In this document: positions 1 to 64,000 of the stretch, piece by piece
How the letters are laid out: every line of letters starts with the position of its first letter
Numbering within the stretch: the stretch's first letter is position 1
Origin: Rhodanobacter sp.
GTDB taxonomy: Bacteria; Pseudomonadota; Gammaproteobacteria; Xanthomonadales; Rhodanobacteraceae
Direction: 5' to 3'
NCBI GenBank assembly: GCA_030148505.1
Contig: JASBTI010000027.1
Span: forward strand, 1-64,000
Length of the DNA stretch: 64,000 bases
Made by a program: the position numbers and the translations under genes
Notes under the pieces: generated by a model
The model's input: the letters and a program-made list of their open reading frames with translations, nothing else
Told to the model about the DNA's origin: nothing
Database searches by the model: none

Positions 1-137
1 TCTTCGGCAACGTGCGCGCGAACAAGCGGCTCAACCGCTTCACCCTGCGTGGCCAAACGAAGGTGGATGGCCAATGGAAGCTGTTCGCGCTGGTCCACAA
101 CATCGAGAAGTGGGCCAACTACTGCAAGGCGGCTTGA
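1..137 (+). CDS. IS1182-type DDE transposase, C-terminal fragment
   Basis: The open frame enters from the left edge (first full codon at base 3) and stops at 135-137, leaving the last 44 residues. The tail contains RANKRLNRFTLRG, then a VDGQWKLFALVHNIEKW stretch, the typical end of IS1182/IS5-like DDE transposases, in which an Asn-Lys-Arg-Leu-Asn-Arg-Phe block precedes a conserved LxHNxxK segment. The catalytic residues lie outside the window, so activity cannot be judged. It sits directly beside the distal end of an integron cassette array. Family assignment rests on the tail motif only. Confidence 0.75.
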   Translation, partial: FGNVRANKRLNRFTLRGQTKVDGQWKLFALVHNIEKWANYCKAA

Positions 138-301
138 GGGGGCGCAAGGCGTGCCTATGACCGTCTGAAGCGCGCACCGACCGCATCAGATCAAGTCGAG
201 CATCCGATCACGCGGAACCACCAAGATGGCCTCGTCGAACAACGCGATTCACCTGCCGCCGTTTTGGCCGTCTATTCGTCAGCGAAAAGGGCTTTTTTAC
301 A
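1..301 (+). mobile_element. right part of an IS1182-like insertion sequence (boundary estimated)
   Basis: After the transposase stop there are about 160 bases without a gene, ending in a T-rich run (about 292-298) immediately before an attC-like site. This fits the 3' non-coding end of an insertion sequence, but the opposite terminal repeat is outside the window, so the boundary is a guess. No second gene is visible here. Confidence 0.4.
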
Positions 302-395
302 GCCTCAACGCCCCGTTAAGCGGCCGCGGCGCGACCACGCATCAGAAAACATCGAACTCTCTCTCTCCGCGGCCCGCTTGAACGCATAGTTAGGT
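302..395 (-). repeat. attC-like site closing the distal integron cassette
   Basis: The right end carries the core GTTAGGT (389-395), in which the stop codon of the leftward cassette gene lies. The inner arms pair well: CGTTAAGCGGCCGCGG near 314-329 faces CCGCGGCCCGCTTGAACG near 368-385, with one unpaired base. The left box reads GCCTCAAC, one base longer than the expected GCCTAAC. The imperfect box lies where the putative insertion sequence ends. Length is about 94 bases. Confidence 0.7.
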
Positions 396-764
396 GAACC
401 TGTACGTTGGGTCAGATGCTCTTTGCAGGCGTGCGAACAGCTCGTCAGACATTGCGTTCTGCCAGACGCCTGACAACAGCTTGCGAAACTCGGGATCGTT
501 ACTCGCCAGCGTCTCGGCGGCGGCTATGACGGCCTCTCCATTCTCGGCCAATAGGTCTTCAAGCGGACCAGCCGCCAGAAGGCCCCATGCTTCCATGTCC
601 CTCGGCTCGTTAGAAGACAGGAGATGGTGGATCTCCTCAATGATCCGGAAGGCCACCTCTGGCTCGTCTCTGCATAGCTCGCCAAGTTCCTCCCAGGCAT
701 CGGAGAACTTGCCTCGGACTTGAACCCAGCGAGCAGCCAGGCTGCGAATTGCGGCTAGCTCCAT
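390..764 (-). CDS. integron cassette protein, DUF6869-like
   Basis: A 124-residue acidic, mostly helical protein with no signal peptide or membrane segment. The mix of Trp/Leu-rich helices (AWGLLAAGPLEDLLAENG and RLQRASDPTYRF) resembles small DUF6869-type proteins common in integron cassettes and polymorphic-toxin or immunity neighbourhoods. No enzymatic motif is visible and function is unknown. The gene is bounded by attC-like sites at 302-395 and 771-830, and its stop codon overlaps the distal core site, as is usual for cassettes. It reads away from intI, the expected direction for expression from a promoter near attI. Family name is from memory of sequence style. Confidence 0.75.
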   Translation of the reverse strand: MELAAIRSLAARWVQVRGKFSDAWEELGELCRDEPEVAFRIIEEIHHLLSSNEPRDMEAWGLLAAGPLEDLLAENGEAVIAAAETLASNDPEFRKLLSGVWQNAMSDELFARLQRASDPTYRFT

Positions 765-770
765 TGGTGC

Positions 771-830
771 ACCTAACGCCTGAGTTAAGCCGAGCCGCGA
801 AGCGGCTTCGGCTTGAACGAATTGTTAGGC
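771..830 (-). repeat. attC recombination site (59-base element)
   Basis: A 60-base imperfect palindrome bounded by ACCTAAC (771-777) and GTTAGGC (824-830). The inner arms GAGTTAAGCCGAGCCGC and GCGGCTTCGGCTTGAAC pair with a single mismatch region. This is the classic short attC layout. The stop codon of the next cassette gene (825-827) lies inside the right core site. Confidence 0.92.
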
Positions 831-1121
831 GGCTCGCCGCAAGCGGTGAAGCGCCCAATACGCCAAGAAACTATAAACGATGATGCCAGCTGGAATGCTT
901 GCAAGGAACGCGAGAAAGTTGAGCGGGGTACCCTCATACACGGGGTGCTCGCCAGTGCCAATGTTGCCGAGCGGAGCTAAGGATTGCAGTAACGAATTTT
1001 GCCAGAACAGTACCTTGGCCAATGTGTCTAGGCCTGAACTAGAAGCAGCAAAGGCTAAGCCGATTAACGCTGCTGTGACCACAACGCCAACTACAACAGC
1101 GAGAAGTATCCGCATTGTCAT
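825..1121 (-). CDS. small membrane protein in first integron cassette
   Basis: A 98-residue protein with two hydrophobic segments, about residues 4-26 (ILLAVVVGVVVTAALIGLAF) and 68-90 (FLAFLASIPAGIIVYSFLAYW), joined by a roughly 40-residue polar loop, and a basic C-terminus (HRLRR) that would favour the cytoplasm. It is probably an inner-membrane protein with both ends inside. No family is recognised and function is unknown. It is the first cassette next to attI: the core GCCTAAC at 1129-1135 lies just upstream of its start, and the stop lies within the downstream attC. A second ATG two codons in is an alternative start. Confidence 0.7.
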   Translation of the reverse strand: MTMRILLAVVVGVVVTAALIGLAFAASSSGLDTLAKVLFWQNSLLQSLAPLGNIGTGEHPVYEGTPLNFLAFLASIPAGIIVYSFLAYWALHRLRRAA

Positions 1122-1128
1122 TCGTGCC

Positions 1129-1200
1129 GCCTAACGCTTCAGTAGTGCCTTGATTCGGCAATATGCACTGGGTGTTCAGCTTCCCCGTGCAGCCCTTCTC
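1129..1200 (-). other. attI region with cassette insertion core (extent approximate)
   Basis: The core GCCTAAC (1129-1135; GTTAGGC on the minus strand) marks the junction between the first cassette and the integrase-proximal flank. It is not followed by a palindromic partner, which separates attI from attC. The stretch between here and the integrase start should hold the cassette promoter and the integrase promoter. I could not identify convincing -35/-10 boxes for either. Confidence 0.6.
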
Positions 1201-1295
1201 CACGTTAATCCTACACGAGATCAAGCCTTTACCTGATGTTCCCGAAGTCGGCATCGTCGTTACGCTGCCACACAAACCTTTTTATCCGGGGCGCT

Positions 1296-2303
1296 ATGTC
1301 TTATCCACCACATTCCGCGGGGATATCCGGGCCCGTTCCGACGGCACCTGTTCCACGCTTGTTCGACGAAGTTCGCCGGCACATGCGCGTCAAACACTAC
1401 AGCTTGCGCACTGAGAAGATCTACATCGGTTGGATAAGGCGGTTCATCTTGGCCAACGCCAAGCGTCACTCGCGCGAGATGGGCCCGGCGGAGGTCGAGG
1501 CGTTCCTGTCATTCCTCGCCGTCCAGGGAAAGGTCGCGGCCAGCACCCAGAACCAGGCGCTGTCGGCGTTGCTGTTTTTGTATCGGGTGGTTCTGGGAAT
1601 CGAGTTGCCTTGGCTGGAAGGTGTCGTGCGCGCCAAGCGGCCCAAGCGCGTTCCGACGGTGCTATCGCAAGACGAGGCCCGATGCCTTCTGGCCCACATG
1701 GAAGGCCGGCCACAGCTCTTGGCAAGCCTGCTCTATGGCACCGGTATGCGCTTGATGGAATGCCTGCGCCTGCGGGTCAAGGATGTGGATTTTGCGCGTA
1801 ACGAGATCACGATACGTGGTGGCAAGGGAGCCAAGGATCGCCATACCGTATTGCCCAAATCGCTGGTTGACCCGTTGCAGCGAGAAATCGAACGTGCACG
1901 GATTCTGCATGCCGCCGACCTGGCCGCAGGGTTTGGGGCAGCGGCCTTGCCGTACGCGCTGGCACGCAAGTATCCATCGGCGGCACAGGAATTGGGCTGG
2001 CAGTATGTTTTTCCTTCCGTACGGCGCTCGATCGATCCGACCGACGGCGTCGAACGCCGCCATCACTTCGACGATGCCATTCTGGCGCGTGGATTGAAGA
2101 CGGCGCGTCTTCGTGCGGGCATCGTCAAGCCACTGAGTGCGCACACCCTCCGGCATTCGTTCGCAACCCACCTGCTCGAAATGGGCTATGACATCCGTAC
2201 CGTGCAAGAGCTGCTGGGGCACAGGGATGTCGCCACGACCCAGATCTATACGCACGTCCTCAATCGCAACACCAGTGGGGTCCTCAGTCCATTGGATCGA
2301 TGA
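1296..2303 (+). CDS. intI: integron integrase IntI (tyrosine recombinase)
   Basis: Site-specific recombinase that captures and shuffles gene cassettes between attI and folded single-stranded attC sites. With the start at 1296 the protein has 335 residues, and the catalytic set falls at R152, H283, R286, H309 and Y318. Each is displaced by exactly six from the R146/H277/R280/H303/Y312 of class 1 IntI, which supports this start over the ATG 60 bases upstream. The IntI-specific insertion of about 20 residues is present (ALPYALARKYPSAAQELGW, about 218-236), which separates it from XerC/D. An N-terminal SAM-like core-binding domain covers about 20-105. The gene appears intact and diverges from two cassettes on the minus strand. 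Confidence 0.95.
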   Translation: MSYPPHSAGISGPVPTAPVPRLFDEVRRHMRVKHYSLRTEKIYIGWIRRFILANAKRHSREMGPAEVEAFLSFLAVQGKVAASTQNQALSALLFLYRVVLGIELPWLEGVVRAKRPKRVPTVLSQDEARCLLAHMEGRPQLLASLLYGTGMRLMECLRLRVKDVDFARNEITIRGGKGAKDRHTVLPKSLVDPLQREIERARILHAADLAAGFGAAALPYALARKYPSAAQELGWQYVFPSVRRSIDPTDGVERRHHFDDAILARGLKTARLRAGIVKPLSAHTLRHSFATHLLEMGYDIRTVQELLGHRDVATTQIYTHVLNRNTSGVLSPLDR

Positions 2304-2509
2304 GTGAATGTACGCCCCCCAAGCGGACGCTTGCGACCGACAGAAACGGCCCGACAAACAACCTCCCGTCGGATGATCGACGGCTATGCGCAATGGGAAT
2401 AAGCAGCACCGTCCAGCAGAAGAGGCGGGGTAATCACGGTGGCGTCCCTATCCAAGACCGCTGGCGTCACGTCCAGTGGGTGGGTTTTTTCCAACCGCCC
2501 GAGACCGAC

Positions 2510-3076
2510 TCAGGCAGCGGCAACCGCATCCGGGGCTGGTAGCGGGTGTGCTGCGGGCAGCGCGATTGCGGCCGGCTCGACTTGGTCGGCACCGCATGCG
2601 GGCAGACGTCCGGCAGATACCAGGTGGTGGATGCTCTCGCATACCTCCGCTTGGCCAAACGGCTTCTTGATGAAGTCGTCGGCGCCGAAACGTTGCACGT
2701 AAAACTGCTCGGTCGCCTGCGGATTGCCGCTGATCATCACAATCGGGATCGCCGCCGTCAGCGGGTCGTGGCGCAACGCTCGCAGCACGGCAAAGCCGTT
2801 CATGCCGGGCAGCACGATGTCCAGAAAGATCGCCGCCGGCTGCTCGCTCCGCGCCAGCTCGATCGCCCGTTCGCCATCGCCTGCAGAGAACACCGAATAG
2901 CCTTCCTGTCCCAGCAGCTTGCCCAGCACGGCGCAGATCGTCATCGAGTCGTCGACCACCAGGATGCGTGCATTCAGCGCCGCCTTGAGCCGAGGCTTTT
3001 CAAGCTTGCTCGCGGGGGTGCTGCCGAGCAGACGCCGGAAAAAACCGATTCCCGTCTTCAACGCCACACTGTCCAT
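2510..3076 (-). CDS. single-domain response regulator (CheY/PilH-like)
   Basis: A stand-alone receiver protein of 188 residues. A 35-residue N-terminal extension precedes the receiver domain. The acidic pocket is visible as VVDDS, the phosphoacceptor Asp as FLDIVLPGMNG and the invariant Lys as FIKKPFG. The C-terminal tail of about 40 residues is rich in Ala and Pro and carries no output domain, so it should act by protein contact, as PilH/CheY do. No kinase is adjacent. The start at 3076 is preferred to the upstream ATG at 3112, which would add 12 residues without resemblance. Assignment to twitching motility rather than another pathway is not supported by context. Confidence 0.85.
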   Translation of the reverse strand: MDSVALKTGIGFFRRLLGSTPASKLEKPRLKAALNARILVVDDSMTICAVLGKLLGQEGYSVFSAGDGERAIELARSEQPAAIFLDIVLPGMNGFAVLRALRHDPLTAAIPIVMISGNPQATEQFYVQRFGADDFIKKPFGQAEVCESIHHLVSAGRLPACGADQVEPAAIALPAAHPLPAPDAVAAA

Positions 3077-3215
3077 ATCAAGTCTCGGCTGGGTGGGACA
3101 GGCACGGCGCACGTCCTGGGTGGATGGGTGATGATCCTCCCGCAGATCGATGGCACAGAATGGGACCTACTGCTCAACATGAGCATCTGATCGCAAGTAA
3201 TTGATCAGACGCAGG

Positions 3216-3620
3216 TCAGTCTGGGGCTTTCATCCGCCGCAAGGCACGTCGCGCGTGTTTGTCGGGTCGCTTCGCCGGGTGATCCAGGGCGGCCCCGGTA
3301 AGCCGTCGCTGTTCCGCTTGCGTCTCGCGCGCCACGCGGCTGCTTTCGCTTTCGCGGTACAAACTCTGCGCCACGCTTGCCGGGCCGCGCTTGTCCGCCA
3401 GCCGCAGCACCTCCAGCTCGATCCGCTCCTCGCCCCGGGTCACTTTTATCCGATCACCGACGTACAGTGACTTGGCCGGCTTGCAACCCGCTGCATTGAC
3501 CTCGACTTTGCCGCCATCAATGGCCTGCTTGGCCAGCGCGCGGGTCTTGAAAAAACGTGCAGACCACAGCCAGATGTCGGCTCGCACATCGCTGAGGTTG
3601 GAGTCGGGTCGATGGGACAT
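3216..3620 (-). CDS. hslR: heat shock protein 15, S4-domain RNA-binding protein
   Basis: Hsp15 binds free 50S subunits carrying stalled nascent chains and helps recycle them. The 134-residue protein starts with the S4 fold (about 13-75: ADIWLWSARFFKTRALAKQ, then IDGGKVEVNA and SLYVGDRIKV), which is the diagnostic order of this family. The C-terminal 50 residues are strongly basic (KRPDKHARRALRRMK), also typical. Length agrees with E. coli HslR (133). It is followed on the same strand by the response regulator about 140 bases on and preceded by an AEC permease; no operon partner is evident. Confidence 0.93.
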   Translation of the reverse strand: MSHRPDSNLSDVRADIWLWSARFFKTRALAKQAIDGGKVEVNAAGCKPAKSLYVGDRIKVTRGEERIELEVLRLADKRGPASVAQSLYRESESSRVARETQAEQRRLTGAALDHPAKRPDKHARRALRRMKAPD

Positions 3621-3723
3621 GCCGGGGATTATTGCCGAAGCCGGCTACCGCGTGAAATCCGCACGGCGGGCCGGCCCTCGTTGCGACCTGCAGCCACCGA
3701 TGAACACCTTGCGGTCGCGCCGG

Positions 3724-4626
3724 CTACCCGCCCAGCAGCAGGTTGCCCAGCGGTACCGTCAACAGGGAAAGCACGATGCCGGCGCCCAGCACGGTGTTCG
3801 CCAGCGTCGGCTCCAGATCGTATTCGTCCGCGAGAATCGCCGCCGAAACCATCGGCGCCATCGCCGCCTGCAGCACGCCCACCGTCAGCACCAGACCACC
3901 CACGCCTGCCAGCGTCCCCAACCCCCAGCCCAGCAGCGGGGCCAGCAGCAGCTTCCAGCCCAGACCAAGCCCCACCGCTGCCGCCTGCCGCTGACCCGGA
4001 TGAAACTTGAATTGCATTCCCACCGAGAACAAGGCCAGCGGCGTCAGGGTCGCGCCAATCGGCGCAAACACGCCGTCGAGCAGGGCCGGCCAGCCGCCCG
4101 ACGCACCGACCAGCACACCGATGATCAAGGCAATGAAGGCAGGAAACGTGGCGATACGGCGCACGATGAAGCCCGCCTGCGGCTTGCGACCGGCATAGAT
4201 CGACGCCACCACGATGCCGGCCGAGGCCAGCACCGGAAAACAACCCAGCTGGTCGGCGACCACCGCCAGCGCCAGCCCCTGCTTGCCGTGCAAGGCCAGC
4301 ATCAGCGGGTAACCCATGAACGAGGTATTACCCAGGCCACACACCAGGATCAAGGCGCCGATGCGTTGCCGCGACCAGCCCAGCCGCGGCCCCAACAGGC
4401 CGAACAGCAGCCACGCGCCGGCGAAGGTCAGCCACATCACCGCCACCAGGAACCACAACTGCGGATCAAACTTCACCCGCGGAATCAGTTCCAGCACCAG
4501 CGCCGGCAAGGCAATGTTGAGCACCCACCAGTTGATCCCGTGCACCATGCCAGAAGGTGGCCGAGCAAAGCGCGCCACCAGCACACCGAGGATCAGGCAG
4601 ACAAACAGCAGCAACAGGGCGCTCAT
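3724..4626 (-). CDS. AEC-family (auxin efflux carrier-like) permease
   Basis: A 300-residue inner-membrane protein with about ten hydrophobic segments, the expected arrangement for the bile/arsenite/auxin-efflux fold. Family features are the helix-breaking NIALPALVL in the first half and the Gly-rich GLGNTSFMGYPL about residue 105, matching the conserved GNxxFLGxP of AEC proteins, with a second-half counterpart near MAPMVSAAILADEY. Substrate cannot be deduced; bacterial relatives carry dicarboxylates or are uncharacterised. The start at 4626 (MSALLLLF) is chosen over the ATG nine codons upstream because the first helix begins immediately. It is divergent from the kinase gene that begins at 4746. 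Confidence 0.85.
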   Translation of the reverse strand: MSALLLLFVCLILGVLVARFARPPSGMVHGINWWVLNIALPALVLELIPRVKFDPQLWFLVAVMWLTFAGAWLLFGLLGPRLGWSRQRIGALILVCGLGNTSFMGYPLMLALHGKQGLALAVVADQLGCFPVLASAGIVVASIYAGRKPQAGFIVRRIATFPAFIALIIGVLVGASGGWPALLDGVFAPIGATLTPLALFSVGMQFKFHPGQRQAAAVGLGLGWKLLLAPLLGWGLGTLAGVGGLVLTVGVLQAAMAPMVSAAILADEYDLEPTLANTVLGAGIVLSLLTVPLGNLLLGG

Positions 4627-4745
4627 CGGACAACACACGTCGTGGCAAGCCACCCATTAGACGCGATGTGGCGATGATGAGGAAGTTGCCGCCCGCCATT
4701 TCAGCGATAATTCCGCGTTTGCGGCGCAAGCAGGCATGCGGCTCG

Positions 4746-5885
4746 ATGAACGATTCTGATCACAGCGTCCACGGACTCGCCGGTGACAGCATGGCGCCGG
4801 ACTGGCCGCCGTTGACCCAGGGCGAGATTGAAAAGCTGCTGCGCCGCTACCCGGCGCTGGGCGTACCCCGCCAAATCCGCTGGCATAGTCCACGCCCCCT
4901 GTCCGCGGCCTGCCTGATCGACACCAGCGCCGGCCACAGCCTCTTCATCAAGCGCCACCACCAGAGCGTGCGTTCGCTCGCCACGCTCAGCGAAGAGCAT
5001 CGTTTCATGGGCTGGCTGCGCGCCGCCGGCATACCGCTGGCCGAGGTCGTGCGCGACAGCCACGGACACACCGCCGTGCAACTCGGCGACTGGGTCTACG
5101 AGCTACATGCGCAAGCCAGCGGCATCGACCTCTACCGCGAAACGATGTCATGGGTTCCGCCGACGGAAAGTCGTCATGCACGCACGGCCGGACACATGCT
5201 AGCCCGGCTGCATGACGCCGCCGCCGGGTACGATGCCGCCCAACGCGATACCCACATTCTGGTCGCGCGCAGCGAGTTGCTCGTCGCGGCCGACCCAGTC
5301 GCCACGTTGCAGGCGCAACTGGCGCGACGCCCCGGTCTGGCCGACTACCTGCGCCACCGCGACTGGCCTAGCGATTTCGCGCGATCACTGCAGCCGTGGC
5401 ATGCCATCGTGCAACCACGACTGATCCGCCAACCGCGCCTGTGGACGCACAACGATTGGCATGTTTCCAACCTTTGTTGGCAAGACGAGGGTGGCGAAGC
5501 GTCGATCAGTGCGGTACTCGACTTCGGCCTCAGCGCGGCCACCTTCGCGCTGTTCGACCTCGCCACCGCGATCGAGCGCAATGCGATCGCCTGGTTGGCG
5601 CTGGATACCGGCAACCAGGCCGTACACACCGATGTGGCCCTGGCCTTGATCGATGGTTACCGTCAGCAACGTCCGCTGGATCACGCCGCCGTCCATCTGC
5701 TGGCCGACCTGCTGCCTGTGGTACACCTCGATTTCGCACTGTCCGAAGTCGAGTATTTTCACGCCATCACCGGTTCGCGCGCCAATGCCGACCTCGCCTA
5801 CGACACGTTTTTATGCGGCCACGCCGACTGGTTCACCCGTGCCCCGGGACAGCGGCTATTGCAGGCCATCCGCCAAAGCGCATGA
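4746..5885 (+). CDS. APH-fold phosphotransferase, possible thiamine or other small-molecule kinase
   Basis: A 379-residue kinase of the aminoglycoside/choline/homoserine-kinase-II fold. The catalytic loop LWTHNDWHVSNLCW supplies the Asp base and the metal-binding Asn, and VLDFGLS gives the second metal-binding Asp. The N-lobe Lys is probably in HSLFIKRHH. The ATG at 4746 is preferred because the open frame upstream overlaps the divergent permease. It ends about 35 bases before a TPP riboswitch controlling a thiamine receptor and permease. Thiamine kinase (ThiK/YcfN) has the same fold, so a role in phosphorylating imported thiamine is plausible but inferred from position only. It is not downstream of the riboswitch. 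Confidence 0.8.
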   Translation: MNDSDHSVHGLAGDSMAPDWPPLTQGEIEKLLRRYPALGVPRQIRWHSPRPLSAACLIDTSAGHSLFIKRHHQSVRSLATLSEEHRFMGWLRAAGIPLAEVVRDSHGHTAVQLGDWVYELHAQASGIDLYRETMSWVPPTESRHARTAGHMLARLHDAAAGYDAAQRDTHILVARSELLVAADPVATLQAQLARRPGLADYLRHRDWPSDFARSLQPWHAIVQPRLIRQPRLWTHNDWHVSNLCWQDEGGEASISAVLDFGLSAATFALFDLATAIERNAIAWLALDTGNQAVHTDVALALIDGYRQQRPLDHAAVHLLADLLPVVHLDFALSEVEYFHAITGSRANADLAYDTFLCGHADWFTRAPGQRLLQAIRQSA

Positions 5886-5920
5886 GTCCCCGCACGCGTT
5901 TCATGGTTAAATAGACGTTC

Positions 5921-6003
5921 TTGAAGCGGGGGTGCCCGGCATGGCCGGGCTGAGAGAGTCCCTTGGAACCTGATCCGGTTTGCACCGGCGTAGGGAGCTT
6001 GAT
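5921..6003 (+). promoter_or_regulatory. TPP riboswitch (THI element)
   Basis: The conserved thi-box landmarks appear in order: GGGGTGCC (5929-5936), a CCGGCATGGCCGG hairpin, CTGAGAGAGTCCC (5950-5962), GAACCTGATCCGG (5966-5978) and CCGGCGTAGGGA (5985-5996). The P1 strands AAGC (5924-5927) and GCTT (5997-6000) close the structure. The aptamer precedes a TonB-dependent receptor and a PnuC-like permease. By analogy it lowers their expression when thiamine diphosphate is abundant. No clear rho-independent terminator follows, so control of translation initiation is more likely than attenuation. Confidence 0.95.
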
Positions 6004-6058
6004 GGTCCGGTGCGTCCGTAGCGGCGCCCGGATCGCCGTCGCTTCGTCTGCACCGTGG

Positions 6059-8239
6059 ATGACGACGATGACGTTTTTACGCACCCCCTTGTTTCTCGCC
6101 TGCCTGTCGGTCGTGCCGCTGGTTGCCCATGCGCAGGACAGCACCACCAAGCCCACCGCCAAGCAGCTGGCACCGGTGCAGGTGGATGCCAATCGACATC
6201 ATGGCTACAAGGCAAGTGACGCCGAAATCGGCAGCTTCGGCAATGCGCCACTGCATGACACCCCGGCCGCCATCACGGTGATTTCGCGCCAACAGCTTGA
6301 CGACTACCAGCCACGCACGCTGAGCGACCTCGGCCATCTCGACGCCGCCCTGGGCGACAACTACGCCCCGGTCGGCTATTACCAGGACATCTCGATCCGC
6401 GGCTTTCCGCTGGATCTGGCCACCGGCTTCCGCTTCAACGACCTGAGCATGACCGGCGAGCAGTACGTGACGCTGGAAGACAAGCAGCAGGTGGAAATCC
6501 TCAAGGGTCTGGCGGGCATCGAAGCCGGTGTGGTCGCACCCGGTGGCCTGGTCAACTTCGTCAGCAAGCGCCCTGCCGACGTGCACACCGTCACCGTCGG
6601 CACCGATTCGCGCGGCTCGCGCTATGGCGCGGTCGATGTCGGGCGCTGGCTGACGCCGCAATTCGGCGTGCGCGTGAATGCCGCGCACGAGGACATGCAC
6701 TCCTATGTGCAGCATGCCAATGGCCACCGCAATTTCATCTCGCTGGATGCCGACTGGAAAATCAGTTCGAAGGCCACCCTGCAACTGGATGGCAACTACC
6801 AGGCCAGCGAACAACGCTCGGTTTCCGGTTACCAGCTGCTCGGTGGCACCGTGATACCGAGTGATCCGCAGCGCACCCGCATGCTCGGCTTCGAACCCTG
6901 GCAACAGCCGGTCGGCATTCATGCCGTCAATGCCACCGCGCGCTTCAAGTACCAGTTCAGCGACAGCTGGCAAGGCAAGCTGTCGGTCGGCCACAGCCGC
7001 GCGGTGATCAACGACAACGTGGCGTTTGCCTACGGCTGCTTTTACTCACCCGACTGTGCCAGCGGCGCCACTCCCGGCAACTTCTTCGCGCCCAACGGCG
7101 ACTACGATGTCTACGACTACCGCAGCCCCGACGATACCCGCCAGAACGACCAAGTGCGTGCCGTGCTCAAGGGCAGTTTCAGCACCGGCAGTCTCGATCA
7201 CGCGATCAGCGTGGGCGTCGATGCCTTCCGCCGCACCCTCGATCAACGTCCGTATGTCTACGACTACGTGGGCACCGCCAACATCAGCCAGCTGAATCCG
7301 CCCTACTTCGCGCCGTCACCGAATCAGCCCGGGACGCCGGCACTCGTTCTGAGCAGCTGGCAGCGCTCGGTGTTCGCGATGGACCGGGTGCACCTGGGCG
7401 CGCAGTGGCAGCTGCTGGCCGGGGCACGTTTCGTGCGCCTGCATGAGCGCGCCTATGACAGCAGCGGGGCGCCGCAACGCGATACCCGACTCAGCAAAAC
7501 GTTGCCGCAGGCCGCCGTGCTGTGGCAGCCCACCGAAGCCCTGACCGGCTATGTCAGCTACAGCGAAAGCCTGTCGCTCGGCGGTCAGGCGCCGTACTGG
7601 ACATCCAACGGCGGCACCATCCTGGCTCCCTTGCTGGCAAGGCAAGTCGAGACCGGGGTGAAGTATGCGTGGAGTCCGACGCTGAACCTGCAGGCAGCGC
7701 TGTATCGCATCCATCAGCCGTACCAGTTTGCCCAGCCGGACAACTCCATTGCCGGCTTCAGCTTCGTGCAGCGCGGCGAGGAAGTACACAGCGGACTGGA
7801 GTTGAACGCCGTCGGTCGCGCCACGCCGAACCTGCGCCTCACCGCCAGCATCAACTGGATCCAGGCGCAAGCCCGGCATATCGGCACAGCGGCTTACGAA
7901 GGCCAGCAGATCGCCAACGTGCCGCGCCTGCGCGCCACGTTGTTTGCGGACTATTCGCTGCCGTTCGCACCTTCCCTGGGCCTGCTCGGCGGCTGGCGCT
8001 ACAGCAGTTCGAACAACGCCACGCCGAACGGTCAGGTCCACGTGCCGGCCTACAACGTGTTCGATGCCGGCCTGCGCTACCGCACCCCATGGCACGGCCA
8101 TGCACTGACCTGGCGTCTCAATATCGACAACCTGTTCAACCGCTTCTACTGGCGTGATACCGGTAGTGCCTACGGCGACAGTTATCTGTTCCCCGGTGCG
8201 CCGCGGCTGGCCCGCCTCTCGCTGACCTACGATTTCTGA
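6059..8239 (+). CDS. TonB-dependent outer-membrane receptor, predicted thiamine (or thiamine precursor) uptake
   Basis: A 726-residue outer-membrane transporter. A signal peptide (residues 1-26, ending VAHAQ) is followed by LAPVQVDA, which could serve as the TonB box. The plug domain runs to about 190 (DTPAAITVISRQQLDDYQP, DISIRGFPLD, EILKGLAGIEAGVVAPGG). The barrel ends in the terminal aromatic RLSLTYDF needed for BAM assembly. Plug and barrel styles match siderophore-type receptors, and without context it would be called that. The TPP riboswitch in front and the PnuC-like gene one base behind point to thiamine instead. The start at 6059 has a weak ribosome site, and an ATG three codons later is equally possible; weak initiation would suit riboswitch control of translation. 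Confidence 0.9.
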   Translation: MTTMTFLRTPLFLACLSVVPLVAHAQDSTTKPTAKQLAPVQVDANRHHGYKASDAEIGSFGNAPLHDTPAAITVISRQQLDDYQPRTLSDLGHLDAALGDNYAPVGYYQDISIRGFPLDLATGFRFNDLSMTGEQYVTLEDKQQVEILKGLAGIEAGVVAPGGLVNFVSKRPADVHTVTVGTDSRGSRYGAVDVGRWLTPQFGVRVNAAHEDMHSYVQHANGHRNFISLDADWKISSKATLQLDGNYQASEQRSVSGYQLLGGTVIPSDPQRTRMLGFEPWQQPVGIHAVNATARFKYQFSDSWQGKLSVGHSRAVINDNVAFAYGCFYSPDCASGATPGNFFAPNGDYDVYDYRSPDDTRQNDQVRAVLKGSFSTGSLDHAISVGVDAFRRTLDQRPYVYDYVGTANISQLNPPYFAPSPNQPGTPALVLSSWQRSVFAMDRVHLGAQWQLLAGARFVRLHERAYDSSGAPQRDTRLSKTLPQAAVLWQPTEALTGYVSYSESLSLGGQAPYWTSNGGTILAPLLARQVETGVKYAWSPTLNLQAALYRIHQPYQFAQPDNSIAGFSFVQRGEEVHSGLELNAVGRATPNLRLTASINWIQAQARHIGTAAYEGQQIANVPRLRATLFADYSLPFAPSLGLLGGWRYSSSNNATPNGQVHVPAYNVFDAGLRYRTPWHGHALTWRLNIDNLFNRFYWRDTGSAYGDSYLFPGAPRLARLSLTYDF

Positions 8240-8240
8240 G

Positions 8241-8834
8241 ATGACCCGGGTCGAGCTCATCGGCGCGCTGCTCAGCGCGTGGGGCGTCTGGCTCACCGCC
8301 AAACGGCAGCCGTGGTGCTGGCCGATCGGGCTGCTGTCGGTGCTGGTCTATGTGTGGATCTTCGTCGATGCCAAGCTGTATTCGGATGCGCTGCTGCAGC
8401 TCGCGTTCGCGGGGCTGATCGTCTACGGCTGGCACCGCTGGCTGCGCAACCTGGGTGAGGACGGCCTGGTCCGGGTCGCGGCGCTGCCACCCGGGCAGGC
8501 CGCCGCACACCTGCTGATGGGGGGGGCAGGCGCGCTGGCCCTGGGTTTCGTGATGCATCGCTGGACCGACGCCGCCCTGCCCTGGCTGGACTCGGCGCTG
8601 ACCGCGTTCAGCCTGGTAGCGCAGTGGTGGCAGGGACGCCGACATATTGCGGCGTGGTGGTTGTGGATCGTGGTCGACGTGATCTACGTCGGCGAGTACG
8701 TCTACAAACACCTGTTGATCACCTCGGTGCTGTACGCGGGGTTCATCGTGCTGGCGATCATCGGCTTGCGCGCCTGGCAGCAGGCCCGCGACGGCCTTAT
8801 GGTGGAGGCCGAGCCGGACCCATTCGGCTGGTAA
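8241..8834 (+). CDS. pnuT: PnuC/PnuT-family vitamin permease, predicted thiamine transporter
   Basis: A 197-residue inner-membrane protein with six to seven hydrophobic segments. PnuC-family residues are visible: LGVWL-like ABC-free start (LLSAWGVWLTAKRQPWCWP), a Trp-rich VYVWIFVDAKLYSDALLQ, then YGWHRW and WWLWIVVDVIYVGEYVYK near the end. These match the duplicated Trp-containing motifs of the SWEET-like PnuC fold, which works by facilitated diffusion with intracellular phosphorylation as the trap. It begins one base after the receptor stop, so both are translated from the riboswitch-led transcript. The thiamine assignment (PnuT) comes from that context; nicotinamide riboside would be the alternative for a PnuC. 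Confidence 0.88.
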   Translation: MTRVELIGALLSAWGVWLTAKRQPWCWPIGLLSVLVYVWIFVDAKLYSDALLQLAFAGLIVYGWHRWLRNLGEDGLVRVAALPPGQAAAHLLMGGAGALALGFVMHRWTDAALPWLDSALTAFSLVAQWWQGRRHIAAWWLWIVVDVIYVGEYVYKHLLITSVLYAGFIVLAIIGLRAWQQARDGLMVEAEPDPFGW

Positions 8835-8864
8835 GTCACCGCTGCCAGTCTGCCAGGGAATAGA

Positions 8865-11144
8865 TCAGCGCTGCAGGCGCACCGGCACGCCCTTGGAAGC
8901 CGGCGTCTTGGAGGCCTTGTCGTGGTACCACAGCGGCACCAGCGGGTTCATTTCCGGGTAGTAGCCACCGAGGCAGCCGTCGGGGAGATCGAACGGCGTC
9001 ACCGTCAGCCCCGCCACCTCGCGGTGCACGTCGTCGCCCGCATCGCCCACCAGGGTCACCACATCGCCTTCCCGCAACCCCGCCCGCTCCATCTCGGCAG
9101 GATTCATCAACAACACCGTGCGCGACCCTTCCAGCCCGCGCAGACGATCGCTGAAGCCGTAGATGGTGGTATTGAACTGATCGTTGGAGCGCAGCGTGAT
9201 CAAGTGGTATCGACCCGGTGCATCGCCGACACCCAAGGCTGACATCACGCTGGGATCGGTGAATTCGGCCTTGCCGCTGTCGGTTTTCCAGATGCGGTCA
9301 TGGGCAGGGTTGCCGCGGTAGAAGCCTCCCGGCTCGAACATCCGCGCGTTGAAGTCGTGGAATTCCTCGGGATAGGTTTCGGCAATCAGATCGCGCACCT
9401 TGCGGTAGTCGGCCGTCCACTCGTCCCAACGCCACTTGGGATGCGCCGGCAAGGTGGCCTTGGCGATCCCGGCGATGATCGCCAGTTCGGACAACAGCTG
9501 GTCGCTGGCCGGTTTGCGTTTGCCGATCGAGCCGTGGATATGGCTGAAGCTGTCCTCGATCGACACCGCTTGCGGACCACTGTCCTGCATATCCTCCTCG
9601 GGGCGTGCCAGGCAAGGCAGCAGGTACGAGGCGCGACCGTGCACCAGATGGCTGCGATTGAGTTTGGTAGCGATATAGACGGTCAGCGCCTGCTTTCGCC
9701 ACGCCGGCTCCATCACCTCGCGGTCGGGGATGGCCCGCACAAAGTTGCCGCCCAGGCTCACAAAGCCCTTCACCGAGCCATCGACAATGCCTTCGCAGGC
9801 GTCGACCGTAGTCAGGCCGGTATCACGCGGCGGCTCGAAATCGAACATCTTCGCCAGCTTGTCCAACGGCACCAGCTCGGGCTTTTCCGAAATGCCGACC
9901 GTACGCTGCCCCTGCACGTTCGAATGCCCTCGCACCGGCGACATGCCGGCGCCCGGCCGGCCGATATTGCCGCGCATCAGGATCAGATTGACCAGCATGC
10001 CGATGCTCTGTGAACCGTGTACGTGCTGGGTCAATCCCATGCCGTAGACACCGATCACGCGCTCGGCAGCGACGTAGACCTCGGCCGCAGCCTGCAGGTC
10101 GGCCCGCTGCAGCCCGGAGACGCGCTCTATCTTGTCCCAGCTGGCGGCGCGGGCGGACGCGGCAAATGCCTCGAAACCATGGGTATGCTGATCGATGAAA
10201 TCGCGATCCAGGACACTCGGTTTGCCTGCTGCGCAGGCGTCGTCGTCGACGGCAAGCACGTGCTTGCACAGCCCCATCAAGGCGGCGATGTCACCACCGG
10301 GCTTCACCTGCAGATACATGTGCGCCAGCTCGGTGCCGTGTCCGCTCAGCATCTCCAAGGGATTCTGCGGATTGACGAAACGTATCAACCCCTGCTCACG
10401 CACCGGGTTGAAGACGATGATCTTGCAGCCACGTTTGACCGCCTCCTGCAGCGGGTGCAGAAAGCGCGGACTGTTGGTGCCCGGATTCTGGCCGAAATAG
10501 AAGATCGCGTCGCAGTGGTCGAAGTCCTCGAGCTCACACGTACCCACCGGCGAACCAATGACCTTCTTCAGCCCCACCGACGTCGTTTCGTGGCACATGT
10601 TGGAGCTATCGGGCAGGTTGTTGTGACCGTAGAAGCGCGCAAACAGCGCGTAGAGATAGGAAGCCTCCAGTGAGGCCTTGCCCGAGGAGTAGAAGATCAC
10701 CGACTTGGGATCGAGCGCACGCAATTCGCAGGCGATACCGGCAAAAGCATCCCCCCACGAGCAGGCCACGTATTTGTCGGTCGCGGCATCGTAGCGCAGC
10801 GGTTCGGTCAAACGCCCCTGCATTTCCAGATCGTAATCCTGCCATTGCAGCAAGTCCGCCACCGTATGTTCCGCGAAAAAATCCGCTGTGCACCGGTCCC
10901 GCGTTAGATCCCAGATGGTGGCCTTGGCGCCGTTTTCGCAAAACTCGAAGGTATGCGGGTGCGCGGGCTTGCCCCAGGCGCACGAACTGCACATATAACC
11001 TCCTGCCTTGTTCTGCCGCATCAATGTCTCGACCACGACCGGAGTGGAGAGCTCACGCTTGAAAACACTCCCGATGCCTTTCAATGAGCCCCAGCCCCCG
11101 GCCGGCCCATCGTAGTGTTTCGTTTCCTCTCGCTCGTCTGTCAT
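8865..11144 (-). CDS. YdeP/FdhF-like molybdopterin oxidoreductase
   Basis: A 759-residue cytoplasmic protein of the bis-molybdopterin (DMSO reductase) superfamily, closest in style to E. coli YdeP, an unassigned formate-dehydrogenase-like enzyme tied to acid resistance. It opens with GGYMCSSCAWGKP, giving two Cys rather than the usual four-Cys [4Fe-4S] set at this position. Later come SSGKASLEASYLYALFARF, SNMCHETTS (candidate Mo-ligating Cys), a GHSNVQGQRT cofactor segment, and a C-terminal molybdopterin-binding domain (about 640-759, LRSNDQFNTTIYGF). No Tat signal is present. It faces away from a small gene and a MOSC-domain gene, another link to molybdenum chemistry. Substrate is unknown. 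Confidence 0.88.
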   Translation of the reverse strand: MTDEREETKHYDGPAGGWGSLKGIGSVFKRELSTPVVVETLMRQNKAGGYMCSSCAWGKPAHPHTFEFCENGAKATIWDLTRDRCTADFFAEHTVADLLQWQDYDLEMQGRLTEPLRYDAATDKYVACSWGDAFAGIACELRALDPKSVIFYSSGKASLEASYLYALFARFYGHNNLPDSSNMCHETTSVGLKKVIGSPVGTCELEDFDHCDAIFYFGQNPGTNSPRFLHPLQEAVKRGCKIIVFNPVREQGLIRFVNPQNPLEMLSGHGTELAHMYLQVKPGGDIAALMGLCKHVLAVDDDACAAGKPSVLDRDFIDQHTHGFEAFAASARAASWDKIERVSGLQRADLQAAAEVYVAAERVIGVYGMGLTQHVHGSQSIGMLVNLILMRGNIGRPGAGMSPVRGHSNVQGQRTVGISEKPELVPLDKLAKMFDFEPPRDTGLTTVDACEGIVDGSVKGFVSLGGNFVRAIPDREVMEPAWRKQALTVYIATKLNRSHLVHGRASYLLPCLARPEEDMQDSGPQAVSIEDSFSHIHGSIGKRKPASDQLLSELAIIAGIAKATLPAHPKWRWDEWTADYRKVRDLIAETYPEEFHDFNARMFEPGGFYRGNPAHDRIWKTDSGKAEFTDPSVMSALGVGDAPGRYHLITLRSNDQFNTTIYGFSDRLRGLEGSRTVLLMNPAEMERAGLREGDVVTLVGDAGDDVHREVAGLTVTPFDLPDGCLGGYYPEMNPLVPLWYHDKASKTPASKGVPVRLQR

Positions 11145-11400
11145 CGCTGATCTCCGGTTCTGGATATGCTGGTGCGCAGGGCGACCTGCGCCAATGGCGG
11201 CTCACTATCCCGTCACGGCGAGCGACGTGCGCCACCATCCGTGCGAGCCATCCTGGACCGGCGGATGTGAAGTATTGGTGGTCCAGGATTTAGCCTGCCG
11301 TGTGGACGCCCCGCGACCAAAACCCTTGGTCAGCCGCTGTTGACACGTCCAGCCCCGCGGCGTGCGAAAATCACCGTTCTTCTCGCTTTCCGCTATCGCC

Positions 11401-11700
11401 ATGGCCCCGCAGAACTACGACTTTCGCCAATTCCAGAATGAACTGGCTGCGCTCGACAGCTCCCCGGCGCGTGAGAAAACACCCGCCGCCACCGGCAAAA
11501 AACGTACTACCGCAGAGCGGCAAGCTACCGCCCGCGAAGAATTTCTGGCCTTGCGCGAGCGCCACAACTGGTCGGTCGCCGACGTGGTGGCGTTCTTCCC
11601 CGAGGAGGAAGGCATCGCCTATCTGCAGCAACTGCTCGCCATCGCCGAACAAAAGCCGCGACGGAGACGAAAAAAGGCCGCCGAAAAGGGAGCGCCGTGA
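11401..11700 (+). CDS. small basic-tailed protein of unknown function
   Basis: A 99-residue protein (start 11401; the frame extends upstream but without resemblance). A charged, helix-prone first half (TTAERQATAREEFLALRE) leads to HNWSVADVVAFFPEEEG and a run of basic residues at the C-terminus (PRRRRKKAAEK), suggesting a nucleic-acid contact. I do not recognise a family; it somewhat recalls small H-NS-like or nucleoid-associated proteins, but the H-NS DNA-binding loop is not evident. It lies 40 bases before the MOSC gene on the same strand and may share its transcript. Confidence 0.65.
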   Translation: MAPQNYDFRQFQNELAALDSSPAREKTPAATGKKRTTAERQATAREEFLALRERHNWSVADVVAFFPEEEGIAYLQQLLAIAEQKPRRRRKKAAEKGAP

Positions 11701-11740
11701 TCGCCCGTCAGACCCTTTCGATGCACGGTGCTCTGCAACG

Positions 11741-12388
11741 ATGACTATGACCCTGGTATCGGTGAATGTCGCGCAACCGATCGCCGTGGCCCACAACGGC
11801 ACCTCCGTGATGACCGGCATCTTCAAGCAGCCGGTGGCAGGCGCTGTCGCCGTACACCGACTGAATCTCGCCGGTGACGGCCAGGCCGACCTGACCAAAC
11901 ACGGCGGCATGCACAAGGCCGTGTATGCGTATTCGCTCGACCACTACAGCTACTGGCGTGATCTGCTGGGCCGGGACGCGTTGCCGCTTGGCCAGTTCGG
12001 CGAGAACCTGACGGTGGCCGGGCTGGACGAAGCCGAACTATGCGTGGGCGATCAACTGCAGATCGGCGATGCACTGTTCAGCATCAGCCAGCCCCGCACG
12101 CCATGCTTCAAGCTTGGCATCCGGTTGGCCGACCCGCGCATGCCCAAACTGTTCGCCGAATCCCTGCGCACCGGGGTCTATCTGCAAGTGCTTGAGGAAG
12201 GCACGCTCGCCGCGGGCAGCACGGTGGAGGTGGTCGCCCGGGACCCACACCGGTTGTCGATCCGCACGCTGTTCGATGCCTACCGGAAACCTGACGATCC
12301 CGCGGCGCAGGAAATCCTTACCCGAGCATTGGGGATTTCCGCGCTGTCGCCGCAATGGCGTGAGCACATCGCTCAGCGATTGGCCTGA
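11741..12388 (+). CDS. MOSC-domain protein (YiiM-like)
   Basis: A 215-residue protein with the MOSC fold used for handling molybdenum cofactor or its sulfur. The hallmarks are LTKHGGMHKAVYAYSLDHYSYW (about 50-71), GQFGENLTVAGLDE and SQPRTPCFKLGIRL, which includes the conserved Cys proposed to carry sulfur or bind the cofactor. E. coli YiiM, which reduces hydroxylated purines with YcbX-like chemistry, has the same length and order. A C-terminal 3-alpha region follows (about 170-215). The ATG at 11741 is used; another two codons later is possible. The YdeP-like molybdoenzyme is transcribed in the opposite direction about 600 bases to the left. Confidence 0.88.
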   Translation: MTMTLVSVNVAQPIAVAHNGTSVMTGIFKQPVAGAVAVHRLNLAGDGQADLTKHGGMHKAVYAYSLDHYSYWRDLLGRDALPLGQFGENLTVAGLDEAELCVGDQLQIGDALFSISQPRTPCFKLGIRLADPRMPKLFAESLRTGVYLQVLEEGTLAAGSTVEVVARDPHRLSIRTLFDAYRKPDDPAAQEILTRALGISALSPQWREHIAQRLA

Positions 12389-12541
12389 GGCACCTGCCTG
12401 AACGCCACTCCCACCGCCGCGCGACAGCCAACCGCCTCACCTTGCAGCGCAAAGGACAGTGGATATACCGACGCAGAATCGCCGATGCCACGGTAAAGTT
12501 TCACCCGTCCCTACCGATTACCCATAAGGTAGCCGTGGACT

Positions 12542-14296
12542 GTGGACCGGCGAGTTACGACGGGCACCGTCGGTACCGGAAAAGAGTCGTCGGCAATCAG
12601 CGTCTGGCCAGCCAGACGCCCCAGGATACATATCCCGGCCGGGAGGCTTTCAGTGCAATTTCCGTTCGTACCGCTCAAGACGCGCATCGAGTCCGCTGCA
12701 CGCAGGTTCTCTGCGCAATTCCCCGGAAATTTTGCCCTCGACGAGGGCGACAAGGTACCGATCGGCGAACGCACGACCCCGGCGCTGCGCAGTGGCAGCA
12801 CCTTGCTCAACCTGAACTTCGCGGTACCCGACCGGTTCAGCGCGGAAACTCGCGTCACGGCCACGGTGTTTGCACGCGATGGCGAGGACTTCATTAGAGT
12901 CACCACCTCGGTCCGGAAGAAAGATGGCGGACGCGCGGTAGGGACGCTGCTGGACCGGTCCCATCCAGCTTATCCCTTACTGTTGTCGAAACAGTCCTAT
13001 ACCGGCTATGCCACGATTTTCGATACGCAGTTCATGACCCGCTACGATCCGATCATGGACGGAGCCCGGCGAGTCATCGGCGCGCGTTATGTCGGCCTGG
13101 ACGTGAGTCACATGCGCAGTATTGGCATGCCGCTGCGCGTTGCCTTGGCGACCGCTGCCCTCAATGCTGCGATCGGCACAGGCTGGTGGGCGTCACTCCC
13201 TCGCATGGCAGCTGGCGCCGACATCGTCCGACTCTATGTCCTGGGCGCACTGTCCTGCCTGATGGTGCCGCTGAGCAGCTACCTCCTGGTGCAGCGAAAC
13301 ATCCGCCGCCCCATGGCCGAGTGCAAGGAGGCCGCGGGCAAAATCGCCGCCGGCGATCTAAGCGCCCAGGTCCCGGTGGATCGACGTGACGATATCGGCC
13401 AGTTGCTGCAAGCCATCAATGGTATCGGCGTTGGGCTGGCGGATGTGGTGCTGAACGTGCGCCAGGCTAGCGACAGCATCCATACTGCGTCAGGTCAGAT
13501 TGCCGCCGGCACATCCGATCTTTCTCATCGCACCCAGGGACAGGCGGCCGCCCTCGAGGAGACGGCCTCTGCCATGGAGCAACTGACCTCCACAGTAAGG
13601 CAGAACGCGGAGCATGCCGCCGAAGCCGATCAACTGGTGGCTTCCGCCGCAGTACTCGCCAAGGATGGTGGCGATATCGTTGAAAAGATGGTTTCAACGA
13701 TGGGAAACATCAAGTCCAACTCCCAGCGTATCGAAGATATTGCGGGAATGATCGACAGCATCGCGTTCCAGACCAACATCCTCGCGCTGAATGCCGCCGT
13801 AGAGGCAGCCCGGGCGGGCGAGCACGGAAGAGGCTTTTCCGTGGTGGCCAGCGAAGTGAGGGGGCTGGCGCAACGTGCCGCTGTCGCCGCGAAGGAAATC
13901 AAGGAGCTGATCACCGTCTCGGTCGAGACGGTGGATGCGGGCTCGATCTTGGCGGACAACGCGGGAGAAGCGACCCGGAAGATCGCACTGGCGATTCAGA
14001 AATCGGCGCTGCTGATGAATCATATCTCTGTGGCGAGCGCAGAGCAGAGCAAGGGTATCGAGGAGATCAGTTCCGCGATCGGGCAAATGGACGAAACGAC
14101 GCAGAGCAACGCGGCGCTGGTCGAGCAGTCGGAAGCGGCGTCGACGAGTCTGAGAGAGCAGACAGAACGCATGCGCCGGGCGGTGTCAATGTTCAAGACC
14201 GCCGACCAGATCGTTTTTCAGCACCTCGGCGCAAGGGCTGCGACACCTGCAGAGACGCAGACACCCGTCGCGACACTGGCCGGCAGTGACGCCTAG
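12542..14296 (+). CDS. methyl-accepting chemotaxis protein with an incomplete N-terminus
   Basis: 584 residues from a GTG; start uncertain. Residues 55-190 match the second part of a Cache3/Cache2-type sensor (ARRFSAQFPGNFALDEGD, LLDRSHPAYPLL, GYATIFDTQFMTRYDPI, ARRVIGARYVGLDVS). Two hydrophobic stretches follow at about 197-218 and 228-252, then a HAMP domain and a full signalling domain whose hairpin tip contains AFQTNILALNAAVEAARAGE. What is missing is the first transmembrane helix and the start of the sensor: the first 50 residues are not hydrophobic and resemble nothing. Either the 5' end was lost by rearrangement or frameshift, or the protein is anchored only by the downstream pair of helices. 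Confidence 0.85.
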   Translation: MDRRVTTGTVGTGKESSAISVWPARRPRIHIPAGRLSVQFPFVPLKTRIESAARRFSAQFPGNFALDEGDKVPIGERTTPALRSGSTLLNLNFAVPDRFSAETRVTATVFARDGEDFIRVTTSVRKKDGGRAVGTLLDRSHPAYPLLLSKQSYTGYATIFDTQFMTRYDPIMDGARRVIGARYVGLDVSHMRSIGMPLRVALATAALNAAIGTGWWASLPRMAAGADIVRLYVLGALSCLMVPLSSYLLVQRNIRRPMAECKEAAGKIAAGDLSAQVPVDRRDDIGQLLQAINGIGVGLADVVLNVRQASDSIHTASGQIAAGTSDLSHRTQGQAAALEETASAMEQLTSTVRQNAEHAAEADQLVASAAVLAKDGGDIVEKMVSTMGNIKSNSQRIEDIAGMIDSIAFQTNILALNAAVEAARAGEHGRGFSVVASEVRGLAQRAAVAAKEIKELITVSVETVDAGSILADNAGEATRKIALAIQKSALLMNHISVASAEQSKGIEEISSAIGQMDETTQSNAALVEQSEAASTSLREQTERMRRAVSMFKTADQIVFQHLGARAATPAETQTPVATLAGSDA

Positions 14297-14893
14297 CCCG
14301 CGACGGGATGAGACGCCACGACACGCGCGACGCCCATCGATAGCAAGCAGATCTCCCCGAGCCGCAGCCACTCGCCTCCCTCTAGCCCGCCAAAAAGAAT
14401 CAGAAGGCAACTAACGGCTGGGCCGGCAGTGTGCTGACCGAGCACAGCACAGCCGCGGTCGGTGCGGCAGGGTATTGCGCTTCAAGCCGCAGGCATTGCG
14501 GCTAGCGCTGGCCGGCTGCACCGGACATCGGGACCGGGGCAAGCTGCTGGGCCTGGAGCCCCCGCTGCCGAAGCCACTTTTCCCGATCCGCTATTTGGGG
14601 GTCTCACCCTCTGCGCGAATACCGGTATAGCAGTCCCTGGCGCACCCTCATCCACACCGAAAAGCCCTTGAGCTTCGCACCCCGAATGGTTGACGTCGAC
14701 AACTCGATGCAGTGCCGGCCGCATCGGCGTCCCCTCCCTGAGCGTCACCAAACTCATCAACGCCGCAGACCGGGCCGGACCTTTTGAAGGTTGACCCCGG
14801 CCGTTCAGCGGCAGATAGTGGCGCGTAAGGGTATGCATGGTCCTGATGCGTATCCGCTTGAAAGTCTATTGCAGGCTTTCCCGGGAGGTCGCC
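14297..14893. other. non-coding stretch, nothing recognised
   Basis: About 600 bases between the chemotaxis gene and the secreted-protein gene. Short open frames exist on both strands but none has a plausible ribosome site together with protein-like composition. No RNA, repeat or terminator was identified, apart from a good ribosome site (GGGAGGT, 14883-14889) belonging to the gene that follows. Confidence 0.5.
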
Positions 14894-15460
14894 ATGAAAG
14901 CAAGACTGAGTCAAACTGTGCTGGTCGCGGGTTTGTTGATGGCCAGTGCCGGTGCCGCGTCTACCGAATCGTTGTCGCTGAATGCCTTCAAACCCCGAGT
15001 GCTGCCGGTATTGGTAGAGGTCGACTCGACCGGCAAAATTGTCGACGTCTCGCCTTCCAGCAAGCTGTCGCCCGCGTTTGACCGGCTGCTCCATCAGACC
15101 TTGGATGCCATGATCAGCAAGCCGGCGATGCTCAAGGGACACCCGGTGTCCAGCCAGTTCGTGATGAATCTCGCCATGCAGGCGACGCCGCGTGCTGACG
15201 GCAAATACGATGCCCGATTTGTTTACGTGTCGACCTCACCGGTCCCCTCGGGGTCCTGGTACTGGGTGCATCAGGACGGCGTTCGCCTGGCGCTGGCACC
15301 ACAAGGCGGCTTCGAACCCCGCCAGCGTATTCAACGGCCGCTCGGGGGCGACACTTATCGAAACGTGCGTTACCCGACAGCCCCACCAGCGCCGGCGGCA
15401 CAAACTGCTACGCGCAGCCTGGCAACCCTGGGCGCTCAGTCAGACAGGGCGCGCCACTGA
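14894..15460 (+). CDS. exported protein with a TonB-C-terminal-like segment
   Basis: 188 residues starting at an ATG preceded by GGGAGGTCGCC, a strong ribosome site that decides against the frame's earlier ATG at 14837. A signal peptide (residues 1-24, LVAGLLMASAGAAS) is followed by VLVEVDSTGKIVDVSPSS and FDRLLHQTLDAMISKPAM, a beta-alpha pattern reminiscent of the TonB C-terminal fold (Val-x-Val-x-x-x-Gly then a helix ending near a Pro-Ala). There is no membrane anchor other than the signal peptide, and the last 40 residues are low in order (Pro/Ala/Thr). Function is unknown. The downstream terminator is shared with htpG on the other strand. Confidence 0.75.
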   Translation: MKARLSQTVLVAGLLMASAGAASTESLSLNAFKPRVLPVLVEVDSTGKIVDVSPSSKLSPAFDRLLHQTLDAMISKPAMLKGHPVSSQFVMNLAMQATPRADGKYDARFVYVSTSPVPSGSWYWVHQDGVRLALAPQGGFEPRQRIQRPLGGDTYRNVRYPTAPPAPAAQTATRSLATLGAQSDRARH

Positions 15461-15555
15461 CCGAGCGCTGAGAGACACTCGAAGCGCCCCGCCGGTTTGC
15501 TGAAATTCTTGCGAAAACCCGCCCACGGGATCGCCAAGAGGGCGGAGGGACAAGA

Positions 15556-15583
15556 AAAAGCCCGCCGTTTGGCGGGCCTTTTC
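15556..15583. terminator. bidirectional rho-independent terminator
   Basis: A GCCCGCC / GGCGGGC stem with a GTTT loop flanked by an A-run on the left and a T-run on the right, so it can stop transcription of the exported-protein gene on the plus strand and of htpG on the minus strand. Confidence 0.9.
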
Positions 15584-15607
15584 ACAAGCAGCACGACGCG
15601 AAGCGCT

Positions 15608-17476
15608 TTAACCCAGCAACACCCGATTCATTCGCTGCACAAACGCTGCCGGGTCCGGCAACTGCGCGCCTGCGGCAATCTCCGCCTGCTCCAGCAGCAA
15701 GGTGGCGAGGTCGCCGGCCTTGGCTTCGTCCGCTTCCGTTTCCACCCGCTTGACCAGCGCATGCCCCGGATTGATCTCCAGCGTCGGCTTGCTTTCGGGC
15801 ATGTCCTGGCCGGCTTCGCGCAGCAGACGGGCCAGGTGCGGCGCCATCTCGTAATCGCTGAGCGCCAGACAGGATGGCGAATCCGTGAGGCGCGCGGAAA
15901 CCTTGACCTCACCCACACGATCGCCCAGCAGCTCCTTGAGCTTCTTCAGCAAAGGCTCGGCCTCCTTGGTGGCCTCCTCCTGTTTCTTCTTGTCCGCCTC
16001 GTCCAGCGGCAGCTCGCCCTTGGCGACGTTCTGCAGCTTTTTGCCCGCATACTCGCTGAGGCTGCCGAGCATCCATTCGTCGATGCGGTCGAACATCAGC
16101 AGGACCTCGGTGCCTTTGGCCTTGAACGCTTCGAGCTGAGGGCTGCCCAGCGCCGCCGCGTAGCTGTCGGCAGTGATAAACCAAACCTTTTCCTGGCCAA
16201 CCGGCATCCGACCGATATAGTCGTCCAGCGACACCGTTTGCGCGGCCCCGTCCCCTTTGGTGGACGCAAACCGCAGCAGCTTGGCGATACGCTCACGGTT
16301 GTTGCCGTCCTCGCTGATGCCTTCCTTGAGGGTATTGCCGAAGGCCTTGTAGAAGGTGGCGAACTTCTCGGGCTCGTCCTTGGCCAGCTTCTCAATCAAG
16401 TCGAGCACGCGCTTGACGCAGGCTCCCTTGATGCGGTCAAGCTGACGGTTCTGCTGCAGGATCTCGCGGCTGACATTGAGCGGCAGGTCGTCGGCATCGA
16501 CCACGCCGCGCACGAAGCGCAGGTAGTTGGGCAGCAGCTCCTCGGCGGCGTCCATGATGAAGACGCGCTTGATGTACAGCTTCAGGCCCTTGCGCTCGTC
16601 GCGGCCGCCCATCATCAGGTCGAACGGTGGCTGCGACGGCAAGTACAGCAGGGTGGTGAAGCTCTGGCTCCCTTCGACCCGGTTGTGCGTCCAGGCCAGC
16701 GCATCGTTGAAGTCGTGACCGAGCGACTTGTAAAAACCCTGGTAGTCCTCGTCGGAAATTTCCGACTTGGGCTTGGTCCACAGCGCCGAGGCGGCGTTGG
16801 TGCTCTCGAATTTGTCGGTGGGCTTGCCGTCCTTCTCGACCGGCATGCGGATCGGAAACGCCACGTGGTCGGAGTACTTGCGGATCAGCGACTTCAATTG
16901 CCAGCCCTTGAGGAACTCGTCCTCGTCGGACTTCAGATGCAGAATCACGGCGGTGCCGCGCTCTGCCGTGTCGACGGCTTCCAGCGAATACTCGCCCTTG
17001 CCGTCGCTTTCCCATTTCACACCTTCGGCCGCGGGCGTGTCGGCACGGCGCGTGATCACGGTGACCTTGTCGGCCACCACGAAGGCGGAATAGAAACCTA
17101 CGCCGAACTGGCCGATCAGGCGCGCGTCGGCCTTCTGCTCGCCTGACATGGCTTCCAGGAAACGCTTGGTGCCGGAGCTGGCGATGGTGCCGATGTTGGC
17201 CACCACTTCGTCGCGTGTCATGCCGATGCCATTGTCGCGCACGGTGATGGTGCGTGCCTCCTCGTCCCAGCTGACGTCGATGTGCAGTTCGCTGTCACCG
17301 GCAGAGAGCTCCGGGTTGGCGATCGACTCGAAGCGCAGCTTGTCGCAGGCGTCGGAAGCATTGGAAATCAGTTCGCGCAGGAAGATCTCCTTGTGCGAGT
17401 AAAGCGAGTGGGTGACCAGGTGCAGTACCTGGGCGACTTCAGCTTCGAATTTGCGGGTTTCGGCGGGTGCATTCAT
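15608..17476 (-). CDS. htpG: Hsp90-family molecular chaperone HtpG
   Basis: ATP-dependent cytoplasmic chaperone that remodels client proteins as a dimer. The 622-residue length matches the family. The GHKL ATPase motifs are intact: ELISNASDACDKLRFE, DNGIGMTRDEV and GQFGVGFYSAFVVADK. The middle domain contains the catalytic-loop segment and the conserved VDADDLPLNVSREILQQ, and the C-terminal dimerisation domain runs from about 500. It is followed by a terminator and lies 117 bases downstream of htpX on the same strand; the two heat-shock genes could share a transcript. A ribosome site (GAGAG) precedes the ATG. Confidence 0.98.
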   Translation of the reverse strand: MNAPAETRKFEAEVAQVLHLVTHSLYSHKEIFLRELISNASDACDKLRFESIANPELSAGDSELHIDVSWDEEARTITVRDNGIGMTRDEVVANIGTIASSGTKRFLEAMSGEQKADARLIGQFGVGFYSAFVVADKVTVITRRADTPAAEGVKWESDGKGEYSLEAVDTAERGTAVILHLKSDEDEFLKGWQLKSLIRKYSDHVAFPIRMPVEKDGKPTDKFESTNAASALWTKPKSEISDEDYQGFYKSLGHDFNDALAWTHNRVEGSQSFTTLLYLPSQPPFDLMMGGRDERKGLKLYIKRVFIMDAAEELLPNYLRFVRGVVDADDLPLNVSREILQQNRQLDRIKGACVKRVLDLIEKLAKDEPEKFATFYKAFGNTLKEGISEDGNNRERIAKLLRFASTKGDGAAQTVSLDDYIGRMPVGQEKVWFITADSYAAALGSPQLEAFKAKGTEVLLMFDRIDEWMLGSLSEYAGKKLQNVAKGELPLDEADKKKQEEATKEAEPLLKKLKELLGDRVGEVKVSARLTDSPSCLALSDYEMAPHLARLLREAGQDMPESKPTLEINPGHALVKRVETEADEAKAGDLATLLLEQAEIAAGAQLPDPAAFVQRMNRVLLG

Positions 17477-17593
17477 GGGTGACGACTCTCATCAGACTTC
17501 AAGGATCAAGGATGAAAAACAAAGAACACGGTGGCAGGGCGTTGCAGGCAGGGCCGTTGCGTGCTCCCACGCTCCCGTGCTGCAGAGCAGGGG

Positions 17594-18484
17594 TCACGCG
17601 CCGCTCTGCAGCGCGGCAATACGCTCTTCCAATGGCGGATGACTCATGAATAGGCGTTTGAAACCGTCAGCCAGCGGACCGGAAATACCGAAGGCGGCGA
17701 TCGTATTGGGCAGCGTGCTCTGGCCGTGGTTGGCCTGCAACCGCTGCAAGGCAGACACCATCGCGCCGCGCCCCGCAAACTGTGCGCCCGCCGCATCGGC
17801 GCGGAACTCGCGCCAGCGTGAAAAGGCCGCCACGATCATCGAGGCAAACAGGCCGAACACCACCTGCAACACCATCACCACCACGAAATAGCCCAGACCG
17901 CCCCCACGATTGTCGTTTCGTCCGCCGGACAACCAACTGTCGACCAGGTTGCCGACGATCCGTGCGGCCACGATCACCAGTGTGTTCACTACGCCCTGAA
18001 TCAAGGTCAGCGTGACCATGTCGCCGTTGGCGACGTGCCCAATCTCGTGGCCGAGCACCGCGGCTACCTGCTCTCGGTTCATCTGCTGCAACAAGCCACT
18101 GCTGACGGCGACCAGGGATTTGTCTTTGGTCATGCCGGTGGCGAAGGCATTCATCTCCGGCGCCTCATAGATCGCTACCTCGGGCATGCCGATGCCAGCG
18201 GCTTGCGCGTGCCGGCGTACGGTGTCAACCAGCCAGCGCTCGGTTTCGTTCTGCGGATTCTCGATGACTCGCGCACCGGTAGAGCGCTTGGCCATCCACT
18301 TCGACATCGCCAGCGAGATGAACGCACCACCCATGCCGAACACCGCGGCAAACAGCAGCAAGCCGGTCATGCCGCCGTAGCCACGGCTGGCCATCATCTG
18401 GTCGATGCCAAACACACGCGCCACGATGCTCAGCAGCAGCAGTACGGCGAGGTTGGTCCCGATGAACAATGCGATACGACGCAT
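17594..18484 (-). CDS. htpX: membrane zinc metalloprotease HtpX
   Basis: Inner-membrane quality-control protease that acts with FtsH on misfolded membrane proteins. From the ATG at 18484 (GGAGAG upstream) the protein has 296 residues and starts [11 protein letters not shown], the conserved beginning of the family; an earlier ATG would add 22 unlike residues. Two helices precede the catalytic HEIGH (146-150), two follow (about 160-215), and the third zinc ligand Glu lies in [12 protein letters not shown] sigma-32-like promoter lies about 50 bases upstream, consistent with heat-shock control. It is convergent with nothing and precedes htpG. Confidence 0.97.
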
Positions 18485-18533
18485 GGCTGTCTCTCCGGCA
18501 GTCATGAAAAAGGGGCGGCAGGTGCCGCCAGTG

Positions 18534-18564
18534 ATTATTCGGGGCTGCACCGCGCGGTTTCAAG
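18534..18564 (-). promoter_or_regulatory. sigma-32-like heat-shock promoter for htpX
   Basis: On the minus strand CTTGAAA (18564-18558) is followed after 13 bases by CCCCGAATA (18544-18536). This matches the sigma-32 consensus CTTGAAA / CCCCATnT closely, and the -10 box lies about 50 bases before the htpX start codon. Similarity and distance are seen directly; heat induction is inferred. Confidence 0.7.
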
Positions 18565-18655
18565 GGGCGCAGCCCCCAGCGGAACCTTCCGCCATCAATC
18601 GCATCCGGTCACTATGTCGCACAAAGTGCCGCTCGACTCGCCCTAGAATATCCGC

Positions 18656-19522
18656 ATGACCTACCGCGGCCGCTTCGCTCCTTCACCCACTGGCCCGCTG
18701 CATTTTGGCTCCCTGGTGACGGCTCTGGGCAGCTGGCTGTGTACGCGGCACGCAGGCGGGCAGTGGTTGGTCCGGGTGGAGGACATCGATCCGCCACGCG
18801 AGGTGGCCGGCTCGGCTGAGCAGATTCTCAGCATGCTGGCGGCCTGTGGTTTGCAGGCCGATAAGGAGCCTCTGTTCCAATCGCGGCGGATCGATGCCTA
18901 CGATGCCGCGTTCGAGCGGCTTCGCGACACCGGCAACCTGTTTCCCTGCTGGTGCAGTAGGCGAGTGCTGGAGGCCAGCGGCGGTATCCACCGTGACGGG
19001 CACTGTCTTGTTGCGGCCGATGCGCAGCGTCCTCCCGCATGGCGGCTGCGCGTGCCGGACATCGAAGTGAATTTCCCCGATGCCCAACAGGGTGTGCAAC
19101 GGGAAAACCTGCGCCTGAGCGTCGGCGACTTCGTGATACGTCGCGCCGAGGGGTTCTATTCCTACCAACTAGCCTGCGTGGTGGACGATGCCTTCCAGGG
19201 CATTACCGAAGTCGTCCGCGGCACGGATCTGCTCGACTCCACCGCCCGGCAGATTTGGCTACAGCGCTGTCTCGGCCTGCCTACCCCACGCTATCGGCAC
19301 CTGCCGCTGGTTCTGGACGAGCAAGGCCGGAAGCTTTCCAAATCCACCCGGGCCTTGCCACTGGACGCGACCGATCCGCTGCCAGCATTGCGTCGCGCGC
19401 TGGCGTTCCTGCAGCAGCCGCTTCCGCCTCTGGCGCACGATGTCGAAAACCTGCTCGCCGCGGCACTGGAACGCTTTTCCCCGGCACTTTTATCGCATTG
19501 CAGCGGTCATTGCACCGACTGA
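18656..19522 (+). CDS. gluQ: glutamyl-Q tRNA(Asp) synthetase
   Basis: Truncated glutamyl-tRNA synthetase paralogue that attaches glutamate to the queuosine base at position 34 of tRNA(Asp). The 288-residue protein contains the class I motifs RFAPSPTGPLHFGSL (HIGH-equivalent PLHFG) and KLSKS, with the zinc-site CWCSRR about residue 101, but lacks an anticodon-binding domain, which is what separates GluQ from GltX. Residues for glutamate recognition (RVEDIDPPR) are present. The gene diverges from htpX and is followed about 115 bases later by the phbB-type reductase. Confidence 0.95.
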   Translation: MTYRGRFAPSPTGPLHFGSLVTALGSWLCTRHAGGQWLVRVEDIDPPREVAGSAEQILSMLAACGLQADKEPLFQSRRIDAYDAAFERLRDTGNLFPCWCSRRVLEASGGIHRDGHCLVAADAQRPPAWRLRVPDIEVNFPDAQQGVQRENLRLSVGDFVIRRAEGFYSYQLACVVDDAFQGITEVVRGTDLLDSTARQIWLQRCLGLPTPRYRHLPLVLDEQGRKLSKSTRALPLDATDPLPALRRALAFLQQPLPPLAHDVENLLAAALERFSPALLSHCSGHCTD

Positions 19523-19636
19523 GGCGTTATAAAGGTGCATCGGCATCGGCGCCACACCACGAGAGCAGCGCAAGATCGTGGTCGCGCATGTTGCCATGCC
19601 CTCATCCTTGGCTTCATCTCACCGGAGGTTCTCGAC

Positions 19637-20377
19637 ATGACACAACGCACGGCATTGGTTACCGGCGGCACCGGCGGCATCGGTAGCGCAATCATCCGCT
19701 ATCTGGCCGAGCAGGGGCACCGTGTTGCCACCAATTACCGTGACCCGGACAAAGCCGAGAGCTGGCGCAAGGCCATGGCCAGCGAGGGCATCGAAGTCTG
19801 CATGGTGCAAGGCGATGTCACCGATCCGGCAGCCTGCGAAGCCATGGTCCGAAAAGTCGAGGGGAACTGCGGGCCGGTGGACATCCTGGTCAACAACGCC
19901 GGCATCACCCGCGATACCACGTTCCACAAGATGGATTACGCCCAGTGGACGGACGTAATCAACGCCAACCTCAACTCATGCTTCAACGTGACCCGCGCGG
20001 TGATCGAAGGCATGCGCGCGCGCAAGTGGGGCCGAATTGTGCAAATCAGTTCGATCAACGGTCAGAAAGGCCAGTACGGCCAGGCCAACTACGCCGCGGC
20101 CAAGGCCGGCATGCACGGCTTTTCCATCTCGCTGGCGCAGGAAAACGCCAAATTCGGCATTACCGTCAACACGGTGTCGCCTGGCTACGTCGGCACCGAC
20201 ATGGTGATGGCCGTGCCAGAAGAGGTCCGCGCTAAAATTGTCGCGCAAATCCCGGTAGGCCGGCTTGGCAAGCCCGAGGAGATTGCCCATGCCGTGGCAT
20301 TCTTTACCGGCGAGCAGGCCAGCTGGGTTACTGGCGCGAATCTCGCCATCAACGGTGGCCATTACATGGGTTGGTAA
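19637..20377 (+). CDS. phbB: acetoacetyl-CoA reductase (PhbB/PhaB-type SDR)
   Basis: NADPH-dependent short-chain dehydrogenase that makes (R)-3-hydroxybutyryl-CoA for polyhydroxybutyrate. The 246-residue protein has the cofactor motif TGGTGGIG, the NNAG motif, the catalytic Ser in ISSINGQKGQYGQ and the YAAAK pair. The QKGQFGQxNYxAAK pattern and the C-terminal INGGHYMGW tail are characteristic of PhaB rather than FabG. A GGAGG ribosome site lies in front of the ATG at 19637. No phaA or phaC is adjacent, so a polymer pathway would need partners elsewhere. Confidence 0.9.
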   Translation: MTQRTALVTGGTGGIGSAIIRYLAEQGHRVATNYRDPDKAESWRKAMASEGIEVCMVQGDVTDPAACEAMVRKVEGNCGPVDILVNNAGITRDTTFHKMDYAQWTDVINANLNSCFNVTRAVIEGMRARKWGRIVQISSINGQKGQYGQANYAAAKAGMHGFSISLAQENAKFGITVNTVSPGYVGTDMVMAVPEEVRAKIVAQIPVGRLGKPEEIAHAVAFFTGEQASWVTGANLAINGGHYMGW

Positions 20378-20685
20378 GCCCCGCCGGAGCTGCGTTGGCG
20401 CGCAATCGTGGCGGGGCACGGGGGTGATATCACCTCGCTGGTCTACCTACCAAATGTCTTGACCAGCTTGCGCTGGACGATCGCGCCGATGGCCAATCTT
20501 AAGCCCACGCCATTCGCGTAGCTGGTCGCCACCGTTTTTCGGCGCGCTGCCCGGGCGCGATCACCAAGGAAGCGAAAAAGGCAAGTTCCACGTGGCGTGG
20601 GTCGCGCTATCTAGCCCGAAAGCACTTGTAGTGACATATCGGTTGGTGATAAAGACAAAAACATGAATGACATGGAGGGTTCGTC
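20378..20685. other. non-coding stretch, one GC-rich inverted repeat
   Basis: GCCCCGCC right after the phbB stop can pair with GGCGGGGC near 20411-20418, but no T-run follows, so it is not a convincing terminator. A ribosome site (GGAGGG) near the end belongs to the next gene. Nothing else recognised. Confidence 0.4.
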
Positions 20686-21591
20686 ATGAAGACGCAGGGC
20701 CTTCGCGCTGGCATCCAGCTGTTTGTCGCGATTATCTTGCTACCTGCTACCGCCTGGACAACCAGCGGCCAGTCGCGCGCCGTCTCCCACGCACCCTCGG
20801 GGACAGCGTCGGGCGCGGTGACCGCTCCCACTTACAATACGGACCCGGCCTTCGGGACCTTGCCCAACGCGGGTTACAACACGCCGGAAGCGGATGCACG
20901 GCCCGGCGAATATTATTTCAAGGTCGCCGTACGGGCTTTTCAGAAAAAGCAATACAAGTTCGCCATCGACATGTACAAGGTGGCTGCATCCTGGGCGTAC
21001 AAACCCGCCGAATACAACCTCGGCGTCATGTATTTCCGTGGCCAGGGAATCCCTGCGGATCGTCCGCGAGGTGCGGCATGGATGGTGCTTGCCGCAGAAC
21101 GCAACGACCCGCGCTACGTACAGGTGCGCGATCTGATGATCAACCTTCTCAGCAAAACCGAGTTTGCCCGAGCCGACACCTTATTCGGACAGCTGAAGCC
21201 GACCTACGGCGACAAGGTGGCCCTGCACCGCGCCAAAGTGCGCTGGGCCTACGTTCGGTCGCACATGACCGGATCGCGCGTGGGTGGTTCCACCGGTCCG
21301 TTGCGCGTGGGTGCCGCAGGTGGTGGCGTGAATACCCCCGCAGGCGGTGTGCAGGGCACGCTTTCCGCCAGCCTTGAACATAGCGACTCTACCGGTTTCG
21401 AAATCACCGGCGGCCAGGACACCGACGGCTCCATCGCCTACCAGCAATTTCGGCAAAGCGATAACCCTTACGACCCGAAGTTCCGGAACAAACTGGCACC
21501 AACGACCTCGATCGGGCCATTGAAGTCGGTCAGCAAGAAGGACGCCGGAAAGACCATGAGCGAGGCCGCAGATACGTCTGGCAATCCGTAA
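20686..21591 (+). CDS. exported Sel1-like repeat protein
   Basis: 301 residues with a signal peptide (about 1-28) and one to two Sel1-type alpha-helical repeats at about 75-125 (FKVAVRAFQKKQYKFAIDMY and YNLGVMYFRGQGIPADRPRG, with the AAWMVLAAER ending). Sel1 repeats bind partner proteins. The second half (200-301) is Gly/Ser/Thr-rich with no fold recognised. Probably periplasmic. An AGGGTTCGTC ribosome site precedes the ATG. It appears to be a single-gene unit; its partner and role are unknown. Confidence 0.8.
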   Translation: MKTQGLRAGIQLFVAIILLPATAWTTSGQSRAVSHAPSGTASGAVTAPTYNTDPAFGTLPNAGYNTPEADARPGEYYFKVAVRAFQKKQYKFAIDMYKVAASWAYKPAEYNLGVMYFRGQGIPADRPRGAAWMVLAAERNDPRYVQVRDLMINLLSKTEFARADTLFGQLKPTYGDKVALHRAKVRWAYVRSHMTGSRVGGSTGPLRVGAAGGGVNTPAGGVQGTLSASLEHSDSTGFEITGGQDTDGSIAYQQFRQSDNPYDPKFRNKLAPTTSIGPLKSVSKKDAGKTMSEAADTSGNP

Positions 21592-21646
21592 CCAGCAAAA
21601 ACCTCGCAAAAGTGTCGAAGCGAAGCAGACCAAGCCGCAAATGGGC

Positions 21647-22444
21647 TCAGGCGTGGCCCAGCAATTTCTCCAGCACCTTGCCGACCGCCGCAAACGCAAA
21701 TGTCCCGGTGACGTGAGTGGCGGCGCCGAGGCCACCGCCGCAGGCGAGATTCAAGGCGTCGCCGTCGGGGGGACGCTTGCCGCAGACGCTGCCGTCAGGC
21801 TGCGGGTATTGCACGTTCTGCAGCGAGTACACCGCCGAAACGCCGAAATAGCGATCCGGATTGCGCGGAAAATTGAAGTCGCTGCGGAGCTTCTTGCGGA
21901 TCAGGCTGAACATCGCATCATGCTCGGTACGTGACAGGTCGCGCACGCGGATCTGGGTGGCATCGGTACGCCCGCCAGCCGAACCGACAGTGACAATCGG
22001 CAGCTTGCGCCGACGGCACCAGGCAATGGTTTCCAGCTTCACACGAAAGGCATCGCAGGCATCGAGCACCACGTCGTAACCGCGGTCCAGCAGCTCATCC
22101 AGGGTGGATGGGGTGAGAAACCGCTCGATCGCCTCCAGCCGCAGGGTCGGGTTGATCGCATGCGCACGGGCCGCGATCACACCGACCTTGGGCTTGCCGA
22201 ACTCGCCGTCCAGCGCATGCAACTGGCGATTGGTGTTGGAGACGCAGACCTCGTCGGCATCGATCAAGGTGAGCCGGCCGACACCGCTGCGCGCCAGCGC
22301 CTCGGCCGCCCACGAACCCACCCCCCCAACACCGATCACGCAGACGTGGGCACGCGCCAACCGGCCAACGCTGCCGATGCCATACAGACGTTCCACTCCC
22401 TCGAAGCGCTCTGCCGGCACCTTTGCCTCACCCATGGGCAGCAT
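21647..22444 (-). CDS. tcdA: tRNA threonylcarbamoyladenosine dehydratase TcdA (CsdL)
   Basis: ATP-dependent E1-like enzyme that cyclises t6A37 to ct6A in tRNAs reading ANN codons. The 265-residue protein shows the nucleotide loop VIGVGGVGSWAAEALARSG, the adenylation residues LIDADEVCVSNTNRQLHAL, and the conserved DACDAFRVK and GSAGGRTDATQIRVRDLSRT segments, with the family C-terminus (CGGGLGAATHVTGTF). Start 22444 gives a length close to E. coli TcdA (268); a second ATG three codons in is possible. It is divergent from the cytochrome gene. Confidence 0.95.
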   Translation of the reverse strand: MLPMGEAKVPAERFEGVERLYGIGSVGRLARAHVCVIGVGGVGSWAAEALARSGVGRLTLIDADEVCVSNTNRQLHALDGEFGKPKVGVIAARAHAINPTLRLEAIERFLTPSTLDELLDRGYDVVLDACDAFRVKLETIAWCRRRKLPIVTVGSAGGRTDATQIRVRDLSRTEHDAMFSLIRKKLRSDFNFPRNPDRYFGVSAVYSLQNVQYPQPDGSVCGKRPPDGDALNLACGGGLGAATHVTGTFAFAAVGKVLEKLLGHA

Positions 22445-22584
22445 GCCAGCCCGCGAAACCGCACCTCTCCCAAAATCCACTGTCCTGACCTGCTGACTGA
22501 TGCATGCCGCATTTTACCTTGATCGCATGGATCGAACCCATCGGCGCAGGTTATCCTGACGCCCCCTTGCCGGTGGATTTCTCG

Positions 22585-22974
22585 ATGCGTGCCATTCTGT
22601 TGCTTGTTCTAGGCCTGGTGATTGGCATCATCGGCACGGTCAATGTGGTGGGCGCGCTGAATGCACGCAATCCGATGCCCCATGCGGTCATGGTCACCAT
22701 GAACTACCACATCGGTGAACTCAAACAGGCGATCAAGGCCAAACAGTGCAAGCCCGCCGACATCCAGCGGCATCTGGCCCGACTGCAATCCACCGCCACC
22801 GACATCGTGCCGGTATTTCGGATGACCGAAAAGCCCTTCCTCGATGACGCCGAAAACCTGCAGGCGCGCCTGCAGCAGGCCCTGCAAGCCGCACCCGCCG
22901 ACTGCACCGCATTGACCGCCGCGATCAAGCCGGTCGGCGAAGCCTGCAAAACCTGCCACCAGCGCTATCGCTGA
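22585..22974 (+). CDS. cytochrome c'-type monohaem protein, membrane-anchored
   Basis: 129 residues with an uncleaved signal or N-terminal anchor (residues 1-25, LLLVLGLVIGIIGTVNVVGA). A four-helix body follows, and the haem motif CKTCH sits six residues from the C-terminus. The C-terminal position of CxxCH is the mark of class II (c'-type) cytochromes, whose haem is often five-coordinate and binds NO or CO. A GGTGG ribosome site supports the start at 22585; the upstream frame is unlike the family. It converges with the DUF962 gene with 12 bases between the stops. Confidence 0.85.
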   Translation: MRAILLLVLGLVIGIIGTVNVVGALNARNPMPHAVMVTMNYHIGELKQAIKAKQCKPADIQRHLARLQSTATDIVPVFRMTEKPFLDDAENLQARLQQALQAAPADCTALTAAIKPVGEACKTCHQRYR

Positions 22975-22986
22975 AGTGACAGCGTA

Positions 22987-23289
22987 TCAAAAGCTGACCT
23001 TGCCCCGCAGCATCTGGCCATACATCACCCAGTCACCGAGCAGGCTGTAGAGCGGGTATCTGAAGGTGGCCGGACGGTTTTTCTCGTAGACATAGTGGCC
23101 CAGCCAGGCGAAGCCGTAGCCCGCCAACGGCACCAGCCACAACCCGCGCCACTGCGCTGTCACAACCGTAAACAGGACGATCGCGATCACCAGGCTGCTA
23201 CCGATGAAATGCATCCGGCGGCACAGCCGGTGACTGTGTTCGCTAAGGTAGTACGGATAGAACTGGGCAAAGCTGGCGTATCCGGACAT
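22987..23289 (-). CDS. DUF962/Mpo1-like membrane protein
   Basis: A 100-residue protein with two to three hydrophobic segments (about 30-45, 48-66). The family landmarks are FAQFYPYYLSEHSHRLCRRMHFIGSS at the N-terminus and YGFAWLGHYVYEKNRPATFRYPL in the second half, with conserved His residues that bind iron in yeast Mpo1, a fatty-acid alpha-dioxygenase. Whether bacterial versions share that activity is not established. The ATG at 23289 with GGAG upstream is preferred to the longer frame, which runs into the decayed pirin gene. Confidence 0.88.
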   Translation of the reverse strand: MSGYASFAQFYPYYLSEHSHRLCRRMHFIGSSLVIAIVLFTVVTAQWRGLWLVPLAGYGFAWLGHYVYEKNRPATFRYPLYSLLGDWVMYGQMLRGKVSF

Positions 23290-23299
23290 AGCAACACTC

Positions 23300-24119
23300 C
23301 ACGGCGACCTGGCCGATTCTGCCACGCTTCGGTACCGCCGCGTGGCAACAGGCCGCCTGCCCTCCTCTGGACTGACGATGCCGCTCACCATCCAGCGGTG
23401 CGCCACCGAATGCAACAAACCGACTGGCCTGGCGCGCACGCAGGTTGGCGCTGCAGGCACGGCTCACACCGCCATCTATGTCGTTCCCACCCGCAGCCCC
23501 CAGCTGACGGCCCCCTCGACCACATGGATATCGCACTCGACATGCTCCGGCGACAGGGACAGTTCGGCGCCTGCCGCCAACTGCACGTCGAGCGGGAACA
23601 TCGGCGCGAAGACCGTAACCGGCGAGGTTCTGCCGTACGCTGTGCCGGCGATCAGTATCGCTTGCGCACCACCCGGCAGGTCGCCACGTGGCCACTGCTC
23701 GGGCTCGTAGGGGTAAAACGCTGGTACCCCTCGGCATCGGCCTGCGCCAAGGCGACCCAGATCTGCACATCATGCAGGGGCTGTCCGTTGCGGCGCTGAC
23801 CCGGTGCGTCCGCAATGCACGATGCCGCGACCGGCAGTCATCCAGTTCACCGCACCGGGACAGATATCGGCCACGCTGCCGGGGTTGTCGCGATGACGGA
23901 TCGCCCCGTCGAACAGCCAGTGATAGCGGCCAGGCCGATGTGGGGGAGTGGCCGCACATCCATGCCCCTGCGTGGCGCCAACCGCGCTGGACCGATAGGG
24001 TGGAAAAACACCAGCGGGCCTACATGCCTGGACTCCAGCGCCGGCAGCGCGCCTCGCACGCTGAAGCCATCGCCAAGGTCATGTACGCGTCCATCACTCC
24101 GTGTCGGAACCCCGTTCAT
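23300..24119 (-). pseudogene. decayed pirin-family gene
   Basis: Reading from 24119 the first 60 residues are a good pirin start ([51 protein letters not shown]). One base is then lost near 23918-23924, and the sequence continues in another frame with [19 protein letters not shown] and [12 protein letters not shown] second shift near 23770-23810 leads to a frame reading [20 protein letters not shown], a third near 23720 to AILIAGTAYGRTSPVTVFAP and VVEGAVSWGLRVG, and a stop at 23476-23478. A further out-of-frame piece, FVAFGGAPLDGERH, ends the family match. At least three frameshifts and an in-frame stop rule out a simple sequencing slip. Pirins are cupin-fold iron proteins with quercetinase or regulatory roles. 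Confidence 0.85.
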
Positions 24120-24133
24120 GCCCTTCCTTCCGC

Positions 24134-25198
24134 CTACCAGGCGCGCTTATATTGATCGGGCGCCTCGATCGTCGCCCCCAGCTGTTGCGCCGCCCGACGC
24201 GGAAAATACGGATCACGCAGGCTCTCCCGTGCCGTCAGCACCACATCGGCCGCGCCGCTGGCGACGATCTCCGCGGCCTGCTCGGGCTCGGTGATCAAAC
24301 CTACCGCACCGGTGGCGATATCCGCTTCGCGCCGGATGCGCGCTGCGAATGGCACCTGGTAGCCAGGCTCCAGCGGAATGCTCACGTTTGGGACCAAGCC
24401 GCCGCTGGACACATCGATCAAATCGACGCCCAGCGGTTTCACCTTCTGGGCCAGCCGCACGCTTTGCTCGATCGTCCAACCAGTCCCTTTTTCCGCCCAG
24501 TCAGTGGCCGAAATGCGCAACCACAACGGCAGCTCGGCCGGCCATACCTCGCGTACCGCTGAAATCACTTCGCACACCAGACGCGTGCGGTTTTCGAAAC
24601 TGCCGCCGTAGCGATCATCGCGCTGATTGCTCAGTGGCGACAGGAACTGATGCAACAGGTAACCGTGGGCTGCGTGCACTTCGAGCAGTTCGAACCCCGC
24701 CGTTAGCGCCCGCTGCGTTGCGGCGCGAAAATCGGCAATCACGGCATCGATACCCTTGGCGTCCAGCGCATCCGGCGTGTGCCAGCCACGGTCGAACGGC
24801 AATGCCGAAGGCGCCACCGTCCGCCAGCCGCCGTGTCCGGCCGGCACCGGGCCGTGTCCTTCCCACGGTCGCATCGTGCTGGCCTTGCGCCCGGCATGCG
24901 CCAGCTGCACACCGGCAATCGCACGATGTTGCTTGATGAAGCGAGTGATCGGTCGCCATGCCTCGCCCTGGGCTTGATTCCACAACCCCGTGTCCTGCGG
25001 CGAAATACGTCCCTGGGCAGATACCGCGGTCGCCTCGGCGATCACCAAGGCGGCACCGCCAACGGCGCGGCTGCCTAGATGGACCAGATGCCAGTCATTG
25101 GGAAGTCCGTCGGTGGCCGAGTACTGGCACATCGGCGCCACCACAAGACGGTGGCGCAGGGTGAGGCTGCGCTGGGCAAAAGGTTCGAACAGATTCAT
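24134..25198 (-). CDS. NADH:flavin oxidoreductase, XenA/YqjM-type old yellow enzyme
   Basis: A 354-residue FMN-dependent ene-reductase of the thermophilic-like OYE class. The class marker Cys lies in VVAPMCQYSA (C24, with Y26), GRKAS gives the conserved flavin/substrate arginine region, and HAAHGYLLHQFLSP and NQRDDRYGGSFENR follow in the proper order. The phosphate-binding end is visible as the GLITEPEQAAEIV and RESLRDPYFPRRAA segments. These enzymes reduce activated alkenes, xenobiotics or quinones; the natural substrate is unknown. It lies 14 bases upstream of the pirin pseudogene on the same strand; in related genomes such reductases often have detoxification neighbours, but the partner here is broken. 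Confidence 0.93.
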   Translation of the reverse strand: MNLFEPFAQRSLTLRHRLVVAPMCQYSATDGLPNDWHLVHLGSRAVGGAALVIAEATAVSAQGRISPQDTGLWNQAQGEAWRPITRFIKQHRAIAGVQLAHAGRKASTMRPWEGHGPVPAGHGGWRTVAPSALPFDRGWHTPDALDAKGIDAVIADFRAATQRALTAGFELLEVHAAHGYLLHQFLSPLSNQRDDRYGGSFENRTRLVCEVISAVREVWPAELPLWLRISATDWAEKGTGWTIEQSVRLAQKVKPLGVDLIDVSSGGLVPNVSIPLEPGYQVPFAARIRREADIATGAVGLITEPEQAAEIVASGAADVVLTARESLRDPYFPRRAAQQLGATIEAPDQYKRAW

Positions 25199-25551
25199 CG
25201 GTGACTCCGGCAGGCGTGAACCTCCCAGATGCTGGCGGGTGCACGCGGTATCAAGCCGTCACGCCATTGCGAGCACTCCGTTCTGCTGATACAGCCATAT
25301 GCGTCGCGGCGGACCGCCGTCCGCCACATCTTGTCCGGCAACCCGTCCTCTTGCGCTGCCGGCGCCGACCTGTCGTCGCGCAAGCGCCTGCCGATCGGCA
25401 GCAGGCCTTCTCCCCAACCACTCAAGTCGACAGCGGTGACCGCGAGTACAGTTACCCGATGTCCGTAACAACGCCCCGTGACCTCACGGAAAATGGAGCC
25501 GCTTCAAGCGCGGCCCCGATACCCGACAGCATGGTGCGAAAAATATCCCGA
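25199..25551. other. non-coding stretch, nothing recognised
   Basis: About 350 bases between the divergent start of the flavin reductase and the terminator of the cold-shock gene. Open frames cross it on both strands but lack protein-like composition and ribosome sites. The promoter of the flavin reductase should be at its left end. Confidence 0.4.
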
Positions 25552-25582
25552 CAAAAAAGGGCCGGCAAAAGCCGGCCGTTTT
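25552..25582 (-). terminator. rho-independent terminator of the cold-shock gene
   Basis: GGCCGGC (25560-25566) and GCCGGCC (25571-25577) enclose an AAAA loop (TTTT on the minus strand), followed on the minus strand by a six-T run (25558-25553). It lies about 20 bases after the cspA-type stop codon. Confidence 0.92.
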
Positions 25583-25599
25583 CTGAATTTTTCAGACAA

Positions 25600-25809
25600 T
25601 CAGACTGCCGTAACATCTTCGGCCTGCAAGCCCTTCTGGCCAGTGACAACCTTGAAACTGACCTTTTGCCCTTCCTGCAGACTCTTGAAGCCCGAGCCAG
25701 TGATGGCACGGAAATGCACGAACACATCAGGGCCACTCTCACGGCTGATAAAGCCGAAACCCTTGGCGTCGTTGAACCACTTGACTGTACCAATTTCACG
25801 ATCCGACAT
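25600..25809 (-). CDS. cold-shock-domain protein (CspA family)
   Basis: A 69-residue OB-fold single-strand nucleic-acid chaperone. The RNP motifs KGFGFISRE and DVFVHFRAI and the opening [13 protein letters not shown] are all present, and the length is standard. The Phe/His set on the binding face is intact. The minus-strand leader upstream is unusually long without a gene (about 200 bases before a candidate RNA), in keeping with the long structured 5' leaders of cspA-type genes. Which of several paralogues this is cannot be told; cold induction is therefore not assured. Confidence 0.97.
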
Positions 25810-26022
25810 GACTCACTCCGATCCATTCCAGACGCTGAGACAAAACGGCCCCACGGGCCGACGACTTACTGGGCATGCCGGGGTCGGGTGTAGCGATGCG
25901 GGTTCACGAAACCCGGCACCGGGCACGCACGCAGCCGAGCAGACGCAGCAGCGCAAGCATAACGGATTTCAGGCATATGGGTGATTTGTCAAGTGACTAT
26001 TGATCTAGGGCCTGTGCCAACG

Positions 26023-26195
26023 AAAAAAACCGGACGTCGAGGCATGGCCTTTCCCTCGCCACCTACGCAAACCAGCCAGGCATCCACCCGAAATCACCTG
26101 AGGTCCAGCCAACAAAAGTAGGTTTGTAGCCGCCACCTGAACGGGAGGGAAAACGGCCGCCTGGGCCCCGAAGATGCTCTTTACGTCCAGGGTTG
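26023..26195 (-). ncRNA. candidate rod-shaped non-coding RNA upstream of the cold-shock gene
   Basis: The ends pair: 26183-26190 with 26030-26037 (8 bp, including CGTCC/GGACG). Further inward, 26174-26177 pairs with 26042-26045, 26155-26158 with 26046-26049, 26145-26152 (GAGGGAAA) with 26050-26057 (TTTCCCTC), 26126-26129 with 26063-26066, and 26121-26125 with 26069-26073. The closing helix is followed on the minus strand by seven T (26029-26023), so a transcript leftwards would end like an intrinsic terminator. There is no open frame worth naming. Size and rod shape recall 6S RNA; a leader of the cold-shock gene is the alternative. Pairing was found by eye. Confidence 0.45.
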
Positions 26196-26234
26196 TCTAG
26201 TGTGACCATGCGTCGCGGTCACTGGGCGACTCAA

Positions 26235-26250
26235 CACTGTCAAGACAGTG
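26235..26250. promoter_or_regulatory. inverted repeat, possible operator
   Basis: CACTGTC-AA-GACAGTG is a perfect 7-base inverted repeat with a 2-base spacer, between the candidate RNA (leftward) and a lipoprotein gene (rightward). On the minus strand it contains TTGACA, but no matching -10 box is found at the usual distance. Binding factor unknown. Confidence 0.3.
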
Positions 26251-26280
26251 GCTATTTCGACTCTACCGAAGAGAATGTCA

Positions 26281-26739
26281 ATGACTCGCCTGCCTCGTCG
26301 CATGATCCTTCTCACCCTGCTGGCCAGCCTGACACTGGTCGCCTGCTCGGACCGTTCGTCGGTCCGGGTACCCGCGGCCGACCACCGACCCAGCAACGTC
26401 ACCAGCTCGAAAGCAAGCCAAAGGCATATTCGCGCTGAGCGATCCGCTCAGAAACCCGCCGCACACAAGGCACCCTTGCCTGCCCGCACCGGCATCGCAG
26501 CTTGCGACGATTACCTGTCCAGCTATCTGGCTTGCCACCGCGCTGCAGCGATTTTCGCACCCAGCCAGTTGCAGGCGCGCTACGAAGCCATGCGCTTCAA
26601 CCTCCTGCGTGACTCGATGGACCCACAAATCCGTCCTCAGCTGGCGGCGCGCTGCAACTCGCTGGCGACGCAATTGCGCCAAGCCCTGCATGGCAAATCC
26701 TGCGACGTGAACCCGGCACCGAACAGCAGCAGTCCCTAG
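26281..26739 (+). CDS. small lipoprotein of unknown function
   Basis: 152 residues. A basic start and hydrophobic core end in the lipobox LTLVAC, so the mature protein should begin at a lipidated Cys followed by Ser-Asp, compatible with outer-membrane sorting. A disordered Ala/Lys/Arg linker (about 35-70) leads to a helical domain with three Cys: ACDDYLSSYLACHRAA and the final GKSC, plus RCNSLATQLRQ, suggesting two disulfides. The ATG at 26281 fits the AAGAGA ribosome site better than the one six bases earlier. No family recognised. Confidence 0.75.
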   Translation: MTRLPRRMILLTLLASLTLVACSDRSSVRVPAADHRPSNVTSSKASQRHIRAERSAQKPAAHKAPLPARTGIAACDDYLSSYLACHRAAAIFAPSQLQARYEAMRFNLLRDSMDPQIRPQLAARCNSLATQLRQALHGKSCDVNPAPNSSSP

Positions 26740-26753
26740 ACCGGGTCTGCCGA

Positions 26754-28031
26754 TCAGCGGGGGTTGGCCCGCCACGCACTCCGCAACCGCCTCGCCAACC
26801 CGGCCGGGTTTGTCGGGCCGATACGGATATCCGGGGTATCGTGCCAACAGGCAAAGCGGGCGATGGTTGCGGCCAAAGCCTCCACCAACGCCGCATCGGG
26901 CACCCACCCGGACTCCAGCTGCAACGACTTGATCTCGAACAGTCCCTCGCGTCGATGCGCCTTGGCGTCCATCCGCCCCACCAGAGCCCCACAGTGCAGA
27001 ATCGGCAAGACAAAATAGCCGTGGCGCCGACGGACCCTCGGCGTGTAGCACTCCAGCGCATAGTCGAAGTCGAACATTGCCCGCACTCTGGCCCGATCCC
27101 AGACTAACGGATCAAACGGTGACAACAGCGCGGTGTGGGTTGCCCGCAAACGACTACGCCGCGCACGCATGAGCAGATCGGCGTGGTCACGATGTACATA
27201 ACCCGGTGAGGCCCAGCCCTGCACCACCACCTCAAGCAACTCGCCACGGGCCAGCAATGGCTTCAACTCAGGCTGGGTCACTGTTGGCCGCAGTCGATGG
27301 TAGTCGGCAATCCAGGCGGCCGGAGTCACGCCCAGCGCGCGCACGCTGTCGGCAATAAAGCGCTGCCGCTGCAGCGACGCCGAAAGCAGCGCCGTGTCCG
27401 GTTCGAAGGACGGTTCAAGACCCGCCAAAACCCTTTCGCTCACGTCGTAGACGCGCTGAAAGCGTTCGCGCCGGCTCACCATTAACGCGCCCAGCGCGAA
27501 CCAGGCCTCGAGCCAGCGCTTCTCCGGTTTCCATGCCCACCAAGCGGATGCGGGGGCCGATGCGTCACGGCGAGCAAAATCTGCGGCGCGGACCGGACCG
27601 CTGTGCCGTATCCGTGCGAGCAATTCATCCATTTCCACGCGCTGCTCCCGATATATTCGCTCGGCGTTTCGATATGCCCAGTGATGCATTCGATGGTCCT
27701 GGGTACTTCGATGCAGACCGATATCCGATGCCGCCACAAAACAGGCCTCGTGTGCCCAGCACTCCGCCAACCGCCCCTGCTCAAGCGCCTCCTCGAGCCA
27801 GCCCATGGGAAAGGCCCCCAGCCGGGCATGCAACACTAGGTAGGGGCTGCGGGCGACCACCTGAATGGTGTCGATCTGGAGCAGCCGCATGCGTTCGATC
27901 ATGGCTACCAGATCCTCACGACGGGCACGCCGTTTGGGGGGCTGCAACAACCCCTGCGCCGCCAGTTGAAGCCGTCGTGCCTGTGCCAGCGTGAGCTCCT
28001 GGCGATTGGCTGAAGCTCCGATCAACGACAC
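26754..28031 (-). CDS. YcaQ-family winged-helix protein, predicted DNA crosslink glycosylase
   Basis: A 425-residue protein of the HTH_42 family (E. coli YcaQ/AlkX, Streptomyces AlkZ), whose members unhook interstrand crosslinks and alkylated bases. It shows three winged-helix repeats: the N-terminal QARRLQLAAQGL and LQIDTIQVVARSPYLVLHARLG, the middle LMVSRRERFQRVYDVSERV with the family's YDL/YDV signature, and the C-terminal LLSPFDPLVWDRARVRAMFDFDY followed by YTPRVRRRHGYFVLPIL and GALVGRMDAKAHR. The Gln-x-Gln catalytic region cannot be assigned securely by eye. It converges with the lipoprotein gene with 14 bases between stops. Confidence 0.88.
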   Translation of the reverse strand: MSLIGASANRQELTLAQARRLQLAAQGLLQPPKRRARREDLVAMIERMRLLQIDTIQVVARSPYLVLHARLGAFPMGWLEEALEQGRLAECWAHEACFVAASDIGLHRSTQDHRMHHWAYRNAERIYREQRVEMDELLARIRHSGPVRAADFARRDASAPASAWWAWKPEKRWLEAWFALGALMVSRRERFQRVYDVSERVLAGLEPSFEPDTALLSASLQRQRFIADSVRALGVTPAAWIADYHRLRPTVTQPELKPLLARGELLEVVVQGWASPGYVHRDHADLLMRARRSRLRATHTALLSPFDPLVWDRARVRAMFDFDYALECYTPRVRRRHGYFVLPILHCGALVGRMDAKAHRREGLFEIKSLQLESGWVPDAALVEALAATIARFACWHDTPDIRIGPTNPAGLARRLRSAWRANPR

Positions 28032-28186
28032 GTTTCCTTCACGCTTTCGTGGACACGGCGTTGAGCTGTCATTTACAAAATCCTTGCTAACGTGATGCAG
28101 GTTTCAGCGTCGCTCTGGACTCATGTTGTAGCAGGCACAGCCCATCGACACTGATTTTTTCGGCATTCTGGCATGGAGTATCGATC

Positions 28187-28552
28187 ATGAATTCCCGCAA
28201 ATCCCTGTTGTACGCACCTACCGTTGCTGCATTGCTTTTTACCGGCGCGGTGATGGCGCAAAGCACGCCGACGCCCAGTTCCGCCGGGCAGCCGATCAGT
28301 CAAGCCACTTACCAAACTCCCAAGGGCGAGGTCGTGGTGAGGAGTCTGCCCGCCCCTGCCCCGCAGATCGCTCCGCCACCTTCATTCCGTCAACTATCGG
28401 GAGGCGGCAAGGCCATTACGCCCGCTCAAGCTGCTGCCTATCCCCCGCTGGCCAACGATTTTCTCTATGTCGATGGCGACCACAACGGCAGCATCAACAA
28501 GACCGAATACCAGCGCTGGGTCAAGCGTCTGCAAAAAGCCCCGGCAGAGTAG
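28187..28552 (+). CDS. exported EF-hand-like protein
   Basis: 121 residues: a signal peptide (1-24, ending VMAQ), a Pro/Ser-rich middle, and a single EF-hand loop near the C-terminus (DGDHNGSINKTEY, about residues 95-107, with Asp, Asp, Asn, Ser, and Glu at the calcium positions). The Trp-Val-Lys helix after it (YQRWVKRLQK) is the exiting helix. One lone loop suggests dimer formation or weak calcium binding. A TGGAG ribosome site precedes the ATG. It lies divergent from ycaQ, and its role is unknown. Confidence 0.75.
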   Translation: MNSRKSLLYAPTVAALLFTGAVMAQSTPTPSSAGQPISQATYQTPKGEVVVRSLPAPAPQIAPPPSFRQLSGGGKAITPAQAAAYPPLANDFLYVDGDHNGSINKTEYQRWVKRLQKAPAE

Positions 28553-28674
28553 CCTGCGGCTTTGCGAGACATCAGCCGCCCCATCCCGGCGATCTCCCAG
28601 CGATAGACGCCGCCCTCCCCCGAAACCAAGGAGTGCTGCGCCCGGCGACTCCCCCTCAGGAGCCTCCGACAGTC

Positions 28675-28704
28675 GCGCGACGGCAATGGACATTGCCGTC
28701 GCGC
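28675..28704. repeat. perfect 14-bp inverted repeat
   Basis: GCGCGACGGCAATG and CATTGCCGTCGCGC are exact reverse complements separated by only GA, so the RNA would form a very strong hairpin. No T-run follows, so it is not a standard intrinsic terminator. It lies between the EF-hand gene and the phospholipase gene and may be an mRNA-stabilising hairpin or a repeat-family member. Confidence 0.75.
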
Positions 28705-28794
28705 ATCGATGGACAAATGCGCGTCATCACGGACTAGAGAAAAGTAGTACGTTAGACTCCCGCGCCAATCCTCGCGCAAAGGCTCGCCGACCTC

Positions 28795-29886
28795 GTGACG
28801 AAGTCACCCCGTATCGCCGTCCCGCTGGCTTGCCTGGCATCGATGTTCGCCACGGTCAGTCATGCGCAGAATCCGCAGCCCAACGATATCCGGGCCTGCA
28901 CCGCGATCGAGAGCGATGCGGCACGCCTGGCCTGTTACGATCAGGCCAGCGGTCGCGTGAATTTGCCGGTAGCGCGGAAGCGCGCCAGCGCACAGCGTGC
29001 GGAGCCAGGGGTATTCAGCCGCGAGCGGGACGTGGCCCCGGCATCAACGCTCGCCGGAAATCACGTGCAACCGCTGTCACTGCTCGACAGCCGCTGGGAG
29101 CTGAGTCGGGAAAGCAAGCTCGGCACCTTCAATATCCGCGGCTACAAGCCAGTCTACGTCCTGCCTGTCTTCGCCAGCAGCAACCAGAACCGCCTGCCAC
29201 TGAGCCCGAATCCCGACAATACCGCTCGGCAAGCCGTCCCCCTGCAGAATATTGAATCGAAATTTCAGCTCAGCCTGAAAACCAAGATCTGGCAGGGTGT
29301 GTTCGGCGATGCTGGCGACCTGTGGGTTGCCTATACCCAGTCCTCGCGTTGGCAAGTCTACAACACGCAGCTGTCGCGGCCGTTCCGGGAGACCAATTAC
29401 GAACCCGAGGCGATGCTGGTATTTGATACTCGCTACGAAGTACTGGGTTGGACCGGTCGCCTACTCGGCATCGGCGTCAATCATCAGTCCAATGGTCGCA
29501 GCAACCCCCTGTCACGCAGCTGGAACCGGGTTGTTGCCGATATCGGTTTCGAGCGCAATGGCTGGACTGTGATGATCCGTCCCTGGTGGCGCATCCCGGA
29601 AGCCCATCGTACCGACGACAACCCTAACATCAGCGACTACATGGGGCGCGCCGATGTCCAGATCGTGCATGAGTGGCACGGACAGGAGTTCGGCCTGATG
29701 CTCCGCGACTCGCTGCGGGGCGGCCGTCGCCAGCATGGAGCGGCAAAGTTTACCTGGAGCTTTCCGCTGGCCGGCAATGTCCGTGGCTACATGGAGCTAT
29801 TCAAAGGCTACGGCGAAAGCCTGATCGACTACAACCACAATGCCACCTACCTCGGCCTCGGCATCTCCCTGCTCGACTGGTATTGA
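28795..29886 (+). CDS. pldA: outer-membrane phospholipase A1 (OMPLA)
   Basis: Calcium-dependent lipase in the outer membrane that removes misplaced phospholipids from the outer leaflet. 363 residues from a GTG start, with a signal peptide (1-24, SHAQ). The catalytic set is in VNHQSNGRSNPLSRSWNRV: H230, S232 and N244, with the same spacing as H142/S144/N156 of E. coli PldA, and it is intact. The barrel ends in an aromatic residue (LLDWY). A Cys-pair segment (IRACTAIESDAARLACYDQ) precedes the barrel and is common in the Xanthomonadales versions. A terminator shared with the next minus-strand gene follows. Confidence 0.95.
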   Translation: MTKSPRIAVPLACLASMFATVSHAQNPQPNDIRACTAIESDAARLACYDQASGRVNLPVARKRASAQRAEPGVFSRERDVAPASTLAGNHVQPLSLLDSRWELSRESKLGTFNIRGYKPVYVLPVFASSNQNRLPLSPNPDNTARQAVPLQNIESKFQLSLKTKIWQGVFGDAGDLWVAYTQSSRWQVYNTQLSRPFRETNYEPEAMLVFDTRYEVLGWTGRLLGIGVNHQSNGRSNPLSRSWNRVVADIGFERNGWTVMIRPWWRIPEAHRTDDNPNISDYMGRADVQIVHEWHGQEFGLMLRDSLRGGRRQHGAAKFTWSFPLAGNVRGYMELFKGYGESLIDYNHNATYLGLGISLLDWY

Positions 29887-29901
29887 CCGAAGCACGAAGA
29901 G

Positions 29902-29937
29902 CAAAGCCCCGGTAACGCGAGGTCTGCCGGGGCTTTG
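29902..29937. terminator. bidirectional terminator between pldA and the FKBP gene
   Basis: CAAAGCCCCGG (29902-29912) and CCGGGGCTTTG (29927-29937) form an 11-bp stem with a 14-base loop. The flanking T/A tracts are short and lie within the stem ends, so strength is moderate. Confidence 0.7.
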
Positions 29938-29972
29938 GAGTCAACACACGGGAGACCGTGTCTCAGCGTCGC

Positions 29973-30455
29973 TCAGTGCTGGTGACCACCTTCGCCGTGC
30001 ACATGGCCATGCTCCAGCTCTTCGGCACTGGCGTCGCGCACGTCAGTCACCTCGATGGCGAAATGCAGGGTCTTGCCTGCCAGCGGATGGTTGCCATCGA
30101 TAAAGACCGTATCGCCCTCGACCTTGCTGACCGTGACGTTGATCTCGCCCTGCGGACCGCGCCCCTGAAACTGCATGCCGGGCTGGATGTCTTCGACGCC
30201 TTGAAAGGCAGCCTTGGGCACTTCCTGCATCAGCTCGGCATGGTGCACGCCATAGCCTTCCTCGGGTGCCACGTCAGCAGTGAATTTGTCACCGACCCCG
30301 CGACCTTCCATCTGCTTCTCGAGCCCGGGCACGATCTGGCCGCTACCGTGCAAGTAGGTCAACGGATCGCGGCCCTCGGATGTGTCAATCACCTGACCGT
30401 CGTCGTCGGTCAGCGTGTAGTGGAAGGCGGCAACGGCTTTTTGGGCAATCTGCAT
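29973..30455 (-). CDS. slyD: FKBP-type peptidyl-prolyl isomerase, SlyD-like
   Basis: A 160-residue proline isomerase and folding chaperone. The FKBP halves (FHYTLTDDDGQVIDTSEGRD with YLHGSGQIVPGLEKQMEG, then GNHPLAGKTLHFAIEV) flank an insert-in-flap domain (about 70-120), the SlyD arrangement. The C-terminus is His-rich (ELEHGHVHGEGGHQH), so it may bind nickel, though the tail is shorter than in E. coli SlyD and lacks its Cys. The ATG at 30455 begins the family sequence; the frame upstream does not match. The gene diverges from dacB. Confidence 0.9.
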   Translation of the reverse strand: MQIAQKAVAAFHYTLTDDDGQVIDTSEGRDPLTYLHGSGQIVPGLEKQMEGRGVGDKFTADVAPEEGYGVHHAELMQEVPKAAFQGVEDIQPGMQFQGRGPQGEINVTVSKVEGDTVFIDGNHPLAGKTLHFAIEVTDVRDASAEELEHGHVHGEGGHQH

Positions 30456-30574
30456 GAATGTCTCACGAATAGGTTGTAAGTCCGTCGACCAGATGCCGAC
30501 ACGAATGACCAAGGTTAACAGAAGCTTCCGATCCATCCGATGCAGGGCCTGTCCGGATTGGCGATACTGCCACC

Positions 30575-32125
30575 ATGCACCCATCCGTCCACGTCCCTTT
30601 CCACCGCGTTGCAAGCGCCCTGCTGCTGATGGTCGCTTGCGGCTTCGGACCCTCCACCCTGGCCGCCACCCACTCACCCCAACACGGTGCGCGCACCGTC
30701 GCCGGTTTGACGCGGCAGATCAACGCCTTGATCGATCAGCCGCGATTCGCCGCCGCTCGCTGGGGTATTGCCGTGGTTTCGCTGGACGATGGCCGCACGC
30801 TTTATTCCCATCATCCCGACCGACTGTTGCAACCCGCCTCCACTGCCAAGTTGTTCACCGCGGCATTGAGCCTGGCCACGTTGGGTACCAGCTATCGGCT
30901 TCCCACCCGGCTGCTCGCCAGCGGCTCGGTTCGGCACGGCAGCCTCGGAGGACCACTGATTCTCTATGGCATGGGCGATCCGACGCTCGGCACTGAATCC
31001 AGCACGGACTGGGCCGATCAACTGGCGGCGCAACTGCAAGCACGCGGGATACACCGTGTGCATGGCGACCTGATTGCCGACGACAGCTACTTCACCACAC
31101 CTCCGTTCGGTTCCGGCTGGGAAGCCGGCGACCTGCTGGCGGCGTTTGCGGCACCGCCTTCGGCGCTGACGGTCGACGAAAACAGCGTCAATGTCACGAT
31201 CTCGCCCAACCGCAGGCCGGGTCTGCCGGCGCTGTTGGACTTTGCGCCCCCCGCCTCCGAGCCCTTGTTGCGCAGCAGCCTGACCACCAGTCCGGCAAAG
31301 ACAGCCAGCGACGTGAACCTGTACCGTGCCCCCGGGCATGACTTGCTGTACGCATTCGGCTCGATTCCTGTCGATTCGCCCGCGCAACATTTCAAGCTGG
31401 CCGTACCCGACCCGGCTATGCTGGCTGGCCGACAACTGGAGCGGGCGCTGGCAGCTCGAAACATCAGACTCACCGGGCAGGTTCGCGTGCTGCACTGGCC
31501 GCAGGATGACTCGTCACTGCGGGAACATGCGCATCTTGTGGCGGAGGTCTTCTCGCCACCCTTGCTGGACATTCTTCGTCGCGGGCTGAAGCGTTCGCAG
31601 AACCTGTATCTGCAGAACCTGTTTCTCAGTGTCGGGGCAAACTTGTCGGCCAGCCAACAGGCCGCCATGCCTCCGGGTTTTCACGATACCGGTAACCGCA
31701 GCGTTCAGGCACTTGATGACTTGCTGAAAAAGATCGGTATCCCCCCATCGACGGCGCTCATCGGCGAAGGCTCCGGACTATCGCGGCGTGACCTGGTGAC
31801 GCCCGACGCCCTGGTCCGGCTGCTAGGTTACCTGGCCACCCAGCCTTATGCGACGTCCTTGCGCAATGCGTTGCCGATCGCCGGTGTGGATGGCACGCTG
31901 GCCGCACACATGCGTGGCACCCGCGCTGAAAACAACGTGCACGCCAAGACCGGTAGCATGACCTACGTGCATTGCCTCGCCGGCTATGTCACCAGTGCTG
32001 GCGGTCAGCCGCTGGCCTTCGCCATCATGCTCAACAACTACGCACGCCCCGACCACGCACCTCCAACCAGCCACGACGTGGACGAGATTGCGGTGCTGCT
32101 GGCGAACTTCAGAGGGCAACGCTGA
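30575..32125 (+). CDS. dacB: D-alanyl-D-alanine carboxypeptidase/endopeptidase (PBP4)
   Basis: Periplasmic low-molecular-mass penicillin-binding protein that trims pentapeptides and cleaves crosslinks in peptidoglycan. 516 residues with a signal peptide (1-31). The acyl-enzyme Ser is in PASTAKLFTA (S89, K92), the second motif reads SQN rather than the SDN of E. coli (KRSQNLYLQNL), and the third is HAKTGSM. The large insert between motifs 1 and 2 (GDLIADDSYF, VDENSVNVTI) marks it as DacB rather than DacA. It is convergent with pncB. Confidence 0.95.
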   Translation: MHPSVHVPFHRVASALLLMVACGFGPSTLAATHSPQHGARTVAGLTRQINALIDQPRFAAARWGIAVVSLDDGRTLYSHHPDRLLQPASTAKLFTAALSLATLGTSYRLPTRLLASGSVRHGSLGGPLILYGMGDPTLGTESSTDWADQLAAQLQARGIHRVHGDLIADDSYFTTPPFGSGWEAGDLLAAFAAPPSALTVDENSVNVTISPNRRPGLPALLDFAPPASEPLLRSSLTTSPAKTASDVNLYRAPGHDLLYAFGSIPVDSPAQHFKLAVPDPAMLAGRQLERALAARNIRLTGQVRVLHWPQDDSSLREHAHLVAEVFSPPLLDILRRGLKRSQNLYLQNLFLSVGANLSASQQAAMPPGFHDTGNRSVQALDDLLKKIGIPPSTALIGEGSGLSRRDLVTPDALVRLLGYLATQPYATSLRNALPIAGVDGTLAAHMRGTRAENNVHAKTGSMTYVHCLAGYVTSAGGQPLAFAIMLNNYARPDHAPPTSHDVDEIAVLLANFRGQR

Positions 32126-32230
32126 GCCAGCCCTGGTCGGCACGGAGCACATTCATCCGTTCCGCTGCACTGACCTGCCGGCGGCAATGGTTACCATCGA
32201 CTGCAACCTCCGCACCACCGCTTGCCGAGA

Positions 32231-33427
32231 TCATCCATCTGCATCGGCTACGGGCGCGGGAATTTCAAATACCCGCCGCAGGTAGCTCACATAGGCTTCG
32301 TCCTCACACAGATTCTTGCCCGGCGAATCACTGAGCTTGGCGACTGGCTGACCGTTGCAGCGGGTCATCTTTATCACGATGTTCAAGGGTTGGGGGCCAA
32401 CATCATTGGTCAGATTGGTACCCACGCCAAACGCCAGCAGACAGCGCCCACGGAAGTGCTGGTACAGCTCCATCACCTTGGGAATATCCAGGCCATCGCT
32501 GAATACCAGGATCTTGCCGCGCGGGTCGACCCGGTTGGCGCGATAGTGCGCCAATACCTTTTCCCCCCATTCGAACGGGTCGCCGGAATCGTGCCGGGTG
32601 CCATCGAACAACTTGCAGAAGTACATGTCGAAATCGCGCAGGAACGCGTTGAGCCCGTAAACATCCGAGAGCGCGATGCCAAGGTCACCACGGTACTCGC
32701 GTGCCCACGCTTCCAGCGCCGCTACCTGGGAATCGCGCAGGCGCGGACCCAGCGCCTGATGGGCCTGGAGGTACTCATGCGCCAAGGTGCCCAGCGGAGT
32801 CAGGCCCAGCTTGCGGGCCAGCCAGACATTGCTGGTCCCGGCCAACTGTTTGCCCAGACCATCGCGCAAGGTGGCAACGACCTCTTCCTGCCAAGCCCGC
32901 GAGTAGCGCCGCCGGGTGCCGTAATCGGCGATCCGGCAATCGTCGTAACCAGGGGTATCGCGCAGCCAGGCGATCTTCTCGTGGAGCCGGCGACGCCCCT
33001 CGCTTAGATCCAGCTCACCGGAGGTCCGGCGGAAATACACCTCGTTGATGATCGCCAACAACGGCACTTCAAACAGGATCGTATGCAGCCACGGTCCGCG
33101 GATGCAGATGTCGATCTCCCCCTCGCGGCCCGCCGCAGGCGCGATATCGACGTACTTCTCGTTGAGTTGGAACAAGCCGAGAAAGTCGACAAAATCACTT
33201 TTGATGTAACGCCAGCTGCGCAAGTAATCCAGCTCGTCGGGCCTGAACCGCAGTTGGCACAAGGCGGCCAGCTCGACACGGATTTCCTCCATGTATGGCA
33301 CCAGATCGACTCCGGCATTGCGGCACTTGAAGCGATATTCGACCTGGGCCGCGGGGTACTGATGCAGCACCACCTGCATCATGGAGAACTTGTACAGGTC
33401 GGTATCAAGCAGCGAGTCGATGATCAT
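32231..33427 (-). CDS. pncB: nicotinate phosphoribosyltransferase
   Basis: Makes nicotinate mononucleotide from nicotinate and PRPP with ATP hydrolysis in NAD salvage. The 398-residue length and the landmarks [64 protein letters not shown] (containing the phosphorylated His) and [17 protein letters not shown] followed by [12 protein letters not shown] are those of PncB. It appears complete and is monocistronic by position. Together with the PnuC-like permease elsewhere in the window it is not evidence for nicotinamide transport; that gene sits under a TPP riboswitch. Confidence 0.97.
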
Positions 33428-33502
33428 CAGACGCTCATCAGGGAGCCAAGGGATGGGGCCGTACCGGCACGCGGATTATCCATTGCCTTGACCTGCATCG
33501 CA

Positions 33503-33540
33503 CAAAAAAGCCCCGCGGGCCAGGGGAGGACCCGCGAGGC
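33503..33540 (-). terminator. rho-independent terminator after the aminopeptidase gene
   Basis: GCCTCGCGGG and CCCGCGGGGC pair with a 13-base loop and are followed on the minus strand by six T (33508-33503). It ends the transcript of the leftward aminopeptidase gene before pncB. Confidence 0.88.
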
Positions 33541-33679
33541 TTGTCAGGCTGCCTCCAGGGGAGGTAGGGCAACCCCTCAGTGACGCGATTCCGCTACGCC
33601 ACTTCCTGTCGCCATCACGGCGATACGCAATCTTAGTGTGGTCCCGACAGCAGGAGTTCAAGGCATGCATGGCGATCAT

Positions 33680-34801
33680 TCAGCCTGGCGACAGGCTGGT
33701 TCGAGAGGCCCGATCTTCCTCGGCCCGACCTTCCCTGGACAAATGCCGCAACCGCTTCTCCCGGGCGGCACTTGGCAATTTGGCCAGTTGGCGTACCTCG
33801 GCATAGAACGCGGACCAATGGCCCTCGGCGCGCTTAAACAACACGGCGAAGGCCGGGGTGAACTCGTCATAAAGGCCAAACGGCAGCAGCCGTGCGTTGT
33901 TCACCGGCCTGGCCACCCACGCATCGTAGCGATGGTTCCCCGGCCATTCGCGCCGTTGCCATTGCCGATAACGCTGGCGAAATGCCTCGATCTCCCGCTG
34001 TTTGGCGACGGCCATCACCGCGCTGTCCTCGCCACTGGCGTACAAGGCCTTGAGTCGGTCGCGCAGACCCAGCACCAACCGGGTAAATCCCGTCGCCATC
34101 ACCTGCGCCTGGGGATTGTGGGGCGGCAGCCCACGCGATTGTCGCCACTCGCGCAGACCTTGCCTTTGCACGAAGGTGGCGAAAGACTCATTGAACGCTG
34201 TATCACCCTTCACGTAAATCAGCTGATGCGCCAGTTCGTGAAAGATCGTGCTGTCCAGTTCGTCGTCATCCCAGCGCAACATGCTGCTGAGAATCGGATC
34301 GGAAAACCAGCCCAGGGTCGAATAAGCTGCCACCCCGCCGATCCATACATCGTCACCCCGGGCTGCCAGGCGCGAGGCATCAGCCCGTGCGGCCGCTTGG
34401 GAAAAATAGCCTCGATAAGCCACACAGCCGGCGATCGGAAAGCACTGGGGAATCGCCGCCACCGAAAACCGCGGGGCAGCAAATACGTTCCAAACCACGT
34501 ACGGCCGATGCAAGTCGACGTAGCCGGTGTAACTGCGGTTGTCGGGCAGCCCCAAATACGCCGAGGCAAACCGCCGTGCCTTCAAGGCCAATCGCAGCCG
34601 GGCAGCCAGGGCCGGTGCGGTAGACGGATCGTGCACGATCGCGCTTACCTGGCGTTGGTGCCATATCAGCTCAGCCTGACCGTGCGCCGCCTGGGCGTAG
34701 TATCGCAGACTGCTGCAGGCGCCCAGCAAAAGAACCATTGCCACTATGGCAACAAGCCTGCCAAAGCACGCAGGAAACGATGGCGAACAAGACCGACCCA
34801 T
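33680..34801 (-). CDS. lipoprotein zinc aminopeptidase (PF10023-type)
   Basis: 373 residues. The signal sequence ends in the lipobox LLLGACSS (Cys near 29), then LRYYAQAAHGQAELI, the typical start of the 'putative aminopeptidase' family found in proteobacteria. The zinc motif HELAHQ (about residue 188) is followed by a downstream Glu in FNESFATFVQRQG, giving a gluzincin-type HExxH plus E site. The middle YRGYFSQAAARADASRLAARGDDVWIGGVAAYSTLG is strongly conserved in the family. Location is likely the periplasmic face of a membrane; substrate is unknown. It is 21 bases downstream of the Tyr-rich lipoprotein gene on the same strand. Confidence 0.9.
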   Translation of the reverse strand: MGRSCSPSFPACFGRLVAIVAMVLLLGACSSLRYYAQAAHGQAELIWHQRQVSAIVHDPSTAPALAARLRLALKARRFASAYLGLPDNRSYTGYVDLHRPYVVWNVFAAPRFSVAAIPQCFPIAGCVAYRGYFSQAAARADASRLAARGDDVWIGGVAAYSTLGWFSDPILSSMLRWDDDELDSTIFHELAHQLIYVKGDTAFNESFATFVQRQGLREWRQSRGLPPHNPQAQVMATGFTRLVLGLRDRLKALYASGEDSAVMAVAKQREIEAFRQRYRQWQRREWPGNHRYDAWVARPVNNARLLPFGLYDEFTPAFAVLFKRAEGHWSAFYAEVRQLAKLPSAAREKRLRHLSREGRAEEDRASRTSLSPG

Positions 34802-34822
34802 CCAGCCATTGTGCCTGAGTCG

Positions 34823-35242
34823 TCAGCGCCGGTCGGGGCTGTCGGCATGCCGCCGATGGCGATCTTCACGATGATCACCTTCACGATCACGCCCACGCTC
34901 ACGCGGCGAAGGTTCCCGGTACTCGCGGTGACGTTCTGCGGGGCCGGGGCCGCCGTCGCCGGCCCGCTCGCGCCGATGATAGGGGCGATCATGCCAGGTA
35001 CCGCGGATCCCCACACTCATTCCTGAGTCGTAACAGCACCCGTAGTAACCATCGTAATAGTAGCTCGGAGCGTAGTAAGGACTGACATAGTAGCCGTCGT
35101 CATAGACCGTGGTACTACCTTGCCCATAATAGGCGTCGCCATTTGCTGAGGAACTGCGAACATAGCTGTAACCAGGATCGTAGTAGCAACCTGCCAGCGT
35201 CGCGGCAGCGGCCAGAACCATAACGGCAAGCACGGGTTTCAT
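34823..35242 (-). CDS. Tyr-rich lipoprotein with Arg/His/Glu-rich tail
   Basis: 139 residues. Signal peptide with lipobox ATLAGC (Cys 19). Residues 20-75 are dominated by Tyr and Ser/Gly (YYDPGYSY, DDGYYVSPYYAPSYYYDGYY, a CC pair), and residues 85-139 are a charged Arg/Glu/Asp/His tail with many RE/RD pairs. This is low-complexity composition rather than a recognisable fold. The start at 35242 is clear from the lipobox. It precedes the aminopeptidase gene by 21 bases, so both envelope proteins are probably made together. No function assigned. Confidence 0.75.
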   Translation of the reverse strand: MKPVLAVMVLAAAATLAGCYYDPGYSYVRSSSANGDAYYGQGSTTVYDDGYYVSPYYAPSYYYDGYYGCCYDSGMSVGIRGTWHDRPYHRRERAGDGGPGPAERHREYREPSPRERGRDREGDHREDRHRRHADSPDRR

Positions 35243-35366
35243 GATCCGTCTCCACGAGGATGACGAAGACACCCTAAGCGGGGGCGCTTGAACCCCTACT
35301 GAGTCCGTGCAAATGCCCGTCCGTACATTCATCCATCGTACCTTCCCACCCCTAGGGCGACGAGGG

Positions 35367-36104
35367 TCAGCTCTTGCGCTTGCTCTGTTCCCCGCGTTCA
35401 TGGGCTTGCCCATGGGTCGCCTCGTGGGAAGACACCGGCGCCGACGCCGAGGCTTGATGCGTGTCCATGCCACCGGGTGTCGTCGAAACGCCTTCGGCGC
35501 CCGGCCAGCTCGGCCCCTGTCGCACCCGCTCGTGCTTGGCATCGAGCAGCGCCTGGATATGCGCCACGGCCTCTTCCGGGCTGATATGCTGGATGGGTTG
35601 ATCGGCAACAGCCCGCTCGCGAGTTGCGTTCCTGACTGCAGACTTGCGGGGCGTCGCTTTGGAGGCTGGCGCTGGCTTGGCCGTCCCCTTGCGACCGACG
35701 GGGGCACCGGCCTTCTTGACCGCCACCTTCCGCGCCACAGGTTTGCGGGGGACGACCTTTTTCGCCGCCGCCTTGCGGGGTGCGGCCTTGCGGACAAGCG
35801 GTTTTCCGGCAGCCGCCTTTTTTGCCGCCGGCTTCTTGGCGGCAGGCTTCCCAGCCACTTTCTTCTTCGCAGCAACCTTTCGCACCGCAGGCTTCTTCGA
35901 CACCGCTTTCTTTGCGGCGGACTTCGTCGCGGCAGGCTTGCTGGGCGTCACCTTCTTCGCCACGGTCTTTTTGGCTGTGGCCGCGCCGCCTAACGACTTT
36001 CCGGGGCTGGTCTTTTTCGCTGTGCTGTTGCGGACCGCTGCTTTCTTGGTGGGAGCTTTCTTTGCCGCGGACTTCTTCGCAGCCGACTTGCGGGTCATAG
36101 CCAT
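35367..36104 (-). CDS. histone H1-like Lys/Ala-rich DNA-binding protein
   Basis: 245 residues. About residues 1-160 are repeats of the type AAKKPAAKK, KKAVSKKPAV and KKVVPRKPVA, like the C-terminal tails of histone H1 and of AlgP/BpH-type bacterial proteins, and should bind DNA through charge. The last 80 residues are different: an amphipathic PIQHISPEEAVAHIQALLDAKHERV and a disordered Gln/His/Glu tail. An AGGAGA ribosome site supports the ATG at 36104. The number of repeats is expected to vary between strains. No partner is adjacent. Confidence 0.85.
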   Translation of the reverse strand: MAMTRKSAAKKSAAKKAPTKKAAVRNSTAKKTSPGKSLGGAATAKKTVAKKVTPSKPAATKSAAKKAVSKKPAVRKVAAKKKVAGKPAAKKPAAKKAAAGKPLVRKAAPRKAAAKKVVPRKPVARKVAVKKAGAPVGRKGTAKPAPASKATPRKSAVRNATRERAVADQPIQHISPEEAVAHIQALLDAKHERVRQGPSWPGAEGVSTTPGGMDTHQASASAPVSSHEATHGQAHERGEQSKRKS

Positions 36105-36206
36105 GCGTCTGTTCTCCTGCGGTGGTCGATGGGTTGCGGGACCAGTATGCGCGCCTTCATCTTCGCTGGCATCACTCTTCACGAAATCCGCTCAGGCAGC
36201 ACTCAG

Positions 36207-36812
36207 TCAGCCACGGGGATGCGACAGCGCAAACAGGAAATGGGCCAATATCCGATGATTCACCAGGATGGTGAAAAGCACGCCGTAAGCCGCCCCCCAC
36301 AGATGCGCGCTGTGATTGACGTTGTCCTGACCACGGCGATCCATGTAGATCGAATACGCCGTATACAGCACCGCGTAAACGATCGCCGGCATCGGAATCA
36401 CCAGGACGATGATCTGTTGCCACGGCGCCAGCAAAATATAGGAAAACAGTACCGCCGAAACCGCGCCGGATGCACCCAGGCTCCGGTAGTTCGGATTGTC
36501 TCGATTCTTCAGATACGTCGGCAGGATCGATACCACCAACCCACCGATATAGAACAGCACAAAACCGAGTGGGCCGAGTTGGTCGGTAAAAAACGGCTCC
36601 ATGGCGCGACCGAAAAAATACAGCGTGAACATGTTGAACAGCAGATGGCCAAAATCCGCATGCACCACGCCATAGGTCACCAGCCGATGGTACTCACGCT
36701 GGCGGGTGATCGCCGGTGGCCACAGGATCAAGTCATTCATCAACCGGCTATTGTTGAATGCCATGTAGGAAACGATGCAGGTGATCGCAATGATGATCAG
36801 GGTAATAGCCAT
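36207..36812 (-). CDS. rhomboid-family intramembrane serine protease
   Basis: 201 residues with six hydrophobic segments. The catalytic Ser is in LGASGAVSA (S115), and the His is in NHSAHLWGAAYG (probably H170). The N-terminal HADFGHLLFNMFTLYFFG (about 51-68) is the conserved HxxxN region that supports the oxyanion hole. It lacks the cytoplasmic N-terminal domain of GlpG, so it is a basic six-helix form. Substrates are unknown. It lies about 100 bases upstream of the H1-like gene on the same strand. Confidence 0.93.
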   Translation of the reverse strand: MAITLIIIAITCIVSYMAFNNSRLMNDLILWPPAITRQREYHRLVTYGVVHADFGHLLFNMFTLYFFGRAMEPFFTDQLGPLGFVLFYIGGLVVSILPTYLKNRDNPNYRSLGASGAVSAVLFSYILLAPWQQIIVLVIPMPAIVYAVLYTAYSIYMDRRGQDNVNHSAHLWGAAYGVLFTILVNHRILAHFLFALSHPRG

Positions 36813-37022
36813 AAACGGTTCCGCGACAGACCAGCAAAAGTGGGCATCTTGGCCTCCCGCTGCTCTCTTGTCGACTCTGCACGGCCACCATTTCCCGGAT
36901 TTGATGGCGACTTGCCCGCGGCGTGGTGAGGGCGATATACCGAAATATCACTGCCGCCCCTGACCCCATCCCGCTATCATTCCGCGCTTTGAATGGCGGC
37001 TGCCGGCTGGCCAATGGATACC

Positions 37023-37952
37023 ATGAAAACAATCCGCTACCTGCATCTGGATGTCTTTGCCGCCACCCTGGGCGGTGGTAACCACCTCGGCGTGGTGGTC
37101 GGAGCCGATGACTGGAGCGTCGAGGCAATGCAGCGCTTTGCGCAATGGACGGCGCTGGTCGAGACCACGTTCCTGCTGCCGCCCACGGACCCGAAGGCCA
37201 GCTACCGTGTGCGCATTTTCACCCCGCATCGGGAAATCCCGTTTGCCGGCCACCCCAGCATTGGCAGCGCCCATGTGGCGCTGCAATGCGGCTTGGCGAA
37301 AATTCATCACGGCCTGCTTTGGCAGGAGTGCGCCGCCGGCGTATTGCCGATCCGGGTGGAAGGCATTGGCACCGCCCGCGACCTGCTACTGCAGGCTCCT
37401 GACGCGCGCATTATCAGCCATGGTCGCGATGCACACCCGCTGCTGGCCGCCGCCCTGGTCGGCAGCAGCCCGGGAGTACTTGCGCCCGCTCTGGTCGATG
37501 GTGGTCGACGCTGGTGGTTGAGCGAGGTGGCGGACGAAGCCAGCCTGCGCGCGTGGCGACCCGATCACGCCGCGATTCTCGCGCTGGCCCAAGCCACCGA
37601 CAGCATGGGGCTATGTGTCTTTGCCCGGGCCGCACACGCCGATCATCAACTGGCGGTACGCGCCTTCCCGGCAGGGGTCGGCATCGTCGAAGACCCGGCG
37701 TCCGGTGCGGCCAATGGACTGATTGCTGCCTACATCGCCGAGACGGAGCCCGAAGGCGCTCTTGCCCAAGGCTATCGGGTCAGCCAAGGCCGGGAAATCG
37801 GCCACGATGCGCGTCTGGTAGTGCGTATCGACAAACAGGCGATCTGGACGGGCGGGCACAGTCACACGGTAGTAGACGGTGTGCTGGACTGGCCATTGGG
37901 GGAGTCGGATCATGGCGCTCTCGACCAGCAGCCCCTGAGGAAAGCGCAATAA
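37023..37952 (+). CDS. PhzF-family isomerase-like protein
   Basis: 309 residues with the two-lobed diaminopimelate-epimerase fold. Landmarks are LDVFAATLGGGNHLGVVV, the catalytic Glu region ALVETTFLLPP, FTPHREIPFAGHPSIGSA and the second-lobe EDPASGAANGLIAAYI. PhzF itself isomerises dihydrohydroxyanthranilate in phenazine synthesis, but no other phenazine gene is present, so this is one of the many PhzF paralogues of unknown substrate. The ATG at 37023 gives the standard start; one three codons earlier is possible. Confidence 0.9.
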   Translation: MKTIRYLHLDVFAATLGGGNHLGVVVGADDWSVEAMQRFAQWTALVETTFLLPPTDPKASYRVRIFTPHREIPFAGHPSIGSAHVALQCGLAKIHHGLLWQECAAGVLPIRVEGIGTARDLLLQAPDARIISHGRDAHPLLAAALVGSSPGVLAPALVDGGRRWWLSEVADEASLRAWRPDHAAILALAQATDSMGLCVFARAAHADHQLAVRAFPAGVGIVEDPASGAANGLIAAYIAETEPEGALAQGYRVSQGREIGHDARLVVRIDKQAIWTGGHSHTVVDGVLDWPLGESDHGALDQQPLRKAQ

Positions 37953-38084
37953 CGCACAAAGTGAATCGGGCCTCTCCCTTGGCCGAGTCGCCTCATCGCA
38001 AGAACCCAGGGCGCTTCCTGCCGGGATGGCTCCGGTCACGAGAATGCTTCCGCCACGCAGTGGCGGCATGACGTTTGCGATGGC

Positions 38085-39005
38085 TCAACGCCCCTCTTGC
38101 GACCGAGCGGAACCTTCGAGCGAATCGCGCTCATCAAGATGGGCCCGGCGTGCCGCCACCCGTGCCAGGGCCGACCAATCCAGATCTTCATCACCTTCGG
38201 CCAAAGCCTCCAGAAGGCTGTCCCGCAGCACTCCCGCAAACGGCAGCGGTACCCGCGCTGCCTCGCCGGCCGCCTGCGCCAGCCCGATATCCTTGAAGCC
38301 CAGCGGCAAGGCGAACCCGGCCGGCTTGAAACGCTGCTCCGCAATCAACTTGCCGTAACCCTGATAAGCCGGCGAAGCGAACAAGGTGTTGGTCATCACC
38401 TCGAGGAAGTCAGCGGCACTGACGCCGTAGGCACGGGTCAATGCGGTGGCCTCGGCCATGCTTTCGATCGCCGTCGCCAGCATGAAATTGCCGGCGATCT
38501 TTACCACATTGGCGCGGTCCGGCGTATCGCCCAGCGGCCATAGCTTGCTGCCCATGGCCTGCAGCAGCGGAACCACCTTCTCGATCGCCGCAGGCTTGCC
38601 CGCCACCAAAATATTCAACGTTGCCGCCGCAGCCATGTCCGGGCGGCCGAATACGGGAGCCGCCACGTAGCCGAGACCGCGTCTTGCATGTTCCTCGGTC
38701 AGCTCCCGCGCCAGTGCCACCGAAATCGTGGCGTGATTCACGTGCACGGTGCCGGGGTCCATCGCATCCAGCAATCCTCCCTGCAGAACCACTTCACGCA
38801 CGGCCTGATCGTTCGCCAGCATGCTGCACACGACGCTGCCCTGGGCAGCCCGTTCGGGCGTCGATGCCACTTTGGCACCCAGGGACGCCAGCGGTTTGCA
38901 CGCTGCGGGCGAACGATTCCATACCGACACCGCATGTCCCGCGGCGATGAGATTGCTGGCCATGGCACTGCCCATCGCGCCCAGGCCGATAAATCCGACT
39001 CGCAT
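38085..39005 (-). CDS. beta-hydroxyacid dehydrogenase (3-hydroxyisobutyrate dehydrogenase-like)
   Basis: 306 residues. The NAD(P) motif GFIGLGAMGSAMASNL starts at residue 4 and is followed by WNRSP, where Asn-Arg instead of an acidic residue after the second strand suggests NADP preference. The catalytic Lys is in NVVKIAGNFML (about 170). The usual substrate-binding DxSTxxP is replaced by NHATISV, and the domain-linking VAAPVFGRPDMAAAATL is present, a pattern seen in the glyoxylate/succinic semialdehyde reductase-like or imine-reductase-like branch. The substrate is not known. It converges with the PhzF-like gene. Confidence 0.88.
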   Translation of the reverse strand: MRVGFIGLGAMGSAMASNLIAAGHAVSVWNRSPAACKPLASLGAKVASTPERAAQGSVVCSMLANDQAVREVVLQGGLLDAMDPGTVHVNHATISVALARELTEEHARRGLGYVAAPVFGRPDMAAAATLNILVAGKPAAIEKVVPLLQAMGSKLWPLGDTPDRANVVKIAGNFMLATAIESMAEATALTRAYGVSAADFLEVMTNTLFASPAYQGYGKLIAEQRFKPAGFALPLGFKDIGLAQAAGEAARVPLPFAGVLRDSLLEALAEGDEDLDWSALARVAARRAHLDERDSLEGSARSQEGR

Positions 39006-39138
39006 AGAAAGATCCTAGTCAATTGATTGCCGTTGTCACTCGATCACAGCGGAGGTCGAGACCACGCGAAATGAGGCAACGTCCCATGATCCGATCCCAC
39101 CCCCAACGAGGCCAGGCCTACCATCACTCCAGACGCCC

Positions 39139-39684
39139 TCAGTAGGGTTCGAATGCCACGTGATTCTTGCGCAACAAGCGCACCATGAACGCCCGCCATG
39201 GACGATTTGGCACCCATACTCGGGTGACCGCAGCGTACGCATAGTCCGGATCTTCCCTGCCGACGATGACGCGATACAGGAAGACCATGCTCGATGCCCG
39301 CATGTTGACCTGACAATGCACCAGGACCTTGCCTCCCTCGAAGTTTTGCATCGCCGAGGAAAAAGTGGCGAAGTCGGCCTCCGTCGGATGCTGAAAGTGG
39401 ACCGGAATGTTCACATAGGCGACCCCCTGGCGCTCGACGATGGCCGCCTCATCGTGCACGGCATCGGACACAGTCGGCGGCGCGAGATAGATGTCAGCAG
39501 TGAATCCCCGGGACGCCAGGGAGGCCAATGCATCTCGGCTAGGCTGTCCCGCCGTGACCAGATGCGGCGAGATGACCACGACGTTCGGCGCGTCAAAGGG
39601 TGCCGGCGGAGTGGCCGTCGCGGGGCCGACGAAAGCGGCGAAAAGAGCCATAACGACGCCACCCGAAATAATTTTCACGCTCAT
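39139..39684 (-). CDS. exported protein tyrosine phosphatase-like protein
   Basis: 181 residues with a signal peptide (1-24, ending ATA). The catalytic loop is VLVHCQVNMRAS, with C124 and R129, that is Cys-x4-Arg, one residue shorter than the usual Cys-x5-Arg. This shorter loop is found in the DUF442-type/BLH phosphatase-like group. The start PNVVVISPHLVTAGQPSRDAL (GQP motif) and ADIYLAPP also match that group. It should act in the periplasm. The ATG at 39684 has GGAG upstream. Activity is uncertain because of the short loop and lack of a nearby general-acid assignment. Confidence 0.8.
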   Translation of the reverse strand: MSVKIISGGVVMALFAAFVGPATATPPAPFDAPNVVVISPHLVTAGQPSRDALASLASRGFTADIYLAPPTVSDAVHDEAAIVERQGVAYVNIPVHFQHPTEADFATFSSAMQNFEGGKVLVHCQVNMRASSMVFLYRVIVGREDPDYAYAAVTRVWVPNRPWRAFMVRLLRKNHVAFEPY

Positions 39685-39737
39685 GCAAGCTCCTCCCCAC
39701 GTGCTTGTTCCTTATCGTGCTGCACCGAAGCGGTGGG

Positions 39738-40163
39738 TCAAGGTGTACGTTCGACATACGCGACATTGGCTATCCAGTTTTGCTTTCGCCGTGCGATGCG
39801 CACACATTTTTCCTCGTTATCGAGATGCACGGACTCATGCCGAAACAGCGAGGGATCGATGTCGTCCAATGCCTGCACATTGACTACCGCATAGAGGCGG
39901 CCCTCGATGCAACTGGTAGCGACCGACACCACGCCGCAACGCGCACAAACCAGAAAGTCGGCGGTCGCCGTTCCGAAGGCGTAGCGCGATACCAGCGAGG
40001 GATCGCTGATATGGATCTTCAGGATGCCTTGGGGTTGAGACGTCCAGAGTCCACCATGCCGGGCGCAGAACGAACAAGCGCAGGCGCGCGCAGGAATTCC
40101 GGTGGACTCAAGCTCCCAATCGAGATCGAAACAGAGGTTGCCGCAATGGCAGCGGCCATGCAT
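39738..40163 (-). CDS. GFA-family (CENP-V/glutathione-dependent formaldehyde-activating-like) zinc protein
   Basis: 141 residues. The GFA zinc sites appear as GRCHCGNLCFDL near the start, ARACACSFCARHGGLW (about 26-41), and LVCARCGVVSVA (about 75). The family holds two zinc ions through such Cys clusters; the founding member helps form S-hydroxymethylglutathione, but many members have no known activity. The start at 40163 places the first Cys motif four residues in, which is typical. The longer open frame upstream lacks resemblance. Confidence 0.85.
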   Translation of the reverse strand: MHGRCHCGNLCFDLDWELESTGIPARACACSFCARHGGLWTSQPQGILKIHISDPSLVSRYAFGTATADFLVCARCGVVSVATSCIEGRLYAVVNVQALDDIDPSLFRHESVHLDNEEKCVRIARRKQNWIANVAYVERTP

Positions 40164-40668
40164 CAACAGGCTCACGCACCACCCCGTCCGCGCTAGTTGG
40201 CATTGAATGCTGGAAGGTCGCCGCGATGGCGTCAAGCACCCCTCGAACCGCATGGCGAATACACGCTCCCACCAACACCGCATGAACGGTGGTACAGACG
40301 GAGGTACGCAGGGCACCTGGGTCACGAGCTCCTCCCCAGCCGGCACAAAAAAGTCCGTCCGTGCGTCAGCCTTCGGCGGGCCCCGCGCGGCATCGCAAAC
40401 AGAAATTTTCATGCTGCCGCGCAACAAAAAGTAGCTGCAAAAAAGGCTAAACGCATGATTACAAAATGAATACCCAGCGGGGTATGGTGACTTGATAAAA
40501 CTTCGCCGCTCCATCGAGCTCTACATACTGTTTGCGTAGTCGCAAAGCCGTGCCACTATCCCCCCGTCCTCAAATTCCGAGCGACTCGGGAAGCGGGACG
40601 TTGCGCGCCGCCCTAAGGTCTTCAAGGCGACGTTTTCCGATCAACACACAATGAGGGGTGTGGCAACT
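40164..40668. other. non-coding stretch, nothing recognised
   Basis: About 500 bases between the GFA gene and the DsrE-like gene. Short open frames do not look protein-coding. The right end contains the ribosome site GAGGGGTG (about 40652-40659) of the next gene. No RNA motif, repeat or clear promoter was found. Confidence 0.4.
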
Positions 40669-41133
40669 ATGAATGTCCACAAAAAGCTTGGCTTTCTGTT
40701 ACTGGCTTTGATGTATCTCATTCCCGCAGCGACATTTGCGGCGGTGAAAATGCCTCCGATCCAGCAAAAGCCGTTCTCGACAACACACATCGTTTTGCAG
40801 ATCAGCGATGCCAGCCCGGTGACCCAGAACCTGATCCTCAACGTCGCCGGCAACTTGATGACCTACTACGGTCCGGACAAACTCGATCTGGAAATCGTCG
40901 CCTACGGTCCCGGACTCAAACTGCTTCTGGCCAATAACGTCAATGCCTCGCGCATCCACAATCTGGCAAAGAGCTACGACGTCAAATTCGATGCCTGCGA
41001 AAACACCTTGAACGCGTTCACCAAAAAGCTGGGCCATGCGCCGAAGCTGAACTCGGAATCACAGCTTGTGCCGGCAGGGGCCGCGCGCATCGTTGATCTC
41101 GTCCAGCACGGCTACGTGCTGATCCGGCCCTGA
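40669..41133 (+). CDS. exported DsrE-like protein
   Basis: 154 residues with a signal peptide (1-24, PAATFAA). The mature part (HIVLQISDASPVTQNLILNV, then LDLEIVAYGPGLKLLLAN, and YDVKFDACENTLNAF) follows the DsrE/F fold, including the conserved Cys in the DACENTL segment that corresponds to the sulfur-carrying Cys of DsrE/TusD-type proteins. Being exported, it is of the periplasmic branch found near thiosulfate and cytochrome genes. The ATG at 40669, after GAGGGGTG, is preferred to the one six codons earlier. A large porin gene follows 165 bases later on the same strand. Confidence 0.85.
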   Translation: MNVHKKLGFLLLALMYLIPAATFAAVKMPPIQQKPFSTTHIVLQISDASPVTQNLILNVAGNLMTYYGPDKLDLEIVAYGPGLKLLLANNVNASRIHNLAKSYDVKFDACENTLNAFTKKLGHAPKLNSESQLVPAGAARIVDLVQHGYVLIRP

Positions 41134-41298
41134 GCCCCACATTACTAAAATATTTCTGATTTCCAGGCTATCGCGTCCTGATCAAGCCCGCTGCGGTTCG
41201 TATCCGCGACGCTTCAACGCCATCACGGGACCACGAAACACACTGACAGGGCGGGCACCGCGCACTGGAAAATCACTGCAATCGGGAGGGATTGTTTT

Positions 41299-42729
41299 AT
41301 GAGCTTTGCTTCGAAGAAAATCGTCACGAAAGCCGCACTGGCTGCCGCGATCCTGTCGGCATCGGGCTTCGCCCAGTATGCGCAGGCCGCGAACTGGCTG
41401 CAGCTCTACAATACCGAGCCACCGGGCGTCGCCCCGGCCGTCAAGGTATGGGGTTTCGTCCAGCCGGACTACGCCTCGGCGCAGGGGAACGCGGTTACCG
41501 GACTGATGGGCCCACCGTCGGTAACAGCCTTCAACGGCACAGTGCCGAATTTCAACCTGATCGGCCCGGATCTCAAGAGTTCCAACACCTTCAATCTGCT
41601 ACGTGCCCGTATCGGCATGCGAGGCACCTTGTCGCCGCTGGACGACAAGCTGACCTATTTCGTGCTGGCCGAATTCGGCAACAACGGACTGACCCACTTT
41701 TCGGGTAAGCACCCGGTGATGACTGATGCTTTCGTCACCTGGAATGCCTCGGAAGTGGCACGCTTCTCGATCGGACTGCAAAAGGTACCCGGGGGTTGGG
41801 AATCACGGGTCGGCATTCCGGTGCTTCCCTTCGTCAACTACTCTACCGCGAGTTTGCAAAACACACTCGAGCGCTTCATCAGTCCGAACGCAGCGGTCAC
41901 CGCAACCACCAATGGTGGCTACCAGTTTGTGCCTTCGAGTAGCAATGTCGAGGGTTACGGTGCATTTCGCGATATCGGCGTGAAGGTGTTCAACTGGTTC
42001 AATCGTGGCCCCTGGGAGTATGCCTACGCCTTCATGGTCGGTAATGGTGGCCCGATCACCTCGACCAGCAGCACGAACGGCCTCGACACCTATGGCATGC
42101 TTCGCACCAGCTACGTTTTTGACGGCAAGGGCCCCTACCGCAACGATGCCGGCGTCTGGGCGTGGTTCCACAATGGACAGCGCAAAATCAACCAGATCGG
42201 CACCCACGATATCAAGCGTTGGGGCGTAGGCGGTGAATACAGTCGCAATCAGCGCAAGACAGGCGGCTATTCCATGCACGCCGGATACATGCACGCCAGC
42301 GGATGGATCCTCGCACCGGCACCGTTCCAGTATGACGGCTCAACGGCGAGCAATTACACAGGTCCTGCACTGGGGGCCTACAACAATTTGACCCAATGGA
42401 CGATCTATCCTGGCAGCAACAACACCTCCTCGGGTGTCTATGCCCAGGGTGGCTACTTCGTGGCCCACAACATCGAATTGCAGTTGCGTTATGACGAATA
42501 CAATCGGCTGAAGAATGACCCGGCACTTCAACGCGACTTCAAGACATGGACCGTCGGTGCACAGTATTACCTGACCAACAATACTCGACTCACGCTGAAC
42601 TACGCGATTCAGAAACTGACGGTGCCGCATCCCGATGCGATCACCAATCCCGTGCAACGCAACAACGCACAGGCCATTGCCCGGTCCATGGGCAACCGTC
42701 TTGATTTGCAGCTGACGGCACAATTCTAG
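41299..42729 (+). CDS. large outer-membrane porin
   Basis: 476 residues. Signal peptide 1-30 (YAQA/AN). The rest is alternating beta-strand sequence with many aromatic girdle residues, ending LDLQLTAQF with the terminal Phe recognised by the BAM complex. Strand pairs such as FNLLRARIGMRGTLSPLDD and GAQYYLTNNTRLTLNYAI resemble OprP/OprO-type or general porin families, but I cannot name the substrate. A strong GGGAGGGATT ribosome site and a strong terminator suggest high expression. It probably forms one unit, possibly with the DsrE-like gene in front. Confidence 0.85.
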   Translation: MSFASKKIVTKAALAAAILSASGFAQYAQAANWLQLYNTEPPGVAPAVKVWGFVQPDYASAQGNAVTGLMGPPSVTAFNGTVPNFNLIGPDLKSSNTFNLLRARIGMRGTLSPLDDKLTYFVLAEFGNNGLTHFSGKHPVMTDAFVTWNASEVARFSIGLQKVPGGWESRVGIPVLPFVNYSTASLQNTLERFISPNAAVTATTNGGYQFVPSSSNVEGYGAFRDIGVKVFNWFNRGPWEYAYAFMVGNGGPITSTSSTNGLDTYGMLRTSYVFDGKGPYRNDAGVWAWFHNGQRKINQIGTHDIKRWGVGGEYSRNQRKTGGYSMHAGYMHASGWILAPAPFQYDGSTASNYTGPALGAYNNLTQWTIYPGSNNTSSGVYAQGGYFVAHNIELQLRYDEYNRLKNDPALQRDFKTWTVGAQYYLTNNTRLTLNYAIQKLTVPHPDAITNPVQRNNAQAIARSMGNRLDLQLTAQF

Positions 42730-42753
42730 GATCGCCACCGTCGCACTCCCAAG

Positions 42754-42783
42754 GCCCTGACGCAGATTGCGTCAGGGCTTTTT
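42754..42783 (+). terminator. strong rho-independent terminator after the porin gene
   Basis: GCCCTGACGC (42754-42763) and GCGTCAGGGC (42769-42778) form a perfect 10-bp stem with a five-base loop followed by five T. Confidence 0.95.
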
Positions 42784-42802
42784 CGTATGCGAGCCATGCA
42801 AG

Positions 42803-44032
42803 CTAAGCCACTTCGCCTGCTGCCTGTCCCGATGCCCAGGCCCATTGGAAGTTGTACCCTCCGAGCCAACCGGTGACATCCACCACTTCACCAATGAAGT
42901 ACAAACCGGGCACCCGCTTCGATTGCATGCTGCTGGAGGAAAGTTCGTCAGTATCGACCCCGCCCAGGGTGACTTCGGCAGTACGATAGCCTTCGGTACC
43001 GCTGGCGGTAACCGACCAGGCATTGATCTGCCCGCCGATCTCCACGAGCTCGGCTTCGCGATATTGGCGCATCGGCCGGCTCTCGAACCATTGCTCGCAC
43101 AGGCGCTGCGCCAACCGTTTTGGCAACCGATCGGCCAATACGGTTTTCAGCTCGGCCACGGGACGCGCGAGGCGCTGCTGGGTAAGCCATATTGCGGCAT
43201 CCTGATCCGGCAGCAGGTCGATGCGCAGGTCGTCGCCGGGTTGCCAGTACGAGGAAATCTGCAGCACTGACGGACCACTGATACCTCGATGGGTGAACAA
43301 CAGGGCGGCACGAAAGCTCTGCTTTCCCACCGAGGCTTGCACGACAGGGAGGGCCACTCCGGCCAGGTCCCGATAATGCTCCTGATGCTTGCCGCTAAGC
43401 GTCAATGGCACCAGGCCGGGCCGCGTCGCCAGCACGTTGTGGCCGAACTGGCGGGCCAGTTCATAACCCAACCCGCTGGCACCCATGCTGGGAATCGACA
43501 AACCACCGCTGGCCACCACCAGCGACTCGGCATTTACCTCGCCGCGCGTGGTCGTGAGGCTGAAACCCTGCGGAGTCTTGCGCACAGCTTGTACGCCACA
43601 ACGTGTCTCCACCGTGACCCCGGCAGCTGCACATTCGTCCAGCAGCATGCGTACGATCTGCTTGGAGGAATCATCGCAAAAAAGTTGGCCCAGTTCTTTT
43701 TCGTGATAGGCGATACGGTGCTCCTCCACCAGCGCGATGAAATCCCCCGGCGTATAACGGGCCAGTGCGGATTTGGAAAAGTGGGGATTGGCAGACAGGT
43801 AATGATCCGGCGTGACCCCCAGGTTGGTGAAGTTGCAGCGTCCGCCGCCCGACATCAGGATCTTCTTGCCTGCCTTGTTGGCGTGATCGACCAGCAACAC
43901 GCGCCGCCCGCGCTCGCCCGCGGCGATCGCACACATCAACCCTGCGGCGCCGGCACCGATGATCACTACGTCCACTTTCACTCGACCACCGTTCTGTTCG
44001 CTCCACGTCGTACCGCAATGCGCATTATCCAT
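42803..44032 (-). CDS. BaiN/HI0933-family FAD-dependent oxidoreductase
   Basis: 409 residues. The dinucleotide motif VVIIGAGAAGLMCAIAAGERG begins about residue 22 and is followed by the family block KILMSGGGRCNFTN. The C-terminal GGVDTDELSSSSMQSK and GLYFIGEVVDVTGWLGGYNFQWAWASG are diagnostic of the HI0933 group (E. coli YhiN). These bind FAD; reported relatives act on bile acids (BaiN), but the function in free-living bacteria is unknown. A shorter start near the GTG before VDVVIIG is possible. It diverges from yajQ. Confidence 0.93.
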   Translation of the reverse strand: MDNAHCGTTWSEQNGGRVKVDVVIIGAGAAGLMCAIAAGERGRRVLLVDHANKAGKKILMSGGGRCNFTNLGVTPDHYLSANPHFSKSALARYTPGDFIALVEEHRIAYHEKELGQLFCDDSSKQIVRMLLDECAAAGVTVETRCGVQAVRKTPQGFSLTTTRGEVNAESLVVASGGLSIPSMGASGLGYELARQFGHNVLATRPGLVPLTLSGKHQEHYRDLAGVALPVVQASVGKQSFRAALLFTHRGISGPSVLQISSYWQPGDDLRIDLLPDQDAAIWLTQQRLARPVAELKTVLADRLPKRLAQRLCEQWFESRPMRQYREAELVEIGGQINAWSVTASGTEGYRTAEVTLGGVDTDELSSSSMQSKRVPGLYFIGEVVDVTGWLGGYNFQWAWASGQAAGEVA

Positions 44033-44089
44033 CAGCCGCCCTGCGCCACATCGCTTACACTGAGGTACCGTCCATCATGAGCCGCCATC

Positions 44090-44572
44090 ATGCCCTCCTT
44101 TGACGTAATCTCCGAAGTCGACAAGCACGAGCTGACCAATGCCGTCGACCAGGCCAACCGCGAACTCGGCACCCGCTTCGACTTCAAGGGTCAGGACGCG
44201 TCATACACGCTCGACGATTTCGTGATCACGCAGAGCGCGCCGAGCGAATTCCAGCTGCAGCAGATGCTCGACATCCTGCGCGGACGACTGGTGGCCCGAA
44301 AAATCGACATCCGCGCACTCGAGATCGGCGACCCGGCTACCAACCTCGGTGGCTCGCGTCAGAAAATCAACGTCAAACAAGGCATCGAGCAAGCGATGGC
44401 GAAAAAGCTGGTGGCAGAACTGAAAGCCGCCAAGCTCAAGGTCGAAACGCAGATCAACGGCGACAAACTGCGGGTGACAGGCAAAAAACGCGATGATTTG
44501 CAGGCAGCGATGGCCTTGCTGCGCAAGTCCGAGGTAGAGCTGCCGCTGCAGTTCGACAACTTCCGCGACTGA
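44090..44572 (+). CDS. yajQ: YajQ-family nucleotide-binding protein
   Basis: 160 residues with the two ferredoxin-like repeats of YajQ: PSFDVISEVDKHELTNAVDQA at the start, RFDFKGQDASYTL, and a final QAAMALLRKSEVELPLQFDNFRD. In Xanthomonas a member of this family binds cyclic di-GMP and controls virulence genes through a transcription factor; other members bind RNA or tRNA. Length is that of the family. It stands alone between a divergent flavoprotein and the convergent yajD. Confidence 0.96.
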   Translation: MPSFDVISEVDKHELTNAVDQANRELGTRFDFKGQDASYTLDDFVITQSAPSEFQLQQMLDILRGRLVARKIDIRALEIGDPATNLGGSRQKINVKQGIEQAMAKKLVAELKAAKLKVETQINGDKLRVTGKKRDDLQAAMALLRKSEVELPLQFDNFRD

Positions 44573-44626
44573 CCCTGCCAGACCCGAAAACCGCGTTTCA
44601 GATCCCGCATTGCTGTCTGCGTCCCC

Positions 44627-45004
44627 CTAACGCTTGCCGCCACGTTCCATCATGGCCTTCAGCTCGGCAAACGGATTGCCGGTGGCTGCAGTCGCCTCCT
44701 GCGCTTCCATCACCCCGCCACGCACATGGTCGATGTAGCGGGAATGCTCGTTGTCATGGCAGTACACGCACAACAATTCCCAGTTGCTGCCATCGGGCGG
44801 GTTGAAATCGTGATCGTGATTGCGATGGTGCACGGTCAACTCATGCAGGTTGACCCGGGTGAACTCACGCGCACACCGTCCGCACACCCATGGGTACATC
44901 TTCAACGCGCGCTCACGGTATCCCGATTCACGCTGCTCGGCTTGGCGCCGCGCGTCAGCGACGATGCGGTCAAGCTTGCTGTTGTCGATGGGCTTGGTCG
45001 GCAT
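44627..45004 (-). CDS. yajD: YajD-like HNH nuclease
   Basis: 125 residues. The HNH core is visible as a zinc-binding CGRCAREF, the catalytic ELTVHHRNHDHDFNPPDGSN and the second zinc pair LLCVYCHDNEH. The pattern matches E. coli YajD closely, including the N-terminal basic helix. Its natural role is unknown; HNH proteins of this size can cut DNA or act in repair. It converges with yajQ, a neighbour by name only: the two share a naming prefix because of their E. coli position. Confidence 0.93.
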   Translation of the reverse strand: MPTKPIDNSKLDRIVADARRQAEQRESGYRERALKMYPWVCGRCAREFTRVNLHELTVHHRNHDHDFNPPDGSNWELLCVYCHDNEHSRYIDHVRGGVMEAQEATAATGNPFAELKAMMERGGKR

Positions 45005-45171
45005 GATCGTATCTCGGCGATGGGACGGCTTGGCGCAGACAATAGCGCAATCGGCCGCTGGAGGGGCATCACCTCGGCCCTGAGGCTACTTCCCCCAGCC
45101 ATACGGCACCGTTCTCGTCTTTTTCTGCAGACCGGTATACTGATCCGCTACTGTGCCACGACTTGCCGCAA

Positions 45172-46128
45172 ATGAATCCCAATTTTCTCGATTTCGAACA
45201 ACCCATTGCCGAGTTGAACGCGAAGATCGAAGAACTTCGCCATGCCAGCGATGGCCAGGCGTTCAATATCGATGAGGAGGTCGGACGACTTCGCGAGAAG
45301 CTCAAGATCAAGACCGCCGAGATCTTCCGTAATCTCAACTCGTGGCAGATGACCCAGCTGTCCCGTCATCCGGGGCGACCGTACACGCTCGACTACATCG
45401 GAGTGATCTGCGAGGAATTCCACGAGCTGGCCGGTGATCGCGCGTATGCCGATGATGCCGCGATTGTCGGCGGCATTGGTCGCATCAATGGCCGCCCCAT
45501 GGTGATCATCGGCCACCAGAAAGGCCGTGATACCAAGACCAAAGTGCGCCGCAATTTCGGCATGCCGCGTCCCGAGGGTTACCGCAAGGCCCTACGCCTG
45601 ATGCAACTGGCCGAACGTTTCAAGCTGCCGCTGCTGACCCTGATCGACACCCCCGGCGCCTATCCAGGCGTGGGTGCGGAGGAGCGCGGCCAGAGCGAGG
45701 CGATTGCCCGCAACCTGCTGGAAATGGCGCGGCTGACTGTACCGATCATCTGCACGGTGATCGGCGAAGGCGGTTCCGGCGGTGCGCTGGCCATCGGCGT
45801 CGGCGACCGCACCGTAATGCTGCAGTACTCGACCTATTCGGTGATCACACCCGAGGGTTGTGCCTCCATTCTGTGGAAAAGCGCCGAGAAGGCGCGCGAT
45901 GCTGCCGAAGCCATGGGCATGACGGCACCGCGCCTGCTGGAACTGGGCCTGATCGACAAGGTGGTGCGCGAGCCACTGGGCGGCGCGCACCGCAATCCCC
46001 GCTCCATGGCAGTGCGCCTCAAGGCTGTCCTGCTGAATCAGCTCGACGAACTCGAATCGATGCCCACCGGCGACCTGCTCGAACAACGTTACCAGCGGCT
46101 GCGACGCTACGGCGCGTTCCAGGAGTAG
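45172..46128 (+). CDS. accA: acetyl-CoA carboxylase carboxyltransferase, alpha subunit
   Basis: Part of the carboxyltransferase that moves CO2 from biotin-BCCP to acetyl-CoA, the first step of fatty-acid synthesis. 318 residues from the ATG at 45172 ([19 protein letters not shown], the standard start); the TTG nine bases upstream is less likely. Biotin/CoA-site features include [20 protein letters not shown] and [15 protein letters not shown], and [17 protein letters not shown] is conserved. The stop codon lies inside the left arm of a REP-like palindrome. dnaE, often upstream in relatives, is not here. Confidence 0.98.
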
Positions 46129-46216
46129 GAGCGCACCCAGTGCGCGATAGCTCTTTTGGCGCGATTGCCCTTGTGGTCATGTGGCCGAAGAGCATCGCGC
46201 ACAGGGTGCGCTCCTA
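46126..46216. repeat. paired REP-like palindromic element (BIME-type)
   Basis: The left unit TAGGAGCGCACCCAGTGCGC (46126-46145, continuing GATAGCTCTT) and the right unit AAGAGCATCGCGCACAGGGTGCGCTCCTA (46188-46216, given here in two parts: AAGAGCATCGCGCAC and AGGGTGCGCTCCTA) are inverted copies about 30 bases apart. The GTAGGAGCG-type head is characteristic of REP families in Xanthomonadales and Pseudomonas. The left unit includes the accA stop codon. Only this pair was noticed in the window. Confidence 0.85.
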
Positions 46217-46273
46217 CAGCAAGCTACCCCATGGCGTTACCATCGGCACGACACCTTGCTGACGGAATTCACC

Positions 46274-47014
46274 ATGGCCACTGACACCCACAAGCTTGCT
46301 GTCCTGATCGACGCCGACAACGCCCGTCCCGCGATTGTCGAGGGCCTGCTGGCCGAGATTGCCAAATATGGCACGGCCCACGTAAAGCGTATCTACGGCG
46401 ACTGGACCAAGCCCGACCTCAATGGCTGGAAAGAGGTCTTGTTGCGCCACTCGATCCAGCCGATCCAGCAGTTTCGCTATACCGTGGGCAAGAACGCCAC
46501 CGACTCGGCAATGATCATCGACGCGATGGACCTGCTCTACGCCGAACGCTTTGACGGCTTCTGTATCGTCTCCAGCGACAGCGACTTCACCCGCCTAGCC
46601 TCGCGCATCCGCGAGTCCGGGCTGACCGTTTACGGTTTCGGTGAGCGGAAAACCCCTGAGCCGTTTCGTACCGCCTGCGACAAGTTCATCTACACCGAAG
46701 TACTGGTGCCGGCTACCGAAACCGAGCCCAGCGGTGGCGTGAAAAGGCGCAATGCCAAGGAACTGCGTAGCGACAGCCAGCTGATGAATCTACTTCGCAA
46801 CGCCATCGAGGCCGCCTCGGACGACTCCGGCTGGGCTGGACTCGGCGCGATCGGCAGCATCATCAACAAGCAATCGCCCGACTTCGATTCGCGCAACTAC
46901 GGTTACGCCAAACTCAGCGGCCTGGTCACGGGTATCGGCCTGTTCGATACCGAGGAGCGGCATATCGGTAACGGCAAACATATCTACGTACGGCCCCGCA
47001 ACAGCAAAAAATGA
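46274..47014 (+). CDS. NYN-domain protein with C-terminal OST-HTH/LOTUS-like domain
   Basis: 246 residues. The PIN-like NYN nuclease domain covers 1-145: KLAVLIDADNARPAIVEGLL, then KRIYGDWTKPDLNGWKEVLL, ATDSAMIIDAMDLLY and FCIVSSDSDFTRLASRIRE, giving the full acidic set (D, D, D, SDSDF) expected of an RNase. From about 175 a winged-helix segment (LMNLLRNAIEAASDDSGWAGL, then YGYAKLSGLVTGIGLF) matches the OST-HTH/LOTUS type, an RNA-binding module. The family is widespread; its targets are unknown. It overlaps tilS by four bases (ATGA), so the two are co-translated. Confidence 0.9.
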   Translation: MATDTHKLAVLIDADNARPAIVEGLLAEIAKYGTAHVKRIYGDWTKPDLNGWKEVLLRHSIQPIQQFRYTVGKNATDSAMIIDAMDLLYAERFDGFCIVSSDSDFTRLASRIRESGLTVYGFGERKTPEPFRTACDKFIYTEVLVPATETEPSGGVKRRNAKELRSDSQLMNLLRNAIEAASDDSGWAGLGAIGSIINKQSPDFDSRNYGYAKLSGLVTGIGLFDTEERHIGNGKHIYVRPRNSKK

Positions 47015-48312
47015 GCATTCCGCTGCAGCAACACCTGCTTGCCAAGCTGACCTCAGCCCCCCCGGCGCCCTTGTGTATTGCCTTCAGCGGAGGGCCCGAT
47101 TCGACCGCATTGCTGCACGCACTGGCCTCGCTGCCACTGGCGCGACAACGCGGCCTTCGTGCCGTGCATGTCGATCACGGTCTGCACGTACAAAGCACGG
47201 GATGGGCCGAGTGTTGCCAGCGCTTTTGCGCCTCGTTGCAACTTCACTGCGAGGTATTGCGAGTGCAAGTCGACCTGCAGCGCGGTACCGGGCTGGAAGC
47301 GGCGGCGCGGCATGCGCGCCATGCCGCCCTGGAGGCGCAGTTGCAGCCGGACGAGTGGCTGCTGCTCGGCCATCACCGCGACGACCAGGCCGAGACCGTG
47401 CTGCTGAAATTGCTGCGCGGCGCGGGCCCGGAGGGGCTGGGCGGCATGCGCACAATACGCCCCTTCGGTTGCGGCCAGCTATGGCGGCCCCTGTTATCGC
47501 TGGCACGTGCGCAACTGCGTACTTACGTCGAGGCGCATCGGCTGCCATGCATCGACGACCCCAGCAACACCGATACCCGCTTGGCGCGCAACCATCTCCG
47601 CCACGAAATCCTGCCGCGGCTGACCGAGCACTGGCCGCAAGCGATGGATTCGATCCTGCACAGCGCCGCGCTCTGCCACGATGCCGCCGATGCCTTGCGG
47701 ATGCAATGGCTACCCGCTGTGCAAACATTGCGCGATCCACTCACCGGTGGCTTGCAGGTGGCCGGCTGGCTTGCGCTGGCACCGGCACTGCGCGGCCCCC
47801 TGCTGGATCATTGGCTGCATGCGCAGGGCTTGCCGGCACCCACCATCGCCCAGCGTCGCCAGATTGAGCGCCAGTGTGGAGCGCGCCCCGGCCAGCAGCC
47901 GTGCATCCGCTGGCCGGGTGTCGAGCTGCATATCTGGAAGGGACAACTCTGGGCCTCGCCGCCGCGATCCACGACTGCCGGCCTATGGGAAACCTCATGG
48001 TGCGGTCAGCCACTGAGACTTCCCGATGGTGGCGTCCTCTCGCTGAGCACGGCCGATGCCAGGTTGCCACGGCCTCTCAGCGTACGGCTGCGGCGTGGTG
48101 GTGAGCGAATCAGACCGGCGGGCGACAGACATACGCGGGAGCTGCGCGACCTGTTCCAGCAGGCCATGATCCCCCCCTGGCGGCGCTCTGCATTTCCCCT
48201 GCTGTTCGACGGCGATACCTTGATTGCGGTAGCCGACCGCTGGATCAGCGACGCGGGGGTTGCCCTGTTCCGTGTCGCCGGCACCCAGCCACGCTGGACT
48301 CATTGCGGCTGA
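47011..48312 (+). CDS. tilS: tRNA(Ile)-lysidine synthetase
   Basis: Converts C34 of the tRNA(Ile) CAU anticodon to lysidine, so that it reads AUA. 433 residues. The PP-loop CIAFSGGPDSTALLHAL is at 22-38, HVDHGLHVQS follows, and GLEAAARHARHAALE, LGHHRDDQAETVLLKLLRGAG and RNHLRHEILP complete the N-terminal domain. The TilS substrate-binding and C-terminal domains (about 240-433, ending with LRRGGERIRPAGDRHTRELRDLFQ) are present. It starts within the last four bases of the NYN gene. Confidence 0.97.
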   Translation: MSIPLQQHLLAKLTSAPPAPLCIAFSGGPDSTALLHALASLPLARQRGLRAVHVDHGLHVQSTGWAECCQRFCASLQLHCEVLRVQVDLQRGTGLEAAARHARHAALEAQLQPDEWLLLGHHRDDQAETVLLKLLRGAGPEGLGGMRTIRPFGCGQLWRPLLSLARAQLRTYVEAHRLPCIDDPSNTDTRLARNHLRHEILPRLTEHWPQAMDSILHSAALCHDAADALRMQWLPAVQTLRDPLTGGLQVAGWLALAPALRGPLLDHWLHAQGLPAPTIAQRRQIERQCGARPGQQPCIRWPGVELHIWKGQLWASPPRSTTAGLWETSWCGQPLRLPDGGVLSLSTADARLPRPLSVRLRRGGERIRPAGDRHTRELRDLFQQAMIPPWRRSAFPLLFDGDTLIAVADRWISDAGVALFRVAGTQPRWTHCG

Positions 48313-48400
48313 TCTCGCCACGCATGCTGCAAGCAGCTGTTCAGCCAAAAAGGTCGCTTTTGGCGCTACGCTGATCCCATCCTTCGACGAGAGTCTTCGC

Positions 48401-48817
48401 ATGAAACGCATCCTGCTGTGGTCGATTCTGGTGGTCGGAGCCTGCGTCGCCGTCGCATCCGCCGCGTGGGCCGATCCCCCGCCATGGGCCCCGGCGCACG
48501 GCTGGCGCGCCAAGCACCCTTACACCTACTACCCGCGCGGCGAGGTCTACTATGCGCCCGAGTCACGCACCTGGTTCTGGCTCGACGGCGGCAACTGGCG
48601 CTCAGGCATTCGCCTGCCCCTGGCCTTTCAGGCCTATGTCCGTACTGGCGGCATCAACCTCGAGCTGGGAACTGATCGACCCTGGGTCGAACACCGATAT
48701 GTAGTCGAGCACTATGGCGGCGAGCGGCCCCACGAATATCGCGATCATCGTGATCGCGGCGAGCGACGAGGGCATCAGCACGGTCGCCAGCATCACGAAA
48801 ACGACGATGGCGATTGA
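48401..48817 (+). CDS. exported protein of unknown function, Trp/Tyr-rich with charged tail
   Basis: 138 residues from the ATG at 48401. A signal peptide (1-24, ASAAWA) is followed by a Pro/Trp-rich start (DPPPWAPAHGWRAKH), a compact central part (YYAPESRTWFWLDGGNWRSG, then AYVRTGGINLELG) and a His/Arg/Asp/Glu-rich tail. The order of WFWLDGGNW and an LPxxF segment is seen in small periplasmic proteins of proteobacteria with no assigned function. It lies between tilS and xseB on the same strand. Confidence 0.75.
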   Translation: MKRILLWSILVVGACVAVASAAWADPPPWAPAHGWRAKHPYTYYPRGEVYYAPESRTWFWLDGGNWRSGIRLPLAFQAYVRTGGINLELGTDRPWVEHRYVVEHYGGERPHEYRDHRDRGERRGHQHGRQHHENDDGD

Positions 48818-48874
48818 TTCATGCATACCCATGCAGATTGATTCCATGCCGACGCTGGGTTAGCGTTGCAACCC

Positions 48875-49132
48875 ATGGCAAAGACCGTTCCCGAATCCGT
48901 CAAAAATCCTCCCCCAGTCGACTTCGAACACTCGCTAGACGAGCTGGAGCAACTGGTCGCACGGATGGAGGGCGGCGAACTCAGCCTGGACGAATCACTT
49001 GCCTCCTTCGAGCGCGGTATCGGCCTGTACCGTCATTGCCAGCAGTCACTGGAACAGGCCGAGCTGCGCGTGCGCCTGCTGCTGGACCCCGATGCCCCCG
49101 ACACTGCCGAACCCTTTGAACCTGCGCCCTGA
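48875..49132 (+). CDS. xseB: exodeoxyribonuclease VII small subunit
   Basis: 85 residues. Several copies wrap around one XseA to form the single-strand exonuclease. The characteristic [39 protein letters not shown]... segment is present ([18 protein letters not shown] then [17 protein letters not shown]). The acidic tail ([15 protein letters not shown]) extends past the family core. The ATG at 48875 is used; a TTG nine bases earlier is less likely. Its stop (49130-49132) lies inside the start region of ispA, so the two are translationally coupled. Confidence 0.96.
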
Positions 49133-50039
49133 GCCCTCCGTCCCCGCAAACAACCTGCTGAGTCCGACGCTGCAAGCACTGATCGGTCGCGCCGAAGAAG
49201 CACTGGAACAGCGGCTTCCCCTGGCAGAGCAATCGCCAGCAGAGCTGCATCGAGCCATGCGCTACGCAGTACTTGGCGGCGGCAAGCGACTACGGCCGCT
49301 GCTGGTTTACGCCACCGCGGGCGCCTTGGGTGAAAGCGGTCAGTCTTTGGATGCTGCGGCCTGCGCCGTCGAGTTGATCCACGCCTATTCCCTGGTGCAC
49401 GACGACTTACCGGCCATGGATGACGATGCCCTGCGCCGTGGCCGACCCACCTGCCACGTCGTATATGGCGAAGCGATGGCCATTCTCGCTGGCGACGCAT
49501 TGCAGGCGCTGGCGTTCGAGATCCTGGCCGAACAGGCTTCGCACGGCCACGATGCCGCCGTCGGCATCGCCATGTTGCGTGCGCTGGGTCGCGCCTGCGG
49601 CGCCGAGGGCATGGCCGGCGGGCAGGCGCTGGATCTGAGTGCCGTCGGCAGCTCGTTGACACTGTCCGAACTGGAACACATGCACACATGCAAGACCGGC
49701 GCACTGATTCGTGCCTCGGTCCGGCTCGGCGCAATCGCGGCACGAGCCGACAACGACACGCTGAGTACCCTCGATCGCTATGCCCACGCGGTCGGCCTCG
49801 CGTTCCAGGTGCGCGATGACATCCTCGACGTGGAAGGCGAATCGGCAGTGATCGGCAAGACCCGCGGCAAGGATGCTGCCGCCGACAAGCCCACGTTTCC
49901 CTCGATCATCGGTCTGGATGCCTCACACACCCGTCTGGCCGAGTTGACCGAGATTGCCCTTGCCGCCATTGCGCCACTGGGTCCTCGCGGCACTCCGCTG
50001 GCAGAACTCGCCCATTACGCGGCCGAGCGCCTGAACTGA
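49116..50039 (+). CDS. ispA: (2E,6E)-farnesyl diphosphate synthase
   Basis: Head-to-tail prenyltransferase making farnesyl diphosphate for quinones and undecaprenyl phosphate. The two aspartate-rich motifs are DDLPAMDDD and DDILDVEG, with GGKRLRPLL and GQALDL in between. No ATG lies at a suitable place: the TTG at 49116 gives 307 residues and overlaps the end of xseB by 17 bases. Translation from this or another non-ATG codon (a CTG lies a few codons later) is required. The usual partner dxs is not downstream; a DUF4870 gene on the other strand follows. Confidence 0.94.
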
Positions 50040-50095
50040 AGCCCTTGCCTCTGTCGGCCTTGTCGCTGCGATACCTACCTGTACCAGGCGAGGTG

Positions 50096-50533
50096 CTACT
50101 TGATCAGTCGCAAGGTGAACGGGTAGCGGTAAGCGACACCTTCATTGGCCTTGATCGCCGCAATGATGGTGAAAACCAGCCACGCCACGCCAATGATCAC
50201 CCACAAGGGGATGGCGATCAGCAGACCAATACCCAAAGTCATGACCGAAAACAACGCCAATAACACGAAGACAATCGCCACCGTGATATTGAAATTGAGC
50301 GCTTCCTTGCCCTGGTCGTTGACGAAGGGCATGGTGTCTTTCTTGACCAACCAGATCACCAACGGACCAATAAAGCACCCCCAGCCCCCACCCAATGCAC
50401 CGGTAAGCAGGGCACCGACCAAGGCCGACAAATGGGCAAACATCGCCCATTGACGCTCCTCGGGGGAAACCGGGCCGCCCGGTGGCGGATCGTCGGGCGC
50501 AGGGGAAGTGACGGATTCAGGTGGAACGCTCAT
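50096..50533 (-). CDS. DUF4870/Tic20-like membrane protein
   Basis: 145 residues. A Pro-rich cytoplasmic start (residues 1-25) leads to SPEERQWAMFAHLSALVG, the usual opening of DUF4870 proteins, and three hydrophobic segments (about 35-60, 85-105, 108-130). The conserved loop KKDTMPFVNDQGKEALNFNIT is present between the first and second helix. The group is related to chloroplast Tic20, but its bacterial role is unknown. A gene of its own between ispA and pmbA. Confidence 0.9.
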   Translation of the reverse strand: MSVPPESVTSPAPDDPPPGGPVSPEERQWAMFAHLSALVGALLTGALGGGWGCFIGPLVIWLVKKDTMPFVNDQGKEALNFNITVAIVFVLLALFSVMTLGIGLLIAIPLWVIIGVAWLVFTIIAAIKANEGVAYRYPFTLRLIK

Positions 50534-50658
50534 TGCGTATCTCCTCGTCGTCAGGGAAGCGCCCGCGCAATGGAGCGGACGCGACCCTACACTAGCAAGT
50601 CCTCGAGGCTTTGCCGAGTGAACTTACGACATAGACACCGCGAAGCCCCCAAACTGGC

Positions 50659-52041
50659 TCATTCACCCGCCACGGTCATGCGCTCCAGCAGAATCGATCC
50701 CGCAAGAATATGCGATCGTCGATCGACGTCCGTACCGACCGCTACGATCCCTTGGAACATCTCGCGCAGATTCGCAGCGATGGTGATTTCCTCTACAGGG
50801 TAGGCGATCTCGCCGTTCTCCACCCAGAACCCGGAAGCTCCGCGCGAGTAGTCGCCGGTAATCGTCGATACGCCCTGTCCCATCAGCTCGGTCACCAGTA
50901 GTCCTGTCCCCATGCGCTTCAACATGCCTCGGAAGTCATCCGTCCTACCATCGACGCTGCCCGGCTCGACGATCAGGTTGTGAATGCCGCCGGCATTGCC
51001 GGTGGTCTGCAGTCCGAGTTTGCGTGCCGAATAGCTGCCCAGCACATAGCGCGCCAGAATCCCTCGCTCGACCAGTGCGCTGTCGCTGGTGACCACACCC
51101 TCGGCATCGAAATTGGCGGAACCCTGGCCGCGCAGCATACGTGGTCGTTCGTTGATAGTGAGCCATGACGGCATCACCTGCTTGCCGACGTGGTCGAGAA
51201 GAAAGCTGGCCTGTCGATAAAGCGCACCACCGCTGACCGCACCCAGCAAGTGACCGATCAAGCCGCGCGCCAGCTCCGGTACAAACATCACCGGGCATTG
51301 CCGCGTCGACAGGCTGCGCGCCCCCATCCGTGCCAGGGTGCGCTCTGCTGCCTTGTCGCCGAGCGACTTGGCACTGATGAAATCACTGGCGGCCCTCACG
51401 CTGTCGTACCAGTAGTCACGTTGCATGCCGTTCTCGTTGCTGGCGATCAGCGCCAGCGACAATGTGTGCCGCGTACCGCGCTCGCTACCGACGAAACCGT
51501 GTGAATTTGCGTAGACGGACACGCCTTGTCCGGCCTGCACACCCGCCCCGTCGGAGTTGCTTATCCCGGCATGCGCGCGACCTGCATCCTCGATCTCCCG
51601 ACCCAGCTCGATCGCCGCTGATGGATCGATTTCCCACGGATGCCACAGGTCGAGATCGGGAAACGAAGTAGCCATGCGGGCGCTATCAGCGAGGCCCGCG
51701 GCGGGATCTGCCTCGGTGTAGCGTGCGATCGCACAAGCCTGATCGATGGTGGCCTGCAGCGAGTCCGGATTGAGGTCGGCAGTACTGGCCGAACCCTTGC
51801 GTTGGCCAAAGTAAACGGTCAGTCCGAAACCCCGATCACGCGTATGCTCGACGGTCTCTACCTCACCCAGGCGCACGTTGACATTCAAGCCCGTCTCGAT
51901 GCTGGCGGAGACTTCCGCCTCGCTTGCGCCGGCAACGCGGGCGCGACGAATCACGTCCTGTGCCAGTTCAGCCAGTCGGTCGAGTTCATGCGTGGAAAGA
52001 TCCGGTTGGCTGCGTGCGTGGCTGATAACGGTTTCGCTCAC
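50659..52041 (-). CDS. pmbA: metalloprotease subunit PmbA (TldE)
   Basis: Non-catalytic partner of TldD; the heterodimer degrades unfolded or leader-bearing peptides, matures microcin B17 in E. coli and other RiPPs elsewhere. 460 residues from the GTG at 52041, which has AGGAAA in front; upstream codons run through unlike sequence. Family features include RRARVAGASEAEVSASIETGL, VRLGEVETVEHTRDRGFG, MFVPELARGLIGHLLGAVSGG and the final GGIHNLIVEPG and FWVENGEIAYPVEEITIAANL segments. tldD lies 2.8 kb upstream on the same strand, separated by unrelated genes. Confidence 0.95.
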   Translation of the reverse strand: MSETVISHARSQPDLSTHELDRLAELAQDVIRRARVAGASEAEVSASIETGLNVNVRLGEVETVEHTRDRGFGLTVYFGQRKGSASTADLNPDSLQATIDQACAIARYTEADPAAGLADSARMATSFPDLDLWHPWEIDPSAAIELGREIEDAGRAHAGISNSDGAGVQAGQGVSVYANSHGFVGSERGTRHTLSLALIASNENGMQRDYWYDSVRAASDFISAKSLGDKAAERTLARMGARSLSTRQCPVMFVPELARGLIGHLLGAVSGGALYRQASFLLDHVGKQVMPSWLTINERPRMLRGQGSANFDAEGVVTSDSALVERGILARYVLGSYSARKLGLQTTGNAGGIHNLIVEPGSVDGRTDDFRGMLKRMGTGLLVTELMGQGVSTITGDYSRGASGFWVENGEIAYPVEEITIAANLREMFQGIVAVGTDVDRRSHILAGSILLERMTVAGE

Positions 52042-52179
52042 GTTGGGTTTCCTGAGAGTTTGGCGGGTAGAATAAGCGGTTCGAGAGTTGCGGCTACGCG
52101 ATCCAGCCGGAGCCCCATTGACGCCCCGTGCCCGAAATGGGGCCGCCGCGGCGAAAAACAAAGCGCGGCGGAGAACCCC

Positions 52180-52416
52180 ATGCAACCCACGACCGGCATC
52201 TACCGTCATTACAAGGGACAGCGTTACCGCGTGCTGGGTATCGCTACGCATAGCGAAACCGAGGAATCGCTAGTGGTCTACCAAGCGCTTTATGGTGACC
52301 GAGGCTGGTGGGTCCGGCCGGCGGCGATGTTTTGTGAAACCGTCGAAGTGGACGGTGAACCGCTGGCACGCTTTGCCCTGGAACAAGCCGATAGCGACGA
52401 CAGCACGCCGGCCTGA
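52180..52416 (+). CDS. DUF1653-domain protein
   Basis: 78 residues: GIYRHYKGQRYRVLGIATHSETEESLVVYQALYGDRG-type sequence (key parts GIYRHYKGQRYRVLG and VVYQALYGDRGWWVRP), then MFCETVEVDG. This is the whole DUF1653 fold, a small beta-barrel of unknown function sometimes fused to hydrolases. Ribosome site CGGCGGAG in front of the ATG. It lies between the divergent pmbA and yjgA genes, 28 bases before the latter on the same strand. Confidence 0.92.
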   Translation: MQPTTGIYRHYKGQRYRVLGIATHSETEESLVVYQALYGDRGWWVRPAAMFCETVEVDGEPLARFALEQADSDDSTPA

Positions 52417-52444
52417 GCCCTATCCCTTTGCAGGAATCGAACCC

Positions 52445-52996
52445 GTGAGCCCGAGCCGCAGCCGCAACCAGACCGAACTTGACGACGAGGACTACGGTCC
52501 CAGCCGCACCCAGCAACGTCGCGAGGCGCTGGCCACGCTGACCTTGGCAGGGCAGCTGACCGAATTGCCGCCGAGCCGGCTGGCCAAACTCGAGTTGCCC
52601 GAAGACGTACGCCGCGAGATCGACATCACCCGTCGCATGACCGCGCATGGCGCGCGCAAGCGCCAGCTAGCCTTTCTGGCCAAGGTGATGCGTCGTTATG
52701 GCGACGACGACTTTGCCGCGGTGCGGGCCGAGCTCGGTGAAAATCGGGACAGACAACGCCAGGAAAACGCCGCGATGCATCGCCTCGAAGCGATGCGCGA
52801 GCGGTTGATCGGCGAGGACGACAAGGCGCTGTCCGAGTTGATCGATGCACATCCACAGATCGACCGCCAACACCTGCGCTCGCTGGTCCGTCAGGCCCGC
52901 AACGAACGCGATGCCGGCAAGCCGCCACGAGCCTTTCGCGAGCTATTCCAATTACTGAAGGATCTACCTCGGGATCCTCCCGGAGATGGTGCCTGA
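52445..52996 (+). CDS. yjgA: ribosome-associated protein YjgA (DarP)
   Basis: A 50S-assembly factor that binds late pre-50S particles and helps form the peptidyl-transferase centre. 183 residues from a GTG with AGGA eight bases before, the same length as E. coli YjgA. Features are PSRTQQRREALATLTLAGQL, LPPSRLAKLELPEDVRREID and the basic helix HGARKRQLAFLAKVMRR, and the C-terminal RQHLRSLVRQARNERDAGKPP with FRELFQLLK is conserved. It faces away from pmbA, an arrangement common in gammaproteobacteria, here with a DUF1653 gene inserted. Confidence 0.95.
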   Translation: MSPSRSRNQTELDDEDYGPSRTQQRREALATLTLAGQLTELPPSRLAKLELPEDVRREIDITRRMTAHGARKRQLAFLAKVMRRYGDDDFAAVRAELGENRDRQRQENAAMHRLEAMRERLIGEDDKALSELIDAHPQIDRQHLRSLVRQARNERDAGKPPRAFRELFQLLKDLPRDPPGDGA

Positions 52997-53028
52997 CCCA
53001 CGCGCCACAGGCCAGCAACTTAGCCGGG

Positions 53029-53062
53029 AAAACGGCTGACCGGCAAGCAGGCCAGCCGTTTT
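53029..53062. terminator. bidirectional rho-independent terminator
   Basis: AAAACGGCTG (53029-53038) and CAGCCGTTTT (53053-53062) form a perfect stem whose ends supply the A/T runs in both directions; it separates yjgA (plus strand) from the haem-barrel gene (minus strand). Confidence 0.85.
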
Positions 53063-53088
53063 GCGCATCTAGGGCGCCCGTCGGGGAC

Positions 53089-54456
53089 TCAGATCGCAAG
53101 CCAAATGTAAAGGTAGAGCGTATTGTTGTCGCTGGCATTGCGTCCGGCACCGTCGATGTTGTGCACCAGCCCGCTGAACTTCGAATACAAGGTGTATTGC
53201 AAGCCTAGGCGCATGTTCGCATCAGGCTCCTTCCAGGAGGTAGCTTGTCCAAACGGGTTGTAGTCGAATTCAATCATCCCACCCTGCGTATTTGGCGAAC
53301 CCTGATTGCCATATAGCGCACGGTCGCTGCTCCCATTGTTGGTGAAGGAAGCCAGAGTCAGCCCATAGGTATTGCGATACCAGTAACTGCCCTTGAGGTT
53401 GAAGGATTGCAGGGTGTCATGCAGATGCGAGGAACCTCCGTCGGCAAATGTCGCATTCAGCTTCTGACGCTCGCTGACATAGAGGCCTTCGAAAGTCAGC
53501 GCATGGCTGCCAGCCACATACTGATAGGTCGAATCCAGACCCAGATCGCTGAAATGATCCGTAGGACCGGCCAGCGGCATGGGGTTGCCGGCAGCATCGG
53601 CGCCGACCAGCCCACGCTTCAGGTCAAGTAGAAAGCCGCCCAGAGAAAAGTCTCCGCTGGGCAGGTTCCACGTATACGCCACGCGTGCATAAGGCGCGGT
53701 GCCAGACAACTTGCCATCGTAGCCCGCATTGACATGATTCAAGAAAGCCACCGACAGTGACCGATAGCCGCCGACCTCCACATACCACTTGCCATCCAAC
53801 TGCGCGTAGGCACTGGCGCCGATCGACTGACCACCGATACCGCCAAACAGCATCGGCGCGGCGGGCGCCCCGGGGGCAAGATCCGCTGCCATATAGGGAT
53901 ACTGCCAGGCGGGCGCGGTATTGAAAACGTCGCTGACCGTGGGGTTGTTGTTGACGGAAATACCCCAGATACCCGTATGGTCCCCGTGGCTGAACATCCG
54001 TGCATAGCGCACATCAGCATTGTCCCAGCCCAACAGGCCGCCATTCTCCGAGTAGGTCGCCTGGGCAAATACGCCGACGTGATCACTCAGACGTCCAGCC
54101 AGAAATGCCGAGGCCTGCTGCAACTCGAAGTTGTTGTTGGTATCGAAATTCGTGTTCGGGGCCGTAGGTTGTGCCTTGCTGGTGTGAGTGAACGACTCGA
54201 CCAACATCGCCGATAACGGCAGCGTGGCCTGGTTGCCAACCTTCATGGTATAGCCCATGAGCTTGAACTGGCGACCGAACTGGGTAAGTTCGGGACCGAA
54301 GCCGCCAACATGACAAGCCGTGCATGCCAGACGCGTCTGTCGCGCATAGGACGGCACCGCTTGGGCCAAGGTCGGCACCAGCAACAGAATCACAGCTACC
54401 ACGACATAGCGCGGTAACCAGTCCAGGGTTGAGACCCATCTCCGCTTCGTATTCAT
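53089..54456 (-). CDS. monohaem c-type cytochrome continuous with a predicted outer-membrane barrel
   Basis: 455 residues. After a signal anchor (about 12-35, ending AQA) comes SYARQTRLACTACHVGGFGPELTQFGRQFKLMGY, with one haem motif CTACH near residue 47 and the GxxLTPFGR-type follow-up. From about 70 to the end the sequence alternates like a porin (FELQQASAFLAGRLSDHVG, WYVEVGGYRSLSVAFLNH, MRLGLQYTLYSKFSGLVHN) and ends LYLYIWLAI. This points to a single-haem domain fused to a beta-barrel. Similar proteins in other proteobacteria are uncharacterised; electron transfer at the outer membrane is a possibility. GAGGAG precedes the ATG at 54456. Confidence 0.8.
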   Translation of the reverse strand: MNTKRRWVSTLDWLPRYVVVAVILLLVPTLAQAVPSYARQTRLACTACHVGGFGPELTQFGRQFKLMGYTMKVGNQATLPLSAMLVESFTHTSKAQPTAPNTNFDTNNNFELQQASAFLAGRLSDHVGVFAQATYSENGGLLGWDNADVRYARMFSHGDHTGIWGISVNNNPTVSDVFNTAPAWQYPYMAADLAPGAPAAPMLFGGIGGQSIGASAYAQLDGKWYVEVGGYRSLSVAFLNHVNAGYDGKLSGTAPYARVAYTWNLPSGDFSLGGFLLDLKRGLVGADAAGNPMPLAGPTDHFSDLGLDSTYQYVAGSHALTFEGLYVSERQKLNATFADGGSSHLHDTLQSFNLKGSYWYRNTYGLTLASFTNNGSSDRALYGNQGSPNTQGGMIEFDYNPFGQATSWKEPDANMRLGLQYTLYSKFSGLVHNIDGAGRNASDNNTLYLYIWLAI

Positions 54457-54840
54457 ACGCCTGCGCTCCTCAATCAAGTGGTTAAAATCTTGTTGAGGTC
54501 ATCGTAGAGACGCCCGAATCGGGCTGTTTTGACATTGATCAAGCACCGCCCACGCCACACAGCCGGCGCCGGCGCCGGCAGCGGGCAGCGGATGGCGAGC
54601 GTTTCGGGGCGATTCCCGCCTCGCACGCTCGCCCGAAAACCGTTGTCCCAGGCTAAGGTATGGAGGCTCGCCGTGTTCTAAGGACAGATCGACGTAGCCC
54701 CCTCCGGATACGTTTTCGGTAAGGCGGCTGTGGCCCGATGCGACACCATGCCACAGCGCCAAGCCGGAACCATTGCCCCCTGGCAGGCTACCCGCACACC
54801 GTGCTCCGACGCCACCGCGGCACTTTCCGGTGAACGATCC
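54457..54840. other. non-coding stretch, nothing recognised
   Basis: About 380 bases between the haem-barrel gene and the end of tldD. It should contain the promoter of the former (right-to-left) and the end of the tldD transcript. No clear terminator hairpin with T-run was found; an unremarkable minus-strand frame crosses it. Confidence 0.4.
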
Positions 54841-56280
54841 CTAGGAAACCGTGCCGCCCACGGTCATGGCATCGATTTTCAGCGTGGGCTGACCGACCCC
54901 TACCGGCACGCTCTGTCCGTCCTTGCCGCAAACCCCGACACCCTCGTCGAGCTTGAGATCGTTGCCGATCATCGAGACCCGGGTAAGCACGTCCGGGCCA
55001 TTGCCGATCAAGGTTGCACCCTTTACCGGTGCGGTGATCCTCCCATCCTCGATCAAATAGGCCTCGCTGGCGGAGAAGGTGAACTTGCCATTGGTGATGT
55101 CGACCTGACCACCGCCGAAATTGGGTGCGTACAAACCCCTTTTGACTGAGCGGATGATCTCTGCCGGCTCATGCGAGCCTGCCAGCATGTAGGTATTGGT
55201 CATGCGCGGCATCGGCAAGGCCGTGAACGATTCGCGGCGACCGTTGCCGGTGGGTGCCATACCCATCAGCCGCGCGTTCAGCTTGTCCTGCATGTAGCCT
55301 TTGAGGATGCCATCCTCGATCAAGGTGGTGCATTCCGTAGGCGTACCTTCATCGTCGATACTGAGCGAACCGCGACGGCCTTGCAGGGTACCATCGTCCA
55401 CGATGGTGACCCCCTTGGCCGCTACGCGCTGGCCGAGGCGACCGGAGAACGCCGAGCTGCCCTTGCGATTGAAGTCGCCTTCCAGTCCGTGACCGATGGC
55501 CTCGTGCAGCAACACACCCGGCCAGCCAGGACCAAGCACTACCGTCATCTGCCCCGCGGGCGCATCGATGGAGTCGAGGTTCACCAGCGCCTGGCGCACC
55601 GCCTCGGCGGCGAAGTCGAGCGCCCGACCGTTCTCGATAAGCTCGCGGTAGCCATAGCGGCCACCACCGCCCGAATGGCCTTGCTCACGGCGACCGTTCT
55701 GCTCGGCAATCACCTGCACGTTGAGGCGTACCAGCGGCCGCACATCGGCTGCCAGGGTACCATCGGAAGCGGCGATGAGGATGGTATCCATGGTGGCGGC
55801 CAAGCTCACGATCACCTCCTTGATACGCGGGTCCCGGGAGCGTGCGTAGGCATCGACCTCGCGCAACAAGGCAATTTTGTCGGGATTGGGAAGGCTCTCG
55901 ACCGGATCGAGCGCGGGATACAACTGGTGGGCACCGTGCATCGACAAGGGCTTGCCAGCGCCTTTGCCATCGTGGGCAATCGCGCGTGCCGCCCGGGAGG
56001 CCTGCAGCAGCTGAGGCAGGACAATCTCGTCAGAATAGGCAAAGCCGGTTTTCTCGCCACTGATGGCGCGGACACCTACGCCTTGCTCGATCGAGTGACT
56101 GCCGTCCTTGACGATGCCTTCCTCCAGCAGCCAGGACTCACTGCGGGAATGCTGGAAGTACAGATCAGCGGCGTCGATCGACGGTCCCATCAATTGGGTG
56201 AACACTCGATCCAGATCACTGGTGGCCAGGCCACCGGGGAACAGCAACTTGCTCTCGGCTTGCGCGATCAGGGAATCCAT
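54841..56280 (-). CDS. tldD: metalloprotease TldD, catalytic subunit
   Basis: Zinc peptidase that with PmbA digests peptides threaded between the two subunits. 479 residues. The metal site [12 protein letters not shown] (HExxxH, about 260) is intact, and the conserved [65 protein letters not shown] and the terminal C-rich [18 protein letters not shown] are present. It follows yhdP by 77 bases in the rng-yhdP-tldD gene order seen across gammaproteobacteria. Confidence 0.97.
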
Positions 56281-56357
56281 GAGGTGCGGGCTACTCGGGG
56301 GGCTAAAAACGCTTAAATGGGGTCGATAGAACTCGCTTTAAAGGACTCTCCGCCGCT

Positions 56358-59300
56358 TCAATGCCCACCCGTACCCGAGGTTGCCGGCGCGCCGCCACTG
56401 GCCGCGGGGGCGGGGCTCGCCGGATAGCTCAACGGCGGCGGCGGAGTTACCGCCCCGCCTTTCTTTTCGACCAGCGTCATCACCGGCTTGTCCCAGGTCC
56501 CGGTTACCCGGTAACGGGCGCTGGCGGCCTGATTCAGGCCCTTGCCCAGCAATCCTTGCACCGCCAAGCCCGCTGCCGCACCGACCGGACCACCGACCAC
56601 AGCCCCCACCAACGGCAGACTATTGCCGATATGCGGTACAACGCGTACCTGCTGGTCGTAGTCTCTGTCGCGCAATCCGGTTCGACCGCTGATACTGATA
56701 TTTGCTGCCGGCCCCTTGATACTCAAGTCGTGGGTAGTGGCATTGCCGTCCGCCAGCTGGAACTGCCCGGTAATCGAGTCGAAGGCCAACCCCTTGCCAA
56801 ACACGTCGCCGAAGTCGAGAGTCAGGCGACGCGGCAATTCCGTCAGAGAAACCAGTCCGAGCAATCGCCCCACGCCCGATGACACGTCCGGGATATGACC
56901 ATCAGTGACGCGAATGTTGAGCGTGCCGGTCATGTTGGCCAGCGACAAGTCACTCGGTGCACCCGGCCAACTCGCGTCCAGTTGATCGTCGGTCTTGCCG
57001 TCATCGACCAAGCCCTGATACCCGAAGGCCGTCAACATGGCACCCAAATCCTTCGCCGCAAAACCGATCCGCATCTGCGTCCGGCTATCGCTGGCGCTGC
57101 CGTTCCAGTCGCCGCTGGCATGGATCTGCACGCTGCTGGACAACGCACGCAGCTGTTCGATATGCATCCCTTTCGCGGTCGGCCAGGTCTCCAGCCGCGC
57201 CTCACCGAGTTTCGACCTGCCCAATCGCAGATCCGCGATCCAGAGATGCAGCGGGGGCAGCGCCGCCGGATCAATGCCGGAGGTAACAGGGGTAGCGGGA
57301 CTATCGGCTACCGATGCCGAGCGTGGCTGACCCTGGGGCCAGTACAGACGCTGCAAGCGGGCCGTAATACCCCGTTTTCGCAGATCACCGGTCGGCAACT
57401 GAACGTTGCCGGCCATCGCCCTACCATCCACGTCAATGCTCATCTGATCCGGTTGTGGTGTGGCTTTGATCGACATCGGCCCCAGCGCATGGCCAAACCA
57501 GAAGGTCTTGCCAGCAGTGACATCGATACTCTCCAGGCCCGGCCCGCTTCCGCTGCCACCGACAGCCGCGCGCTGTACCCAACCGGTCACGTCCAGGCGA
57601 TCCGCATGACCGCGAATCCGCAAATCCTTGGGGGGTAGCGTCTGCGGCATCCGGTCGCCGAACGCCAGCGTACCCGCCAGCGTCTGCTGAGGGTTGGCGG
57701 GCAACCGCAGACGTCCGCGCATCACCTGGCCAAGCGCAACCTGAAGGGCACTGCCGGCCACCGGCAACCCCATCGTCAGATGCAGGGGCAGATTGACCGT
57801 CGCAGCCTTGTCCAGGGGGGCTGGAAGATCGAGCTGCATGCCGTTCAGTGAGGAGTCAACGCTCAGCGTTTGCTCCCGTACCGCGCTGTCTGTTCCGTGG
57901 GAAACCGTATAACCGATATCGAAATCACTACGCCCCTTCGCCGACTTCCCCAGCCAGTCCAGCGCCGGATAATCCTGCACCAGCTCGGCAAGTTCATAGC
58001 GCCCCCGCAACTGGGCTGCCAACAAGGTGTCCGGCTTGGTGTTGGCACCGGCAAGAGTCAACTTCAGCGTTGCAGGCTCCCCGCGAAACGTAGTCGTCAG
58101 CGGGCCCGCGCTCAGACCGTGCAGATCGAATTTGAGGGGTCCGTTCAGCTGACCCAGCTGCAGCTTCCAGTCCGGTGCGGAAAGATCGGCATTGGCCAGC
58201 TGGGCGGTGCCTTCGAGCTTCATGTCGGCCCGATCCTTCAGCGGCCAGATCAGCTGAAAATCGAAGGTACCGCGTCCGCTTAGGGTGAGTTTGCGGAGTG
58301 TATCGGCCTGATGGATACCGATCGGGCTCCTGCGTACAAAGTGCATCAGGCTGCTGCCGCTGCCGCCGCCTTGGACGTTGAGATCGAGCAAGCCGTTGCC
58401 GAAGTTGGGGATCAGCGCAACCGCCTTGTCGACCTTCACGCCCAATGCCTGTCCCCCGCTGGCCTGAACCAGCATGCTGTTGTTGACGAAGCTGGCAACG
58501 GCATCGATGCCCTCGGCGCGCGGCCAGTCTTTGCCGTAGTCGAGGATCAGATCATGGATCACTGCATGGGCTTCGAAGCGGCCCTCCTGATGACGGAAAG
58601 GCCAGTCGGCCAGATTGCCGCGCATCAACACCTGAGCCTGACTGATGGTCCCGGACACCAACGCATGATCCAGCCATTGAAGGGTTCCTGGGGACATGGC
58701 GTGAATCGGCCAGAACAATCGCGCGGATGTCACGTCGGCATGATCGAGGCTGGCGTACAAATCCAGGAACGGGAGGCCGCCCTGCGCCGGCAAGACAACT
58801 TCACCGCGGGCTTCCCCGGCGTAACCGGCGCCCATAAAGTTCAGCGGGTCGGCTCCAATGTGCCAATTGCCATCCTGACGCCAGAACGCCAACGTACCCT
58901 GCAATCGACTCATCGCAAGCGGTCGCTGAAACAACTGGGGAAACTGAAGCGTGGTGGCTTGTGCGGGGAGCGTCAGCGCTATCGCTTCACTGTCGCCGCG
59001 CAACTCACCCTCCAGGTTGCTCACGCCTGGTAGCTTGCCGACCGGACTGATGGACAGCTGCCGGAAGCCGATATCGAGCATCTGAAGTCCCGCGCCGCCG
59101 CGCCAGCGCAACCCTACGCGGATCAGATCACCACTTGGATTGCCGCTGCCCAACCAGTGTGCCAGGCCCGGCGCAAGCTCGGGTTTCAATGCCAGCCACG
59201 GCAACAGCGGCGCAAGCTGCAGCTCGCGCGCGGCAATACCCACGTCAACCTGCGCGGTACCCGGTTGACGCACGTCTGCCGCCAGCACGCCGCCATCATC

Positions 59301-60224
59301 ACCGGCCCAGCGAACATCATATCCGTCGGCGGTCAGTCGCAAGCCGGCCGTGCCGTGTAGGGACGCTACGCTGGCAGTAGCACCATCAGGCGCGGTAACA
59401 CCCAACCTGTCCAGATCGAGCCGCAGCGCGCCATGGCTCAACCGTCCCTTGCGCCAATCCAGCCACAGCGCCAGCCGACCGAAGCCCTGATTGGCCGTGT
59501 AGCCGTCCATGGCCATGCCGTCGAGCAAAGGCTTGAGGTCGACGCCATCAGCACCCAGCCATACGGTGCCGGATCGACCATCCTCCCGAAACCGGCCGGC
59601 CATGTGCAGCGCGGTAGCCACGCCCGCTCGTTGCACCACGCCGCCAAAGCGAATTTCGCTGCCGTGACGGCTCAACCGCAACTGCCTCGCCAACAAGGTG
59701 TACTGCTTGCCGGCGCCTGCGTCGGTAACAACAACCCGCAGATGCTCAAACCACAGCTCTACCGATAATGGACCCAGCGATATCGGCTGCGCCTGCCGCT
59801 GGCCGGCCAAGCCCAGGCCGTTGACATGCCATTGGCCGGAAGCGTCATGCAGCAGATCGAGTTGCAATCCTTGCACATGAAGGTTCAACAGATGCCGTGA
59901 AGGCAGCAACCAGCCGCCGAAATCAAGCTTCAGTGCCGCCTGGGGGATCTGCAATGCCTGACCCTGGCCTGGTCTCGTAGCCCCGACGGTGACACCATGC
60001 ATCACAAACGCCGGGCCGGAGGCGGTCCAACGCCCCTCCATGGAAGCAAAGCTAACCGGCCGCTGAAGCTGTTGACTGAGCTGCGCCGCCACCCAGTGTG
60101 GATGGCGAGCCAGAAGAGGCAACAACAGCTGCGCCAGCGCTGCAGTCAGCGCCAACAAGATGACTGCCACACCGGCGGTCCAACCCAGCGCACGGGCGCC
60201 ACGGCGCCACCATGACGCGTTCAC
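56358..60224 (-). CDS. yhdP: YhdP-family AsmA-like protein
   Basis: 1288 residues. A single N-terminal helix (about 12-35) anchors a very long periplasmic beta-groove protein of the AsmA/VPS13-like group. In E. coli YhdP, together with TamB and YdbH, carries phospholipids towards the outer membrane. The N-terminal RHPHWVAAQLSQQLQRPVSFASMEGRW is the conserved DUF3971-family start, and the end has GVGRLLGLVSLTELPRRLTLDF and a tail VPHIGNSLPLVGAVVGGPVGAAAGL typical of YhdP. The last 30 residues are Pro/Ala/Gly-rich. It is 21 bases downstream of rng. Confidence 0.96.
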   Translation of the reverse strand: MNASWWRRGARALGWTAGVAVILLALTAALAQLLLPLLARHPHWVAAQLSQQLQRPVSFASMEGRWTASGPAFVMHGVTVGATRPGQGQALQIPQAALKLDFGGWLLPSRHLLNLHVQGLQLDLLHDASGQWHVNGLGLAGQRQAQPISLGPLSVELWFEHLRVVVTDAGAGKQYTLLARQLRLSRHGSEIRFGGVVQRAGVATALHMAGRFREDGRSGTVWLGADGVDLKPLLDGMAMDGYTANQGFGRLALWLDWRKGRLSHGALRLDLDRLGVTAPDGATASVASLHGTAGLRLTADGYDVRWAGDDGGVLAADVRQPGTAQVDVGIAARELQLAPLLPWLALKPELAPGLAHWLGSGNPSGDLIRVGLRWRGGAGLQMLDIGFRQLSISPVGKLPGVSNLEGELRGDSEAIALTLPAQATTLQFPQLFQRPLAMSRLQGTLAFWRQDGNWHIGADPLNFMGAGYAGEARGEVVLPAQGGLPFLDLYASLDHADVTSARLFWPIHAMSPGTLQWLDHALVSGTISQAQVLMRGNLADWPFRHQEGRFEAHAVIHDLILDYGKDWPRAEGIDAVASFVNNSMLVQASGGQALGVKVDKAVALIPNFGNGLLDLNVQGGGSGSSLMHFVRRSPIGIHQADTLRKLTLSGRGTFDFQLIWPLKDRADMKLEGTAQLANADLSAPDWKLQLGQLNGPLKFDLHGLSAGPLTTTFRGEPATLKLTLAGANTKPDTLLAAQLRGRYELAELVQDYPALDWLGKSAKGRSDFDIGYTVSHGTDSAVREQTLSVDSSLNGMQLDLPAPLDKAATVNLPLHLTMGLPVAGSALQVALGQVMRGRLRLPANPQQTLAGTLAFGDRMPQTLPPKDLRIRGHADRLDVTGWVQRAAVGGSGSGPGLESIDVTAGKTFWFGHALGPMSIKATPQPDQMSIDVDGRAMAGNVQLPTGDLRKRGITARLQRLYWPQGQPRSASVADSPATPVTSGIDPAALPPLHLWIADLRLGRSKLGEARLETWPTAKGMHIEQLRALSSSVQIHASGDWNGSASDSRTQMRIGFAAKDLGAMLTAFGYQGLVDDGKTDDQLDASWPGAPSDLSLANMTGTLNIRVTDGHIPDVSSGVGRLLGLVSLTELPRRLTLDFGDVFGKGLAFDSITGQFQLADGNATTHDLSIKGPAANISISGRTGLRDRDYDQQVRVVPHIGNSLPLVGAVVGGPVGAAAGLAVQGLLGKGLNQAASARYRVTGTWDKPVMTLVEKKGGAVTPPPPLSYPASPAPAASGGAPATSGTGGH

Positions 60225-60245
60225 CCGGCACCGATCCCATGGGGT

Positions 60246-61754
60246 TTACAGCAACACCACATCAAACTGTTCCTGCGAATAATGCTCTTCGGCTTGAAAG
60301 CGTATGCTTTTCGAGATGAACTCTTCCAGTTCGGCCACTGCACTGGACTCCTCTTCGAGAATCCGATTGACCACCGCCGGACTTGCCATGACCAGCAGCT
60401 TCTCTGCATTGAACTGGCGCACCGCCCGAGTTATCTCGCGGAAAATTTCGTAGGTAACCGTTTCGGCAGTCTTCAGCACGCCTCGGCCATTGCAGGCCGG
60501 ACACGGTTCGCACAATTGCCGCGCCAGGCTCTCAGTGGTGCGTTTGCGGGTCATTTCCACCAGGCCCAGGGCCGACATCGGATAGACCGTAGTCTTGGCG
60601 TGGTCGCGCGCCAGCCCCTTGCTGAGCATGCGCAGCACTTGGCGCTTGTGCTCTTCGTCGACCATGTCGATGAAGTCGATGATGATGATACCGCCGAGAT
60701 TGCGCAGCCGTAGTTGCCTGGATGCAGCCTGGGCTGCCTCCAGATTGGTGCGGTAGACGGTCTCCTCCAGGTTGCGCGTCCCGAGGTAGGCCCCGGTATT
60801 GACGTCAATGGTGGTCATCGCCTCGGTCTGGTCGACGACCAGGTAGCCGCCCGACTTCAGTGGCACCTCCTTCTTCAAGGCCCGCTGCATCTCGTCCTCG
60901 ACACCATAGAGGTCGAATATCGGACGCTCGCCATCGTAGTGCTCGATCCGGTCGTCCAGGCTCGGCATGAACTTGTGCACGAACTTGACCACTTTTTCGA
61001 AGGTCACGCGTGAATCCACCCGTACCTTTTCAATGTCATCGTTGAGCATGTCGCGCAGGCTGCGCAAAGGCAGTGATAATTCCTCGTAGACGCGTTCACC
61101 GACCTTGGCGCGGGCTATGTTTTCCTGAACCACACGCCAGACCTTGCCCAGATAGGTCACGTCGAACGCCAGCGATCCAGCACTCTGACCCTCGGCATTG
61201 GTGCGCACGATGTAACCCAATCGGTTGCAGCCGGGCGTATCGTCGCCGATCAGCGGCGTCAGCACCTCTTTCAGCCGCTGGCGCTCCTCCTCATCCTCGA
61301 TCCGTGCCGAGATGCCCAGGGTCCGGGCATAGGGCAACAACACCAGATAGCGTGACGGAATCGACAGATGGGTCGACAGCCGCGCACCCTTGGTGCTGAT
61401 CGGGTCCTTGACCACCTGCACCACGATCTCCTGGCCTTCGTGTACCAGCTCGCTGATCGACGGAACATGGCCGTTGCCGTTGCCGTTTCCCCCGCCATCA
61501 TCAGGGTCGGCCGTGACGGTGGGCGGCGGGCGGACAATATCCGAGGCATGGAGAAATGCCGCCCGCTCCAGACCGATGTCGACGAAAACCGCCTGCATCC
61601 CGGGCATCACCCGCTGCACTCTGCCCTTGTAAACATTGCCCACATAGCCCTTGCGGGAGGCACGTTCGATGTGAACTTCTTGCAACATCCCGTTTTCGAC
61701 CACACCTACCCGCGTCTCGCGCGGCGTCACGTTGATCAGAATTTCTTCGCTCAC
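60246..61754 (-). CDS. rng: ribonuclease G
   Basis: Endoribonuclease that matures the 5' end of 16S rRNA and degrades some mRNAs. 502 residues from a GTG with GGGAG in front; the start sequence SEEILINVTPRETRVGVVENG is that of the family, and the frame upstream is not. An S1 domain covers about 38-130 with an insert (DDGGGNGNGNGHV, about 90-102). The metal-binding Asp residues are in TTIDVNTGAYLG and IIIIDFIDM, and the Zn-link motif is CPACNGRG. Operon order rng-yhdP-tldD. Confidence 0.97.
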   Translation of the reverse strand: MSEEILINVTPRETRVGVVENGMLQEVHIERASRKGYVGNVYKGRVQRVMPGMQAVFVDIGLERAAFLHASDIVRPPPTVTADPDDGGGNGNGNGHVPSISELVHEGQEIVVQVVKDPISTKGARLSTHLSIPSRYLVLLPYARTLGISARIEDEEERQRLKEVLTPLIGDDTPGCNRLGYIVRTNAEGQSAGSLAFDVTYLGKVWRVVQENIARAKVGERVYEELSLPLRSLRDMLNDDIEKVRVDSRVTFEKVVKFVHKFMPSLDDRIEHYDGERPIFDLYGVEDEMQRALKKEVPLKSGGYLVVDQTEAMTTIDVNTGAYLGTRNLEETVYRTNLEAAQAASRQLRLRNLGGIIIIDFIDMVDEEHKRQVLRMLSKGLARDHAKTTVYPMSALGLVEMTRKRTTESLARQLCEPCPACNGRGVLKTAETVTYEIFREITRAVRQFNAEKLLVMASPAVVNRILEEESSAVAELEEFISKSIRFQAEEHYSQEQFDVVLL

Positions 61755-61918
61755 CGCACACTCCCCTGACAGAACATCTTTATAGCGGCTGGATGCTTGT
61801 GCTGTCGATGCGCCGTTTCTCGGGATTTGCTGCCGGCACGCCGACAATACTGAAACCGGGCCGCTACTTGCTTTAGGCTTGCACTTTGGCACCCCATCGA
61901 CACACTCGGGAATAGCGG

Positions 61919-62584
61919 ATGAAATTGTTGCTGGTTGAGGACTCCGAGCGTCTGCGCCAGACCCTGAAGCATGGTCTACAAGGGGCGGGATTCACTGTGG
62001 ATGCCGCCGGCGACGGGGTGGAAGCGGGTGGGTTTCTGACCAGCTATGACTACGATCTTGTCGTGCTGGACCTGATGTTGCCACGTCTCGACGGTATCGG
62101 GGTGCTGCGCAACCTCCCCGCAACTGATCGCCGCCCCCGGGTCTTGGTGCTTTCCGCACGTGATCAGGTAGCGGACCGCATCAAGGCACTCAATGCCGGT
62201 GCGGACGACTACATGATCAAGCCGTTTGCCTTCGACGAGCTGGTGGCGCGGCTGCATGCACTGGCGCGGCGTCCGCAGCAGGCCCAGTCACCCGTACTCC
62301 ATCACGGCGCCCTTGCCTGGGATCCGCTCGCACAGCGTGCCAGCGTCAACGAGGAACCGTTGCCGCTGACGCCGCGCGAGTTTGCCGTGCTCGGCTTGCT
62401 GCTGCGCCACCGCGGTCGCGCGTTCAGTCGCCTGGAAATTCTCGAACGCACCGCGGGCAGTGACAGCGAAGTTTCCGACCGCAGTGTCGAAGTACTGGTG
62501 TTCGGCCTGCGCCGCAAGCTCGATGCGGCTGGCCTGTCCGGGCTGATCGAAACGCGCCGCGGCACCGGTTACCTGATCGCATGA
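61919..62584 (+). CDS. OmpR/PhoB-family response regulator
   Basis: 221 residues. Receiver domain at 1-115 with the acidic pair (VEDSER), phosphoacceptor in VVLDLMLPRLDGIG (D51) and Lys in YMIKPFAFDELVARLHAL. The DNA-binding winged helix is at 125-220 (LPLTPREFAVLGLLLRHRG, then DRSVEVLVFGLRRKLDAAG and TRRGTGYLIA). It is nearest to the QseB/PmrA style. It diverges from rng and lies 13 bases before its sensor kinase, with which it forms a pair; target genes unknown. Confidence 0.95.
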   Translation: MKLLLVEDSERLRQTLKHGLQGAGFTVDAAGDGVEAGGFLTSYDYDLVVLDLMLPRLDGIGVLRNLPATDRRPRVLVLSARDQVADRIKALNAGADDYMIKPFAFDELVARLHALARRPQQAQSPVLHHGALAWDPLAQRASVNEEPLPLTPREFAVLGLLLRHRGRAFSRLEILERTAGSDSEVSDRSVEVLVFGLRRKLDAAGLSGLIETRRGTGYLIA

Positions 62585-62597
62585 ACGTACGCGCAGC

Positions 62598-63992
62598 ATG
62601 AAACCTGCCTCGTTGTCTGCACGCATCACCTTGCTGCTGGTCATCACCAGCCTGGTGATCCTCGGAGGTGGCGCCAAATTGATGGACTGGCGCATCGATC
62701 ACGAAATGGAGGGGCGTTTTCAGCAGAATCTGGTGACCCAGGCCGTCGCGGTCAGTTCGATGGTCCAGCTGGAACAGGACGAGATTCCCGGAAATCCGGC
62801 TATGCAGTCCCAAGCCGGGGTGCTGGGTGGCAGCAGCCCTACCTACTATGCGGTGCGCTGTGATGGCGAGCCTCCCCGCTTCAGCACGCCACCGCCGCCG
62901 GTGGTACCCACCGACTGGGCCCATCAGGTCAGTACACAGCCGAACTTCGCCCGTCTCCACCATGGCGACCAGCACCTTGGCTCGGTGCGATTCAGTTTTG
63001 TCCCCGACCCGGTCGACAGCAGCGAAAAGGCCGCCACTCAGGTAGCCAGCGATAACCGCGCGCCGCGTCAGTGTGCGTTGTTGTTCGAGCAGGATCGCAA
63101 GGCAATCGACCAGATCCTCCTGGCGACGGACTGGATCCTGCTGCTGGGCCCGGCGCTAGCGCTGGCGATCGCCTTGATCGCGGTACCTTTGATCGTGAGG
63201 CGGGGGCTGCGGCCTGTCGGAGTGCTGGTCGAGCGCATGCGGGACATCGGTCCGAATGCCCCCGGACAGCGGCTTGCGACGCTGGGTCTGCGCGAACTCG
63301 ACCCGCTGGTCGGTCGTTTCAACGATGTACTGGGCCGCATGGATGAAGGACTTGCCCGTGAGCGCCAGTTCGCCAGCGGCCTAGCGCACGAGACCCGTAC
63401 CCGGCTGGCTGAATTGCGTGCCTTGACCGAAATCGAAGCGCGTTATCCCAGCGGCCGCAGCCTGCCGGATGTGCTCGGCGAGATAGGCCATATCGGCGCC
63501 GAACTGGAAGCCACCGTCACCGCCCTGCTGCTGCTTACCCGCTTGAAGTCCGGCCTGGAACAACCGCAACGCCAATCACTGGAACTTCTGCCGTGGTTGC
63601 AGCGCCAAGTGCTGCGCCAGCAACCGGCGGCCAGCGAACGCGGCATCGAGCTAGATGTCGAGGGAACGCCCCCAACCAACCTGCATACCGACCCCGCACT
63701 GCTTGAGGTGATCATCGCAAACCTCATTGGCAACGCCTGCGCGTACGCGCCCACCGGTGATCGGGTAGTCCTGCGGCTGAGCCGGGAGGCCATGGTGATT
63801 CACAACGCGGCACCCGACCTCGAAGCCTGCGATCTGGACAACTTCGGCGAACGCTTCTGGCGCAAGCAACCCCCACACGCCGGCCACGCTGGCTTGGGCT
63901 TGGCATTGGCCCATGCCGCCGCCCATGCCTTGGCAGTACCACTGGACTTTGCCTTGAAGGACGGTCGAGTGCATGCCCGCCTGGCGTGGTAG
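62598..63992 (+). CDS. sensor histidine kinase with an altered H-box
   Basis: 464 residues. Two transmembrane helices (about 9-28 and 172-196) enclose a periplasmic sensor region of about 140 residues with Cys residues at 94 and 156. A HAMP-like linker follows, then the H-box ASGLAHETRTRLAELRAL, where the more usual sequence is HELRTPL; the His is present but Leu and Pro are replaced by Thr and Arg. The catalytic domain has the N-box LIGNACAYAP and the G-box GHAGLGLALAHA; the usual DxGxG segment appears weak (HNAAPDLEAC instead). Signal unknown. It is paired with the regulator 13 bases upstream and ends eight bases before the window edge. Confidence 0.9.
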   Translation: MKPASLSARITLLLVITSLVILGGGAKLMDWRIDHEMEGRFQQNLVTQAVAVSSMVQLEQDEIPGNPAMQSQAGVLGGSSPTYYAVRCDGEPPRFSTPPPPVVPTDWAHQVSTQPNFARLHHGDQHLGSVRFSFVPDPVDSSEKAATQVASDNRAPRQCALLFEQDRKAIDQILLATDWILLLGPALALAIALIAVPLIVRRGLRPVGVLVERMRDIGPNAPGQRLATLGLRELDPLVGRFNDVLGRMDEGLARERQFASGLAHETRTRLAELRALTEIEARYPSGRSLPDVLGEIGHIGAELEATVTALLLLTRLKSGLEQPQRQSLELLPWLQRQVLRQQPAASERGIELDVEGTPPTNLHTDPALLEVIIANLIGNACAYAPTGDRVVLRLSREAMVIHNAAPDLEACDLDNFGERFWRKQPPHAGHAGLGLALAHAAAHALAVPLDFALKDGRVHARLAW

Positions 63993-64000
63993 CGGCGATC

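Follow-up and report, generated by a model that had tools for sequence, protein, structure and literature searches.

The gene studied here lies in a 64,000-nucleotide stretch of Rhodanobacter sp. DNA (the window) and encodes a protein that, judged by sequence comparison and a structural model, is a member of the Cyc2 family, with one haem site and an outer-membrane barrel in a single chain. We consider it likely that a bacterium close to Rhodanobacter uses this outer-membrane cytochrome-porin of the Cyc2 family to take electrons from dissolved Fe2+ and pass them to a soluble periplasmic carrier; the architecture is evident in the protein itself, while iron as the substrate in this organism would follow by analogy. 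A first-pass annotation had called such a fusion an unusual solution and had held that known porin-cytochrome conduits use separate multihaem proteins. Cyc2 is described as just such a fused monohaem cytochrome-porin Fe(II) oxidase, a 16-strand OprO/OprP-like porin whose N terminus carries a cytochrome plug, probably at the periplasmic face, and Cyc2PV-1 was shown by assay to oxidise Fe(II) (Keffer et al. 2021, PMC8406198). Neither statement survives this comparison, and with the gene placed in the Cyc2 family the claim of novelty for the haem-barrel fusion is removed. Of the further suggestion that a built-in haem serves electron transfer at the periplasmic mouth, fusion and electron transfer stand, the position at the mouth would be expected by analogy, and the unusualness falls away. 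Rhodanobacter homologues of Cyc2 have already been published (He et al. 2017, PMC5566968), so that the window protein belongs to a known kind, and a similarity network ties Acidithiobacillus Cyc2 to Rhodanobacteraceae homologues (Li et al. 2023, PMC10654088).

Results

Table 1. Positions in the window of the cyc2-like gene, the parts of its product and the adjoining genes.
Feature	Position	Strand	Basis
cyc2-like gene, predicted 455-aa outer-membrane monohaem cytochrome-porin	53089..54456	minus (read 54456 down to 53089)	intact ORF, homology, 16-strand model
predicted signal peptide, residues 1-33, cleavage between AQA and VPS	54358..54456	minus	by eye; helix 13-25 in AlphaFold2 model
haem segment, residues 34-65	54262..54357	minus	CXXCH kept in 80/80 named-record relatives; K65
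predicted 16-strand beta barrel, residues 81-454	53095..54216	minus	AlphaFold2; VIA-align to OprO, OprP, OmpC
tldD, upstream neighbour (housekeeping)	54841..56280	minus	Pfam PmbA_TldD domains
yjgA/darP, convergent downstream neighbour (housekeeping)	52346..52996	plus	Pfam DarP

The reading frame opens with ATG, nine bases downstream of a GAGGAG that by eye would be the ribosome-binding site, and a promoter scan gave no site on its strand. A hydrophobic stretch, recognised by eye, ends at residues 33/34, and the protein is presumably secreted. Between the predicted signal peptide and the barrel lies the haem segment, VPSYARQT-RLA-CTACH-VGGFG-PEL-TQ-FGRQFK, which holds the only CXXCH of the protein (C45-T-A-C-H49, residues 45-49) and closes with FGRQFK at residues 60-65. 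The reading of signal sequence, CTACH, FGR-type segment and barrel as one polypeptide is borne out by the intact frame, the signal peptide seen by eye and the 16-strand model. No Pfam or NCBIfam model matched the window protein at E 1, so that filing by name yields nothing for it.

Structure prediction, which had been proposed as a check, did find a barrel. The AlphaFold2 model built on a 47-sequence alignment (mean pLDDT 85.6, pTM 0.83) has 16 long strands, with additional three-residue strands at 284-286 and 292-294, and short helices at 35-41, 45-48 and 59-66 surround the haem site. The haem segment is modelled less surely, with block means of 58-66 over residues 31-60 and values under 50 at residues 50-55, and hydrophobic alternation is weak in several of the predicted strands. 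VIA-align of the barrel model gave Z 21.8 with OmpC and 20.9 with both OprO (4rjw) and OprP (2o4v); Foldseek TM-scores by query length were modest, about 0.3-0.5 for the top matches and only 0.47 against 2o4v. General porins ranked first in the fold searches, and among the best 50 rows there was no haem-porin chain, which excludes nothing. By sequence, the PDB yielded weak matches only, the best at E 0.073.

Locus L194 served as the Cyc2 reference on account of its operon, where an AcoP-like gene, coxBACD, ctaAB and a rusticyanin-like gene lie downstream of the cyc2-like gene; these neighbours were named by sequence inspection, except for rusticyanin, which scores 137 bits against TIGR03095, under the model cut-off of 146.7, and no cyc1 was seen at the locus. 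BLASTP aligns the window protein with this rus-operon Cyc2 at 32% identity over residues 33-455 (E 1.6e-68, within a set of 151), and with Zetaproteobacteria-like Cyc2 (our own assignment) over 45-157 N-terminal residues, once over 329. The published description of Cyc2 gives a length of at least 365 aa and BLASTP similarity below 1e-5, the latter found here within the 151-sequence set where the paper used NCBI/IMG. It also gives a single N-terminal CXXCH after a signal peptide, present here with the signal peptide judged by eye only, and a porin of the OprO/OprP kind with 16 strands, as in the model. The published motif AXPXFAR[Q/K][T/Y] corresponds to AVPSYARQT, with Y37 in place of F and three residues before the CXXCH rather than five. 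Through Y37 the protein misses the strict form and fits the F/Y form A.P.[FY]AR[QK][TY]; 81 of the 151 homologues fit strict AXPXFAR and 110 fit the F/Y form, in a set that had been gathered with a looser version of the motif. The PXL element follows the haem histidine after five residues (CTACH-VGGFG-PEL) against a published four, and lies 3-12 residues downstream of CXXCH in 147/151 homologues.

Relatives in named records were collected with three search patterns that omit the haem motif, one of them lying just after it; there were at least 564 matches, of which 80 were kept, and all 80 contain exactly one CXXCH, which argues that the haem-barrel fusion is not due to chance. Eleven residues (L57, G61, F64, K65, G128, R150, G165, Y256, R258, G273 and D304) are invariant in 125 distinct homologues, a set from which the Zetaproteobacteria-like sequences, L069, L038/L039, short rows and duplicates were dropped. 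Every one of them is found in L194, and by alignment the conserved charged and tyrosine residues of the predicted barrel are common to the window protein and rus-operon Cyc2. Conservation of A33, P35, C45, C48 and H49 is built in, because the sets were collected with a motif containing them. Fifteen loci fell outside the motif-collected set. Some are fragments or identical or nearly identical copies, and L064, L073 and L083 were missed through a different reading of the ORF or motif; one CXXCH is present in 14 of the fifteen, the exception, L068, being a C-terminal piece.

In the homologue alignment the haem segment has no invariant Met and no invariant His besides H49. K65 is present in 68 of 69 distinct sequences of a second homologue set, with Arg in the remaining one (L095), and in 78/78 sequences of the named-record set, a count that is partly built in because one search pattern included FK. 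K65, 20 positions past C45, is a candidate for the distal haem ligand or a propionate partner. A search for published work on the Cyc2 axial ligand or monoheme gave, among the titles listed, none on the ligands of Cyc2, and the main text of PMC8406198 does not use the word "axial".

Among the matches listed, the closest come from the Rhodanobacter MAG FW106-10_bin.24, at 87% and 80% identity, mirroring the two copies of the window genome (3.68 Mb in 49 contigs), whose second copy, on contig C11, is 80% identical to the first. R. thiooxydans LCS2 has a relative at 71%, followed by Oleiagrimonas, Dyella, Lysobacter, Frateuria, mine-drainage and other MAGs, and by Thiomonas and Thiobacillus at 43-45%. 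The tree was a quick search, unrooted, without Cyt572 and with long-branch warnings, and its deep branches are not relied on; in it each of the two copies has its own FW106 partner, with support of 80 for the pair that includes the window copy and 100 for the pair that includes the C11 copy. From this copy-by-copy pairing the cyc2 duplication is probably older than both strains.

Within the genus of the window, 22 of 36 genomes hold a copy of at least 60% identity (one of them, G017, partial), seven have a more distant full-length relative only, one a weak N-terminal match only, and six none. No match was found in 24 sampled genomes from other families of the same order, and a profile search at 1e-5 matched 64/369 sampled genomes of the class and 82/299 of the phylum. 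Two genomes of the genus have a cyc2 relative of an FSRQV type, about 49-50% identical (L033 3117-4466 and L034 3537-4892), the first identical in its tree rows to a named MAG record (L139 9968-11308). A far more distant single-CXXCH protein of 444-462 aa (AMPEFARRYNLSCAACH..FPRLNKFGE) occurs in two genomes of the genus (L038 3087-4541 and L039 2232-3764) on a very long tree branch. In Rudaea cellulosilytica (L140) and a Rhodanobacter MAG (L163), both among the 80 loci kept, the ORFs are short or frameshifted, breaking off at about residue 180 although the match extends further, and these are likely decayed copies or sequencing errors.

In one neighbourhood scan our home-made gene caller often chose shadow frames, so only blast-confirmed neighbours were counted. 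The window copy has no electron-transfer gene next to it, and a further housekeeping gene, pmbA, lies on its yjgA/darP side. The order tldD-cyc2-yjgA recurs in four loci (L097, L100, L101 and L102); in L099, yjgA and pmbA adjoin the cyc2-like gene on a short contig, and in L103 the cyc2-like gene is on the opposite side of tldD. On contig C11 (L037 4292-10118) the second cyc2-like gene is followed by a di-haem CCP_MauG gene, both with third-position G+C of 0.61-0.62. Upstream of it are a histidine kinase (Pfam) and a response regulator (by eye), as well as an ORF that by eye resembles an IS3 fragment and has no Pfam match. The arrangement is repeated in L098.

The annotation had also proposed a survey of the fusion in related genomes together with neighbouring redox genes, and besides the single CXXCH throughout this showed that, of the 80 named-record loci kept from at least 564 matches, 12 have a HiPIP gene next to cyc2 (L111-L115, L119, L121, L122, L124, L125, L127 and L141). 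Adjacency was taken as gene midpoints within 1.2 kb, and 68/80 loci include 1.5 kb of upstream sequence. The HiPIP gene is divergent from cyc2 in 11 loci, from Rhodanobacter and Dyella, and codirectional in one Thermomonas MAG; the 11 divergent loci fall within one part of the tree and so represent perhaps a single event. A single HiPIP served as query, so that divergent HiPIPs may be missed, and Pfam confirmed the identity of the HiPIPs at L111 and in the window genome. The one HiPIP found in the window genome is on a different contig from the window copy. HiPIP is present in 36/36 genomes of the genus, which makes its co-occurrence with Cyc2 across the genus uninformative.

Contig C7 of the same genome carries a Calvin-cycle operon and, divergent from it, a LysR-type gene identified by eye (L200 6115-17416; L201 8661-12881). 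The operon comprises RuBisCO large and small subunits, an AAA protein, FBPase, phosphoribulokinase and transketolase, and the contig also has a PQQ methanol/ethanol dehydrogenase, a MoxJ-like protein (under the models' cut-offs) and S-(hydroxymethyl)glutathione dehydrogenase (FrmA). The RuBisCO large subunit, the only component counted, is present in 4/36 genomes of the genus; Cyc2 of the type with at least 60% identity occurs in all four of these and in 18 of the 32 others, an association that is not significant since the chance of four out of four, calculated by hand, is 0.12.

Discussion

The patterns detected are consistent with a conduit in which the haem domain would plug the periplasmic mouth of the barrel. 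Dissolved Fe2+ would enter the barrel from outside, the haem would oxidise it, taking the electron at the periplasmic mouth, and a soluble periplasmic carrier, possibly the genome's HiPIP or a cytochrome c, would move the electron on to respiration. In Dyella and some Rhodanobacter a HiPIP gene neighbours cyc2, which suggests that HiPIP may be the carrier that takes the electron from Cyc2. In Bradyrhizobium, Cyc2 is reported to be clustered with HiPIP (PMC5566968).

Several observations count against iron oxidation by this protein, namely Y37, motif spacings off by one or two residues, the behaviour of the KS isolate, the lack of an adjoining electron-transfer gene at the window copy, and the presence of relatives in Dyella, Frateuria and Lysobacter. 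These three are heterotroph genera. A Rhodanobacter isolate from culture KS is reported to have been unable to oxidise Fe(II) alone, although Rhodanobacter is still called an iron oxidiser in the same report (PMC11366258), and the KS model is one of mixotrophic Fe(II) oxidation by Rhodanobacter (PMC12622760).

The donor could be something other than Fe(II), such as Mn, reduced sulfur, uranium, an electrode or another dissolved or surface donor, and the wide spread of Cyc2 relatives in named species and MAGs is consistent with this, as are statements that non-iron roles are possible for homologues outside known iron oxidisers (He et al. 2017, PMC5566968; Keffer et al. 2021, PMC8406198). We nevertheless regard a non-iron donor as unlikely, given a haem segment and barrel signature in common with rus-operon Cyc2. 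On C11 a CCP_MauG gene accompanies the 80% paralogue, an arrangement that L098 repeats, and the Frateuria copy L145 has a CCP-like gene at a distance of 1.5 kb; this could point to a path for peroxide or redox stress, with the second copy feeding the neighbouring di-haem peroxidase or MauG-like enzyme. However, such a gene was found at 2/80 named-record loci only, L098 and C11 are almost one and the same locus, and the window copy has no gene of the CCP_MauG type, all of which make a peroxide path very unlikely.

An ordinary porin with a vestigial haem motif would account for the fact that porin makes up most of the length, but CXXCH in 80/80 relatives and K65 in 68/69 sequences indicate strong constraint on the haem end, and loss of haem function is highly improbable. 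Haem sensing or a haem-gated channel, also raised in the first-pass annotation, draws on the haem motif itself and nothing else; the homology to an electron-transfer protein extends along the mature length, and a by-eye look around the two copies noticed no haem-uptake gene, so that a sensing or gating role is scarcely credible.

Returning to Cyc2-type iron oxidation, the presence of two cyc2 copies and a Calvin-cycle operon in one genome makes iron-driven autotrophy of the window organism possible. Alternatively, the methanol-dehydrogenase cluster on C7 means that methanol may feed the Calvin cycle, and a Rhodanobacteraceae MAG with the full CBB gene set is described as being without a lithotrophy pathway (PMC9802188). 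A bolder proposal joins two statements: that a small Rhodanobacter lineage (4/36 sampled genomes) combines Cyc2 with a complete Calvin-cycle operon and is able to live as an iron-oxidising autotroph, not only as a mixotrophic partner of the KS type, and that in this family the haem is held, or ligated on its distal side, by the nearly invariant K65 and not by a His or Met. Taken jointly these are doubtful, and we would be somewhat surprised to see both hold. Rhodanobacter is common in acidic, metal-contaminated groundwater, and this relative of the genus, whose genome combines two cyc2 copies with a HiPIP and a Calvin-cycle operon, offers an organism in which such ideas can be tested.

Compared with known systems, the window protein resembles MtrAB, MtoAB and PioAB as a putative outer-membrane electron conduit. 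It differs from them in having one CXXCH in the barrel's own chain and 16 predicted strands, whereas in those complexes a 26-strand barrel houses a decahaem cytochrome that is a chain of its own (PMC8406198); PF11854 (MtrB_PioB) had no match in the window genome at E 0.001, a search whose controls included no known MtrB above the cut-off. The window protein has genus and gene kind in common with the Cyc2 homologue reported for Rhodanobacter in culture KS (He et al. 2016, as cited in PMC5566968), and the published architecture and the cytochrome segment with Cyc2PV-1 of Mariprofundus (Cluster 1), compared through its description and Zetaproteobacteria-like sequences. In contrast to rus-operon Cyc2 (the A. 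ferrooxidans type, Cluster 2 of McAllister and Keffer), the window locus lacks a rus/cox operon and the protein is on a separate branch of the quick tree, but the two are alike in a CXXCH following A-x-P-x-[FY]-A-R, in 32% identity over the mature length and in the barrel residues common to L194 and the window protein.
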